A stretch of DNA of 40,188 nt from an uncultured Erysipelotrichaceae bacterium (GTDB lineage Bacteria; Bacillota_I; Bacilli_A; Erysipelotrichales; Erysipelotrichaceae), in NCBI GenBank assembly GCA_900315065.1, contig OMXQ01000012.1, positions 1 through 40,188 of the forward strand, written 5' to 3'. How positions within the stretch are numbered: the first letter of the stretch is position 1; each line of letters opens with the position of its first letter. Both the position numbers and the translations under genes were made by a program. A model generated the notes under the pieces. The model saw only the letters and a list, made by a program, of their open reading frames with translations, did not search any database and was not told the DNA's origin. This document shows, piece after piece, positions 1 to 40,188 of the stretch.

Positions 1-137
1 AAGCACCCCATAGTACTGGAAAGCTGTTCATTCTCCTTCTTGAACATTTCCCTATGTAAATTTTGAGGAATCATTTTCCCCAACCATTTTTGGATAGTCG
101 CTGAAAGTCTCTCTCCGTTTTTTTTATAACAACACAA
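1..137. other. Window edge downstream of tuf, no gene called
   Basis: Stretch beyond the tuf terminator. On the minus strand one frame stays open for about 45 codons up to the window edge. It has no convincing start codon or ribosome site and I do not recognise its translation, which includes the short string IQKWLGKM. It may be chance or the edge of a gene remnant. No promoter or repeat is evident. Confidence 0.3.
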
Positions 138-168
138 AAAAGAGATCCTCACGAAGAGAATCTCTTTT
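138..168 (-). terminator. Rho-independent terminator of the str operon
   Basis: Inverted arms AAAAGAGAT (138-146) and ATCTCTTTT (160-168) form the outer stem. Further pairing inside, with one wobble, closes a short TTCGT loop on the minus strand, and a T run follows. It lies 17 bases after the tuf stop codon, so it ends the rpsL-rpsG-fusA-tuf transcript. Confidence 0.9.
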
Positions 169-184
169 GAATATCGAACTGGAA

Positions 185-1378
185 TTAAGCGTCGATTTCT
201 GTGATGGAACCAGAACCTACAGTTCTGCCACCTTCACGAATGGAGAACTTTGTTCCCTTTTCGATAGCGATAGGAGCAAGGAGTTCAACGCTCATTACAA
301 CGTTATCGCCAGGCATGCACATTTCTGTGCCTTCAGGCAGTGTGATGACACCTGTAACGTCTGTTGTTCTGAAATAGAACTGAGGACGATAGTTGGAAAC
401 GAACGGTGTATGACGGCCGCCTTCTTCCTTTGTCAGTACATAAACCTGAGCCTTGAACTTTGTATGAGGTGTAACAGAACCCGGCTTAGCCAGAACCTGT
501 CCACGTTCAACCTGGTCACGGTTGATACCACGGAGCAGAGCACCGATGTTGTCACCAGCCTGAGCGAAGTCCAGAGTCTTTCTGAACATTTCGATACCAG
601 TTACAACAGTCTTCTGTGTAGGCTTGATACCAACGATTTCAACTTCATCGTTCATGTTCAGCTTGCCACGTTCTACACGGCCTGTAGCAACAGTACCACG
701 ACCTGTGATTGTGAAGACGTCTTCGATAGCCATCAGGAACGGCTTGTCGAATTCATGAACTGGAGCCGGGATATAGGAGTCAATAGCATCAAGCAGTTCC
801 TTGATAGCTGGTTCCCACTTAGGATCGCCTTCCAGAGCCTTCAGAGCAGAACCACGGATGACTGGGCAGTTATCGCCGTCGAAACCATATTCTGTCAGAA
901 GTTCACGAACTTCCATTTCAACGAGGTCGATCAGTTCTTCATCATCGACCATGTCGCACTTGTTCAGGAATACAACGATCTTCGGTACACCTACCTGACG
1001 GGAGAGCAGGATGTGCTCACGAGTCTGAGGCATCGGACCATCTGTTGCAGCAACAACGAGGATAGCACCATCCATCTGTGCGGCACCAGTGATCATGTTC
1101 TTGACATAGTCAGCGTGACCTGGGCAGTCAACGTGAGCATAATGTCTTGTCTTTGTCTGATATTCAACGTGTGCAGTATTAATGGTGATACCACGAGCCT
1201 TTTCTTCTGGTGCACCATCGATCTTATCATAAGCTTCGAATACTGCCTTACCATCTTCCGGATGAGTGGAGAGGTAATGTGTGATTGCAGCTGTCAGAGT
1301 TGTCTTGCCATGGTCAACGTGTCCGATTGTACCAATGTTAACATGCTCTAAGCTACGGTCAAAATGTTCCTTTGCCAT
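185..1378 (-). CDS. tuf: Translation elongation factor Tu
   Basis: EF-Tu carries aminoacyl-tRNA to the ribosomal A site as a GTP complex in the cytoplasm. At 397 residues it has the normal length. The G domain shows GHVDHGKTT at 19-27, the switch I string [20 protein letters not shown] and NKCD, followed by the two beta-barrel domains, including GRGTVATGR. The start has an AGGAGG ribosome site at 1392-1397. It is the last gene of the str operon, 91 bases after fusA, and that gap holds a good second promoter, so tuf can also be transcribed alone. Nothing is unusual in the protein. Identification is essentially certain. Confidence 0.98.
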
Positions 1379-1424
1379 ATTGGTCTTTTTTCCTCCTGGT
1401 TAATAACTTTTTCAGTCTGTCTCA

Positions 1425-1453
1425 ATTTTACTTGAATCCAAACTTCTTTGCAA
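1425..1453 (-). promoter_or_regulatory. Internal promoter for tuf
   Basis: On the minus strand, -35 TTGCAA (1448-1453) and -10 TAAAAT (1425-1430) are separated by exactly 17 bases, inside the unusually long fusA-tuf gap. This would give tuf extra transcription independent of the rest of the str operon, consistent with the need for EF-Tu in excess over EF-G. It is inferred from sequence only. Confidence 0.6.
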
Positions 1454-1469
1454 TATTAATGGTTGAGAA

Positions 1470-3548
1470 TTACTCAGCCTTACTGCCGTGCTTTTCAATA
1501 ATTTCCTTAGCAATGCTCTTCGGAACTTCTTCGTAATGATCCATGATCATTGTGAAGATGCCACGACCCTGTGTAAAGCCACGCAGGTCAGTAACATAAC
1601 CGAACATTTCAGCTAACGGTACGAATGCCTTAACCTTGATAGCATTGCCTGTTTCTTCCTGTTCACGGATCTGTCCACGTCTCTTGGTAACGTCACCCAT
1701 GACGGCACCCAGATATTCGGACGGAGCTGTGATATCAACAGCCATGATTGGTTCGAGAATTGTCGGACCGCACTTCTTTGCAGCTTCCTTCAAAGCGAGG
1801 GATGCAGCAATCTTATATGCCTGTTCAGAGGAGTCGACATCATGATAAGAACCATCGAACAGTTCTGCTCTGATATCAACTACCGGATAACCTGCAACCA
1901 GACCATTCGGAAGTGCTTCTTCAAGACCCTGCTGCGTTGGCTTGATGAATTCCTTCGGAATAGATCCGCCGACTGTCTGATCTTCGAATTCGAAGCCCTT
2001 GCCTGGGTTCGGCTTGAATCTGATCCATACGTCACCATACTGACCATGACCACCGGACTGTCTGACAAACTTACCCTGAACTTCTGCTTCCTTGGTGATT
2101 GTTTCACGATAAGCAACCTGCGGAGCACCAGCTGTAGCTTCAACCTTGAATTCTCTCTTCATACGATCGAGGATGATATCCAGCTGAAGTTCACCGACAC
2201 CGGCAATGATTGTCTGGCCTGTTTCTTCATCTGTATATGTCTTGAAGGTTGGATCTTCTTCAGCGAGCTTCTGCAGAGCTGTATCCATCTTCTGGGAGTC
2301 AGCCTTTGTCTTAGGTTCAACAGACATCTGAATAACCGGATCCGGGAAGACCATGCGCATCAATTCGATCGGATGTTCTTCGTCACACAATGTATCAGAA
2401 GTTGTTGTGTACTTCAGACCTACTGCACCAGCGATATCGCCTGTGTAAACCTCTTCGATATCAGCACGATGGTTAGCATGCATACGAACCAGACGGCCGA
2501 GTCTTTCTCTCTTACCCTTGGTTGCGTTCAATACATAAGAACCAGCTGTAGCTGTACCGGAATAAACTCTGAAATATGTCAGACGGCCGACGAACGGATC
2601 GGTAGCGATCTTGAATGCAAGAGCGGAGAATGGTTCATCATCACTCGGCTTACGTTCAGACTTTGTGCCGTCCGGCAGATGACCCTCAATAGCAGGGATA
2701 TCTGTAGGAGCCGGCAGATAATCTACAACGGCATCCAGCAGCATCTGAACACCCTTGTTCTTATATGCGGAACCGCACAGAACAGGGAAGAATTCAGAAG
2801 TCATAACGCCCTTACGGATAGCAGCCTTGATTTCTTCGACGGTAGGTTCTTCACCTTCCAGAACCTTCATCATGAGATCATCATCGTAATCGGCAATGGC
2901 TTCGAGCATTTCCTGTCTCTTTTCCTTTGCCTTTTCAATGAATTCAGGTTCGATTTCTTCGACATGGATATCTGTACCCTGGTCGTTTTCATACATTTCC
3001 TGCTTCATTGTTACGAGGTCGATAATACCGCGGAAGCTGCTTTCAGCACCAACCGGCATCTGGATGGCAGCTGCCTTGGCACCTAAACGCTCACCGATAG
3101 AATTGACACTCATATCAAAGTCTGCACCGGTAGCGTCCATCTTGTTGGAGAAGACGATACGCGGTACATGATATTCAGAAGCCTGTCTCCAGACAGTTTC
3201 TGTCTGCGGCTCAACACCAGCCTTGGAGTCAAGGACAGTAACAGCGCCGTCGAGAACACGCAGGGAACGCTCAACTTCAGCAGTGAAGTCTACATGGCCT
3301 GGTGTATCAATAATGTTAATCTGGCAGTCCTTCCAATGACATGTTGTAGCAGCGGAAGTAATGGTAATACCACGTTCCTGTTCCTGCGCCATCCAGTCCA
3401 TCTGGGAAGCGCCATCGTGAGTCTCACCGATCTTATAGATCTTACCAGTGTAATACAGGATACGCTCAGTCGTTGTCGTCTTGCCGGCATCGATATGAGC
3501 CATGATACCAATATTACGAATTTTGCTTAATGGGAACTCTCTTGGCAT
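1470..3548 (-). CDS. fusA: Translation elongation factor G
   Basis: EF-G is the GTPase that drives translocation of tRNA and mRNA on the ribosome. At 692 residues it has full family length. The N-terminal GTPase domain has [34 protein letters not shown] and NKMD. Later domains include the conserved GGHGQYGDV and [11 protein letters not shown] strings. It is the third gene of the str operon, 31 bases after rpsG, and is followed by tuf after a gap that holds a promoter. No second fusA-like paralogue features, such as TetM- or FusB-type signatures, are seen. Identification is certain. Confidence 0.98.
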
Positions 3549-3579
3549 TTAATTCTCCTTCCTTATTAAACCGAGAATA

Positions 3580-4050
3580 TCAGAAGCGATAGTGTGCAAA
3601 CGCCTTGTTTGCTTCAGCCATCTTATGAACGTCTTCCTTCTTCTTTACAGATGCACCTGTACCGTTGGCAGCGTCCATGATTTCGTTAGCGAGTCTTTCT
3701 TCCATTGTCTTCTCATGTCTCAGACGAGCGTAGTTAACGATCCATCTCAGACCGAGTGTAAGCTTTCTTTCAGCAGAAACTTCTACCGGGACCTGCAGGT
3801 TTGCACCACCTACACGTCTTACCTTCAGCTCAAGCTGAGGCATAACATTACCGAGAGCCTTTTCGAATACTTCCATCGGGTTCTCGCCAGTCTTCTTTTC
3901 AATATCAGCGAAGGCATCGTACAGAATTGTCTGTGCTGTGCCTCTCTTGCCGTCGAGCATGATCTTGTTGATCAACTTTGTGACCAGCTTTGAATTGTAG
4001 ATCGGATCCGGCAGGACATCACGCTTTGCAATATAACCTTTTCTTGGCAT
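3580..4050 (-). CDS. rpsG: 30S ribosomal protein S7
   Basis: S7 is a primary 16S rRNA-binding protein that starts assembly of the 30S head and contacts mRNA and tRNA at the exit site. At 156 residues it is the standard bacterial length. The start MPRKG, the central [20 protein letters not shown] region and the C-terminal [15 protein letters not shown] are typical. It sits between rpsL (20-base gap) and fusA (31-base gap) in the conserved str order. In E. coli S7 represses its own operon through the rpsL-rpsG spacer, but the spacer here is only 20 bases and too short for that structure. Confidence 0.98.
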
Positions 4051-4070
4051 GTTCTATCTTCTCCTCTCTC

Positions 4071-4484
4071 TTACTTCTTCGGTTTCTTAGCACCGTACAA
4101 GGAACGGGACTGGTTACGATCAGATACACCAGCACAGTCCAATGTACCACGGATGATATGATAACGAACACCAGGGAGGTCCTTGACACGGCCGCCTCTG
4201 ATCATTACGACAGAGTGTTCCTGCAGGTTGTGACCTACGCCTGGGATATAAGCTGTAACTTCGAGTCCGTTGGAAAGACGAACACGGGCATACTTACGAA
4301 GAGCAGAGTTAGGCTTCTTAGGTGTCATTGTACCGACACGGGTGCAGACGCCTCTCTTCTGCGGAGCATTCAGCTTTGTTGGGTGATTCTGAAGTGAGTT
4401 AAAGCCTCTGTTCAGAGCCGGAGACTTTGACTTGTAAACTTTATCAGTACGGCCTTTGCGTACTAACTGGTTTATTGTTGGCAT
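4071..4484 (-). CDS. rpsL: 30S ribosomal protein S12
   Basis: S12 sits at the decoding centre and influences accuracy. It has 137 residues. The [11 protein letters not shown] string carries the wild-type lysine at the site whose substitution gives streptomycin resistance, and [10 protein letters not shown] and [14 protein letters not shown] are conserved. The usual PG(I/E/V)GHNLQEH loop is intact. The start is supported by an AAGGAG ribosome site (complement of 4492-4497). It is the first gene of the str operon, preceded by a promoter and a leader of about 100 nt with hairpins. Confidence 0.98.
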
Positions 4485-4501
4485 TGCTTTTCTCCTTTCA
4501 A

Positions 4502-4590
4502 ATATCTATGCACACGTTTCCGAGTGTGCCGCCTCTTAGACTAAATATAAGCTCCTTCGCAGGAGCACAAATTTCGCTAAGCATAGATAT
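4502..4590 (-). promoter_or_regulatory. Structured leader in front of rpsL
   Basis: The stretch before rpsL holds two perfect-stem hairpins: GCTCCT/AGGAGC with a 4-base loop at 4551-4566, and GCACAC/GTGTGC at 4510-4529. Both are enclosed by a perfect 10-base inverted repeat, ATATCTATGC (4502-4511) with GCATAGATAT (4581-4590). The inner arm ends just upstream of the rpsL ribosome site. Read as RNA, this is a three-way junction of the kind ribosomal-protein leaders use for feedback control. The predicted transcription start falls near 4582, inside the outer arm, so the outer stem may be only partly transcribed. Confidence 0.45.
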
Positions 4591-4617
4591 CTTACTGTCT
4601 CACTCCATCGATGTCAA
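4589..4617 (-). promoter_or_regulatory. Promoter of the str operon
   Basis: On the minus strand, a consensus -35 TTGACA (4612-4617), a 17-base spacer and -10 TAAGAT (4589-4594). Transcription would start near 4582, about 100 bases before the rpsL start codon. Confidence 0.75.
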
Positions 4618-4753
4618 CAAAAATTGTGTAAATTTTCAAGTCAACGGATCCATGTGTGCCATAATCTTTATTTTCCTTTTACCTATGCCTTATTTTTCTC
4701 TGATCATGTGAATCAATTCACCGGTTTTCGCACAAACACCCTTCCTCTTTCTT

Positions 4754-4782
4754 TTCAATTTCTGACACCCTTTGTATAATAA
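4754..4782 (+). promoter_or_regulatory. Promoter of the zinc-ribbon gene
   Basis: A consensus -10 TATAAT (4777-4782) lies 17 bases after a weak -35 TTTTCA (4754-4759). An AGGAGG ribosome site follows at 4797-4802, six bases before the start codon. The rest of the divergent gap between 4618 and 4753 shows no clear gene or repeat. Confidence 0.6.
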
Positions 4783-4808
4783 TATAGATAACTCAGGAGG
4801 TTTACCCT

Positions 4809-5717
4809 ATGGCACATAATGTATGCGATTTCTGCCTGAGCGAAGGAACAGGAATTTTCAGCCGCCCGCAGAAACTGCCGGACGGCCACTATATCTGCAA
4901 AAACTGCAAAGCCGTTATTCAGAAATACGGCCTGCCGGTCAAATACGACCTTTTCCAGACACTCGTGACATCACAAGCAAACATGACGGACATGATGATG
5001 GACGCCTGGCTTGAACACAACGCCCCGGACGATGCCATCGCAAAATACTATCCGCTGCCGAAAATTCTTCTTCATGAAGGCGAACACTGCCTCAATGCAG
5101 TCAAAGCCGCCTATACCGTCAAGAAAGAAAATGTTCCGCAGGCATTCGCTGTCAAAAACATTTCCGAAGTCAGAAAAGGAACCATCAATAATATCCCTGA
5201 TGCCGGTGAAAGATCAGGTTCTGAAAAAATTGAAGGCATTCTGTATGAAACAGAAGCTGCTCTCTACTTCCTTTCCGAAAAGATCGTCAATGTACACCGT
5301 CTCGGCTATGTAAAAAGAAACACCCGCGACAAGGAACACGTCACTGTACAGACACCTTCCAAAAAATTCACCTACCAGGTGAAGAATGCAGACCTTTTCT
5401 TTCTGCGTGAACGCTTCTATCAGAAAGTCATGGCTGCCAAGAACAACAAGAGACAGCACCTCATCTATATTTCCGATGACAACCAGCTGACCATTACTCC
5501 AGGCGTTTATGACATTCCGCGTTCTCTCCGCCCGGGCATTTACAAAGTCAAGGCCATCAACGACGCCGGTCTTCATATGAAGGACCCGCTCGGCCATGTC
5601 ACTGACTACTACGAAAGTGAAGAATCCATCAGCCTGACAGAAGGCGGCGTTCTGGAATGCACAGGGGAATACAAACTTGAATTTATCCGTGATCCTGAAG
5701 AAGACGACGATAAATAA
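4809..5717 (+). CDS. Zinc-ribbon protein of unknown function
   Basis: A soluble 302-residue protein with no signal peptide or membrane segment. The first 40 residues carry two CxxC pairs, Cys6/Cys9 and Cys30/Cys33, spaced as in a small zinc ribbon and similar to domains filed as DUF4428. The middle part (about 135-215) is beta-rich with alternating charged and hydrophobic residues and could be a PH- or GRAM-like fold. The C-terminal part (about 225-300) contains a PGVY...RPGIYKV pattern, like a small beta domain repeated in other uncharacterised Firmicute proteins. The tail is acidic (EEDDDK). It is a single-gene unit with its own promoter, a strong ribosome site and a terminator. I cannot assign a function; the domain reading is inference. 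Confidence 0.8.
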   Translation: MAHNVCDFCLSEGTGIFSRPQKLPDGHYICKNCKAVIQKYGLPVKYDLFQTLVTSQANMTDMMMDAWLEHNAPDDAIAKYYPLPKILLHEGEHCLNAVKAAYTVKKENVPQAFAVKNISEVRKGTINNIPDAGERSGSEKIEGILYETEAALYFLSEKIVNVHRLGYVKRNTRDKEHVTVQTPSKKFTYQVKNADLFFLRERFYQKVMAAKNNKRQHLIYISDDNQLTITPGVYDIPRSLRPGIYKVKAINDAGLHMKDPLGHVTDYYESEESISLTEGGVLECTGEYKLEFIRDPEEDDDK

Positions 5718-5722
5718 AAGAC

Positions 5723-5775
5723 AAAAGATGCAGAACCAGCTGAGATCAATTGATCTGAGCGGTCATGCATCTTTT
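5723..5775. terminator. Bidirectional terminator between convergent genes
   Basis: Long inverted repeat with outer arms AAAAGATGCA (5723-5732) and TGCATCTTTT (5766-5775) and an inner palindrome AGATCAATTGATCT. Both strands end in T runs, so it can stop the zinc-ribbon gene on the plus strand and yaaA on the minus strand. Confidence 0.85.
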
Positions 5776-5785
5776 CTTTATGTCT

Positions 5786-6535
5786 TTATTCCCTTTTCTG
5801 ATTTATATAAACGAACTCACTCTCTGAGGACAAGGCAGGATCATAGACAAATCCCTGCGGGCGAAGCATTTTCAATGCAGAAATATCTTCCACCTGATTC
5901 TCTGCCATCAGGGAAACCGTCTCACCGCGTGCCATCTTGGCCAGCGTTCCCTTCTGGACAACTTTGCCTTTGACAACTTCTCCGAAGACGACGGTGATCA
6001 TGTGATCTTCAGTTTTCAGATACTTCTCTATACATTGACTGTATTCATACGAAGCCAGATTGACGATGATTCCTGAATCATCACAAACTTCTTTATACAG
6101 AGAATCACCCCAGAATTCATACAGATCCTTTTTCCCATCAACCGATAGAACCGTCTGCATTTCCATGCGATAAGGAACGATCCCGTCAAAAGGACGCAGA
6201 CACCCGTAGAAACCTGACAAAATTCTCAGATTTTTCTGCAGATAGGCAAGACCTTTATCATCCAGTCCGCCTGGCGCCATGTATTTATATTGCAAGCCTG
6301 TATAGGAATACACGGCCGGACTCTGGTTCTTATGCAGATCCATGGTCTGGAACCGCTCGTAATTCATGACTGCCAGCTTTTCAGAACACTTCCACATTTT
6401 CTGACAATCCGAAAGTGACATTGCCTTTACTACTGTCCGGATCTTTTCTGCCTGTGCAAGAAAAACAGGCTGATCCAGAACATCATCACTCAGATCCTCC
6501 GTCATATTCTTGGCCGGAGAAATGATGATTCTCAT
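5786..6535 (-). CDS. yaaA: Peroxide stress protein YaaA (UPF0246 family)
   Basis: A 249-residue member of the YaaA/DUF328 family. It starts with the family signature MRIIISPAKNM and contains YKYMAPGGL and the LSGFYGCLRPFDGI(V)PYR region typical of the family. In E. coli YaaA is induced by hydrogen peroxide and lowers intracellular free iron, limiting Fenton damage. The start codon overlaps the bcp stop by four bases (ATGA), so the two are translated together. The pairing with a peroxiredoxin supports a role in peroxide defence. The biochemical activity of the family is unsettled; DNA binding has been proposed. Confidence 0.92.
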   Translation of the reverse strand: MRIIISPAKNMTEDLSDDVLDQPVFLAQAEKIRTVVKAMSLSDCQKMWKCSEKLAVMNYERFQTMDLHKNQSPAVYSYTGLQYKYMAPGGLDDKGLAYLQKNLRILSGFYGCLRPFDGIVPYRMEMQTVLSVDGKKDLYEFWGDSLYKEVCDDSGIIVNLASYEYSQCIEKYLKTEDHMITVVFGEVVKGKVVQKGTLAKMARGETVSLMAENQVEDISALKMLRPQGFVYDPALSSESEFVYINQKRE

Positions 6536-6984
6536 AACAGATCCAGAACCTGCTGCGGATTATCAGCAGCTTTGACTTTTCCCATCGCCTGCACAATCGT
6601 ACCTTCTTCATCAATCAGATACGTTGTCCGGATGGTTCCCATGGAAACTTTGCCATAAAGCTTCTTCTCTCCCCAGGCACCATACAATTCAATCACCTTA
6701 TGATCCGGATCTGCCAACAAGGTAAATGGCAGGGAATACTTTTCCGCAAACTTCTTGTGGGAAGCTGCACTGTCCTTGGAAATACCTAAAACAACTGCAC
6801 CCTTTTCCTGAATCTGCGGATACCTTTCCGCAAAACCGCAGGCCTGTTTTGTGCAGCCTGCCGTATTATCTTTGGCATAGAAATAAAGGATGACTCTCTT
6901 TCCTTTATAATCATGCAGAGAATGTTCCTTTCCATCTGCGTCAACTAATGTAAAATCCGGTGCTTTACTTCCAACTTCCAGCAT
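6532..6984 (-). CDS. bcp: Thioredoxin-dependent peroxiredoxin (BCP/PrxQ type)
   Basis: A 150-residue cytosolic peroxiredoxin that reduces hydrogen peroxide and organic hydroperoxides using thioredoxin. The active site reads NTAGCTKQACGF: peroxidatic Cys44 and resolving Cys49 five residues later, the atypical two-Cys arrangement of the BCP/PrxQ group. The catalytic threonine of the usual PxxxTxxC motif is present at Thr41, although the usual proline before the glycine is an alanine. Its stop overlaps the yaaA start by four bases. The rRNA methyltransferase gene lies 71 bases upstream and a hairpin fills much of that gap. Identification is firm. Confidence 0.94.
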   Translation of the reverse strand: MLEVGSKAPDFTLVDADGKEHSLHDYKGKRVILYFYAKDNTAGCTKQACGFAERYPQIQEKGAVVLGISKDSAASHKKFAEKYSLPFTLLADPDHKVIELYGAWGEKKLYGKVSMGTIRTTYLIDEEGTIVQAMGKVKAADNPQQVLDLL

Positions 6985-7020
6985 AATATGTACCTCTTTT
7001 CTTTATCTATATTCTACCCG

Positions 7021-7053
7021 ATCAGCAGAACAGCAGAAGCTGTCTGCTCTGAT
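7021..7053 (-). repeat. Hairpin between the methyltransferase gene and bcp
   Basis: A long imperfect inverted repeat (arms ATCAGCAGAACAGC and GCTGTCTGCTCTGAT with two bulges, TTCT-type loop on the minus strand) begins two bases after the methyltransferase stop codon. No T run follows, so it is not a clear terminator. It may stabilise the upstream mRNA end or weaken read-through into bcp-yaaA. Confidence 0.5.
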
Positions 7054-7055
7054 TG

Positions 7056-8390
7056 TTACTGATAAATCCATGCTTTCGGATACTGATTCTTGAATAAGCC
7101 ATGGGAAATTCTGGCAAAGCCTAAAGGATAATGATCCACACAGACCAATGCATACCCGTCCTTCAATTTATAGTCATCCACTTTCAAAGTTTCTCCTTTG
7201 AGATAGCGGACAACTCTTTCATCTGTCAGCGGAAGATCCATGACATTGTCACAATCTTCTGCCTTCATCGCTAAAGCAAGTGCTCCTGAGAAGACAAACC
7301 GATTCTTCTTTTCTTCCCCAAGCAGAAGACCGGATCTCATGATCCGCAGACCTTTCAGATCATTTCCTGTTTCCGGTACAAAATATTTCTTGTCCTGAAT
7401 CGTTTCAAAAGATCCATTCTTCAGAGCTAAAGACACATGGTCCTGCCTGAAAGCAGAGACTGTCTCTTTCTCAGCTGCTTTTTGTTTCTTTTCACCCTTC
7501 TGCAGAAGACACACAAAGTGTCCTTCCCCTGCAATCCGATGCGGAAATAGCTTCGTTCCGTATTCATTCTGAACAAAACCATCACACACCGGAATCGGAA
7601 TGACTTTTAATTCAGGATCCAGCGACAAGGCATACTGAATCACTTCTTCATCTTCACAACGCGCAAACGTACATGTGGAATAAACAAGCATGCCGCCTTC
7701 TTTCAACATGGAAAGACAGCTCTTCATAATGCTCTTCTGAATCGGTGCATAGAAAGAAGAATCCTTTTCTTTCCACGAATCGATCAGATGCGGTTCCTTG
7801 CGGAACATGCCTTCCCCGGAACAAGGCGCATCGACAAGAATCTTATCGAAGTATCCTTCAAAACGAGGCGCAAACTTCTGCGGATCTTCACTCATGACAA
7901 AACTGTTCCGGATGCCGAATCTTTCCAGATTCTTTAATAAACCCTGACACCTGGAAGCAGAAATATCATTGGAAAACAGAACACCGGTTCCCTTCAATTT
8001 CGCACCGAGTTTCGTGCTCTTGCCGCCCGGGGCAGCACAAACATCCAATACCTTGTCTCCTGCTTCAATCGGAAGTACTTCTGCCGGTAACATCGCACTT
8101 GGTTCCTGAATATAATACAGTCCTGCAAAATAATACGGATGCTTGGAAACAGGATCTGCTTCATTGTAATAGAAACCATCCCTGCACCAGGGAACCGGCT
8201 TCAGATCATATGGAAATTTTTCTCTGAATTCTTCCACGCTGATCTTGTTTGTATTTACCCGCAGACCATGAAAAGCAGGTACTTCGAAAGAAGCCAGATA
8301 CTTCTGAAATTCTTCTTCTGATAATAAGTTCTGCATTTCCTGCAGATATTTTTCAGGCAGCTCTTTCATAATGAAGACATTATACTTCAA
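7056..8390 (-). CDS. rsmF: RsmF-like rRNA m5C methyltransferase (NOL1/NOP2/Sun family)
   Basis: SAM-dependent RNA cytosine-C5 methyltransferase. It shows the SAM-binding LDVCAAPGGKSTKLG at about 115-129, motif IV VDAPCSGEG with Cys190, and motif VI YSTCTF with catalytic Cys240 (numbering from the TTG start). The C-terminal extension from about 290 resembles the PUA-like tail of E. coli RsmF (YebU), which modifies 16S C1407. The frame can begin at a TTG at 8390, which has AAGGA five bases upstream, or at an ATG seven codons in (8369), which fits family length but has no clear ribosome site. I keep the TTG because of its ribosome site. The exact target base is inferred from family. Confidence 0.88.
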   Translation of the reverse strand: MKYNVFIMKELPEKYLQEMQNLLSEEEFQKYLASFEVPAFHGLRVNTNKISVEEFREKFPYDLKPVPWCRDGFYYNEADPVSKHPYYFAGLYYIQEPSAMLPAEVLPIEAGDKVLDVCAAPGGKSTKLGAKLKGTGVLFSNDISASRCQGLLKNLERFGIRNSFVMSEDPQKFAPRFEGYFDKILVDAPCSGEGMFRKEPHLIDSWKEKDSSFYAPIQKSIMKSCLSMLKEGGMLVYSTCTFARCEDEEVIQYALSLDPELKVIPIPVCDGFVQNEYGTKLFPHRIAGEGHFVCLLQKGEKKQKAAEKETVSAFRQDHVSLALKNGSFETIQDKKYFVPETGNDLKGLRIMRSGLLLGEEKKNRFVFSGALALAMKAEDCDNVMDLPLTDERVVRYLKGETLKVDDYKLKDGYALVCVDHYPLGFARISHGLFKNQYPKAWIYQ

Positions 8391-8456
8391 ACCAATCCTT
8401 CAGAGAGTCAAAACACACCAGACAGACAATGAAACATTCCACTCAGACAACAGGCA

Positions 8457-8485
8457 TTGAATGGTACAGTAGCACTCTCAATAAT
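8457..8485 (+). promoter_or_regulatory. Promoter of the secreted-protein/sensor locus
   Basis: -35 TTGAAT (8457-8462), 17-base spacer, -10 AATAAT (8480-8485). The predicted start near 8492 is followed by an AAGGAGG ribosome site at 8507-8512 and an ATG at 8520. Confidence 0.55.
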
Positions 8486-8519
8486 GAACATAGATAAAAT
8501 TGTTCAAGGAGGATACAAA

Positions 8520-9079
8520 ATGTTAACAAAACAATTCATCTTAAGCACACTTGCCGCATGCTGCCTGCTTTCTCCTTCTGTCCCCGTCAATGCAGAACAA
8601 CCTACGACTATAGCGGAAACACAGAAACCTATACGATCTATGACCTGAGCAGCAATGAACTCATCGATTCTTTTTCGGTAACTTATCCGATGCAGACGGC
8701 TTCCGCAGACGGCACAAGCACCTCTTTCTTTACACACGATCAAAGAATCGGTGCAGCCGTATCACTACGCTTTACTGCGTGTGTTGACTATTATTCACAA
8801 GGGTCATTCAGATGCTTCAATGCTCTCCGCTATACAAATCCCGGCATCAACCGTTGTGTCACTTCCTGTTCTTTGGAAAATACCGATAAAAGCGCCTGGT
8901 CTTCCAGCGGTAAATGGCCGACAACGCGTCTGGATTATGCCTATACAACCAATATTGTCACCAATGGTTCTGTCTCGGCAAGTGCAGGTGAAATTTTGGC
9001 CAATGCTGGATTTCCCCACAACATTCATTATTACAGACACGTCAGCAATGCCGGTTCATTCAATCTCTATAACGGCTGA
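8520..9079 (+). pseudogene. Secreted protein gene broken by a frameshift
   Basis: A strong promoter and ribosome site lead into a good signal peptide: MLTKQF, a hydrophobic stretch, then PVNAE as a likely cleavage site. Around 8595-8605 this frame runs into TTIAETQKP and stops at 8648. The next frame (shifted back by one) carries on from TTYDYSGNTETYTIYDL to 9079. Together they would make a secreted protein of about 186 residues with four cysteines (ACVDYY, FRCFN, RCVTSC) and many Ser/Thr/Tyr. No slippery heptamer is present at the junction. A one-base deletion or an assembly error is the simplest explanation. I do not recognise the family. It is the first gene of the sensor locus. Confidence 0.65.
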
Positions 9080-9189
9080 AGAAGCATTGGGCAATTCTAT
9101 GCTCAATTCAATGAAGCAGCCATTTTACAAAAAGTATATAATTAAATTAATGCAGTACAGCTTTATATCAGATTCATAAAGATATCATT

Positions 9190-9948
9190 ATGAAAACACT
9201 GAACTTTCACAGATGGATTTTCCTGTGTGTTTTATCCCTTATGACTGCAGGATGTACAAATCAGAATGCAGCAATTGCTTCTTTGCAGACAGCTGAAGAA
9301 GTGATTCAGAATTATGAAGCCAGAAATGATGACAACTATCGGATTTCCACCGTTTCAAGCTGCGCCATCGGTCAGACAGTCGATGAGCAGAATACGGAAC
9401 ACACGATTCAGACAGCTGAAAATCTTGCCTATCGGGGCAATCACTCCTTCATCTCGTCTTCTGTATATGACGATTCTTTCCTGTCAGAAGAGCATAAAAC
9501 ATACCGTACTTATCAAAATAACACCATCGAACAATATGAACACTCTTCAGATAAAGATGTATGGCAGAAAACAAATTTATCTGAAAATCCGGCAGATTTC
9601 CACGAATTCATGGCCACTTTAAGCTCTATTCCATGGTCCGGCTGTCTTTCTACGAAACATGGTTACACATTGACTGCTGAAGCAGAAAACTGCATGGACC
9701 TGTTCCCGGTACTTTATGATACACCGGAACAAAAACAAGCCGTTGCCGAAAAAGCTGTAAAGTTCTATTTTGATCTCAACTGCCGTCTGACCCGCATCGA
9801 ACTAGCTGATGTCCATTGGGAAAACAGCAGCGGGAACACATATCAATATATGATGTATACCTTCAGCATGAACTTTACCGAATACAACCAGGTTGAGGCA
9901 GCTGAAGTAAAGGTGCCTGCCGAAGTCAGAAAAGAAGCCGGACAATAG
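9190..9948 (+). CDS. Putative lipoprotein of the sensor locus
   Basis: A 252-residue exported lipoprotein: basic MKTLNFHR start, hydrophobic core, and lipobox LMTAGC with the lipidated cysteine at residue 22. The mature part is mainly polar, with alternating beta-strand-like segments and a EEVIQNYEARNDDNYRISTV opening. That opening recalls the LolA/LppX-like lipoproteins of Firmicutes that sample hydrophobic ligands or membrane material, but the similarity is only impressionistic. The ribosome site is weak. A TATAAT lies at 9137-9142 without a good -35. The gene ends 22 bases before the response regulator and probably shares its transcript. A sensory or accessory role at the cell surface is inference from context. 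Confidence 0.8.
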   Translation: MKTLNFHRWIFLCVLSLMTAGCTNQNAAIASLQTAEEVIQNYEARNDDNYRISTVSSCAIGQTVDEQNTEHTIQTAENLAYRGNHSFISSSVYDDSFLSEEHKTYRTYQNNTIEQYEHSSDKDVWQKTNLSENPADFHEFMATLSSIPWSGCLSTKHGYTLTAEAENCMDLFPVLYDTPEQKQAVAEKAVKFYFDLNCRLTRIELADVHWENSSGNTYQYMMYTFSMNFTEYNQVEAAEVKVPAEVRKEAGQ

Positions 9949-9970
9949 AAAAGAAAGGAGGCGGTATAAC

Positions 9971-10648
9971 ATGCCATATCCGCTTCACATTTCAATCATT
10001 GATGATGAGCCCGCGGACCAGAAACGCATTTCCGATTGTCTTGCAAAAACAGGGTTTGAATGCTCGATTGATGCATATTCTTCCGGCAATGCATATCTGA
10101 GCAGCAGAAGCTTTTATGACTTTGTCCTCCTTGATATTGAACTTCAGAATGAAGACGGCATACACCTTTCGTCCCTGATCCGCCAAAAAGCAGAAAACAT
10201 TATCTATTTCACTTCTTCCGCGCTGCGTATGCAGGAAGCCTTTGCACCTTCTACTATCGGCTTTCTGCTGAAACAGGACACAGATGAAGAAATCACATCA
10301 GCACTGAAGCGCATATTTTCTTCCTGCATGCAGAAAGGCGTCACTCTTCGTTCTCTTCAGGGCGAAACAAAGATTCCTCCTTTCCGTATCCTGAAAGTAA
10401 CACGTGAAAACAGGAAAATCTTCTTCTACCTCTTTCAGGAAAAAGAAGTACAGATCCTGGATCTTACGCTGCAGGACTGCCTGGCAAAATTTCCGCATCT
10501 TGCCCAGGCAAACAAATCGGAACTGATTAATCTCGATCAGATCCGCACCATGAACAAAAAAGAGCTCATTCTGACGGACGGTTCTTCTGTTCATCCTTCA
10601 CGCATATATTTCGACGAATTGTATCAGCGTTTTCTGGAGGTTTTATGA
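9971..10648 (+). CDS. LytTR-type response regulator
   Basis: A 225-residue DNA-binding response regulator of the AgrA/ComE/VirR class. The receiver domain (about 5-120) keeps the acidic pair Asp11/Asp12 in IIDDEP, the phosphoacceptor Asp55 in LLDIEL, Thr81 and Lys101, so it looks phosphorylatable. The C-terminal half (about 135-225) matches LytTR: basic strands, then NKSELINLDQIRTM, LTDGSSVHPSR and a closing helix. A strong AGGAGG ribosome site precedes it. Its last four bases overlap the sensor gene start (ATGA). The target promoter is most likely its own locus; I see no clear pair of LytTR direct repeats upstream of 8520. Confidence 0.9.
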   Translation: MPYPLHISIIDDEPADQKRISDCLAKTGFECSIDAYSSGNAYLSSRSFYDFVLLDIELQNEDGIHLSSLIRQKAENIIYFTSSALRMQEAFAPSTIGFLLKQDTDEEITSALKRIFSSCMQKGVTLRSLQGETKIPPFRILKVTRENRKIFFYLFQEKEVQILDLTLQDCLAKFPHLAQANKSELINLDQIRTMNKKELILTDGSSVHPSRIYFDELYQRFLEVL

Positions 10649-11847
10649 TTCTTTCATTCAACCTGATTTCCTCCGTGTTATGCGTCGGAATCTATATGTT
10701 GGCTTTCAGAAGTTCCTTGCAAAAAGGGAAATTGATCTTCCCTTTACTCACTTCATCTGTTTTCCTGACAATCCTGCAAAGTCTTTCCTTTCCATCTGAA
10801 GTCATCAGAGAAGCGTTGCTTCTGGGCGTCATAGAAGTGACGATCTTGTCTGCCGCAAAGAAACATACTCCCCTGCAAAGCATGCTCGTTCTGTTCTATC
10901 GCTCTTTGCAGCAGATCATCACCTTATTTATTTTCAAAATACAATTTCTTCTGTTTCACATATTAAATGCCTATGTCCTTACACATATCATCAGTCTGCT
11001 TCTCTGCGGTGCGGTCTTTGTGCTGCTCGGAAGGAAAATCGAAGATATTCAGGAGACCTGTCAGCAGCGGGATCTGATCATTTCTTCGGCAATTGTGACG
11101 CTGATCTTTACCGTTCAGGCAATCATCTTTGATTCTTCTTCCTCGATCATTCTTCATATTGCCGTTATTCTTGCTGCTGCAGCCGTGGTTTATCTTTGCA
11201 TTCACATGATTCTTCTGCAGGGCATGATCGAGACACAGCAATTCGAAGCGCAAAGCCTTGCCGTCAGTACTGATTCCATTAAAGAACTGGAACACAGCAT
11301 CCGCAAAGAAGAAAAAAAACGGCACAACCTGATTCATGAACTGACCCTTATCAATCAGATGCTTTCCAACGGCAATCTTGATGAAGCACAGAAAACAATC
11401 ACTGCTTTAAATAATGATCTGGATCAGGCAGAGCTGTATACATACAGCCGCAATGCTTATGTCAATGCGATGATTGAAAAAACCATTGAAAACCACCTGG
11501 GTTTCAATATAAGTGTCAATTCTTCCATCGGCAGCGAAACAGTCATTCCCACCGTCGATCTTGCCGTTGCCGTTTCTGCGCTGCTTGAACAGATCATTGA
11601 TTTTCTTGAAAAACACAACCTCGAAAAAAAAGCTGTGCTTGAACTTAAGCAGCGCGGAGATATGGTCATTCTGATCCTGCACATTTCAATTGACCATATG
11701 TATTCCGAAGAAGAACTCCTTCCGAAAACCATCCGCACTGCCGCACTGCGTTCCCTGCTTCAGCGCTATCGCGGAATCATGCGCACGCAATGTACAGATC
11801 AGACATGCACCATTACACTTCTGATGAATGGAGAACAAACATCATGA
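10645..11847 (+). CDS. AgrC-like sensor with degenerate kinase core
   Basis: A 400-residue membrane protein with about six transmembrane segments in the first 195 residues, a coiled linker, and a cytoplasmic region matching AgrC/GHKL kinases in layout. The histidine box reads RHNLIHE (His227, His231); AgrC kinases usually have RHD, so the Asp is Asn here. The region matching the N box (usually GNLLDNAIEA) is SALLEQIIDF at 311-320, losing both asparagines needed for Mg-ATP. No GxGL-type glycine box is visible before the end. It is therefore probably inactive or altered as a kinase although the partner regulator looks intact. It overlaps its neighbours by ATGA on both sides. It could act as a phosphatase, a scaffold or a peptide receptor. 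Confidence 0.82.
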   Translation: MILSFNLISSVLCVGIYMLAFRSSLQKGKLIFPLLTSSVFLTILQSLSFPSEVIREALLLGVIEVTILSAAKKHTPLQSMLVLFYRSLQQIITLFIFKIQFLLFHILNAYVLTHIISLLLCGAVFVLLGRKIEDIQETCQQRDLIISSAIVTLIFTVQAIIFDSSSSIILHIAVILAAAAVVYLCIHMILLQGMIETQQFEAQSLAVSTDSIKELEHSIRKEEKKRHNLIHELTLINQMLSNGNLDEAQKTITALNNDLDQAELYTYSRNAYVNAMIEKTIENHLGFNISVNSSIGSETVIPTVDLAVAVSALLEQIIDFLEKHNLEKKAVLELKQRGDMVILILHISIDHMYSEEELLPKTIRTAALRSLLQRYRGIMRTQCTDQTCTITLLMNGEQTS

Positions 11848-12329
11848 ATAAAAGAGATGCATTTATTTTTCTGCTCACATTGACATGTGCCCTGCTGATT
11901 GGAACCATACCTTCCGCAGATTCTATCAGTCATGATCTGCGCTGCACACAATTGTCTGACCAATCTGCTCTGATTGAAAACGGGGACACGCATTTTTCTG
12001 CTTCATTGCACTGTGTCTCTGCTTCTTCCGCTGTTCTTGAAATCTTCACTTCCCGCTTGTATGGATCAGCTCCTTCCTATCTGATCAACATTTCAGAAAC
12101 AGATACGCTCAGAGGATATACATGCAGGCAGGGAACTGTCTTTGTTTCCATGAATGCAATCAATATCGCTTCCTGTGAAATCCGCAGGGGAAATCAATCC
12201 ACGATCTATGAACTTGATTCATCTTCTCCTTTCGTCCTTATTGTCCCGAAAGAAGATATGAAAAACGGAGCAGTCTTATTCAAAGATGTTCTCGGCGAGT
12301 ATATTCCCTTCGACGAAATCCTTCTGTAA
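11844..12329 (+). CDS. Small secreted or membrane-anchored protein
   Basis: A 161-residue protein. The start at 11844 overlaps the sensor stop (ATGA), so it is translationally coupled. MNKRDAF is followed by a hydrophobic stretch (FIFLLTLTCALLIGTI) and PSADS, giving either a cleaved signal peptide or an N-terminal anchor. The outer part contains four cysteines at about 37, 56, 112 and 130 that could form disulfides, and is beta-rich. I do not recognise the family. As the last gene of the regulator-sensor operon it is a candidate extracellular partner, ligand or antagonist of the sensor. That role is inference from coupling alone. Confidence 0.75.
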   Translation: MNKRDAFIFLLTLTCALLIGTIPSADSISHDLRCTQLSDQSALIENGDTHFSASLHCVSASSAVLEIFTSRLYGSAPSYLINISETDTLRGYTCRQGTVFVSMNAINIASCEIRRGNQSTIYELDSSSPFVLIVPKEDMKNGAVLFKDVLGEYIPFDEILL

Positions 12330-12330
12330 G

Positions 12331-12373
12331 AAAAAGAGCACTTCTCATCCATGTGAGAAATGCTCATTTTTGT
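12331..12373. terminator. Bidirectional terminator between sensor locus and purL
   Basis: Arms AGCA-C-TTCTCA and TGAGAA-A-TGCT around the loop TCCATG, flanked by AAAAA on the left and TTTTT on the right. It can end the plus-strand sensor operon and the minus-strand purine operon. Confidence 0.8.
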
Positions 12374-12397
12374 ATTTCTTCTATGCTGCCTGCTTCA

Positions 12398-15300
12398 TTA
12401 ACGGAAGTATGCAACGGCACCCTTGAAGAGGAATTCCTCAGTCTTCAGATCAGGAATATTCTGATACAGACCTTCACCGCTTCTTTCAGCGTGTCCCATC
12501 TTGCCGAGAATTCTGCCGTCAGCGGAAGTAATGCCTTCAATTGCTAGGTAGGAATTATTCGGATTGAAACGGATATTGCTTGTGACTTCGTCATTCAGAT
12601 CTACATACTGGGCAACGATCTGGCCGTTTTCAACCAGCTTCTTCAGAACTTCCGGCTCAGCGACGAATCTGCCTTCTCCATGTGAGATTGCAACATTATA
12701 TACTTCACCCGGTTTTGCAAACTGCAGCCAAGGCGAATGACTTGTCGCAATTCTTGTTCTTACCAGCATGGACTGATGTCTGCCAATAGAGTTGAAAGTC
12801 AATGTCGGGCAGTGTTCGTCGGTATCGATGATCTTTCCATACGGGACAAGGCCCAGCTTGATCAAAGCCTGGAAACCATTGCAGATACCAAGCATCAGAC
12901 CTTCTCTCTTATCCAGTAAATCAGCAACTGCTTCCTTAACCATAGGATTTCTGAAGAAGGCTGTAATGAACTTGCCGGATCCATCCGGTTCATCACCGCC
13001 GGAGAAGCCGCCCGGAATTGCAATGATCTGGGATCTGCGGATTGCTTCAGCAAACTTCTTTGCACTGTCTTCAATATCTTCTGCCGTCAGATTTCTGACC
13101 ACGAAGATTTCAGCTTCAGCACCTGCTTTTTCAAAAGCCTTTGCCGTATCCCATTCGCAATTGTTGCCCGGGAATACCGGAATCAATACTCTCGGCTTTT
13201 CAACGGTATAAGAAGCATGCATAACACTCTTCTTTTCACAGGTTACCGGATAAACTTCATCAGCCGGGAACTTTGTCAGATATGGATAAACAGGCTCAAG
13301 CTTTTCTTCATAAGCCTTCTGCAGATCAGCCATGGAAACTGTTTCACCTGCATAAGTAATTTCATATTCCCTGGTGATTTCACCGACAACCGGAAGATCC
13401 AGAGAATCATCAGATTCAATCAGGAAGGAACCATAATTCTTCGCAAAAAGATCAAGATCCGTATTGGTTACCTTGATACCCAGCTGGTTGCCAAGACCTG
13501 CCTTGAGCAGACCTTCGGCAATGCCGCCGCGGTCCAGTGCCCATACAGACTTTACCTTGCCTGCTTTGATCAATTCTTCCAGCTTGTCAAAGGAAGCCCG
13601 CAGATCATCCCACTTCGGAAGACCATTCTCGTCCTTCTCATAAGTCAGATAATAAACCTTGTCGCCAGCCTGCTTCCATTCATCGGAAATGACTCTGTCT
13701 GTATTGGTTACGGAAACAGCGAAGGAAATCAAAGTCGGAGGCACATCGATATTTTCGAAGGTACCGGACATGGAATCCTTGCCGCCGATGGCAGCGACAC
13801 CCATTTCCAGCTGTGCCTTCAAAGCACCTAACAAAGCAGAGAAAGGCAGACCCCATCTCTTCGGATCCTTGTTGACATGACCGAAATATTCCTGGAAGGA
13901 CATCCATGCATGATGATAGGAACCGCCGGCCGCAACAATCTTGGCCAGGGATGTGACGACTGCGTTCATTGCACCCTTATATGGAGAAACGGAAGAAAGA
14001 TACGGATCAAAACCCCAGCTCATCAGAGATACTGTCTTTGTATCCCCATGCAGAACCGGAATCTTGGCTGCCATGGACTGGGCAGGCGTCAGCTGCATTC
14101 TGCCGCCGAACGGCATCACAACTGTACCGGCCCCGATCGTGGAGTCAAACCTTTCGGCCAGACCCTTCTGGGAACAGATGTTCAGATCAGAAGCCAGGTC
14201 CTTCATCTTTGCAGAGAAGGATCTTGTATCTGCCTTCTTTTCTTCAGCCTTTTCAGTATCAACTTCAACAGTAGTAAACTTCTTTGCACCATTGGAATTC
14301 AGGAACTCTCTGGAAATATCAACAATCGCAGTGCCGTCCAGTTCCATGACCATTCTCGGCTCTTCAGTCACGACTGCAACTACAGTAGCCTGCAGGTTTT
14401 CACTGTCTGCCAGAGCCAGGAACTTATCAGCGTCTTCCTTAGCTGTAACGACTGCCATTCTTTCCTGAGACTCGGAAATAGCCAGTTCGGTACCATCCAG
14501 ACCTTCATACTTCTTCGGTACTTTATTCAGATCGATCTTCAGACCGTCTGCCAATTCACCAATAGCAACCGATACGCCGCCGGCCCCGAAGTCATTGCAT
14601 CTTTTGATCAGCTTGGCAGCTTCACCATTGCGGAACAATCTCTGCAGCTTTCTTTCTTCCGGCGCATTGCCCTTCTGAACTTCTGCACCATCCTTGGCCA
14701 GAGAATCAACATTATGGGACTTGGAAGAACCCGTTGCGCCACCGCAACCGTCTCTGCCGGTCTTGCCGCCGAGCAGAATGACAACATCGCCTGCCTGCGG
14801 TCTTTGGCGAATGACATTTTCACTTGGCGCAGCTGCGATGACAGCACCGACTTCCATACGCTTTGCAACGTAGCCTGGATGATAAACTTCATGCACAAGA
14901 CCAGTAGCTAAGCCGATCTGGTTGCCGTAAGAAGAATAGCCCTGAGCAGCTGTGGTTACGATTTTTCTCTGCGGAAGCTTGCCCCTGAGGGTATCTTCTA
15001 CCGGTGTCAGAGGATCTGCAGCCCCGGTAATACGCATTGCCTGATATACATAGGAACGGCCGGACAGCGGATCACGGATAGCACCGCCAAGACACGTAGC
15101 AGCACCGCCGAAAGGTTCAATTTCCGTCGGATGGTTATGAGTTTCGTTCTTGAACATCAATAACCAGTCTTCATCTTTGCCGTTGACATCCACTGTGATT
15201 TTAACGGAACATGCATTGATTTCTTCGGACTGATCGAGATCATTCAGCTTGCCGGCAGCCTTGAGTGCCTTGGCACCAATGGTAGCCAGATCCATCAAAG

Positions 15301-16108
15301 TGATCTTCTTGTCAGGTCTGTTGACATACAGCTTCTTTCTCAATTCGAGATAATCCTTGTATGTTTCTTTGACATACTCAGGCTGGATATCGACATCATC
15401 AATGATGGTATTGAAGGTTGTATGGCGGCAATGATCAGACCAGTATGTATCAATGACACGGACTTCGGTGATTCTCGGGTCACGCTTTTCTGTATTCTTG
15501 AAATAATTCTGCAGGAATTCAATATCCGCCAGGTCCATGGCAAGGCCCTTATCATCGATAAACTTCTGCAGACCAGCTTCGTCCAGTTCGTTGAAACCAG
15601 TCAGGACTTCCGGCAATGCCGGCTTTTCATAAGCAGTCTTGATTGTTGCAGGCTTGGCCAGCACTGCTTCTCTTGCTTCAACCGGATTGATCAGAGTTTC
15701 CTTGATCTTTTCTTTCTCTTCTGCAGTAAAGCTGCCCTTGATATAGTAAAGCTTGGCTGTACGGACATCAGGCCTTGTCTTCATAGTGGAAAGCTGGATA
15801 CACTGGGCACAGGAATCAGCTCTTTGATCAAACTGACCAGGCAGATATTCTACGGCAAGCACCCATTCATCCTCAGCCGGAGCCGGTGCTTCTTCCAGAT
15901 ACAGATCATCGACCGGAGGTTCGGAGAAAATCGTATACAAAGAAGCCTTGAAATCAGCTTCATCGATATTTTCAACATCATATCTGTTCAGAATACGGAC
16001 AGAAACAATATCATCCGTCCGAAGTGCTGTCTTCAGATCATTCCTGACGCCGTTTGCTTCTACGGCAAAAGGCTTCTTCTTTTCTACAAAACAACGATAA
16101 ACGCTCAT
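12398..16108 (-). CDS. purL: Phosphoribosylformylglycinamidine synthase, long form
   Basis: Converts FGAR, glutamine and ATP to FGAM. At 1236 residues it is the fused form in which synthetase and glutaminase are one chain, so no purQ or purS is needed. The synthetase part has KNETHNHPTEIEPFGGAATCLGG, the GGATGSSKS segment and a second half-repeat (GGKDSMSGTF). The last ~260 residues are a class I glutaminase domain: PGGFSGGDEPDG, the nucleophile in GICNGFQALIK, and the SHGEGRF histidine/glutamate. A GGGGAG ribosome site precedes the start. It lies 12 bases after purD and is the last gene of the purine operon. Confidence 0.97.
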   Translation of the reverse strand: MSVYRCFVEKKKPFAVEANGVRNDLKTALRTDDIVSVRILNRYDVENIDEADFKASLYTIFSEPPVDDLYLEEAPAPAEDEWVLAVEYLPGQFDQRADSCAQCIQLSTMKTRPDVRTAKLYYIKGSFTAEEKEKIKETLINPVEAREAVLAKPATIKTAYEKPALPEVLTGFNELDEAGLQKFIDDKGLAMDLADIEFLQNYFKNTEKRDPRITEVRVIDTYWSDHCRHTTFNTIIDDVDIQPEYVKETYKDYLELRKKLYVNRPDKKITLMDLATIGAKALKAAGKLNDLDQSEEINACSVKITVDVNGKDEDWLLMFKNETHNHPTEIEPFGGAATCLGGAIRDPLSGRSYVYQAMRITGAADPLTPVEDTLRGKLPQRKIVTTAAQGYSSYGNQIGLATGLVHEVYHPGYVAKRMEVGAVIAAAPSENVIRQRPQAGDVVILLGGKTGRDGCGGATGSSKSHNVDSLAKDGAEVQKGNAPEERKLQRLFRNGEAAKLIKRCNDFGAGGVSVAIGELADGLKIDLNKVPKKYEGLDGTELAISESQERMAVVTAKEDADKFLALADSENLQATVVAVVTEEPRMVMELDGTAIVDISREFLNSNGAKKFTTVEVDTEKAEEKKADTRSFSAKMKDLASDLNICSQKGLAERFDSTIGAGTVVMPFGGRMQLTPAQSMAAKIPVLHGDTKTVSLMSWGFDPYLSSVSPYKGAMNAVVTSLAKIVAAGGSYHHAWMSFQEYFGHVNKDPKRWGLPFSALLGALKAQLEMGVAAIGGKDSMSGTFENIDVPPTLISFAVSVTNTDRVISDEWKQAGDKVYYLTYEKDENGLPKWDDLRASFDKLEELIKAGKVKSVWALDRGGIAEGLLKAGLGNQLGIKVTNTDLDLFAKNYGSFLIESDDSLDLPVVGEITREYEITYAGETVSMADLQKAYEEKLEPVYPYLTKFPADEVYPVTCEKKSVMHASYTVEKPRVLIPVFPGNNCEWDTAKAFEKAGAEAEIFVVRNLTAEDIEDSAKKFAEAIRRSQIIAIPGGFSGGDEPDGSGKFITAFFRNPMVKEAVADLLDKREGLMLGICNGFQALIKLGLVPYGKIIDTDEHCPTLTFNSIGRHQSMLVRTRIATSHSPWLQFAKPGEVYNVAISHGEGRFVAEPEVLKKLVENGQIVAQYVDLNDEVTSNIRFNPNNSYLAIEGITSADGRILGKMGHAERSGEGLYQNIPDLKTEEFLFKGAVAYFR

Positions 16109-16120
16109 TCTCTACTCCCC

Positions 16121-17383
16121 TTATTTCTGACCGATGTCATGACGATAATGGACATCCTTGAAGCCGATTTCCTCAACTGCAGCATAAGCACGAACAATTG
16201 CTTCCTTCTGGGTCGGAGCCTTGGCTGTAATGCCGATGACTCTGCCGCCGTTGGTATAGTACTTTCCGTTTTCTTTCTTCGTGCCGGCGTGATAAACGAA
16301 TACGCCTTCATGCTGGCCCTTTTCATCAAGACCATGGATTTCATAACCCTTCTGATACTTCACCGGATAGCCGCCGGAAGCTTCGACAACACAAGCGCAG
16401 GCATCCGTGGACCATTCAATATCCATATCTGCCAGGGTTTCATCATGACATGCACGCATAATATCAAACAGATCACTCTTCAATAAAGGCAGAACAACCT
16501 GGGTTTCCGGATCCCCGAAACGACAATTGTATTCAACAACCTTAGGGCCGTCTTTTGTCAACATCAGGCCGAAATAGAGACAGCCTTTGAACGGACGGCC
16601 TTCCGCATTCATTGCCTTCAAGGTAGGCAGGAAGATTTCCTGCATGCATCTTTCGGCAATTTCAGGCGTGTAATACGGAGACGGGGCAATGGTGCCCATG
16701 CCGCCGGTATTGAGACCCTGGTCGTAATCATCTGCCCGCTTATGGTCCATGGAGGAAACCATCGGCTTGATAACTTTGGAGTCTGTAAAGGCAAGTACGG
16801 ATACTTCCTTGCCTGTCATGAATTCTTCGACGACGATCTTATTGCCGGCCTTGCCGAACATCCTGTCGATCATGAGTTCTCTGACTGCAGCCTTGACATC
16901 TTCCAATGTCTCAGCGATCAATACGCCCTTGCCTAAAGCCAGACCGTCTGCTTTCAGAACAACCGGGAACTGATTCTTTTCTTTGATATAAGCCATGGCT
17001 TCTTCCGGATTGTCGAAGATTTCATAGGCAGCTGTCGGGATGCCGTATTTCTTCATCAGGTTCTTGGAGAAAGCCTTGGAAGCTTCAATGATTGCCGCAT
17101 TGGCATGCGGACCGAAACATGGAATTCCAACTGCTTCCATCTGATCAACCATGCCGAGCGCTAACGGATCATCCGGCGTGACAACACAGAAGTCAGCCCC
17201 ATTGTCCTTAGCGAACTTCACCATGTTATCCACATCGGTTGCCTTGATATCTACGCACTCAGCTTCAGCGGAAATACCGCCGTTGCCTGGTGCACACCAG
17301 ATCTTTTCAATTGTCTTGTTTTCCAGAAGCTTATGAATGACAGCGTGTTCTCTGCCGCCGCCGCCGACAACTAATACTTTCAT
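16121..17383 (-). CDS. purD: Phosphoribosylamine--glycine ligase
   Basis: GAR synthetase, an ATP-grasp enzyme joining phosphoribosylamine and glycine. At 420 residues it is full length. It begins with MKVLVVGGGGREHA, has the ATP-grasp strands (FPVVLKADGLALGKGV) and NTGGMGTIAPSPYYT, and the metal-binding VEYNCRFGDPETQ. The start has only a weak purine-rich ribosome site. The gap to the formyltransferase gene upstream is 21 bases. Seventh gene of the operon. Confidence 0.97.
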   Translation of the reverse strand: MKVLVVGGGGREHAVIHKLLENKTIEKIWCAPGNGGISAEAECVDIKATDVDNMVKFAKDNGADFCVVTPDDPLALGMVDQMEAVGIPCFGPHANAAIIEASKAFSKNLMKKYGIPTAAYEIFDNPEEAMAYIKEKNQFPVVLKADGLALGKGVLIAETLEDVKAAVRELMIDRMFGKAGNKIVVEEFMTGKEVSVLAFTDSKVIKPMVSSMDHKRADDYDQGLNTGGMGTIAPSPYYTPEIAERCMQEIFLPTLKAMNAEGRPFKGCLYFGLMLTKDGPKVVEYNCRFGDPETQVVLPLLKSDLFDIMRACHDETLADMDIEWSTDACACVVEASGGYPVKYQKGYEIHGLDEKGQHEGVFVYHAGTKKENGKYYTNGGRVIGITAKAPTQKEAIVRAYAAVEEIGFKDVHYRHDIGQK

Positions 17384-17404
17384 CTTTTCTTACTCTCTTT
17401 TCTA

Positions 17405-18583
17405 TCAATGATGGAACAGACGGACGCCGTTGAATACCATCGTCATGTTGTACTTGTCACAGGTTTCAATGACATTGTCATCACGGATGGATCCGCCCGG
17501 TTCAGCGATATAGGCAACGCCGGACTTATGGGCACGTTCAATATTGTCACCAAACGGGAAGAAGGCATCAGACCCAAGGGACACGCCTGTATTCTTTGCT
17601 AACCACGCTTTCTTTTCTTCTACGGTCAATGGTTCCGGCTTTTCGGTGAAGAAGTTCTCCCATGTGCCGTCTCTCAATACATCTTCCCATTCATCGGAAA
17701 TATAAACGTCAATCGTATTATCACGGTCTGCTCTGCGGATGCCTGGCTTGAAAGGAAGAGCAAGAACCTTCGGATTCTGTCTCATCCACCAGTTGTCAGC
17801 CTTATTGCCGGCAAGACGCACGCAATGAACACGGCTCTGCTGACCGGCACCGACACCGATTGCCTGGCCGTCCTTGACATAGCAGACGGAATTGGACTGG
17901 GTATACTTCAAGGTGATCAGGGCGATCTTCAGATCACGCACTGCATTTTCAGGCAGATCATGATTCTTTGTAACTATGTTGGTAAAGAGGGAATCGTCAA
18001 TCTTTACGTTGTTTCTGCCCTGTTCGAAGGTAATGCCGAAAACCTGCTTGTGTTCGACTGGATTCGGAACATAATCAGGATCGATCTGGACAACATTGTA
18101 ATTGCCCTTTTTCTTCTGCTTCAGGATTTCCAGAGCTTCTTCTGTATAGCCTGGTGCGATGACACCATCGGAAACTTCCTTCTTGATGAGTCTGGCAGTA
18201 TCTGCATCACAAACATCAGACAAGGCAGCCCAGTCGCCGTAAGAGGACATTCTGTCTGCGCCTCTGGCTCTTGCATAAGCACAGGCAAGCGGGGAAAGTT
18301 CGCCCGGATCCACAAAATAGATCTGTCTGTCGACATTGCTTAACGGTAAGCCCACAGCAGCACCAGCCGGAGAAACATGCTTGAAGGAAGCAGCACTCGG
18401 CAAGCCGGTTGCTTCTTTCAGTTCTTTGACTAACTGCCAGGAATTCAAAGCATCCAGGAAGTTGATATAACCAGGTCTTCCGTTCAGCACAGTTACCGGC
18501 AGTTCACTGCCGTCATCCATGTAGATGCGGGAAGGTTTCTGATTCGGATTGCAGCCGTATTTCAATGCGAGTTCGTTTGCCAT
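17405..18583 (-). CDS. purH: AICAR formyltransferase, stand-alone
   Basis: Transfers a formyl group from 10-formyl-THF to AICAR, the penultimate step to IMP. At 392 residues it corresponds to the formyltransferase part of PurH only. The catalytic Lys-His pair is in SFKHVSPAGAA, and the substrate regions include TQSNSVCYVKDGQAIGVGAGQQSR and SLGSDAFFPFGDNI. The MGS-like IMP cyclohydrolase domain that normally forms the N-terminus of PurH is absent. Its job is taken by the gene immediately upstream, whose TAA stop overlaps this ATG by one base. A GAGGAG ribosome site is present. Confidence 0.93.
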   Translation of the reverse strand: MANELALKYGCNPNQKPSRIYMDDGSELPVTVLNGRPGYINFLDALNSWQLVKELKEATGLPSAASFKHVSPAGAAVGLPLSNVDRQIYFVDPGELSPLACAYARARGADRMSSYGDWAALSDVCDADTARLIKKEVSDGVIAPGYTEEALEILKQKKKGNYNVVQIDPDYVPNPVEHKQVFGITFEQGRNNVKIDDSLFTNIVTKNHDLPENAVRDLKIALITLKYTQSNSVCYVKDGQAIGVGAGQQSRVHCVRLAGNKADNWWMRQNPKVLALPFKPGIRRADRDNTIDVYISDEWEDVLRDGTWENFFTEKPEPLTVEEKKAWLAKNTGVSLGSDAFFPFGDNIERAHKSGVAYIAEPGGSIRDDNVIETCDKYNMTMVFNGVRLFHH

Positions 18584-19287
18584 TACTTGTTCTCCTCATT
18601 TTTGTTGTAGATTCTTGTATCGTAGTCGCCGGAAACGATGTCAATCTGACGGGTAAACAGGGAAACCTTGTTGTCAGGATTCAGCGACTGCCAGATTGCA
18701 TCAGACCATTCGTCAAACGGAACCTTTGCCATTTCAAACAGGATCGGTTCTCCTTCAAAGGAAGGCAATGGACTGCCGTTATCCTGGTAGGTGGAAATGA
18801 AACGCATCGTACCTGGCAATACATTTGTATATTCATAGAAATAACGAAGGGTGCTCTCTTCATTATTACGATCAGACTTGAGCATGGACATCTGCACATC
18901 TGTACCTTTGATGACAGCAGAAATTCTAGGTGTCCAGTTCGGTCCGTCCGGTTCAAAAGTCCTTGTCCGAAGAGCTTCTTCAAAGCTCTTTCCTGCTTTG
19001 AGGAAATCATAAATGGTATCGGTCTGGTCACCATTGGTAATGATTGTCTTTTCGCCAAAGACTCTGACTGGTGCATAGATAATCAGACTCGGATCAGACA
19101 ATTTGGAAGGATCAAATGCCTGGGTGCGGATCCCTTCTCCATCTTCCACAAAAACTCTGTTTCTGGAATTTTCAGACCTGCCCATGATCCAGTAGGCAGC
19201 CCGCATTTTCTTACCGCACGGTGTTCTGCCGATGACGATGCCGCGGCCCGGATAAGTATGACTTTCAAGATATTCGTTCAGATTCAT
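18583..19287 (-). CDS. purO: IMP cyclohydrolase, PurO type
   Basis: Closes FAICAR to IMP, the last step of the pathway. The chosen start (19287, MNLNEYLESHTYPGRGI) has AGGAGG upstream and gives 234 residues; the reading frame is open further upstream, but that part overlaps purN and lacks family features. It belongs to the archaeal-like IMP cyclohydrolase family (PF07826): an N-terminal YPGRGIVIGRTPCGKKMRAAYWIMGRS-like core, RVFVEDG, and NWTPRISAVI. The start overlaps purN by 23 bases and the stop overlaps the formyltransferase start. It replaces the cyclohydrolase half of bifunctional PurH. Confidence 0.9.
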   Translation of the reverse strand: MNLNEYLESHTYPGRGIVIGRTPCGKKMRAAYWIMGRSENSRNRVFVEDGEGIRTQAFDPSKLSDPSLIIYAPVRVFGEKTIITNGDQTDTIYDFLKAGKSFEEALRTRTFEPDGPNWTPRISAVIKGTDVQMSMLKSDRNNEESTLRYFYEYTNVLPGTMRFISTYQDNGSPLPSFEGEPILFEMAKVPFDEWSDAIWQSLNPDNKVSLFTRQIDIVSGDYDTRIYNKNEENK

Positions 19288-19897
19288 GCCTTTTTTCCTC
19301 CTGAATTTGATGAGCGACCATTTCGGCAGCCTTCGGAAGCAGAATCCATTCGGCCTGTTCCATGACTCTGCGCTGCAGAACTTCCGGTGTATCACCGTCT
19401 TCTACTTCTACTGCCTTCTGGAGAATGATCTTTCCGCCATCCGGAATTTCATTGACGAAATGAACGGTAGCACCGGTAACTTTGACGCCTTTTGCCAAAG
19501 CTGCTTCATGTACTTTCAATCCATAGAAACCCTTCCCGCAGAAAGAAGGAATCAGAGAAGGGTGAATATTGATAATTCTGTCTTTGTAAGCAGAAATGAC
19601 ACCCTGACCGAGAATGGAAAGATAACCAGCCAGAATGACCATTTCAATGCCGTTGTCACGCAGCGTTTTTACGATAGCCGCATCAAATGCGTCCTGATCT
19701 GCATAGTCTTTTCTTTTAATAACAGCTGTCTTCTTGTTGTACTTTGCGGCTCTTTGCAAAGCATATGCTTTGTCATTGGACGCAATAACAAGATCAATTT
19801 CACCAGATGGGATATTGCCTGCCTTTTCCTGGTCCATCAGTGCCTGCAGATTAGTGCCGCCGCCGGAAACCATGACGGCAATTTTTGTTTTTGCCAT
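19265..19897 (-). CDS. purN: Phosphoribosylglycinamide formyltransferase
   Basis: Formylates GAR with 10-formyl-THF. It has 210 residues from the ATG at 19897, which overlaps the purM stop as TGATG; a GTG one codon earlier is also possible. It starts [20 protein letters not shown] with the phosphate-binding GGGTN, has the catalytic INIHPSLIPSF segment (Asn and His) and the IPDGGK loop carrying the catalytic Asp. The tail from about residue 190 overlaps the purO start. Close overlap on both sides indicates translational coupling. Confidence 0.96.
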   Translation of the reverse strand: MAKTKIAVMVSGGGTNLQALMDQEKAGNIPSGEIDLVIASNDKAYALQRAAKYNKKTAVIKRKDYADQDAFDAAIVKTLRDNGIEMVILAGYLSILGQGVISAYKDRIINIHPSLIPSFCGKGFYGLKVHEAALAKGVKVTGATVHFVNEIPDGGKIILQKAVEVEDGDTPEVLQRRVMEQAEWILLPKAAEMVAHQIQEEKRHESERIS

Positions 19898-20937
19898 CAC
19901 CTGATGACGACGCTGTGGTCGCCCTCCGTCATATGACCGATGACACCTGCCTTGATGCCGTCTGCCTCTAAAGAAGCCAGGGCAGCATCCACATCTTCCG
20001 GTGCTACATACACAGCCATGCCGATGCCCATGTTGAAGGTATTGAACATATCATGATCGGAAATGGCACCGCTCTTCTGAATCAGCTTGAAGATCGGAAG
20101 AACTTCCCATGTCCCTGTTTCAATTTCTGCATTCAGATCATCACCGAAAGCACGCGGGAGGTTTTCATAGAAACCGCCGCCGGTGACATGAGCAATGGAC
20201 TTTACATTAACCTTTTCCAGTAAGTTGAGAACCGGCTTTACATAGAGCTTTGTCGGTGTCAGTAAGGTTTCACCAAGCGTCTTGCCAAGTTCATAGGAAT
20301 AGCCGTTGAGAACTTCCTTATTATCGATATTGAAGATCTTTCTGACTAAAGAGAAACCGTTGGAATGAACACCTGAGGAGGCAAGACCGATAATGACATC
20401 GCCTGCTTTGACATTCTTCGGATTAAGAATCTTCTTCTCATCCACAAGCCCGACGGTAAAACCGGCAACATCATAGTCATCTTCTGCCATCATGCCTGGA
20501 TGCTCAGCTGTCTCGCCGCCAACCAGGGCGCAGCCTGATTCAACGCAGCCATCAGCGACTCCTTTGACAATAGCCGCAATCTTCTCCGGCTTGTTTTTGC
20601 CGCAGGCAATATAGTCAAGGAAGAAAAGAGGCTTGGCACCTGCACAGACAACATCATTGACACACATGGCAACGCAATCGATGCCGATCGTATCATGCTT
20701 GTCCATCAACATGGCAATCTTCAGCTTGGTGCCGACACCGTCTGTACCGGAAATGAAGACCGGTTTTTCATAATTGGAAAGATCCGGGGCAAACAGACCG
20801 CCGAAACCGCCGATGCCGCCGATGACACCCGGGATAGCTGTTCTCTTTACATCGTCCTTGATCAATCTGACTGATTCGTAGCCGGCGGTAACATCCACAC
20901 CAGCTGCCTTGTAGGCATCACTATAACTCTTGGCCAT
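19897..20937 (-). CDS. purM: Phosphoribosylformylglycinamidine cyclo-ligase
   Basis: AIR synthetase, which closes the imidazole ring from FGAM. The start at 20937 ([16 protein letters not shown]) gives 346 residues, the usual length. The frame is open 45 codons upstream, but that part lies inside purF and is unlike the family. It has [15 protein letters not shown], the [16 protein letters not shown] segment, [11 protein letters not shown] and the late [13 protein letters not shown]. The purF tail overlaps its start by 17 bases. AAGGAG lies rather far upstream (about 15 bases), so coupling to purF translation is likely. Confidence 0.96.
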
Positions 20938-22393
20938 CGTCTGTTCTTTTCGCTCCTTTATATTCTTCGTTTTCACCGATCTTTGTCTCAAATCTGTCTT
21001 TGGATGAGTCTTCCGGGACCGGGGCCGGGTAGTGTTCTGTAAAGCAGCCGACACAGAAGTCACAATCTGCACCAGCAGCCATCTTTTTCACGCCTTCAAC
21101 GCTCAGATAGCCTAAAGTATCCGCACCAATGGTCCGGCAGATTTCTTCCTGTGACATCTGGCAGGCAATAAGGTGTTCCTTGGAATCAATATCCGTACCG
21201 TAGTAACAAGGAGAGATGAAAGGCGGTGCGGAAACACGAACATGAACTTCCGTTGCGCCTGCTTCTCTCAACAACTTGACAATCCGGGCACTGGTTGTGC
21301 CTCTGACAATGGAATCATCCACCATGACAACTCTCTTGCCGCGGATGACGCTTGGAATGACATTCAGCTTCATGCGGACGGAATTTTCTCTTTGTCCCTG
21401 GGTAGGCTGGATAAAGGTTCTTGCGATATATCTGTTCTTGACAAAGCCCATGCCGTAAGGAATGCCGCTTTCTTCTGCATATCCCATGGCTGCATCAAGC
21501 CCGGAGTCAGGTACGCCGATGACAACATCCGCATCGACTGCGTGTTCTCTGGCCAGGATTTTACCTGCATTTCTTCTTGCCTCATGCACAGACATACCCA
21601 TGATCATAGAATCAGATCTTGCAAAGTAGACATATTCAAAGACGCACATATGAGAACGTCCCTTGCAATGGGTACGGATGGAACGGACACCGCTCTTGTC
21701 AACAACGACAATTTCACCAGCATCCAGATCTCTGATATAAACTGCGCCTAAGGCATCCAATGCACAGGTTTCAGAAGCGAATACAATCTGACCCTCCGGC
21801 ATCTTGCCCATGACCAATGGTCTGAAGCCGGTCGCATCACGCACAGCGATCAGCTTTTCCGGAGACATGATGACTAAGGAATAAGCACCTTCCAATCTGT
21901 CCATGGCTCTGTCTACGGCAGCTTCAATCGAAGAAGCTGTCAGTCTTTCCCGGATGATCATATAGGAAATGATTTCGGAATCGTTGGTGGTATGGAAGAT
22001 GGCACCGGAAAATTCCAGCTGTCTTCTTAACTCTGACGCATTGGTCAGGTTGCCGTTATGAGCGACGGCCAGCTGGCCTTTGATATGACGGACAACTAAC
22101 GGCTGGGCATTGGTTCTGTTGACAGTACCGAAAGTGGAATATCTGGTATGACCGATTGCCATCTGGCCTTTTCCCAGTTTTTCCAATTCCTGCTTGGTGA
22201 AAACATCACGGATCAGGCCGACATCCTTGTGGCAGGTAATCACGCCTCTGTCATTGACGGCAATCCCGCAGGATTCCTGGCCTCTATGTTGAAGGGCAAA
22301 TAATCCGTAATAGGCGGAAGCGGCAACATCTCCCTTCATCTCACGGTCGTAAATACCGAAGATGCCGCATTCTTCATGAATCTGATCGTTCAT
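20921..22393 (-). CDS. purF: Amidophosphoribosyltransferase
   Basis: Commits PRPP to purine synthesis, making phosphoribosylamine with glutamine. It has 490 residues. The N-terminal MNDQIHEE is a short propeptide before the catalytic Cys9 (ECGIFGIYD), as in the processed, iron-sulfur-containing Bacillus type. Cysteines in the IACQMSQ and CDFCVGCF strings match the positions that hold the 4Fe-4S cluster in that type. The PRPP loop [14 protein letters not shown] is intact. It overlaps purE by one base (TAATG) and purM by 17. An oxygen-sensitive cluster would tie purine synthesis to anaerobic growth (inference). Confidence 0.97.
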
Positions 22394-22890
22394 TAGAGCT
22401 CCCTGACTTTTTCCTGAATCATGGCGTCTTTCTTCAAAACGCCTTCGGTCTGTTTTCTTCTGTCTTCGGCTAATTTTTCAGCCAGAGCTTCATCGCTGCC
22501 AGCCAGAATTTCAGCTGCCAGATAAGCCGCATTCTTACTGCCGTTAATGGCAACTGTCGCAACCGGAATACCGGAAGGCATCATCACGGTAGCTAACAAA
22601 GCATCCGTACCATCCAGAACTGCAGAGGACAGCGGTACACCGATCACCGGCAATGTTGTATGGGCTGCCAGAACCCCTGCCAGAGCAGCTGCCATGCCGG
22701 CGCCGGCAATGATGACACCGAACCCGTTTTCTTTTGCGTGTTCCGCATAATCAGCAGCTTCCGCCGGTGTACGATGGGCAGAATAAACATGCACCTCATA
22801 CGGAATCCCGAATTGTTTCAAGACTGAAACTGCCTTTGCCATGACAGGAAAATCGCTGTCAGAGCCCATGATAATACCTGCTTTTTTCAT
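22393..22890 (-). CDS. purE: N5-carboxyaminoimidazole ribonucleotide mutase
   Basis: 165 residues, class I PurE. It has the family opening (IIMGSDSDFPVM), the catalytic histidine region VYSAHRTP, and the GAGMAAALAGV and GVPLSSAVLDGTDALL loops. It rearranges N5-CAIR to CAIR if a PurK is present elsewhere; no purK, purC or purB lies in this window. It is the first gene of the operon and follows a leader with an intrinsic terminator, so it marks the control point for the whole cluster. The ribosome site AAGGAAG is about 10 bases upstream. Confidence 0.96.
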   Translation of the reverse strand: MKKAGIIMGSDSDFPVMAKAVSVLKQFGIPYEVHVYSAHRTPAEAADYAEHAKENGFGVIIAGAGMAAALAGVLAAHTTLPVIGVPLSSAVLDGTDALLATVMMPSGIPVATVAINGSKNAAYLAAEILAGSDEALAEKLAEDRRKQTEGVLKKDAMIQEKVREL

Positions 22891-22919
22891 TTTTCTCTCT
22901 CTTCCTTTGTTGATATAAA

Positions 22920-22954
22920 CAAAAAACTCCCCGACGTTTTCCGTCTTAAGGAGT
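22920..22954 (-). terminator. Leader terminator (attenuator) before purE
   Basis: On the minus strand, ACTCC (complement of 22950-22954) pairs with GGAGT (complement of 22926-22930), and GACG/CGTC pairs inside with a GAAAA loop, then a run of six T (22921-22926). It ends 30 bases before the purE start codon and upstream of its ribosome site, so it cannot be the end of another gene and must act as a conditional terminator. Confidence 0.8.
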
Positions 22955-23124
22955 CATAAAATAAACTGCATGAAAAAGTATGCCCTTGAATCCAATAAGG
23001 GTAACTGTTAAGAAATCACTTTTCTTTGACTGGAGAGTCATAACCCAAGACGCCATAGCTCCATCCTTCCGCCCGACCGGACAATAGTTACCAGAAATCC
23101 GAAAGAAATATGATACCTTGAAAC
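22955..23124 (-). promoter_or_regulatory. Structured 5' leader of the purine operon, candidate riboswitch
   Basis: About 170 nt between the predicted transcription start (near 23124) and the attenuator. A 7-bp long-range stem GGTAACT/AGTTACC (complements of 23086-23092 and 23000-23006) encloses about 80 nt that contain a TGGAG/CTCCA stem, a small GACT-CTCC-AGTC alternative hairpin and AAGAAA/TTTCTT. The GGATGGAG segment is also complementary to the 5' arm of the terminator (GACTCC), so it could form a competing antiterminator. I find none of the signature strings I know for purine, PRPP/ykkC, ZTP, THF, guanidine or T-box leaders. Confidence 0.6.
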
Positions 23125-23130
23125 ACGAAT

Positions 23131-23159
23131 ATAGTATTAAAAAACATAGGAAATGTAAA
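23131..23159 (-). promoter_or_regulatory. Promoter of the purine operon
   Basis: -35 TTTACA (complement of 23154-23159), 17-base spacer, -10 TACTAT (complement of 23131-23136), giving a start near 23124. No PurR-box pair is evident around it. The A/T-rich stretch from 23160 to 23280 shows no gene. Confidence 0.7.
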
Positions 23160-23280
23160 GAAATATCAGCCCTGCTTTGCCTTGTTTATCACAAGAATTT
23201 CCGATATGAGAAATACATCATAAATTGTTCATTTCTTTCCGGAAAAAACAGGAAATAAAAAAGGATAAAAGGGAAAAAGA

Positions 23281-23312
23281 AAACTGCATCCTTATATAAA
23301 AGATACAGCAGA
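23281..23312 (-). terminator. Weak terminator after the permease-protease gene
   Basis: Just after the stop codon on the minus strand, CTGC...ATC and GAT...GCAG arms form an imperfect hairpin around an A/T-rich loop, followed by TTTTCTTTTT. It probably separates the ABC/protease operon from the purine promoter. Confidence 0.45.
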
Positions 23313-23314
23313 AA

Positions 23315-25903
23315 TCAAAGACTAAGTGAAAGAAGGCCAAGACCGATGCCGAGAATACACATGGCAATCACGCCGCTGTTCCGCCAGAAGATCTTCTTCC
23401 CGTCCTCTTCCGGCATCTGCTCTGTTTCCAATGCAGGCACATACTTCCGTCTGTTTACCCCGAAAAGACAGGCGCCTGCCGTCCATAGTGCAAACATTAC
23501 GCCGAGATAGACCAGCATCGGCCATAACGTGGAAAGATCATCCTGCATCAGATTTCCATTCATCGATTTTTCAAGTAACATCGGTACAATCGAGCCCAGG
23601 ATATTAATAATCATATGGAGAATCACCGTATAGCGGATTCGGCCGGTCCGTATATAAATGAAGGCAAACATGCACCCTAAGAAGAAAGCATAGCTCATCT
23701 GGGAGAAGTTCCCGTGGGTAACTGCAAAGGCAAGACCCGAGAAAAGAATTGCCCACTTTGCGCCGTAGACATGAAGCCTGTCTACTAACAACTTCCGGAA
23801 AACGAACTCTTCAAGGATCGGTGCCAATATCACCGCAAAGACCAGAATGGCCCATATATTCCCCTGGGAAAGCAGCTGCTGGACAGGATTGACTTTCTGT
23901 ACCGGCACAAACCGGGACAGAATCAAAGACGAAACGATATTGGCTGTATACATCAGGAAGAAACAAACCGCAAAAGCTTTTGCCCAATCCAAAAGGGAAA
24001 GATTCTTTTCCGGAATCTTCACCTTCGGTACTTTCTTCAATAGCAGATACATGAGAGGTAGTGCACAGGCATATAAAGAAAGATCCGTCATCAGGAATGT
24101 CAGCCACTGACTGTTCAGTATTTCCGGCAGAACTGCAGCAGCAATCGTCTGCAATCCCTGTGCAATGACATTGAAAACAACAACTGCCCAGGCAATTCTG
24201 GAAATATTCTTCTTTGTCTGTTTCAGATCTCCCTGATAATCTCCCTCATGAACGACCGGCTTGCCTCCATATGGGGAAAGCGTGCCTGCACAAAGTCCCT
24301 GGAAGAACAAACCAGCCGCAAGATTGATCAGCCCGCATAACAAAGCACCCCGCAGAATCTGATCCTGCATATAGAAATAAGCCATGATGATAATATCCGG
24401 TACCAGCCCGAAGTAGATGAACAGGATTTCAACTGCCTGTCTGATCTGCAGAGTCAGAGAAGCTAAGGAATTATCCAGGAACATCATGACGCTGCTTGCG
24501 AAAGTATCCATCGTGGCAACTAAGACCATTCCTCCCAAAGCAGAAAACGGATTGACCTGCAGAATCAAAGCAGAAACAAGGAAGGCAGGAAGACTATCCA
24601 GAACACAGACAACAAGCCCGCCCAGTGATATCCAGAACAACTTCTCAACTTCGGAAATCGGAATCATCCGGAAGAAATGATTCTTCGTATCATCAATGAT
24701 CGGATTGCCGGCGGAGCGGAAGAAGGCAAACACGCACAGAACCAGGACAACAGGCAGGATATTATGCATGTCAAAAACGAAGACTTCACCAAAGGACACC
24801 AGAACAGCCGCAAGGAAATACGCAACCAGGGTTTTCGTCAGGAAACCATACTTTGCAAAACGCTTGCGGTTATATAAAGTCTTCCAGAAAAAAGCCTGTG
24901 CTCCCTGTCCTTTCAGACCATCTGTTTCAACCTTGGACCAGTCTTTCTTCTTTGTAGATATGGAAACATTTTTATTGTCTTTGACAGCCTGCAGTTTTTC
25001 CGCTGTCTTTTCCGCAGCCGCGGCAGCTTCTTCATAGAAATCAACTTTCATCGAATCCATGATCTTCAATAACACAATAAGACCGGCAATACTCAGAAGC
25101 AGAAAGACAAGTGAAAAAACAAAATTCCCGGAAAAAGCGCAGCCGCAGATTCCCTTTAACCAGCCCAATACCGGCACCCACCGCAGCCAGGAAGCCGAAA
25201 GAATATCTTCCAATGCAGCGAATGGCGCTTTTCCAGACAAACGAGCAGAAAGACCTGTATATAAAATCAGCAGAACCAGAAGACTGTAACAAGAAACATT
25301 GAGAATCTTCTTCCACTTGTGATCCTGCTTGATCAGCAGATACCAATAGGTCTGCAGAAAGCGTCCGTATATAGTCAATAAGACCCAGGCACAGGCACTC
25401 AGAATCACTACCAGCGGATGAATGCCTGTATCCGCAATGAGCCCCGGCATATAGAAACCGGCATAAATTCCTGCTAACAGGAACAGGCCCACCTGCATCA
25501 TCAATCTGAATAAAAGCACCCGCTGGGGTTTCATTGGTGAGGTAAACAGAAGAACACTGTCGGCCGGCTGAAAGAACCTGGCCCCGTCTTCTTCTGCCCG
25601 GACAGTCTGATAAACAAGCGTCCCGATTGTCAATACACAGGCAATGGTTTCCGCTGCCTGTGCAGGTGAAGAGAAAGTGTTTTTAAATGTATCCTCAATT
25701 GACGAAAAAGCTTCATCGGCCGCCTGGGTTTCCTGTACAGACGGTTCCTTGTCTGCTGTCTGGTCGGAAAACATGCCTGCCCCGTAGCCAATTCCAAAGC
25801 CGCCGATGCCTGCGGCGATCAGAATCAATACAACCCAGGTTCTGCACAGTTTGCGGATCTGATTGATAAGAGTATGGAAAGCATAATAGAAATATGTTTT
25901 CAT
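23315..25903 (-). CDS. ABC exporter permease fused to a CPBP (CAAX-type) protease
   Basis: An 862-residue integral membrane protein. Residues 1-560 look like a large ABC exporter permease: first segment at about 22-42, several more membrane segments, and an Ala/Lys-rich cytoplasmic stretch at about 290-330. Residues about 570-800 form a CPBP intramembrane metalloprotease domain with motif 1 EEFVFR (Glu698, Glu699, Arg703), motif 2 histidine His730 in FAVTHGN, and a third motif HMIIN (His763, Asn767). A further segment ends the protein. The start overlaps the ATPase stop by ATGA. The fusion suggests that a substrate, probably a peptide or lipoprotein, is cleaved and exported by the same machine, or that the domain gives self-immunity; both are inference. 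Confidence 0.85.
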   Translation of the reverse strand: MKTYFYYAFHTLINQIRKLCRTWVVLILIAAGIGGFGIGYGAGMFSDQTADKEPSVQETQAADEAFSSIEDTFKNTFSSPAQAAETIACVLTIGTLVYQTVRAEEDGARFFQPADSVLLFTSPMKPQRVLLFRLMMQVGLFLLAGIYAGFYMPGLIADTGIHPLVVILSACAWVLLTIYGRFLQTYWYLLIKQDHKWKKILNVSCYSLLVLLILYTGLSARLSGKAPFAALEDILSASWLRWVPVLGWLKGICGCAFSGNFVFSLVFLLLSIAGLIVLLKIMDSMKVDFYEEAAAAAEKTAEKLQAVKDNKNVSISTKKKDWSKVETDGLKGQGAQAFFWKTLYNRKRFAKYGFLTKTLVAYFLAAVLVSFGEVFVFDMHNILPVVLVLCVFAFFRSAGNPIIDDTKNHFFRMIPISEVEKLFWISLGGLVVCVLDSLPAFLVSALILQVNPFSALGGMVLVATMDTFASSVMMFLDNSLASLTLQIRQAVEILFIYFGLVPDIIIMAYFYMQDQILRGALLCGLINLAAGLFFQGLCAGTLSPYGGKPVVHEGDYQGDLKQTKKNISRIAWAVVVFNVIAQGLQTIAAAVLPEILNSQWLTFLMTDLSLYACALPLMYLLLKKVPKVKIPEKNLSLLDWAKAFAVCFFLMYTANIVSSLILSRFVPVQKVNPVQQLLSQGNIWAILVFAVILAPILEEFVFRKLLVDRLHVYGAKWAILFSGLAFAVTHGNFSQMSYAFFLGCMFAFIYIRTGRIRYTVILHMIINILGSIVPMLLEKSMNGNLMQDDLSTLWPMLVYLGVMFALWTAGACLFGVNRRKYVPALETEQMPEEDGKKIFWRNSGVIAMCILGIGLGLLSLSL

Positions 25904-26595
25904 GCCTGTTCCTCCGTGACCGCAAAGAAGACATCTTCAAGTTTTCTTTCACCTGATTCTTCCCTGGTGACATCTGCTTTGATTTCACCATGCGCAAGAA
26001 TGATGGTCCTGTCCCACAAGGATTCAATACTATCAATGATATGAGTGGAAATCAGAATGGTCTTTCCCTGTGCTTTCAATTCCAGAATGAGATTTTTCAA
26101 TTCCTTGATGGCATGGGGATCCAGACCGATCATCGGTTCATCCAGCAGGATAAAATCCGGATCCGGCAGTAAGCCGAGACACAGATTCAGTTTCTGCTGC
26201 ATGCCTTTGGACAATTCATCGCCGAATTTCTTTTCCTGAGAAGTCATTTCAAACCTGTCCAGAAGCGAATTCATTCTGTCCTTATAATTCTTCAGATTAT
26301 AGACACGGGCGATAAATTCCATATGTTCCCTGACCGTCAGATTCGGATATAAAGCCGGCAGTTCAGGGATATAGCCGAGTTTCCGGCGTACTTCGTTTTC
26401 TTTGGTGGAAATGCCGTCCAATTCGATGCTGCCTTCATATTTCAATAAGCCGATGATGGATTTCATCATAGTCGACTTGCCGGCTCCGTTTGGACCCAGA
26501 AGAACATTGACTGTTCCATCCTGCAAAACAAAGGAAAGATCATGAAGTGCCTCTTTCTTTCCGTACTTCTTGGTGATGTGTTCCGCTGTTAACAT
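25900..26595 (-). CDS. ABC transporter ATP-binding protein
   Basis: A 231-residue ATPase subunit. Walker A GPNGAGKST is at 34-42, signature LSKGMQQ at 128-134 (a Ser-Lys-Gly variant common in DrrA- and BcrA-type exporters), Walker B FILLDEP with Glu153, and switch His185 in ISTH. The first helix-rich part and the GLDPHAIKEL D-loop are typical of this exporter class. It overlaps the permease-protease gene by four bases and starts 38 bases after the cupin gene, with AAGGAG upstream, so the three form one operon. It powers the membrane partner just downstream. Confidence 0.93.
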   Translation of the reverse strand: MLTAEHITKKYGKKEALHDLSFVLQDGTVNVLLGPNGAGKSTMMKSIIGLLKYEGSIELDGISTKENEVRRKLGYIPELPALYPNLTVREHMEFIARVYNLKNYKDRMNSLLDRFEMTSQEKKFGDELSKGMQQKLNLCLGLLPDPDFILLDEPMIGLDPHAIKELKNLILELKAQGKTILISTHIIDSIESLWDRTIILAHGEIKADVTREESGERKLEDVFFAVTEEQA

Positions 26596-26633
26596 CCCAT
26601 TTCTCCTTCTGCAGATCCTATCTGCCGCAGCAT

Positions 26634-27299
26634 TCAGTTTTCTTCTTCCAGAATACTGATGATTGTATTCATGGAAATTGCGTAATCACACTTTGCATTC
26701 GCCAGCAGGAAAAGATACTCTCCTTTTTCCAATACACAGGTTCTTCCTTCCGAACGGATTTCTGCTCTGCCCTGCTGAACGCCGACCAACGTATTTCTGA
26801 TGATTTCCTGGCTTCCCTCTTTGCGCTCAGAAATTGCATACATATTGAAAGTCAGCTGTCTGTCACAAAGAAGATGTGCCTGGGAGATCATGCCTGGTTC
26901 AAAATGAACCAGATTCTTGAAATCAAACACTTCTGTTTCGGTAAGTTTTTTTGACAATACAGAATCATTATGAAGGGTTACTTCGCGGATCACGCATGGT
27001 TCTTCGTGGGCATCATAGCCGCACAAAGTCATCGGCGGGCGTAGATAACCATGTCCTTCTCTGACTTCAATGTCTCTTCTGCCCTGGTGGGTACGAAGGG
27101 AAATATAAAGAGTCCCCTGCAGAACAACGACCAGTTCCTGCTGGACATTTCTTTCCGGGATGACATTGGTATTGGCCCCCAGAGAATAATACGTAATCTG
27201 GTAGCCGTTTTGGTCATACACTGTATTTGTAATGGTGGCATTTTCCATTGGTGCATTCTGTTTTACAATGGAAAACACTTTTCCTATTTTCTTGGTCAT
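26634..27299 (-). CDS. Bicupin protein of unknown function
   Basis: 221 residues from the ATG at 27299 (MTKKIGKV), which has CGGAG five bases upstream; an in-frame TTG seven codons earlier lacks a ribosome site. Two beta-rich halves of similar layout fit two cupin barrels: residues about 45-105 (QQELVVVLQGTLYISL, VREGHGYLRPP) and about 150-215 (LVGVQQGRAEIRSEG, LEKGEYLFLLA). The usual metal-binding cupin histidines are mostly missing, so it may bind a small molecule rather than catalyse. There is no DNA-binding domain. It is the first gene of the ABC/protease operon and is divergent from the heterodimeric exporter. Function unknown. Confidence 0.75.
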   Translation of the reverse strand: MTKKIGKVFSIVKQNAPMENATITNTVYDQNGYQITYYSLGANTNVIPERNVQQELVVVLQGTLYISLRTHQGRRDIEVREGHGYLRPPMTLCGYDAHEEPCVIREVTLHNDSVLSKKLTETEVFDFKNLVHFEPGMISQAHLLCDRQLTFNMYAISERKEGSQEIIRNTLVGVQQGRAEIRSEGRTCVLEKGEYLFLLANAKCDYAISMNTIISILEEEN

Positions 27300-27387
27300 A
27301 AAATCTCCGGTATGTATCAATCTGGTATATCAAGGGCAATACAAACTGTTCGATATGTATTATTTTACACCGCTTGTCACATCTCTG

Positions 27388-27416
27388 CTTTACCTTTACG
27401 TTAACTTTACAGTATC
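27388..27416 (+). promoter_or_regulatory. Control region of the heterodimeric exporter
   Basis: Three CTTTAC copies (27388-27393, 27394-27399, 27405-27410) and a fourth TTTAC at 27364-27368 crowd the divergent gap. A TTACCT-17-TATCAT pair (27390-27395, 27413-27418) could be the exporter promoter, in which case the repeats lie over and between its boxes. AGGAGG-like CGGAGG precedes the 27447 start. This is inferred from sequence only. Confidence 0.35.
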
Positions 27417-27446
27417 ATTTCTGCGTATTACGGAGGTAAGAAAAGA

Positions 27447-29612
27447 ATGCTGAAAGCACTGAAATATCTCAAACCTTATTTTCTGTCCGTGATTGCCATT
27501 ATTGCTCTGATTTTCGGCCAGGTTCAATGTGAACTTGCCCTGCCGGATTATATGAGCGATATTGTCACCCACGGCATCCAGTACAGCGGACTGAGCGACC
27601 CGGTACCCCAGGCTCTTTCCAAAGATACTTTTGATCACATGCAGTACTTCATGGATGCATCTGACCAGAAAATTCTGAAAGATAATTACGCCCAGGCAGA
27701 CAGCGTGACCATCAACAACCAGAGCCATGATGTCAGCGATGCCTATGTATTGGAAGGAAAGGAAAGCAAAGTCAGAGACGTTGTTGAAATGCCGTTTCTG
27801 ATTGTTTCCTCCCTGCATGAAGAGAAAAACCTGGAAGCTATGAATCTGACTTCTGAAGATCAGCTGTGGCAGGCACTGGAAATGAAACCTGACATGGCAT
27901 CACAGATCAGAGAAAACGTAGAAAAGCAGATGTCTTCCTATACGGACGACAATCGTGAAGCTGCGGAAATCATGTTGTTGAAGAATGAATATTCTGCTCT
28001 TGGCATCAATATGGAAGCTGTTCAGAATGCCTATATTCTTCATGAAGGTCTGATCATGCTCGGGATTGCAGCACTCGGTTCTTTGTTTGCCATGGCCAGT
28101 GCTTATCTTGCCTCCAAAGCCGCAACCGGCGCAGCGCGTGATATGCGCAGAGATGTTTTTGCCCGGGTTGAATCTTTTTCTTCCGAAGAATTTTCCCGTT
28201 TCTCCACAGCATCATTAATTACCCGTACCACAAATGATATCCAGCAGATTCAGATGGTTCTGACCATGATGTTAAGAATCATGTTGTTTGCCCCTTTTAT
28301 GGGCATGACTTCCCTGTTCAAGGTTCTGCGTTATCCGCGTCTGGCAGCTGTGTTAGGATGGGCAGTTGCCGCGATGATTGCGATGATGATGATTTCCTTT
28401 ATATTTGCAATGCCGAAGTTCAGAATTGCCCAGCAGTTAGTTGATAAGCTGAATCTTGTCACAAGAGAACAGTTATCCGGCATGCTGGTTATCCGTGCTT
28501 TCAATAATGAAAAGAAGGAAGAAAAGAGATTTGACGGCGTCAATACGGACATCACAAAACTCAACATCTTCCTGAACAGACTGATGGCCTTCATCATGCC
28601 GGCCATGGCCTTTATCATGTCAGGCGTTTCCATCATCATTCTCTGGATCGGTGCCAACAACATCGATATCGGCAATATGCAGATCGGCGACATGATGGCC
28701 TTCCTGCAGTATTCAACGCATGTATTGATTTCCTTCATGATTGTGGCCGGCCTCTTTATCATGATTCCGCGTTCTTCCGTTTCCGCCAAGCGTGTCTTTG
28801 AAGTATTGGAAACAGATCCTGTCATCAAGGATCCTCAAAATCCGCAATTACTTCCGAAAGAAAACAAACCGGTTGTCTTCGATCATGTTTCCTTCCGTTA
28901 TCCGCATGCAGAACAGAATGTGCTGGAAGATATCAGTTTTACTGCCAATCCTGGTGAAACAATTGCCATTATCGGATCCACCGGTTCCGGTAAATCTACT
29001 TTGGTGAACCTGCTGCCGCGTTTCTTCGATGTGACCGGCGGTTCAATCAGATATGGAGACATCGATATCCGCAAGGTTTCCCAGCATGATCTTCGTGACC
29101 ACATCGGCTACATTCCGCAGAAAGGCATGTTGTTCTCGGGAACGATTGAATCCAACCTGAAATATGCAGATGAAAATGCTTCCGCAGAAGCCATTGAAAA
29201 TGCCATTGAAGTTTCCCAGGCAAAGGAATTCATTGACAGACTTGAGGAAGGCATAGAAACCCCGATTGCTGAAGGCGGCACCAACGTATCCGGCGGTCAG
29301 AAACAAAGACTTTCCATTGCCCGTGCTTTGACGAAAAAAGCACAGATTTATATTTTCGATGATACTTTCAGTGCCCTTGACTACGCAACTGATGCCAGGT
29401 TAAGAGAAGCTCTGGAAAAGATGGTAAGGAAAACAAAGAGCACCGTCTTCATTGTTGCCCAGCGGATTTCCACCATCCGCAATGCGGATCAGATTCTTGT
29501 TCTGGATCAGGGCAGAATTGTCGGTCACGGAAAACATGATGAATTGATGAAGACATGTTCCGTTTATCAGGAAATTGCCCATTCCCAGCTGAGTGAGGAG
29601 GAACTTGCATGA
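27447..29612 (+). CDS. Heterodimeric ABC exporter half, degenerate-site subunit
   Basis: A 721-residue transmembrane-ATPase half. After the first membrane segment (about 11-30) comes an outside domain of about 165 residues (31-198), then the remaining segments (from about 200) and an ATPase domain (about 475-715). Walker A GSTGSGKST is at 510-518 and the signature SGGQ at 615-618. The catalytic glutamate after Walker B is Asp639 (IFDDT) and the switch histidine is Gln672 (VAQRIS). This is the degenerate-site partner of a BmrCD/LmrCD-type multidrug exporter, and the outside domain recalls the one in BmrD. The stop overlaps the second half (ATGA). Substrate unknown; drugs, lipids or peptides are possible. 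Confidence 0.93.
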   Translation: MLKALKYLKPYFLSVIAIIALIFGQVQCELALPDYMSDIVTHGIQYSGLSDPVPQALSKDTFDHMQYFMDASDQKILKDNYAQADSVTINNQSHDVSDAYVLEGKESKVRDVVEMPFLIVSSLHEEKNLEAMNLTSEDQLWQALEMKPDMASQIRENVEKQMSSYTDDNREAAEIMLLKNEYSALGINMEAVQNAYILHEGLIMLGIAALGSLFAMASAYLASKAATGAARDMRRDVFARVESFSSEEFSRFSTASLITRTTNDIQQIQMVLTMMLRIMLFAPFMGMTSLFKVLRYPRLAAVLGWAVAAMIAMMMISFIFAMPKFRIAQQLVDKLNLVTREQLSGMLVIRAFNNEKKEEKRFDGVNTDITKLNIFLNRLMAFIMPAMAFIMSGVSIIILWIGANNIDIGNMQIGDMMAFLQYSTHVLISFMIVAGLFIMIPRSSVSAKRVFEVLETDPVIKDPQNPQLLPKENKPVVFDHVSFRYPHAEQNVLEDISFTANPGETIAIIGSTGSGKSTLVNLLPRFFDVTGGSIRYGDIDIRKVSQHDLRDHIGYIPQKGMLFSGTIESNLKYADENASAEAIENAIEVSQAKEFIDRLEEGIETPIAEGGTNVSGGQKQRLSIARALTKKAQIYIFDDTFSALDYATDARLREALEKMVRKTKSTVFIVAQRISTIRNADQILVLDQGRIVGHGKHDELMKTCSVYQEIAHSQLSEEELA

Positions 29613-31477
29613 GTACACCAAGAAAGAAAGTACACAAGACCGGCATGCGTGCAAAGCCGGGTATGGTTGCTGGTGAAAAAGCAAAGAACTTCAAGGGAAC
29701 GATCATCAAGCTCATGTTGTACATGAAGCCGTACATGATTCCGATCTTCTTCATCCTTGTCTTTGCGGTAGGTTCTACTGTCTTCTCCATTATCGGTCCG
29801 AAGATTCTCGGCAACGCAACTACAAAGCTGGCCCAGGGGCTTGTCGCAAAGTACACGGGCAAGGGCGGCATTGATTTTGACGGTCTGAAAAACACGCTGC
29901 TTCTGCTGCTGGCAATTTATATTGCCTCTGCCCTTCTGTCCTATTTTCAGGGATGGATCATGGCAGATGTCACCCAGAAAATTACCTATAAATTAAGAAA
30001 AGAAATTTCTGAAAAGATCAACCGCCTGCCTTTGAAGTATTTTGACAAGCAGACCCATGGTGAAGTTCTTTCCAGAGTCACCAACGATGTTGATACGGTT
30101 TCCCAATCACTCAACCAGGCTGTCCAGCAGGTCTTCACTTCCATTGTGACAATTGCCGGCATTCTGATCATGATGTTCTCCATTTCCTGGCAGATGACCG
30201 TCATGGCATTGGTAGTTGTACCGTTGTCCGGTCTTACTGCCGGCTTTGTGGTAAAGCATTCCCAGAAGTACTTCAAGATGCAGCAAAATACCTTGGGCGA
30301 TGTCAACGGCCACATTGAAGAAATGTACGGTTCCCACATTGTCATGAAGGCATTCAATGGCGAGCAAAGATCCATCAATACCTTCAATGATCTCAATGAC
30401 AAGCTTTATGTCAGTGCCTGGAAGGCCCAGTTCATGTCCGGTGCTATGATGCCGATTACCAATTTCATTGGCAATGCCGGCTATGTCGGCGTCTGCGTCT
30501 TAGGCGGCTATCTTGCCATTCACAATGCTGTTACCATCGGCGATATACAGGCCTTCATTCAGTATGTCAGAAACTTCAACCAGCCGATTACCCAGACAGC
30601 CCAGATTATGAATGTCCTCCAGTCTACGGCAGCAGCTGCAGAAAGAGTCTTTGAATTCCTGGAAGAAGAGGAAATGGAACCGGACAAGAAAGATGCAGTT
30701 TCTCTGTATGATGAAAACCACAACCTGAAGATTGAAGGCAATGTTACTTTCGATCATGTCCACTTCGGCTACGATCCGGATAAAATCATCATTCATGACT
30801 TCTCTGCAAAGGTAAAAGCAGGCCAGCAGATTGCCATTGTCGGACCAACCGGGGCCGGCAAGACAACTATCGTAAAACTGCTGATGCGTTTCTATGAACT
30901 CAACGGCGGTCATATTTACATCGACGGAATCGATACAAGAGATATGACCAGGGACCAGTTGAGAAGCTGCTTCGGTATGGTTCTCCAGGATGCCTGGCTG
31001 CAATCTGATACCATCATGGAAAATATCCGTTATGGCAAGCCGGATGCAACCGATGAAGAAGTCATCCACGCCGCTGATGAAGCGTATGTAGATCACTTCA
31101 TCCGTACATTGGAAGACGGCTATCAGACTGTGATCAATGAAGAAAGCACTAATATTTCCCAGGGCCAAAAGCAATTATTGACAATTGCGAGAGCCTTCAT
31201 TACAGATCCTAAGATTCTGATTCTTGATGAAGCTACTTCCTCTGTTGATACAAGAACGGAAATTCTGATCCAGAAAGGCATGGAAAATCTGATGAAGGGC
31301 AGAACAAGTTTCGTCATTGCTCATCGTCTTTCCACAATCAGAAATGCAGATCTGATTCTGGTCATGAATCACGGCGATATTGTTGAAACCGGCAATCATG
31401 AAGAACTGCTCGCAAAGAATGGTTTCTATGCAAAGCTCTATAATTCCCAGTTTGAAGAAGTGGATATGGAGTCCTGA
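29609..31477 (+). CDS. Heterodimeric ABC exporter half, catalytic-site subunit
   Basis: A 622-residue second half. A basic N-terminal tail (1-30) leads into six membrane segments (about 40-330) and an ATPase domain (about 375-615). Walker A GPTGAGKTT is at 412-420. Walker B ILILDE keeps catalytic Glu541, and His572 is in IAHRLS. The signature, however, is SQGQ (517-520) instead of SGGQ. Paired with the upstream half, one ATP site has every consensus residue and the other lacks several. Translation is coupled to the first half and a terminator follows at once, so the two make a complete unit. Confidence 0.94.
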   Translation: MSTPRKKVHKTGMRAKPGMVAGEKAKNFKGTIIKLMLYMKPYMIPIFFILVFAVGSTVFSIIGPKILGNATTKLAQGLVAKYTGKGGIDFDGLKNTLLLLLAIYIASALLSYFQGWIMADVTQKITYKLRKEISEKINRLPLKYFDKQTHGEVLSRVTNDVDTVSQSLNQAVQQVFTSIVTIAGILIMMFSISWQMTVMALVVVPLSGLTAGFVVKHSQKYFKMQQNTLGDVNGHIEEMYGSHIVMKAFNGEQRSINTFNDLNDKLYVSAWKAQFMSGAMMPITNFIGNAGYVGVCVLGGYLAIHNAVTIGDIQAFIQYVRNFNQPITQTAQIMNVLQSTAAAAERVFEFLEEEEMEPDKKDAVSLYDENHNLKIEGNVTFDHVHFGYDPDKIIIHDFSAKVKAGQQIAIVGPTGAGKTTIVKLLMRFYELNGGHIYIDGIDTRDMTRDQLRSCFGMVLQDAWLQSDTIMENIRYGKPDATDEEVIHAADEAYVDHFIRTLEDGYQTVINEESTNISQGQKQLLTIARAFITDPKILILDEATSSVDTRTEILIQKGMENLMKGRTSFVIAHRLSTIRNADLILVMNHGDIVETGNHEELLAKNGFYAKLYNSQFEEVDMES

Positions 31478-31500
31478 CAGGTAACATACATAAACAAATA

Positions 31501-31528
31501 AGAGATCCTTTGACGGGATCTCTTTTTC
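31501..31528 (+). terminator. Terminator after the heterodimeric exporter
   Basis: AGAGATCC (31501-31508) pairs with GGATCTCT (31516-31523), 7-base loop, then TTTTTC. It lies 24 bases after the stop codon and touches the end of the opposing Fic remnant. Confidence 0.88.
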
Positions 31529-32158
31529 ATAATGAATATGGAATTTTAAAATAATCCAGGCGTTTCTTCATGCGATCCTGCATGTACAGACATGTATCAC
31601 GCAGGTATCCTTTCTCACGTCCGTGCTGCCATTTCCATCATAAAATGGATGAATCTTTTCAAAAGATGCATGGAAATCAAGCAGATCATCAAAACCATGT
31701 GAAATATCACTGTTTTATCTGTAAATCAGCTCTGTCATTTTATGACTGACTTCTGCCGGATCTGCTGTTTCGATATCCCTGACCATGTTCGGATATTTCT
31801 GATAATCACCAACTACAGCTTCTTTGCTGCAGCTGCTGAACGTTCCTGTTTTCAGAATTTTGTAAAGCTCTTTGATATATTCCTCCGTAAGCGGCTTGCC
31901 CATTGTATCCAGAATACTAGCGAAACAACGGAAATGATTGATTGTTTCAATCACATCATCAATGCGGATATGTTCTCCGCTGAAGGAATGGGTTTCATAG
32001 ATATAACTCGTCTGGTCATGGCTAAATTTGCTGCCCTCAATATGATTGGAATGATATGCCGTATCAACCTGCAGAAAGTTATAAATGCCGGCTTTGATTC
32101 CATATTGTTTTTCATCCAGGAGCCAATCAATGAGCTCTTTTGTAATACGTTTTTCCAT
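31527..32158 (-). pseudogene. Decayed Fic-family gene
   Basis: The intact part (MEKRITKELIDWLL to MTELIYR, 147 codons, 31715-32158) matches the N-terminal half of small Fic AMP-transferases, including the inhibitory helix motif SNHIEG and DDVIETINHFRCF. A TAA at 31715-31717 interrupts the frame. In the same frame the sequence then resumes with LLDFHASFEKIHPFYDGNG (31628-31651 holds the HPFxxGNG active-site motif), but the arginine after GNG is lost and the frame breaks. A later piece in another frame, REKGYLRDTC to LDYFKIPYS, restores the family C-terminus up to 31527. Thus one nonsense mutation plus an internal deletion of some tens of codons have destroyed the active site. Confidence 0.85.
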
Positions 32159-32184
32159 ATTCAGATTTAACCGCCCTGCCAGAT

Positions 32185-32218
32185 GAAAAAAGAGCCGGAC
32201 ACTTAAGCCCGGACTCTT
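32185..32218 (-). terminator. Terminator of the Hsp20 gene
   Basis: On the minus strand, GAG-T-CCGG and CCGG-CTC arms (from 32192-32198 and 32210-32216) around GCTTAAGTGT, then TTTTTT (complement of 32186-32191). Confidence 0.75.
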
Positions 32219-32239
32219 CAGGGGAGAGAAAAACTAATA

Positions 32240-32665
32240 TTACTCGATTGCGATTAACTTCTTTTCTTCGACTTCCTTCTGCTGTTCGGTCGGAATATCA
32301 ATCTTCAGAACACCATTGTCGAAGGATGCGTGAATATCACTGTCATGAACACTCTTACCGACATAGAAGGCTCTGGAGCAGGAACCGCTGTAACGCTCCT
32401 GACGGATAACATTGCCCTTGGTATCCTTCTCATCATTGCTGTTGCTGCGGGATGCTTCGATTGTCAGGTTGCCGTTATAGAGGGAAACCTTGACATCTTC
32501 CTTCTTGAATCCCGGCAGATCCATCGTCAGATAATATCTCCCGTCTTTTTCGGTAACGTCTGTCTTCATCAGACCTTCATTTCCTTTGAAGAACGGTGTG
32601 CTGAATACATCATCAAACAGATCCAGATCGTCATCATAATCTCTCATCATAGGTACAAATCTCAT
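32240..32665 (-). CDS. hsp20: Small heat shock protein, Hsp20/alpha-crystallin
   Basis: A 141-residue ATP-independent holdase that keeps unfolding proteins soluble. The start at 32665 (MRFVPMMRDYDDDLDLFDD) has AAGGAG nine bases upstream; an ATG three codons earlier would abut the ribosome site. The alpha-crystallin domain (about 35-125) has DVTEKDGRYYLTMDLPGFKKEDVKVSL, and the signature ASFDNGVLKIDIP. The tail ends LIAIE, with the I-x-I motif that docks into neighbouring subunits. It is a single gene with its own terminator and a CIRCE operator over the promoter, so HrcA control is likely. Confidence 0.95.
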   Translation of the reverse strand: MRFVPMMRDYDDDLDLFDDVFSTPFFKGNEGLMKTDVTEKDGRYYLTMDLPGFKKEDVKVSLYNGNLTIEASRSNSNDEKDTKGNVIRQERYSGSCSRAFYVGKSVHDSDIHASFDNGVLKIDIPTEQQKEVEEKKLIAIE

Positions 32666-32729
32666 AATTAACATCTCCTTTTCTGTTAAGTTTTATATCT
32701 CTCAAGGTTTCTTTTCACCTTGCAACTAT

Positions 32730-32757
32730 ATAATAGCCCAGAATTTAGCACTGTCAA
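32730..32757 (-). promoter_or_regulatory. Promoter of the Hsp20 gene
   Basis: -35 TTGACA (complement of 32752-32757), 16-base spacer, -10 TATTAT (complement of 32730-32735). The -35 box lies inside the CIRCE element. Confidence 0.7.
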
Positions 32758-32771
32758 TAGTTGAGTGCTAT
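32745..32771. promoter_or_regulatory. CIRCE element (HrcA operator)
   Basis: TTAGCACTG, nine bases, GAGTGCTAT at 32745-32771. The consensus is TTAGCACTC-N9-GAGTGCTAA, so only the innermost base of the left arm and the last base of the right arm differ. It overlaps the -35 box of the Hsp20 promoter, a position suited to repression by HrcA. Confidence 0.9.
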
Positions 32772-32904
32772 TTTTTAAATTTTATTTGGGCTTTACTGGT
32801 TTCATATTCCTTGATATATAGGTATTTTCTGCCTGTTTCAGCGGAATAATAGGGATTTAGCACACTTATTTTATATCTGCTAATATTAACTGATTCTCTG
32901 CATG

Positions 32905-32938
32905 ATAAAAGGAAGCATTATCTATCAGTGCTTCCTCT
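32905..32938 (-). terminator. Terminator of the reductase-OhrR-CDF operon
   Basis: AGGAAGCA (32910-32917) and TGCTTCCT (32929-32936) form a perfect 8-bp stem, with TTTTATC following on the minus strand. It lies 23 bases after the CDF stop. The A/T-rich 32772-32904 between it and the CIRCE site shows no gene. Confidence 0.78.
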
Positions 32939-32960
32939 TGTCTTCTGTTACTCGTGTTTC

Positions 32961-34070
32961 TCAATCAGAAATATTGGCATCCATGTTTGCTTCAACGTTG
33001 TAGTCCGGATAAGCAGCTCTGACTTCGGAAAGGATTCTTTCAAAAAGACCTCTTCTGTCCTTTTCTTCAAGATCGATCACGACATCAAAGCGCATCTGCT
33101 TTTCATCCAGTTCTACATAGAATCCATGCATCTGCAGAACATTATCATGATTCATGACAATCTTTCTCACATCATCACGGATTTCCGCAGCTTTGTCATG
33201 TCTGGTATTGACGGCATAGAAACCAACTGCTGTCAGAATGACATGGTGTTTCTGGAAGACCTTGTCTTCAATATGACGGGTCAATACATCCAGCTGATCT
33301 GCCGTCATATAATCCGGTACTTCACAATGTACGGAACCCAGGAAACGATCCGGACCGTAATCATGGAGAATCAGATCATATGCGCCGGATACTTCCGGTT
33401 CTTCACAAATGGTCTTCTTGATTGCCTTGGTCAAAGAACCGGATACTCTCTGCCCCAGTACGCTGCTGACGGTATCCTGCAGCATGCCGATGCCGGATTT
33501 GATGATGACAAGCGAGATCACGGCACCAAGCCAGGCTTCCAGGGAAATATGGAAGAAGATGTAAACGAATGCAGCAGCCAATGTAGAAGCTGAGATGACT
33601 GCATCCAGTTTTGCGTCTTCGCCAGAGTTGATCAGAGAGTCGCTGTTGACTTCTTTGCCAATCTTTTTGACATATCCTCCCAGTAAAATCTTGACTGCTA
33701 CTGCTGAAGCAACAATAATCAACGTCACGGTCGTGTAATCCGGTACTTCCGGATGCACAATCTTTGTGACAGATTCCTTTAAGGAAGTAACGCCTGCATA
33801 CAGAACGATGACCGCAATGATCATGGCACTGATATATTCAATTCTGCCGTGGCCGTACGGGTGTTTCTTGTCAGCCGGCTTGCCTGCCAGTTTTGTACCG
33901 ATAATTGTAATCAATGAAGATAAAGCATCAGACAAGTTATTGACGGCATCCAGGACAATAGCGATAGAACCTGAAACAAGACCTACCAATGCCTTGAAAG
34001 CTGCCAGAGCAACATTGACGATAATACCGATCATACTGGTCCGGATAATTTTCTGATCTCTGTTCTGCAT
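32961..34070 (-). CDS. CDF-family metal exporter, MntE-like
   Basis: A 369-residue cation diffusion facilitator. Six membrane segments fill about 10-205. The metal site residues are Asn44 and Asp48 in TM2 (NNLSD) and Asp152 and Asp156 in TM5 (EDAKLD). Zinc transporters normally have a histidine in this set; the N-D-D-D combination is that of the manganese exporter MntE of streptococci. The tail holds two successive ferredoxin-like domains (about 215-300 and 300-365), longer than the single one of YiiP, also as in MntE. The start lies two bases after the OhrR-type gene. Manganese export is a well-founded inference, not proof. Confidence 0.86.
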   Translation of the reverse strand: MQNRDQKIIRTSMIGIIVNVALAAFKALVGLVSGSIAIVLDAVNNLSDALSSLITIIGTKLAGKPADKKHPYGHGRIEYISAMIIAVIVLYAGVTSLKESVTKIVHPEVPDYTTVTLIIVASAVAVKILLGGYVKKIGKEVNSDSLINSGEDAKLDAVISASTLAAAFVYIFFHISLEAWLGAVISLVIIKSGIGMLQDTVSSVLGQRVSGSLTKAIKKTICEEPEVSGAYDLILHDYGPDRFLGSVHCEVPDYMTADQLDVLTRHIEDKVFQKHHVILTAVGFYAVNTRHDKAAEIRDDVRKIVMNHDNVLQMHGFYVELDEKQMRFDVVIDLEEKDRRGLFERILSEVRAAYPDYNVEANMDANISD

Positions 34071-34072
34071 AT

Positions 34073-34501
34073 TTATTCTGTTTTCAGGAATTTGTACAAA
34101 ATATTATACAAATTTCCTGCTTCCTCCTTGCTTAACGTAATGCAGGATCCAACACAGCCCGGGATATCCCTGCATTTGTCTTCCATTTTCTTCCCCTCGT
34201 CGGTGAGATCTATTCTCACAACTCTTTCGTCCGTTGACGAACGTTTTCTTCTGATCCAGCCTCTGGTTTCCATCTTTTTCAATAACGGGGTCAGGGTGCC
34301 GGAATCAAGATACAGCTTTTCACAAATCTCACCAACCGAAAGATGATCATTTTCCCAAAGCACCATAAAAACCAGATACTGGGTATACGTCAGACCTAAC
34401 GGTTTCAGATACGGCGTATATTCTGACGTGATTTTCCTGGCAGCTGCGTACATTGGAAAACAAAGCTGATTTTCCAGTTTCAGCTGCTCGTATTTACTCA
34501 T
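34073..34501 (-). CDS. ohrR: MarR-family peroxide sensor, OhrR type
   Basis: A 142-residue winged-helix repressor. The N-terminal NQLCFPMYAAARK places Cys14 exactly where OhrR has its peroxide-sensing cysteine (LCFALYAASR in Bacillus), and the nearby tyrosines of the YTPYLKPLGLTYTQY helix are kept. The recognition helix region is LDSGTLTPLLKKMETRGWIRRKRSSTDER. Three further cysteines near residues 110-122 could form a disulfide with Cys14, as in two-cysteine OhrRs. It overlaps the reductase gene (ATGA) and precedes the CDF gene by two bases. No ohr peroxidase gene is next to it; it probably controls its own operon through the palindrome at 35408. Confidence 0.88.
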   Translation of the reverse strand: MSKYEQLKLENQLCFPMYAAARKITSEYTPYLKPLGLTYTQYLVFMVLWENDHLSVGEICEKLYLDSGTLTPLLKKMETRGWIRRKRSSTDERVVRIDLTDEGKKMEDKCRDIPGCVGSCITLSKEEAGNLYNILYKFLKTE

Positions 34502-35379
34502 GCCTTTGCCTCACGCTTTTTCTGATCCAGGTAAGTCGCTGCCGAAATCGCCGCAATGTTTCCTTCACCTGCGCTCTTGGTAAATTGATACGGCTGGCCG
34601 ACAATGTCTCCTGCCGCAAACAGGCCGGCAATATTGGTCTTCATTTCCCTGTCGACCTTGACGGAATTGTTATCCATTGCCAGACCCGGTACCAGCTGTT
34701 CCGGGAACTGAGCCGCTCTGAGAATAAAGACGCAGTCAGTCGGAATTTCCTGCTTGTCTGTGACCAATGATGTTGCTTTCATGCCGCCTTTGATTTCAAG
34801 CGGACGCTCATGGATGACATGAATGTTGTCATGGGTAAACTTCGGTTCTCCCTTGTAAAGAGGAATGTAATTGACTTCTGCACAGACTTCCCCTAAGAAA
34901 TCTGTTTCACTTTCTTCCTCTGCCGAGCCGCCGATGACAGTGACATTCTTTCCTCTGTATAAAGGCGCATCACAGGTTGCACAATAGGATACACCTCTGC
35001 CCAGGAACTGATTCTCGCCAGGATAAGGCTTGCCGGCAACAACACCAATGCCAAGAATGACGGTGGAAGCTTCCACCATTTCATTGTCACTCAGATGCAA
35101 GGTGAAGTAATCCCCCATGGCATAGACAGTAGTGACTCTCTTTTCGGTAATTTCAATACCTGCTTCTTCTATCTGGTCCAGGAAAATCTTTGCCATTTCC
35201 CTGCCGGTCACATTCTTCAGACCAAGATAATTGGTAATCGGGTGTTCAATCACCTGCATCTTCGGAGATAATTTCTTTGAACCGAAAAGGATGATGGACT
35301 TGTTTCTGTTCTTCGCAGTCAGAGCTGCTTCCAGGCCGGCCGGGCCTGTACCGATAATCGCAATATCATAACGTTCCAT
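34498..35379 (-). CDS. Thioredoxin-reductase-like flavoprotein lacking the NADPH motif
   Basis: A 293-residue FAD/dithiol oxidoreductase. The start at 35379 (MERYDIAIIG) has GAGGTG upstream; eight more codons are open before it. FAD-binding GTGPAGLEAAL is at 10-20, the redox pair CATC (Cys133, Cys136), and the C-terminal LFAAGDIVGQPYQFTKSAGEGN. The NADPH domain, however, reads VIGGSAEEESETDFL and IPLYKGEPKF where normal TrxB has GGGDSAxEEA and HRRxxxR. The NADPH-phosphate-binding basic residues are therefore absent. It resembles the ferredoxin- or flavin-linked thioredoxin reductases of clostridia. It is the first gene of the operon with ohrR and the CDF gene. Confidence 0.87.
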   Translation of the reverse strand: MERYDIAIIGTGPAGLEAALTAKNRNKSIILFGSKKLSPKMQVIEHPITNYLGLKNVTGREMAKIFLDQIEEAGIEITEKRVTTVYAMGDYFTLHLSDNEMVEASTVILGIGVVAGKPYPGENQFLGRGVSYCATCDAPLYRGKNVTVIGGSAEEESETDFLGEVCAEVNYIPLYKGEPKFTHDNIHVIHERPLEIKGGMKATSLVTDKQEIPTDCVFILRAAQFPEQLVPGLAMDNNSVKVDREMKTNIAGLFAAGDIVGQPYQFTKSAGEGNIAAISAATYLDQKKREAKA

Positions 35380-35407
35380 ATACGCACCTCGTTTCTTAAT
35401 CATTTAT

Positions 35408-35435
35408 ATTGTATACAATTTAATTTTTCTTACAA
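35408..35435 (-). promoter_or_regulatory. Promoter and likely OhrR operator of the reductase operon
   Basis: -35 TTGTAA (complement of 35430-35435), 16-base spacer, -10 TACAAT (complement of 35408-35413). A perfect 12-base palindrome ATTGTATACAAT (35408-35419) covers the -10 box. TTGTA/TACAA arms are what known OhrR operators look like. Further TACAATT and TTACAA copies nearby may add half sites. Confidence 0.65.
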
Positions 35436-35559
35436 TTACAATGACTGAAACAAAACATGACATTTTCATATTTCATGTAAGAAATGAATAAAACAGAGGA
35501 CAATTACCAATTTTCATAAATTTCTTATGGTAAAATCCAACACAGGGAGAAAAAGAATT

Positions 35560-36570
35560 ATGAATCTGATAATACCTGATCACTATGATCCTGTTCTTTC
35601 CGTTAAGGAAACCCAGGAAGCCATCAAATATATCCGCGATACTTTCCAGAGAGAATTCGGCAAAGAAATGAACCTGCTTCGGATCTCTGCTCCTTTGTTT
35701 GTCACTCAGAAATCCGGTCTCAACGATAACCTGAATGGTGTAGAGCGGCCAGTCGGCTTTGATATCAGAGAAATGCCTGAAGAAAACATCGAAGTTGTCC
35801 AATCTTTAGCCAAGTGGAAGCGATATGCATTGAAGAAATACGGCTTCTCCATGCATGAAGGTCTTTATACAAACATGAATGCAATCCGCCGAGATGAAGA
35901 GATGGATAATCTGCACAGTGTGTACGTAGACCAGTGGGACTGGGAAAAGATCATTGCCAAAGAAGAAAGAACGGATGCAGTTCTTGAAGAAACTGTCCGT
36001 ACCATCTTCAAAGTCATCAAGCATATGGAACACGAAGTCTGGTATAAATATCCGCAGGCTGTTTGTCATTTAGCAGATGACGTGTATTTCATCACTTCCC
36101 AGCAGCTGGAAGATCTGTATCCTGATCTTTCCGTCAAGGACAGGGAAAATGCAATTACCAGGGAAAAGAAGTGCGTCTTCATCAAGCAGATCGGCAAGCC
36201 TTTGAAAAGAAGCGGCAAGCCGCATGACGGCAGAGCACCTGACTATGATGACTGGGATCTCAACGGCGATCTGCTCTTCTGGCTGCCTGCTTTGAACAGA
36301 GCGCTGGAGATTTCCTCCATGGGTATCCGGGTTGATGAAGATTCCATCGTTTCTCAATGCAAAGCTGCCCATTGTGAAGAGAGATTATCTCTTCCATATC
36401 ATCAGATGATCCGGAAGAAGGAACTGCCCTATACGATCGGCGGCGGCATTGGTCAGTCAAGACTCTGCATGTTATTGTTAAACAGAGCTCATGTCGGTGA
36501 AGTACAGGCATCTATCTGGCCGGATAATATGATTGCCGAATGTGAGAAGCACAATATTCATCTGCTGTAA
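35560..36570 (+). CDS. asnA: Aspartate--ammonia ligase
   Basis: Makes asparagine from aspartate, ammonia and ATP; its fold is related to class II aminoacyl-tRNA synthetases. The start at 35560 ([10 protein letters not shown]) has GGGAG upstream and gives 336 residues, the family length. Recognisable segments are [19 protein letters not shown] near the N-terminus, [29 protein letters not shown] and the ATP-binding [11 protein letters not shown]. It is a single gene with a terminator, divergent from the reductase operon. A possible -10 TAAAAT lies just upstream without a clear -35. Identification is firm. Confidence 0.96.
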
Positions 36571-36575
36571 AACAC

Positions 36576-36600
36576 AAAAGCTGCTCAGGCAGCTTTTATT
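36576..36600. terminator. Bidirectional terminator after asnA
   Basis: AAAAGCTGC (36576-36584), loop TCAG, GCAGCTTTT (36589-36597), flanked by A and T runs. It serves asnA and the convergent RpiR-type gene. Confidence 0.88.
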
Positions 36601-36615
36601 TTTCCTTTTCTTATT

Positions 36616-37437
36616 TCAATCAATGCTTTTACCGGATACTTCATCAAAATCCATGATATACAAAGCAGAATACAGAATATTGAGATAATAATCCATCGCC
36701 GTCTGGGAAAAGAAAGAGGCAATCCGATGATACTTGGTTTCAGAAGCAGGCAGAGTCAGAACCAGGGAACACGCCTTTGCCAGAGCAGAAGAAGGATCTG
36801 CTGTGATTGCAATCGGAATTGCATGGTTTTTCTGCAGTATCCTTGCACAGCGGATCGTTGGTGTTGTTTCACCCGAATAGGAAAGCAGAAGACCCACATC
36901 CCCGTCATGCAATGTTTCAGCCAGGTGAGTCTGTTCCCCGTCTACCGAAGCTGTCAGGTAATTGGTGCCTGCCCGCATCATTCTTGCCTGGAAAGTGAGA
37001 CCGGCAAGATAAGCGTCTCCAACGCCGAAAACAGCACAGGTTTTTGCCTCATGCATCAACAGGCAGACCTTGCGCATATCCGGATAGGAAAGCATGTGCC
37101 TTGCCTCCGTCAAAGTCTGTTCGGTCAGTTTCTGCAGGCTCTGCGCTATTTCACCGATACTATCATTGCGGGAAAAAGGAAAATTCGGATCTACTTTCTG
37201 CACAGGATCAGAATTGACCAGTTCCTGGGAATAGCGGATCTTGAATTCCCGGTAGCCGGATACTTTCAGCTTTGCACAAAGCCGCATGACTGCGGATGGG
37301 GAAGTATAGGAAGCCTGTGCCAGTTTCTGCACGCTCATGTTTAATACTTCGTCTTTGTGAGACAGAATATAATCTGCTATGAGTTTTTCATTTTCCGAAA
37401 AGCCGGTTTTTTCTTTTAACATCGTTCCGATTAACAT
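36616..37437 (-). CDS. RpiR-family sugar-phosphate-responsive regulator
   Basis: An N-terminal helix-turn-helix (about 1-80: ENEKLIADYILSHKDEV, QKLAQASYTSPSAVMRLCAKLK) and a SIS sugar-phosphate-binding domain (about 120-260: CAVFGVGDAYLAG, LLLSYSGETTP). It has 273 residues from the ATG at 37437, the position best fitting the family; a second ATG at 37422 has a weak GGA. A -10-like TATAAT (complement of 37444-37449) puts the transcription start at or next to the first ATG, hinting at a leaderless message. It is divergent from a GH4 glycosidase that it probably controls in response to a phosphorylated sugar. Confidence 0.9.
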   Translation of the reverse strand: MLIGTMLKEKTGFSENEKLIADYILSHKDEVLNMSVQKLAQASYTSPSAVMRLCAKLKVSGYREFKIRYSQELVNSDPVQKVDPNFPFSRNDSIGEIAQSLQKLTEQTLTEARHMLSYPDMRKVCLLMHEAKTCAVFGVGDAYLAGLTFQARMMRAGTNYLTASVDGEQTHLAETLHDGDVGLLLSYSGETTPTIRCARILQKNHAIPIAITADPSSALAKACSLVLTLPASETKYHRIASFFSQTAMDYYLNILYSALYIMDFDEVSGKSID

Positions 37438-37456
37438 AATTTCATTATAGCGGAAT

Positions 37457-37499
37457 AATATTCCGGTATAAATATGGTATTTTGTAAATATTCCGGTAT
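37457..37499. repeat. Tandem operator-like repeats between regulator and GH4 gene
   Basis: Two identical 13-base copies AATATTCCGGTAT at 37457-37469 and 37487-37499, 30 bases apart (about three helical turns). A partial copy AATATGGTAT lies between at 37471-37480, and a GGAAT/ATTCC inverted repeat covers the left copy. They lie upstream of the regulator -10 box and in front of the glycosidase gene, a natural place for a RpiR-type operator. Confidence 0.6.
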
Positions 37500-37571
37500 T
37501 TTCTGCCAATCCTTCTTTCCTGTCTTCCCTTCTCTTTTCAGAAATGCTAGCTTAAGGACAGGAGGAAACAT

Positions 37572-38972
37572 ATGAATCACACAAAAGGACTTAAAATTGT
37601 TACAATCGGCGGCGGCTCAAGCTATACGCCGGAACTCATGAACGGACTGATTACCAGATACGATCGTCTGCCGGTCAGAGAAATCTGGCTGGTTGATGTC
37701 AAAGAAGGCGAAGAGAAACTGAAGATTGTCGGTGCCATGGCTCAGCGCATGTGGGACAAGAGCGGCCATGATGTCAAAGTTCATCTGACCCTGGACAGAA
37801 GAGAAGCACTTCCGGGTGCAGATTTCGTCACCACCCAGTTCCGGGTAGGCTTATTGAATGCCCGTATCAAGGATGAGCGCATCTCTTTCTCCCATGGCAT
37901 GCTTGGTCAGGAAACAAACGGTGCCGGCGGTATCTTCAAGGCTTTCCGTACCATTCCGGTCATTCTTGATATCGTCAAAGACATGAAAGAACTTTGTCCG
38001 GATGCCTGGCTGATCAACTTCACCAATCCTTCCGGCATGGTTACCGAATCCATTATCCGTTTCGGTCATTGGAACCGGACCATTGGTCTTTGCAATGTAC
38101 CGATCAATGCAATGCTGAATGAACCGGCTATGATTGACAAGAAGCCGGAAGAACTGGTTTATAAATTCGGCGGTCTGGATCATTTCCACTGGCACAGAGT
38201 ATTTGACCTGGAGGGCAATGAAGTCACAGACCAGATCATTGAAAAGATGGCGGAAGGAAAGAAAGATACCGGTGTCCCAGCCAACATCAAAGATCTGCCT
38301 ATCTACACAGATCAGCTGAAAAATATCGGGATGCTGCCATGCGGCTATCACCGCTACTATTATCGTCAGGCGGACATGTATGAACATGGCCTCAATGAAT
38401 ACAAAACAATCGGCACCCGTGCCCAGCAGGTCCAGGAAGTGGAAAGCCAGTTGTTTGAACTCTATAAGGATCCGAACCTGGCAGAAATGCCTGAGCTTCT
38501 GAAGAAGAGAGGCGGTGCTCATTATTCTGATGTTGCGTGCGAAGCAATCTGCTCTATTTATAATAATGCCAATGAGCATATTGTCTGCTCAACTTTGAAT
38601 AATGGTGCCCTGCCGGATCTGCCGCCGGAAGCAGTCGTCCAGGTTTCCAGTTTCATCGGTGCTGCCGGCGCAAGACCGGCTGCCTTCGGACCGCTCAAGC
38701 CGGCTGAAAGAGGCTGGCTGCAGGTCATGTGGAACATGCAGCAGCTGGTTGAAGATGCTGCTGTGACAGGTGACTACGGCACTGCTCTGCAGGCCTTTGC
38801 GATCAACCCGTTGATTCCATCCGGTGACAATGCGCGTGCATGTCTTGATGAAATGCTGGTTGCTAATGAGAAGTATCTTCCTAACTTTGCCAAGAAGATC
38901 AAAGAACTCAAGGAACAGGGCGTTACCATTACCGATCCGGTTGTCAGGGATCTTTACGAAAAGGGTTTATAA
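37572..38972 (+). CDS. Family 4 glycosidase, probable 6-phospho-beta-glucosidase
   Basis: A 466-residue NAD- and metal-dependent glycosidase acting on phosphorylated disaccharides in the cytoplasm. The NAD-binding TIGGGSSYTPELMNG is at 11-25, TNPSGMVTE at 151-159, and the metal ligand Cys174 in GLCNVP, with the histidine group GLDHFHWH around 204-208. Later come GYHRYYY and the GARPAAFGPL segment. The SYTPE and CNVP motifs are those of 6-phospho-beta-glucosidases (CelF/LicH) rather than alpha-galactosidases. A strong AGGAGG ribosome site precedes it. No PTS transporter genes lie next to it, so its sugar importer is elsewhere. The exact substrate is inferred. Confidence 0.92.
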   Translation: MNHTKGLKIVTIGGGSSYTPELMNGLITRYDRLPVREIWLVDVKEGEEKLKIVGAMAQRMWDKSGHDVKVHLTLDRREALPGADFVTTQFRVGLLNARIKDERISFSHGMLGQETNGAGGIFKAFRTIPVILDIVKDMKELCPDAWLINFTNPSGMVTESIIRFGHWNRTIGLCNVPINAMLNEPAMIDKKPEELVYKFGGLDHFHWHRVFDLEGNEVTDQIIEKMAEGKKDTGVPANIKDLPIYTDQLKNIGMLPCGYHRYYYRQADMYEHGLNEYKTIGTRAQQVQEVESQLFELYKDPNLAEMPELLKKRGGAHYSDVACEAICSIYNNANEHIVCSTLNNGALPDLPPEAVVQVSSFIGAAGARPAAFGPLKPAERGWLQVMWNMQQLVEDAAVTGDYGTALQAFAINPLIPSGDNARACLDEMLVANEKYLPNFAKKIKELKEQGVTITDPVVRDLYEKGL

Positions 38973-38979
38973 GCATCTG

Positions 38980-39003
38980 AGGAAGCAGAAATGCTTCCTT
39001 TTG
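38980..39003 (+). terminator. Terminator of the GH4 gene
   Basis: AGGAAGCA (38980-38987), loop GAAA, TGCTTCCT (38992-38999), then TTTTG. Eight bases after the stop codon. Confidence 0.85.
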
Positions 39004-39019
39004 TTATGGGAAAAAGCAG

Positions 39020-39042
39020 AAAAAAAGATCTCATAAGAGACC
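39020..39042 (-). terminator. Terminator of the small membrane protein gene
   Basis: On the minus strand GGTCTC, loop TTAT, GAGATC (one G-T pair; 39027-39042), followed by seven T. It starts right at the stop codon. Confidence 0.75.
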
Positions 39043-39414
39043 TTAACGCAGGGTATCCTGCCTTTCTTCTTCGACGTGTCTGTGACCAGGGTGCATCTTT
39101 TCTTCTACGTAAATACCGATGGAAGACAAGCCGGTCAGAACCATCATCAATTTGACTGCCGGATCCGGAATTTCAACTTTGTGGCCAAGACTCAGCAGAA
39201 TCAATAAGACGAAAGCAACCGATGCCAATGCATACACAACTTTGACATTTTTATTGCCCTTGCTTGTGCCCACTGCCATGAAGTTGGCAAGTGGAATCAT
39301 AAACAAAGCCATAAATAACAAGAGCCCGCTGATATTTGTAATCGTGCCGGAATGAAAGACAGAAATACCGATCATTGCGACAATTTCAATAATTCCCATG
39401 ACAAGATAAAACAT
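39043..39414 (-). CDS. Small membrane protein of unknown function
   Basis: 123 residues with about four hydrophobic segments: 3-20 (start at MFYLVMGIIEIVAMIGISVF), 27-47, 60-80 and 86-101. The tail is cytoplasm-like and charged, ending in EEKMHPGHRHVEEERQDTLR, with a HPGHRH cluster that might bind a metal. A GAGGTAG ribosome site lies upstream. It is separated from the nitroreductase gene by 73 bases on the same strand and may share its transcript. I do not recognise a family. Confidence 0.72.
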   Translation of the reverse strand: MFYLVMGIIEIVAMIGISVFHSGTITNISGLLLFMALFMIPLANFMAVGTSKGNKNVKVVYALASVAFVLLILLSLGHKVEIPDPAVKLMMVLTGLSSIGIYVEEKMHPGHRHVEEERQDTLR

Positions 39415-39487
39415 ATTTACTACCTCGCTGCTGATTCATTTAATCACGGAATCTATGCAGAAACAATATACAGGTTCCCTTCTTGTG

Positions 39488-39982
39488 TCACTTTACCCAA
39501 TGAATCTTTGTTTCGTCATCTCTGACTTTCGGGGTAACCGGGCCGTCCGGATAGCCGAGAGGAAATACCGCAAAAGCTTTGAGATTGTCTGGCAGCAAAA
39601 GAATTTTCCGTACTTTTTCCATGCGTTCCTCATCCGGATATGTGCCCAGCCATACGCCTCCCAGGCCCTGGTCAGTCGTTTCCAGCCAGATGTTTTCCAT
39701 GGCAATCGAACAATCTTGGCAAGCCATATCAGGAACCATGCAATCTGTATGCATGCCGCAGACAATAGCAGCCGGTGCATCTTTTACCATGGCAGAATAT
39801 GGTGACATTGCGGACAATTCTTCCAGTTTTGCCTTATTTGTGACAACGAAGAATTCCCACGGCTGCTGGTTGCAGGCGCTTGGTGCCTGCAGGCCAGCCT
39901 TCAGGATAGTCATAATCTTATCTTCTTCCACCGGCTTGTTGAGATATTTACGGACACTGGTTCTGGTAAAGATTGTATTCAT
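39488..39982 (-). CDS. Nitroreductase-family flavoprotein
   Basis: A 164-residue FMN enzyme of the nitroreductase superfamily, a short version. The FMN phosphate-binding RTSVRKYLNKPV is at 7-18, APSACNQQPWEFFVV at 33-47, and the second FMN region GLGGVWLGTYPDEERM at about 106-121. Three cysteines (MHTDCMVPDMACQDCS) lie between, where many short clostridial members also carry extra cysteines. It probably reduces quinones, nitro compounds or flavins with NAD(P)H; the physiological substrate is unknown. AGAGGA lies 10 bases upstream of the ATG. Confidence 0.92.
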   Translation of the reverse strand: MNTIFTRTSVRKYLNKPVEEDKIMTILKAGLQAPSACNQQPWEFFVVTNKAKLEELSAMSPYSAMVKDAPAAIVCGMHTDCMVPDMACQDCSIAMENIWLETTDQGLGGVWLGTYPDEERMEKVRKILLLPDNLKAFAVFPLGYPDGPVTPKVRDDETKIHWVK

Positions 39983-40068
39983 ATTTATATTTCCTCTTTC
40001 TTATGATATTTCTGCTTTTGCAGGAACGCCCTGGGTGTGATTCTCCAAAGCTTTCTGCATTTATTATT

Positions 40069-40188
40069 TCACATTTTCAGTCCATAAAATAAACGCTCTT
40101 TTCTAGCTAAGTGTTGGCGTTGTACCTTGGAACGTACAGCCCTTCTCTGACCTTCAGCTATACTCACATATGTAAATGAGGTAAGCGT
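40069..40188 (-). CDS. Possible C-terminal end of a gene cut by the window edge
   Basis: A minus-strand frame is open from the window edge for 39 codons to a TGA at 40069-40071. The translation is rich in Arg and Lys and contains EGQRRAVRSKVQRQ and RKERLFYGLKM. I do not recognise it. It could be the end of a DNA- or RNA-binding protein, or chance. The 86 bases between it and the nitroreductase start show a small CTGC-TTTT-GCAG hairpin and no gene. Confidence 0.25.
   Translation of the reverse strand, partial: TLTSFTYVSIAEGQRRAVRSKVQRQHLARKERLFYGLKM

Follow-up and report, generated by a model that had tools for sequence, protein, structure and literature searches.

The locus analysed here raises the question of what governs a response regulator whose phosphate site is intact but whose neighbouring sensor seems unable to charge it. 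The gene pair lies in a DNA stretch of 40,188 nucleotides (the window), which is contig C126, one of the 144 contigs of an assembly (G000) that is 96.5% complete. The window host is a gut-type bacterium, and two named relatives matched with the regulator are Erysipelotrichaceae.

Gene organization of the locus

A sequence-only reading of this region had described five genes in a row, encoding a secreted protein, a lipoprotein, a LytTR response regulator, an AgrC-like sensor and a small exported protein. The features that we have located are the following:

8520 to 8648, plus strand: signal-peptide half of the split first gene (open reading frame MLTKQFILSTLAACCLLSPSVPVNAEQ..., stop at 8648)
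8558 to 9079, plus strand: mature-domain half of the first gene, read in a different frame (41% identical to an exported protein of 219 aa in G050; G068 also has relatives)
9190 to 9948, plus strand: lipoprotein of 252 aa with a lipobox within its first 22 residues
9971 to 10648, plus strand: LytTR response regulator with an intact receiver (Pfam Response_reg and LytTR; D11, D12, D55, T81, K101)
10133 to 10135, plus strand: codon of Asp55, the phospho-acceptor position, invariant in 13/13 regulators paired with degenerate sensors
10645 to 11847, plus strand: membrane sensor of AgrC descent that lacks the N and G boxes, a predicted pseudokinase (hhalign, motif counts and a model resembling AgrC)
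11323 to 11325, plus strand: H-box codon for His227; across the 13 degenerate sensors two of 210 columns do not vary, and this is one of them
11575 to 11604, plus strand: N-box remnant SALLEQIIDF, residues 311-320, in which Ala312 and Gln316 replace the Asn of intact relatives
11844 to 12329, plus strand: small exported protein of 161 aa with a hydrophobic N terminus and an ATGA overlap with the sensor
12336 to 12365, strand not assigned: terminator-like hairpin separating the locus from purL, with a 12-pair stem, scored on the minus strand and with a T run also seen by eye on the plus strand

The lipoprotein, regulator, sensor and small exported protein genes follow each other as had been described, but the first gene (8520-9079) is not one open frame. 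The ATGA overlaps that had been said to join the last three genes are present at 10645-10648 (regulator and sensor) and at 11844-11847 (sensor and small exported protein). A minus-strand RNA methyltransferase-like gene lies on one side of the locus and purL on the other (both named from sequence). A promoter scan found 4 sites against 7.0 expected. A search for LytTR-type site repeats 5' of the first gene gave nothing above the shuffled background: out of 2000 shuffles, a fraction of 0.994 reached the motif pair and 0.448 the direct repeat.

The first gene is split over two frames, one with the signal peptide and the other with the mature domain. Its G050 relative is a single frame of 219 aa carrying both parts (41% identity over 162 aa), and a tblastn search of this protein against positions 8450-9200 gave a match that begins at residue 58 and covers the mature frame only. 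Inspection by eye revealed no slippery site in the gene. We read it as a gene broken by a frameshift or as an assembly error, and thus the intact exported genes of the locus are two and not the three that had been counted. Relatives of the mature domain were found in 2 of the 69 other genomes of the genus (G050, and G068 with two copies), and one of the G068 copies (L044) has a LytTR regulator and an intact AgrC-like sensor in its vicinity. The lipoprotein, whose lipobox is TAGC, has no homologue in these 69 genomes, and across 271 other genomes of the family it gave only fragments (E 0.002-0.009) and no convincing homologue. The small exported protein has no homologue in the 69 genomes either. 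Searches of the exported proteins against Pfam, NCBIfam and PDB yielded no convincing family match, and the label of surface sensing that had been given to the locus finds no basis in the sequence.

The regulator and its genome context

The regulator combines a receiver (Pfam Response_reg, 4.8e-11) that has all the residues previously listed for it, i.e., Asp11, Asp12, Asp55, Thr81 and Lys101, with a LytTR domain (5.5e-8), and hence it has the two parts that define a LytTR response regulator, a phospho-Asp receiver and the LytTR domain. It is the only LytTR protein in the window assembly. A search of this assembly with intact sensors gave six matches, the weakest of which (E 0.008) stayed outside the typing; besides the sensor itself, they include a CitA/DcuS-like kinase and HisKA-type kinases (types named from sequence). 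No other AgrC-type kinase was seen among the typed matches of this assembly, which may lack about 4% of the genome. As neither a second LytTR protein nor a second AgrC-type kinase appears in the assembly, a partner AgrC kinase is unlikely.

No AgrB match was found in Pfam at E<=10 among the five proteins of the locus (the first gene being represented by its mature half), a scan that covers the locus and that a short AgrD could escape. This result, together with the loss of the kinase motifs described below, bears out for this locus the earlier statement that it does not fit the Agr systems. The regulator found no match in the viral contigs searched, nor did the sensor in the genome contigs searched.

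The sensor has lost the ATP residues and keeps the histidine

The sensor is a membrane protein that shares its DHp-CA layout with AgrC. His227 aligns with the His of 32/32 intact sensors, and therefore the H box is present. In the N box, Ala312 and Gln316 replace the Asn residues of the intact relatives, the Asn of the V-x-N motif is also gone, and in the G box both Gly are missing and there is no G-x-G. The sensor thus does not carry the N and G boxes of an AgrC-type kinase, and the alignment with intact relatives confirms what the sequence-only reading had seen in this protein: a retained His227, two lost Asn in the N box and an absent G box.

The sensor alone gave no kinase match in Pfam at E<=10. 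Nevertheless, a profile of 13 degenerate sensors aligned by hhalign with one of 11 intact sensors over 210 columns of DHp and CA (99.9%, E 3.7e-31). Domain libraries miss such sensors, since the Pfam GHKL domain was recognised in 1/13 of the degenerate sensors against 11/11 of the intact ones. Profiles of the sensors searched against PDB gave chance matches only. The AlphaFold model of the sensor alone (mean pLDDT 50.8) was set aside. A second model, built from a four-row alignment of the sensor and three relatives, is weak (mean pLDDT 56.5) with fair CA blocks (about 60-78), and one of these relatives is intact, a row that may bias the model toward the fold. The top Foldseek match of this weak model was AgrC of S. 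aureus (6e52, E 1.6e-7), and the CA domain of AgrC (4bxi) aligned with it over 130 residues (Z 12.1, rmsd 3.4), tied with many other kinase CA domains. The hhalign result and the structural match to 4bxi both point to a DHp plus GHKL (Bergerat) fold.

A complete ATP site, overlooked in the alignment, had been considered as an outcome that a structure model might reveal. The weak model suggests that the CA region keeps the GHKL fold, but the alignment places no ATP residues in it. The sensor therefore presents the combination found in proteins of the ChpT, Spo0B and PhyT type, a degenerate ATP domain next to DHp helices whose His is conserved.

The same pattern recurs in related regulator-sensor pairs

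We have compared 59 regions (the window and 58 fetched ones) that yielded 51 AgrC-like sensors, sorted by eye on the alignment into 32 intact, 13 degenerate, 2 partial or intact ones near the degenerate group, and 4 cut or outside it. Left out of the 13 were L041 and L040_7543 (partial or intact, same clade), L137, L151 and L152 (cut at contig ends), and L153 (outside the clade, with the His lost too). The 13 degenerate sensors come from nine genomes of one Erysipelotrichaceae genus. Five of the 13 are from G057, an assembly with 10% contamination, and hence these five may not belong to one organism.

The 13 were chosen for their N and G losses, so that the zero counts are partly given by construction, which is not the case for the His and regulator counts. 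The second N-box Asn (N2) is present in 32/32 intact and 0/13 degenerate sensors, the V-x-N Asn in 31/32 and 0/13, each of the two Gly (G1 and G2) in 32/32 and 0/13, and the first N-box Asn in 31/32 and 5/13. In contrast, the His is found in 32/32 intact and 13/13 degenerate sensors. At N2 the degenerate sensors have Q, S, A, K, V, D, I or Y (13/13 non-Asn), and among 210 well-filled columns of the group only this His and a Tyr (Tyr272) are invariant. The residue after the His is acidic in autokinases and in many phosphatases. This residue is acidic in 7/13 degenerate sensors and in 30/32 intact ones, and the +4 residue also differs. Since the residues beside the His vary while the His is fixed, what remains would be what a pure phosphotransfer His needs.

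The partner regulators of the degenerate sensors have Asp55, Asp12 and Lys101 in 13/13 cases each, Asp11 in 12/13 (one Glu), and Thr (8) or Ser (5) at position 81. The other sensors share 11-23% identity with the window sensor, and the sensor and regulator frames are complete in the 13 loci. The pairing of a pseudokinase with a phosphorylatable regulator, which had been claimed for this locus, is thus supported more strongly than claimed, with 12 further loci alike: the earlier reading saw a real feature and understated it. On account of this dozen related pairs with the same pattern, the pair probably represents a signalling part put to new use rather than a broken gene.

A wider search, which scored the first 5 to 10 candidates per genome and reports best matches and no census, gave 55 distinct sensors; those from other genera of the order were intact in 33/33 cases, and those from the window genus were non-intact in 11/22. 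Genomes of the genus that have degenerate sensors, for instance G047, G056, G066 and G068, carry intact sensors as well.

History of the loss

A tree was calculated with 47 partner regulators, which do not themselves carry the trait. All 13 regulators of degenerate sensors fall within one clade of 17 rows (support 98/87), whose other rows belong to an intact sensor from another genus (G140), the intact sensor of G048, the partial one of G060 and a cut one of G068. The G048 sensor is from the same genus as the window, and the G060 sensor keeps part of the N box. The window groups in this tree with G060, G048 and G076 (97/93).

Constraining the 13 to a single clade was weakly rejected (AU p 0.034, for a group picked after the tree was seen), and constraining 16 rows (the 13 plus G048, G060 and the cut G068:C66) was not (p 0.52). 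A single loss for the whole group lacks support, given the intact G048, the partial G060 and the p of 0.034 for the 13 alone. Because an intact G048 stands inside the clade, repeated loss of the ATP site is probable, or else G048 regained it by recombination. Decay at the window locus alone, an outcome that intact N and G boxes in homologues would have suggested, is ruled out by the 12 further loci with the same loss; even so, homologues with an intact (G048) or partly kept (G060) site do exist.

Outside the clade, the L153 sensor (G052) has lost N, G and His, and its regulator keeps the five residues, which indicates that a regulator may keep its residues without exchanging phosphate with the sensor. 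Besides, a close relative of the G047 pair in G018 has a cut regulator and no adjoining sensor.

Proposed mechanism and alternative explanations

We propose that this is a two-component pair whose sensor has turned from a kinase into an ATP-blind membrane receptor, which would control its regulator by binding and by His-Asp exchange; from the sequence patterns described above we give this reading close to an even chance. The sensor would retain a membrane part of AgrC type, the DHp helices that carry His227 and a GHKL-like domain in which ATP is no longer bound, and it would be unable to charge its own His227. It would bind the LytTR regulator at the membrane, and phosphate would be exchanged between His227 and Asp55, either by removal from a regulator charged by acetyl phosphate or by another system, or by relay from another receiver protein through the sensor. 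An outside signal would alter the hold of the sensor on the regulator, and the freed or charged regulator would activate the operon of exported proteins to which it belongs. What we infer here is the ATP-blindness, the regulator binding, the phosphate exchange, the signal and the targets. In phosphate transfer between His and Asp, the receiver does most of the catalysis. A phosphotransfer role is consistent with a His that stays constant as the ATP residues vary, beside a full receiver.

More broadly, the group may represent a radiation at the genus level of AgrC-derived ATP-less receptors, each of which would serve its own LytTR regulator as a phosphate sink or as a phosphotransferase gated by a signal, i.e., a two-component system without a kinase, an extension that we regard as possible and rather unlikely.

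The membrane protein might instead simply sequester the regulator until a signal releases it, with no phosphate step, as in HdrRM and BrsRM. These LytTR Regulatory Systems consist of a LytTR regulator and a membrane inhibitor without a kinase, with the regulator gene first as in the window, and some of them adjoin ABC transporter genes, according to their description (PMC6193735). However, the same source presents their regulators as having no receiver or conserved Asp and their membrane proteins as having no predicted kinase domain (PMC6193735), whereas the window regulator has a full receiver, which sets it apart from this class, and the window sensor is related to kinases. In 13/13 pairs of the window type the sensor His and the receiver residues are fixed, which also argues against pure holding, and we consider this reading unlikely.

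It is somewhat less probable that the pair has recently become useless within a crumbling locus. The frameshifted first gene and the G018 relative that has no sensor would agree with such decay, but the sensor and regulator frames are whole in the 13 loci, and His, Asp55 and Lys101 have stayed fixed at the low sensor identities given above.

Improbable, in our view, is a sensor that still works as a kinase with an unusual ATP site, as has been argued for AlgZ. The GHKL fold suggested by the model would allow it, but AlgZ retains the N-box Asn and N2 is non-Asn throughout the degenerate group, where eight different residues are unlike one alternative ATP site; moreover, the sensors lack the V-x-N Asn and the two Gly, and their lid region is short. 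A mixed dimer, in which an intact AgrC-type kinase charges the sensor His, is very improbable, since the genomes of the genus with both degenerate and intact sensors would permit it but the window assembly, 96% complete, shows no second LytTR protein or AgrC-type kinase.

Comparison with known systems

The pair resembles AgrC/AgrA-type systems (SPOB_a plus GHKL kinase with a LytTR regulator) in the membrane part, the DHp His, the GHKL-like domain and the LytTR partner, and differs from them in the absence of the N and G boxes from the sensor, with no AgrB or AgrD seen in the locus. For the ATP-blind receptor that we propose, the closest precedent, by analogy, is PhyT (formerly PhyP) of Sphingomonas, a comparison limited to the common kinase fold. 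As described, PhyT is a membrane-anchored kinase relative with a degenerate ATPase domain and a conserved His, encoded next to the regulator gene, which moves phosphate through this His and sequesters the regulator at the membrane (PMC5898713). The PhyT regulator is PhyR and not a LytTR protein, and PhyT activity has been measured whereas the window pair is known from its sequence.

ChpT and Spo0B, both soluble and not known to be receptors, have partners distinct from that of the window sensor. They are histidine phosphotransferases of kinase-like architecture with a conserved His, and ChpT does not autophosphorylate, as has been described (PMC3433190, PMC5898713). ChpT has kept the fold, its lid is replaced and its crystals contained neither ATP nor ADP (PMC3433190). 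The window sensor, which keeps the His and loses the ATP residues, shows the reverse of the pattern of DivL. In DivL, a Tyr replaces the His and ATP binding is kept. DivL has been described as a repurposed histidine kinase (PMC4211667).

Kinase-derived proteins for phosphotransfer or holding are therefore already known, and what is new here is the AgrC descent, the membrane location and the occurrence in at least 13 loci. To our knowledge, the known kinase-derived phosphotransferases are few. We found no report of a group of AgrC-type pseudokinases in the open-access literature, a body that most subscription papers fall outside. The 13 diverged pairs, together with the intact and half-degenerate relatives of the clade, would offer a stepwise test of how a kinase becomes an ATP-less receptor, and the same set may help to learn what controls a regulator with a functional phosphate site whose own sensor cannot charge it.

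Neighbour genes of the pairs

The five genes had been taken as one conserved locus. Nevertheless, no second case of this order was found. From the gene neighbourhoods, the conserved unit appears to be the regulator-sensor pair, often near exported proteins or ABC transporters. Some pairs, such as L037, have no neighbours of either kind. One exported family recurs at the degenerate-sensor loci L038, L039, L042 and L117 and at the intact-sensor locus L123, further exported families are also common to several pair loci, and ABC transporter genes (assigned by eye) adjoin the pairs L053 and L116.

The regulator-sensor pair, comprised of a LytTR response regulator gene and the adjoining AgrC-like sensor gene, can be lost, since in the genome region L136 (genome G018, contig C49; each L region has its own coordinates) the regulator, a near copy of that of G047, is cut short (122-625) and the adjoining sensor is absent, while the neighbours are similar. 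In the window, one secreted-protein gene (8520-9079) is divided over two frames; it is whole in a close relative.

Outside the main clade of partner regulators, L153 (G052:C185) encodes an AgrC-like sensor (3142-4350) without N box, G box or H-box His, and the adjoining regulator retains all five residues (Asp11, Asp12, Asp55, Thr81 and Lys101). The LytTR protein of L142 (3908-4594; G069:C2) seems to be the mirror case of the degenerate sensors, its receiver seemingly lacking the phospho-Asp by eye.

The same genus also encodes putative ordinary Agr-like systems, in which AgrB-like proteins, recognized by eye, adjoin LytTR regulators (L049, 6410-7000; L140, 1160-1825; L143, 820-1392). AgrC-like sensor genes are also present in L049 and L140, each interrupted by a contig end.

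Mutually related thioredoxin-like lipoproteins (by eye) are encoded near two degenerate-sensor pairs (L039, 3384-3971; L135, 3076-3744). L048 (4597-7880), L116 (2836-5608) and L053 (4960-8216) encode an ABC ATPase, membrane proteins and small exported proteins, a combination that may resemble lactococcin-972-like sets.

Follow-up and report, generated by a model that had tools for sequence, protein, structure and literature searches.

The de novo purine operons of Gram-positive bacteria are usually described as being controlled by PurR and by purine riboswitches. The question raised here is how such an operon is controlled in an uncultured member of the Erysipelotrichaceae, from which we analyzed a stretch of 40,188 nucleotides (the window). 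The first-pass annotation of this DNA had described an eight-gene purine operon, and profile matches confirmed it, with the order purE-F-M-N-O-like-H-D-L (Table 1). In the genome to which the window belongs, no match was obtained for the N-terminal domain of PurR, and the covariance model RF01750 detected no ZTP riboswitch. A single purine riboswitch (RF00167) was present, away from the purine operon. Thus, the leader preceding purE is the only purine-linked control element that we found at the operon.

Three features of the surroundings were recorded. The sole purine riboswitch found in the genome (L204) sits near the gene for a 455-aa product, which we take to be a purine permease. The purH function of the operon is split in an unusual manner, a formyltransferase-only PurH lying beside a PurO-like protein (18583-19395 and 17405-18583); the latter resembles the archaeal IMP cyclohydrolase PurO (E = 3.4e-14, under the NCBIfam cut-off). 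The gene upstream of the leader (23315-25903) specifies a product of 862 aa, which contains a CPBP intramembrane protease domain and is weakly similar to an ABC-permease/CPBP fusion.

A conserved leader with an attenuator precedes purE

The promoter-like site recognized in the first-pass annotation matched 9 of 12 positions, for a chance expectation of 1.7 sites per kb. Elements resembling its -35 and -10 boxes were also found ahead of related leaders, and transcription would start near position 23124 of the minus strand. The intrinsic terminator described in the same annotation was likewise found before the purE ribosome site, as a hairpin (22955-22925, minus strand) followed by a T tail. It was overlooked by a simple scanner, and its energy (-14.1 kcal/mol) comes from a separate computation.

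Table 1. Features of the purE leader and of the operon in the window.
Feature	Position	Strand	Details
Promoter-like site, TTTACA-17-TACTAT	23131..23159	minus	-35 at 23159-23154, -10 at 23136-23131
Conserved core (R1): GGTAAC, hairpin GUCC-GGUC-GGGC, GGAAGGATGGAGCTATGGC...GTTATGACTCTCCAG	23018..23101	minus	R1 matches
Possible closing stem P1	23030..23094	minus	CUGG 23094-23091 with CCAG 23033-23030; GUUUGG/CCRRAC in relatives
P2 hairpin GUCC/GGGC, 4-nt loop	23071..23082	minus	3 of 5 pairs changed on both sides, 13 distinct sequences
P3, GGAGcUAUGGC / GUUAUGaCUCU, holding the leader start codon	23034..23062	minus	100% paired
Shine-Dalgarno AAGGA of the leader ORF	23064..23068	minus	7 nt upstream of ATG
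Leader ORF, 36 codons, MASWVMTLQSKKSDFLTVTLIGFKGILFHAVYFMTP*	22946..23056	minus	Stop TAA 22948-22946 in the terminator 5' arm
T-run TTTTT inside the leader ORF	22973..22977	minus	Possible RNA polymerase pause element
Intrinsic terminator, GACTCCTTAAGACGGAAAACGTCGGGGAGTT + TTTTGTTT	22917..22955	minus	-14.1 kcal/mol
purE, first gene of the operon	22393..22890	minus	TIGR01162, E = 1.4e-58
purF, purM, purN, PurO-like, purH (formyltransferase only), purD, purL	12398..22393	minus	Profile matches

The absence of known leader signatures, previously noted by inspection, was borne out by an Infernal search: Rfam covariance models gave no match to the window leader at the gathering thresholds and no credible family at E ≤ 10. 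This holds for the ZMP/ZTP riboswitch (RF01750), the Purine riboswitch (RF00167), the PRPP/guanidine (ykkC), THF and T-box families, and all remaining Rfam families.

A DNA search with the leader in 60 genomes of the genus identified, in addition to the genome of the window, 12 relatives in which a conserved core is located 150-180 nt ahead of purE. A covariance model of this core (R1) detected it in 15 of 70 genus genomes (E ≤ 6.1e-17) and, of 272 family genomes, in no others. When one genome per GTDB species was scanned for an exact pattern, 12 loci were returned, each with a title naming Erysipelotrichaceae or Solobacterium. Mean identity between R1 loci was 0.79 in an 80-nt window of the core, 0.74 in purE, and 0.50 in the distal part of the open reading frame (ORF) described below.

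Comparison of these related leaders, as the first-pass annotation had suggested, revealed covariation in hairpin P2 of the conserved core but not in the pairings that the annotation itself had put forward. The window does contain the 7-bp stem GGTAACT/AGTTACC, but in 0 of 14 relatives was the conserved GGTA segment followed downstream by its reverse complement. The bases of TGGAG/CTCCA are conserved but invariant, and hence bring zero covariation support. Complementarity between the Shine-Dalgarno region (GGATGGAG) and the terminator arm amounts to 4 Watson-Crick base pairs in the window and 2-3 in relatives. The antiterminator helices built on the first and third of these pairings are specific to the window and were rejected. 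The whole leader folded no better than shuffled sequences (z = -0.24).

Together, these results support the conclusion that the leader is an uncharacterized, conserved cis-regulatory element that places an attenuator before the purine operon. That part of the first-pass annotation stands, although the structure proposed with it does not; the annotation had staked this reading on the lack of an Rfam match and on conservation of the leader, and both were found.

A short ORF ends at the terminator in the window and in its relatives

The leader contains a 36-codon ORF (MASWVMTLQSKK...FMTP*), absent from the first-pass annotation, with no stop codon before the one that lies in the terminator hairpin. 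The AAGGA Shine-Dalgarno sequence is kept in all R1 relatives. The ORF was present at 15 of the 15 R1 loci, which had been gathered without reference to it, with a length of 33-44 codons in the relatives and a stop codon located -9 to +15 nt from the start of the terminator. Frame +2 is likewise open to the terminator at 8 of the 15 loci. Openness of the frame is therefore weak evidence on its own, and the placement of the stop codon carries the weight.

We then defined the layout by an ATG with a ribosome site, an ORF of at least 12 codons, and a stop codon at -15 to +40 nt from the start of the last terminator. The sample consisted of DNA upstream from purE in genus genomes without R1 and in a sample of the family, and the null expectation was obtained from dinucleotide-preserving shuffles of the 180 nt upstream of the terminator. 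The layout was found in 36 of 56 leaders of the genus (1.5 expected) and in 28 of 55 leaders from other genera of the family (1.2 expected), counts that are not independent events since the sequences share ancestry. Thus, further members of the genus keep the arrangement of ORF and terminator without the R1 core. As an internal control, four family leaders carry the ZMP/ZTP riboswitch (RF01750) ahead of purE, and none of the four contained such an ORF. Among the leaders that failed, several have an ORF that runs through the terminator or a GTG start codon, and some leaders of the genus have no such ORF.

In the other genera, the ORF often begins with ATGGTCTTAAGAAGA (MVLRR) and may stand in tandem after a purine riboswitch. 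Upstream of purE in a set of these leaders (L115-L122, L127, L144, L153-L169), GGAGGTCTTACTTATGGTCTTAAGAAGA is common at the leader start. By eye, the start codon sometimes lies in a small hairpin whose arms vary by group (UCUU/AAGA, ACGA/UCGU, AAGU/ACUU). At nearly all of 20 loci from a sister family in the order, purE follows another coding gene, mostly read by us as fhs, and lacks a leader of this kind. The feature is therefore not order-wide at purE.

The leader peptide drifts whereas a T-run is favored

In 18 independent close pairs, substitutions at codon positions 1, 2, and 3 numbered 56, 50, and 60, indicating that the peptide is generally not under selection and making a functional small protein unlikely. 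The frame is thus kept and the peptide is not, the first ~10 codons in the R1 group being the exception.

This exception bears on nascent-peptide arrest, in which the conserved first ten residues (MASxVMTLQT) would stall the ribosome on a metabolite early in the ORF and leave the terminator free to form. The motif V-[VM]-T-L-[QR]-T is conserved, one locus (L106) encoding VVTLRT with different codons, and MVLRR or MVFRS is kept in other genera. However, nucleotides and residues are conserved to the same degree (8, 8, and 13 extra states at the three codon positions), so that a constraint acting on the RNA explains the N-terminal conservation equally well. Most leaders of the genus have other N-termini, and the C-terminal part, the usual site of arrest motifs, is not conserved. 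We therefore regard arrest as quite unlikely.

A run of at least five T residues lies inside the ORF in 76% of 41 genus leaders, compared to 19 ± 6% after synonymous resampling and 24 ± 6% after codon shuffling, standard deviations that understate the uncertainty since the sequences share ancestry. The excess over synonymous resampling indicates that the T-run is favored at the DNA level. The NusG protein encoded by the window's genome carries RNTPG, which we take to be the pro-pausing N81/T82 site of Bacillus subtilis NusG. The B. subtilis protein pauses the polymerase at TTNTTT (PMC12288461). A pause within the leader ORF at the T-run may be envisaged on these grounds. Purine tracts were considered as pause elements sensing purine NTPs, and the difference was unconvincing (runs of 7.2 versus 6.5-6.7 in resampled ORFs).

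A ribosome-coupled attenuator is proposed for the purine operon

We propose, with a probability of roughly 0.7 and on the basis of comparative sequence analysis, that the purE leader controls a purine operon by transcription attenuation coupled to the ribosome, in the manner of pyrBI/pyrL. The short leader ORF would be transcribed first and is predicted to be translated. A ribosome close behind RNA polymerase at the end of the ORF would cover the terminator 5' arm with its stop codon, and the purine genes would be switched on; leader translation would in this way lead to antitermination. If the ribosome started late, lagged, or stalled, the hairpin would form and transcription would end. The T-run would probably pause RNA polymerase in a NusG-type manner, letting the ribosome catch up. 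In this proposal, the act of translation matters and the peptide does not, which would explain why the peptide drifts while the frame and the position of the stop codon are kept. The input may be a purine shortage slowing the polymerase, the dependence of polymerase speed on purine level being the natural guess, or a signal acting at the start of the leader.

A stop codon placed at the base of a terminator, or within its 5' arm, lets the terminating ribosome block the hairpin, and the pyrBI operon of Escherichia coli works on this principle. In pyrBI, the sequence of the leader peptide is not known to act as the sensor. The purE leader shares with that operon a nucleotide-biosynthesis context and a leader ORF that runs into an intrinsic terminator, where a close ribosome prevents termination (PMC5021804; PMC4824070), and ribosome and polymerase must stay tightly coupled along pyrL for the terminator to be prevented (PMC5021804). 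In E. coli, termination fell from ~90% to <10% when a stop codon located 28 bp upstream of a terminator was brought to 5 bp from it (PMC4824070). Two traits of this type were found in the leaders analyzed here, namely an ORF that has a ribosome site and reaches into an intrinsic terminator or ends next to it, and a frame that is conserved while the peptide sequence is not. The purE leader differs from pyrBI in preceding a purine rather than a pyrimidine operon, in belonging to a Gram-positive family, in having a highly conserved 5' core, and in the position of the stop codon, which in most leaders is at the 5' side of the terminator and in pyrBI beyond it.

Several points argue against the ribosome-coupled attenuator. 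Conservation of the 5' core exceeds what a plain pyrBI-type leader needs, and some leaders of the genus have no ORF or an ORF that runs through the terminator. The RNA polymerase of B. subtilis is thought to outrun ribosomes, so that coupling is less expected in this phylum.

The presence of a leader ORF upstream from a terminator could also point to classical amino-acid attenuation of the trp or his type, which would combine Gly, Gln, or Asp regulatory codons with a competing antiterminator. We consider this highly improbable. The three codons were not enriched (7.4, 2.6, and 2.7%, compared to 8.1, 2.9, and 6.1% in the ten genes of the window taken as the reference for codon usage) and formed no runs, and the antiterminator complementarity proposed in the first-pass annotation is not conserved. 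Furthermore, the stop codon and the terminator are more than 20 bp apart in amino-acid attenuators (PMC4824070), whereas the ORFs described here stop at the terminator.

Two other systems offer partial likeness. A predicted upstream ORF followed by a terminator precedes the one-carbon gene fthC in Streptococcus (PMC11109978), a candidate that differs in gene, genus, and sequence. In B. subtilis tlrB (yxjB), a short leader peptide is present and a NusG-dependent pause gives time for leader translation during attenuation (PMC6851288; PMC12288461), but the gene confers resistance and responds to a ribosome-stalling antibiotic. We found no report of a purE leader attenuator of this kind in a search of the openly accessible literature, and an Erysipelotrichaceae purine operon controlled by a pyrBI-like attenuator is apparently unreported. 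If kept throughout this family of gut and rumen bacteria, a leader-ORF attenuator would bring a translation-coupled layer to purine control and offer a natural test of ribosome-polymerase proximity in the Firmicutes, in which the extent of coupling is disputed. Direct predictions follow from the layout for mutants of the start codon, the stop codon, and the T-run.

The conserved core may gate translation of the leader ORF

The core holds the Shine-Dalgarno sequence and the start codon and in the R1 group probably gates or sets translation of the leader; it may be an aptamer or a protein site gating initiation, or an RNA adjusted so that initiation is slow. The first-pass annotation had considered a riboswitch or a protein-bound attenuator. 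The best evidence instead favors translation of the leader ORF as the switch, although a ligand or a protein could gate the start of that ORF.

Specifically, P1, P2, and P3 could form a purine-pathway aptamer, binding of the ligand hiding the start codon, preventing translation, and letting the terminator form. The core was found solely before purE in the genomes searched and surpasses purE itself in conservation (0.79 versus 0.74), and the ZTP riboswitch occupies the same place before some purE genes of the genus. A three-way junction formed by the helices is compatible with 95% of the alignment cells, with two-sided changes at three pairs of P2 and one pair of P1 (95% of cells paired for P1). 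Sliding the helix partners reduced pairing to 37-53%, and 4 to 11 of 500 shuffles reached the junction values (pair-type count excepted), figures obtained with an alignment fitted to the P1/P2/P3 structure and thus biased in its favor. Against this reading, only 13 distinct sequences were available, and 9 of the 10 pairs of P3 are invariant, so that no covariation test is possible for this helix. Free consensus folding by RNAalifold lost P1 and paired CTCC with GGAG instead, for which reason P1 is tentative. Single cores folded no better than shuffles (z of about -1.5 to +0.9). Finally, other members of the genus keep the layout without the core, so that the basic switch does not require an aptamer. 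A purine-pathway aptamer gating the ORF is therefore unlikely. We also deem unlikely a new riboswitch class with an aptamer containing the start of the leader ORF, in which the ligand would block leader translation and the absent ribosome would let the terminator fold; if true, a riboswitch would control transcription of a de novo purine operon via translation of a leader peptide.

A short segment with strong primary-sequence conservation is also what an RNA-binding protein of the PyrR, TRAP, or ribosomal-protein kind could recognize in a protein-bound attenuator. This alternative is very doubtful: no candidate protein was identified, the N-terminal domain of PurR is absent from the window's own genome, and PurR is a DNA-binding repressor in any case.

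Other leaders occur ahead of purE in the family

In relatives, the ZMP/ZTP (RF01750) and Purine (RF00167) riboswitches are found before purE at the position that the leader described here has in the window. They differ from it in that neither model matched the window leader, and ZTP leaders lack the ORF whereas purine riboswitches are sometimes in tandem with such ORFs. In four leaders (L124, L125, L128, and L131), an aptamer resembling the purine riboswitch is preceded by a short ORF that ends at a terminator, the two attenuators thus standing in the reverse order. RF00167 was confirmed in L124 and L131.

A second, different, short conserved leader was detected in the genus about 20-140 nt before purE (L076, L080, L089, L085, L090, and L098). 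It had no gathering-level match in Rfam, and three of its representatives examined at relaxed thresholds gave no sensible match. It consists of a CCGG-type hairpin followed by CUGAACAACUGAWCGCCGACC and a GGUCGG terminator arm. This leader faintly resembles the 3' half of the ZTP aptamer and is possibly an unclassified riboswitch.
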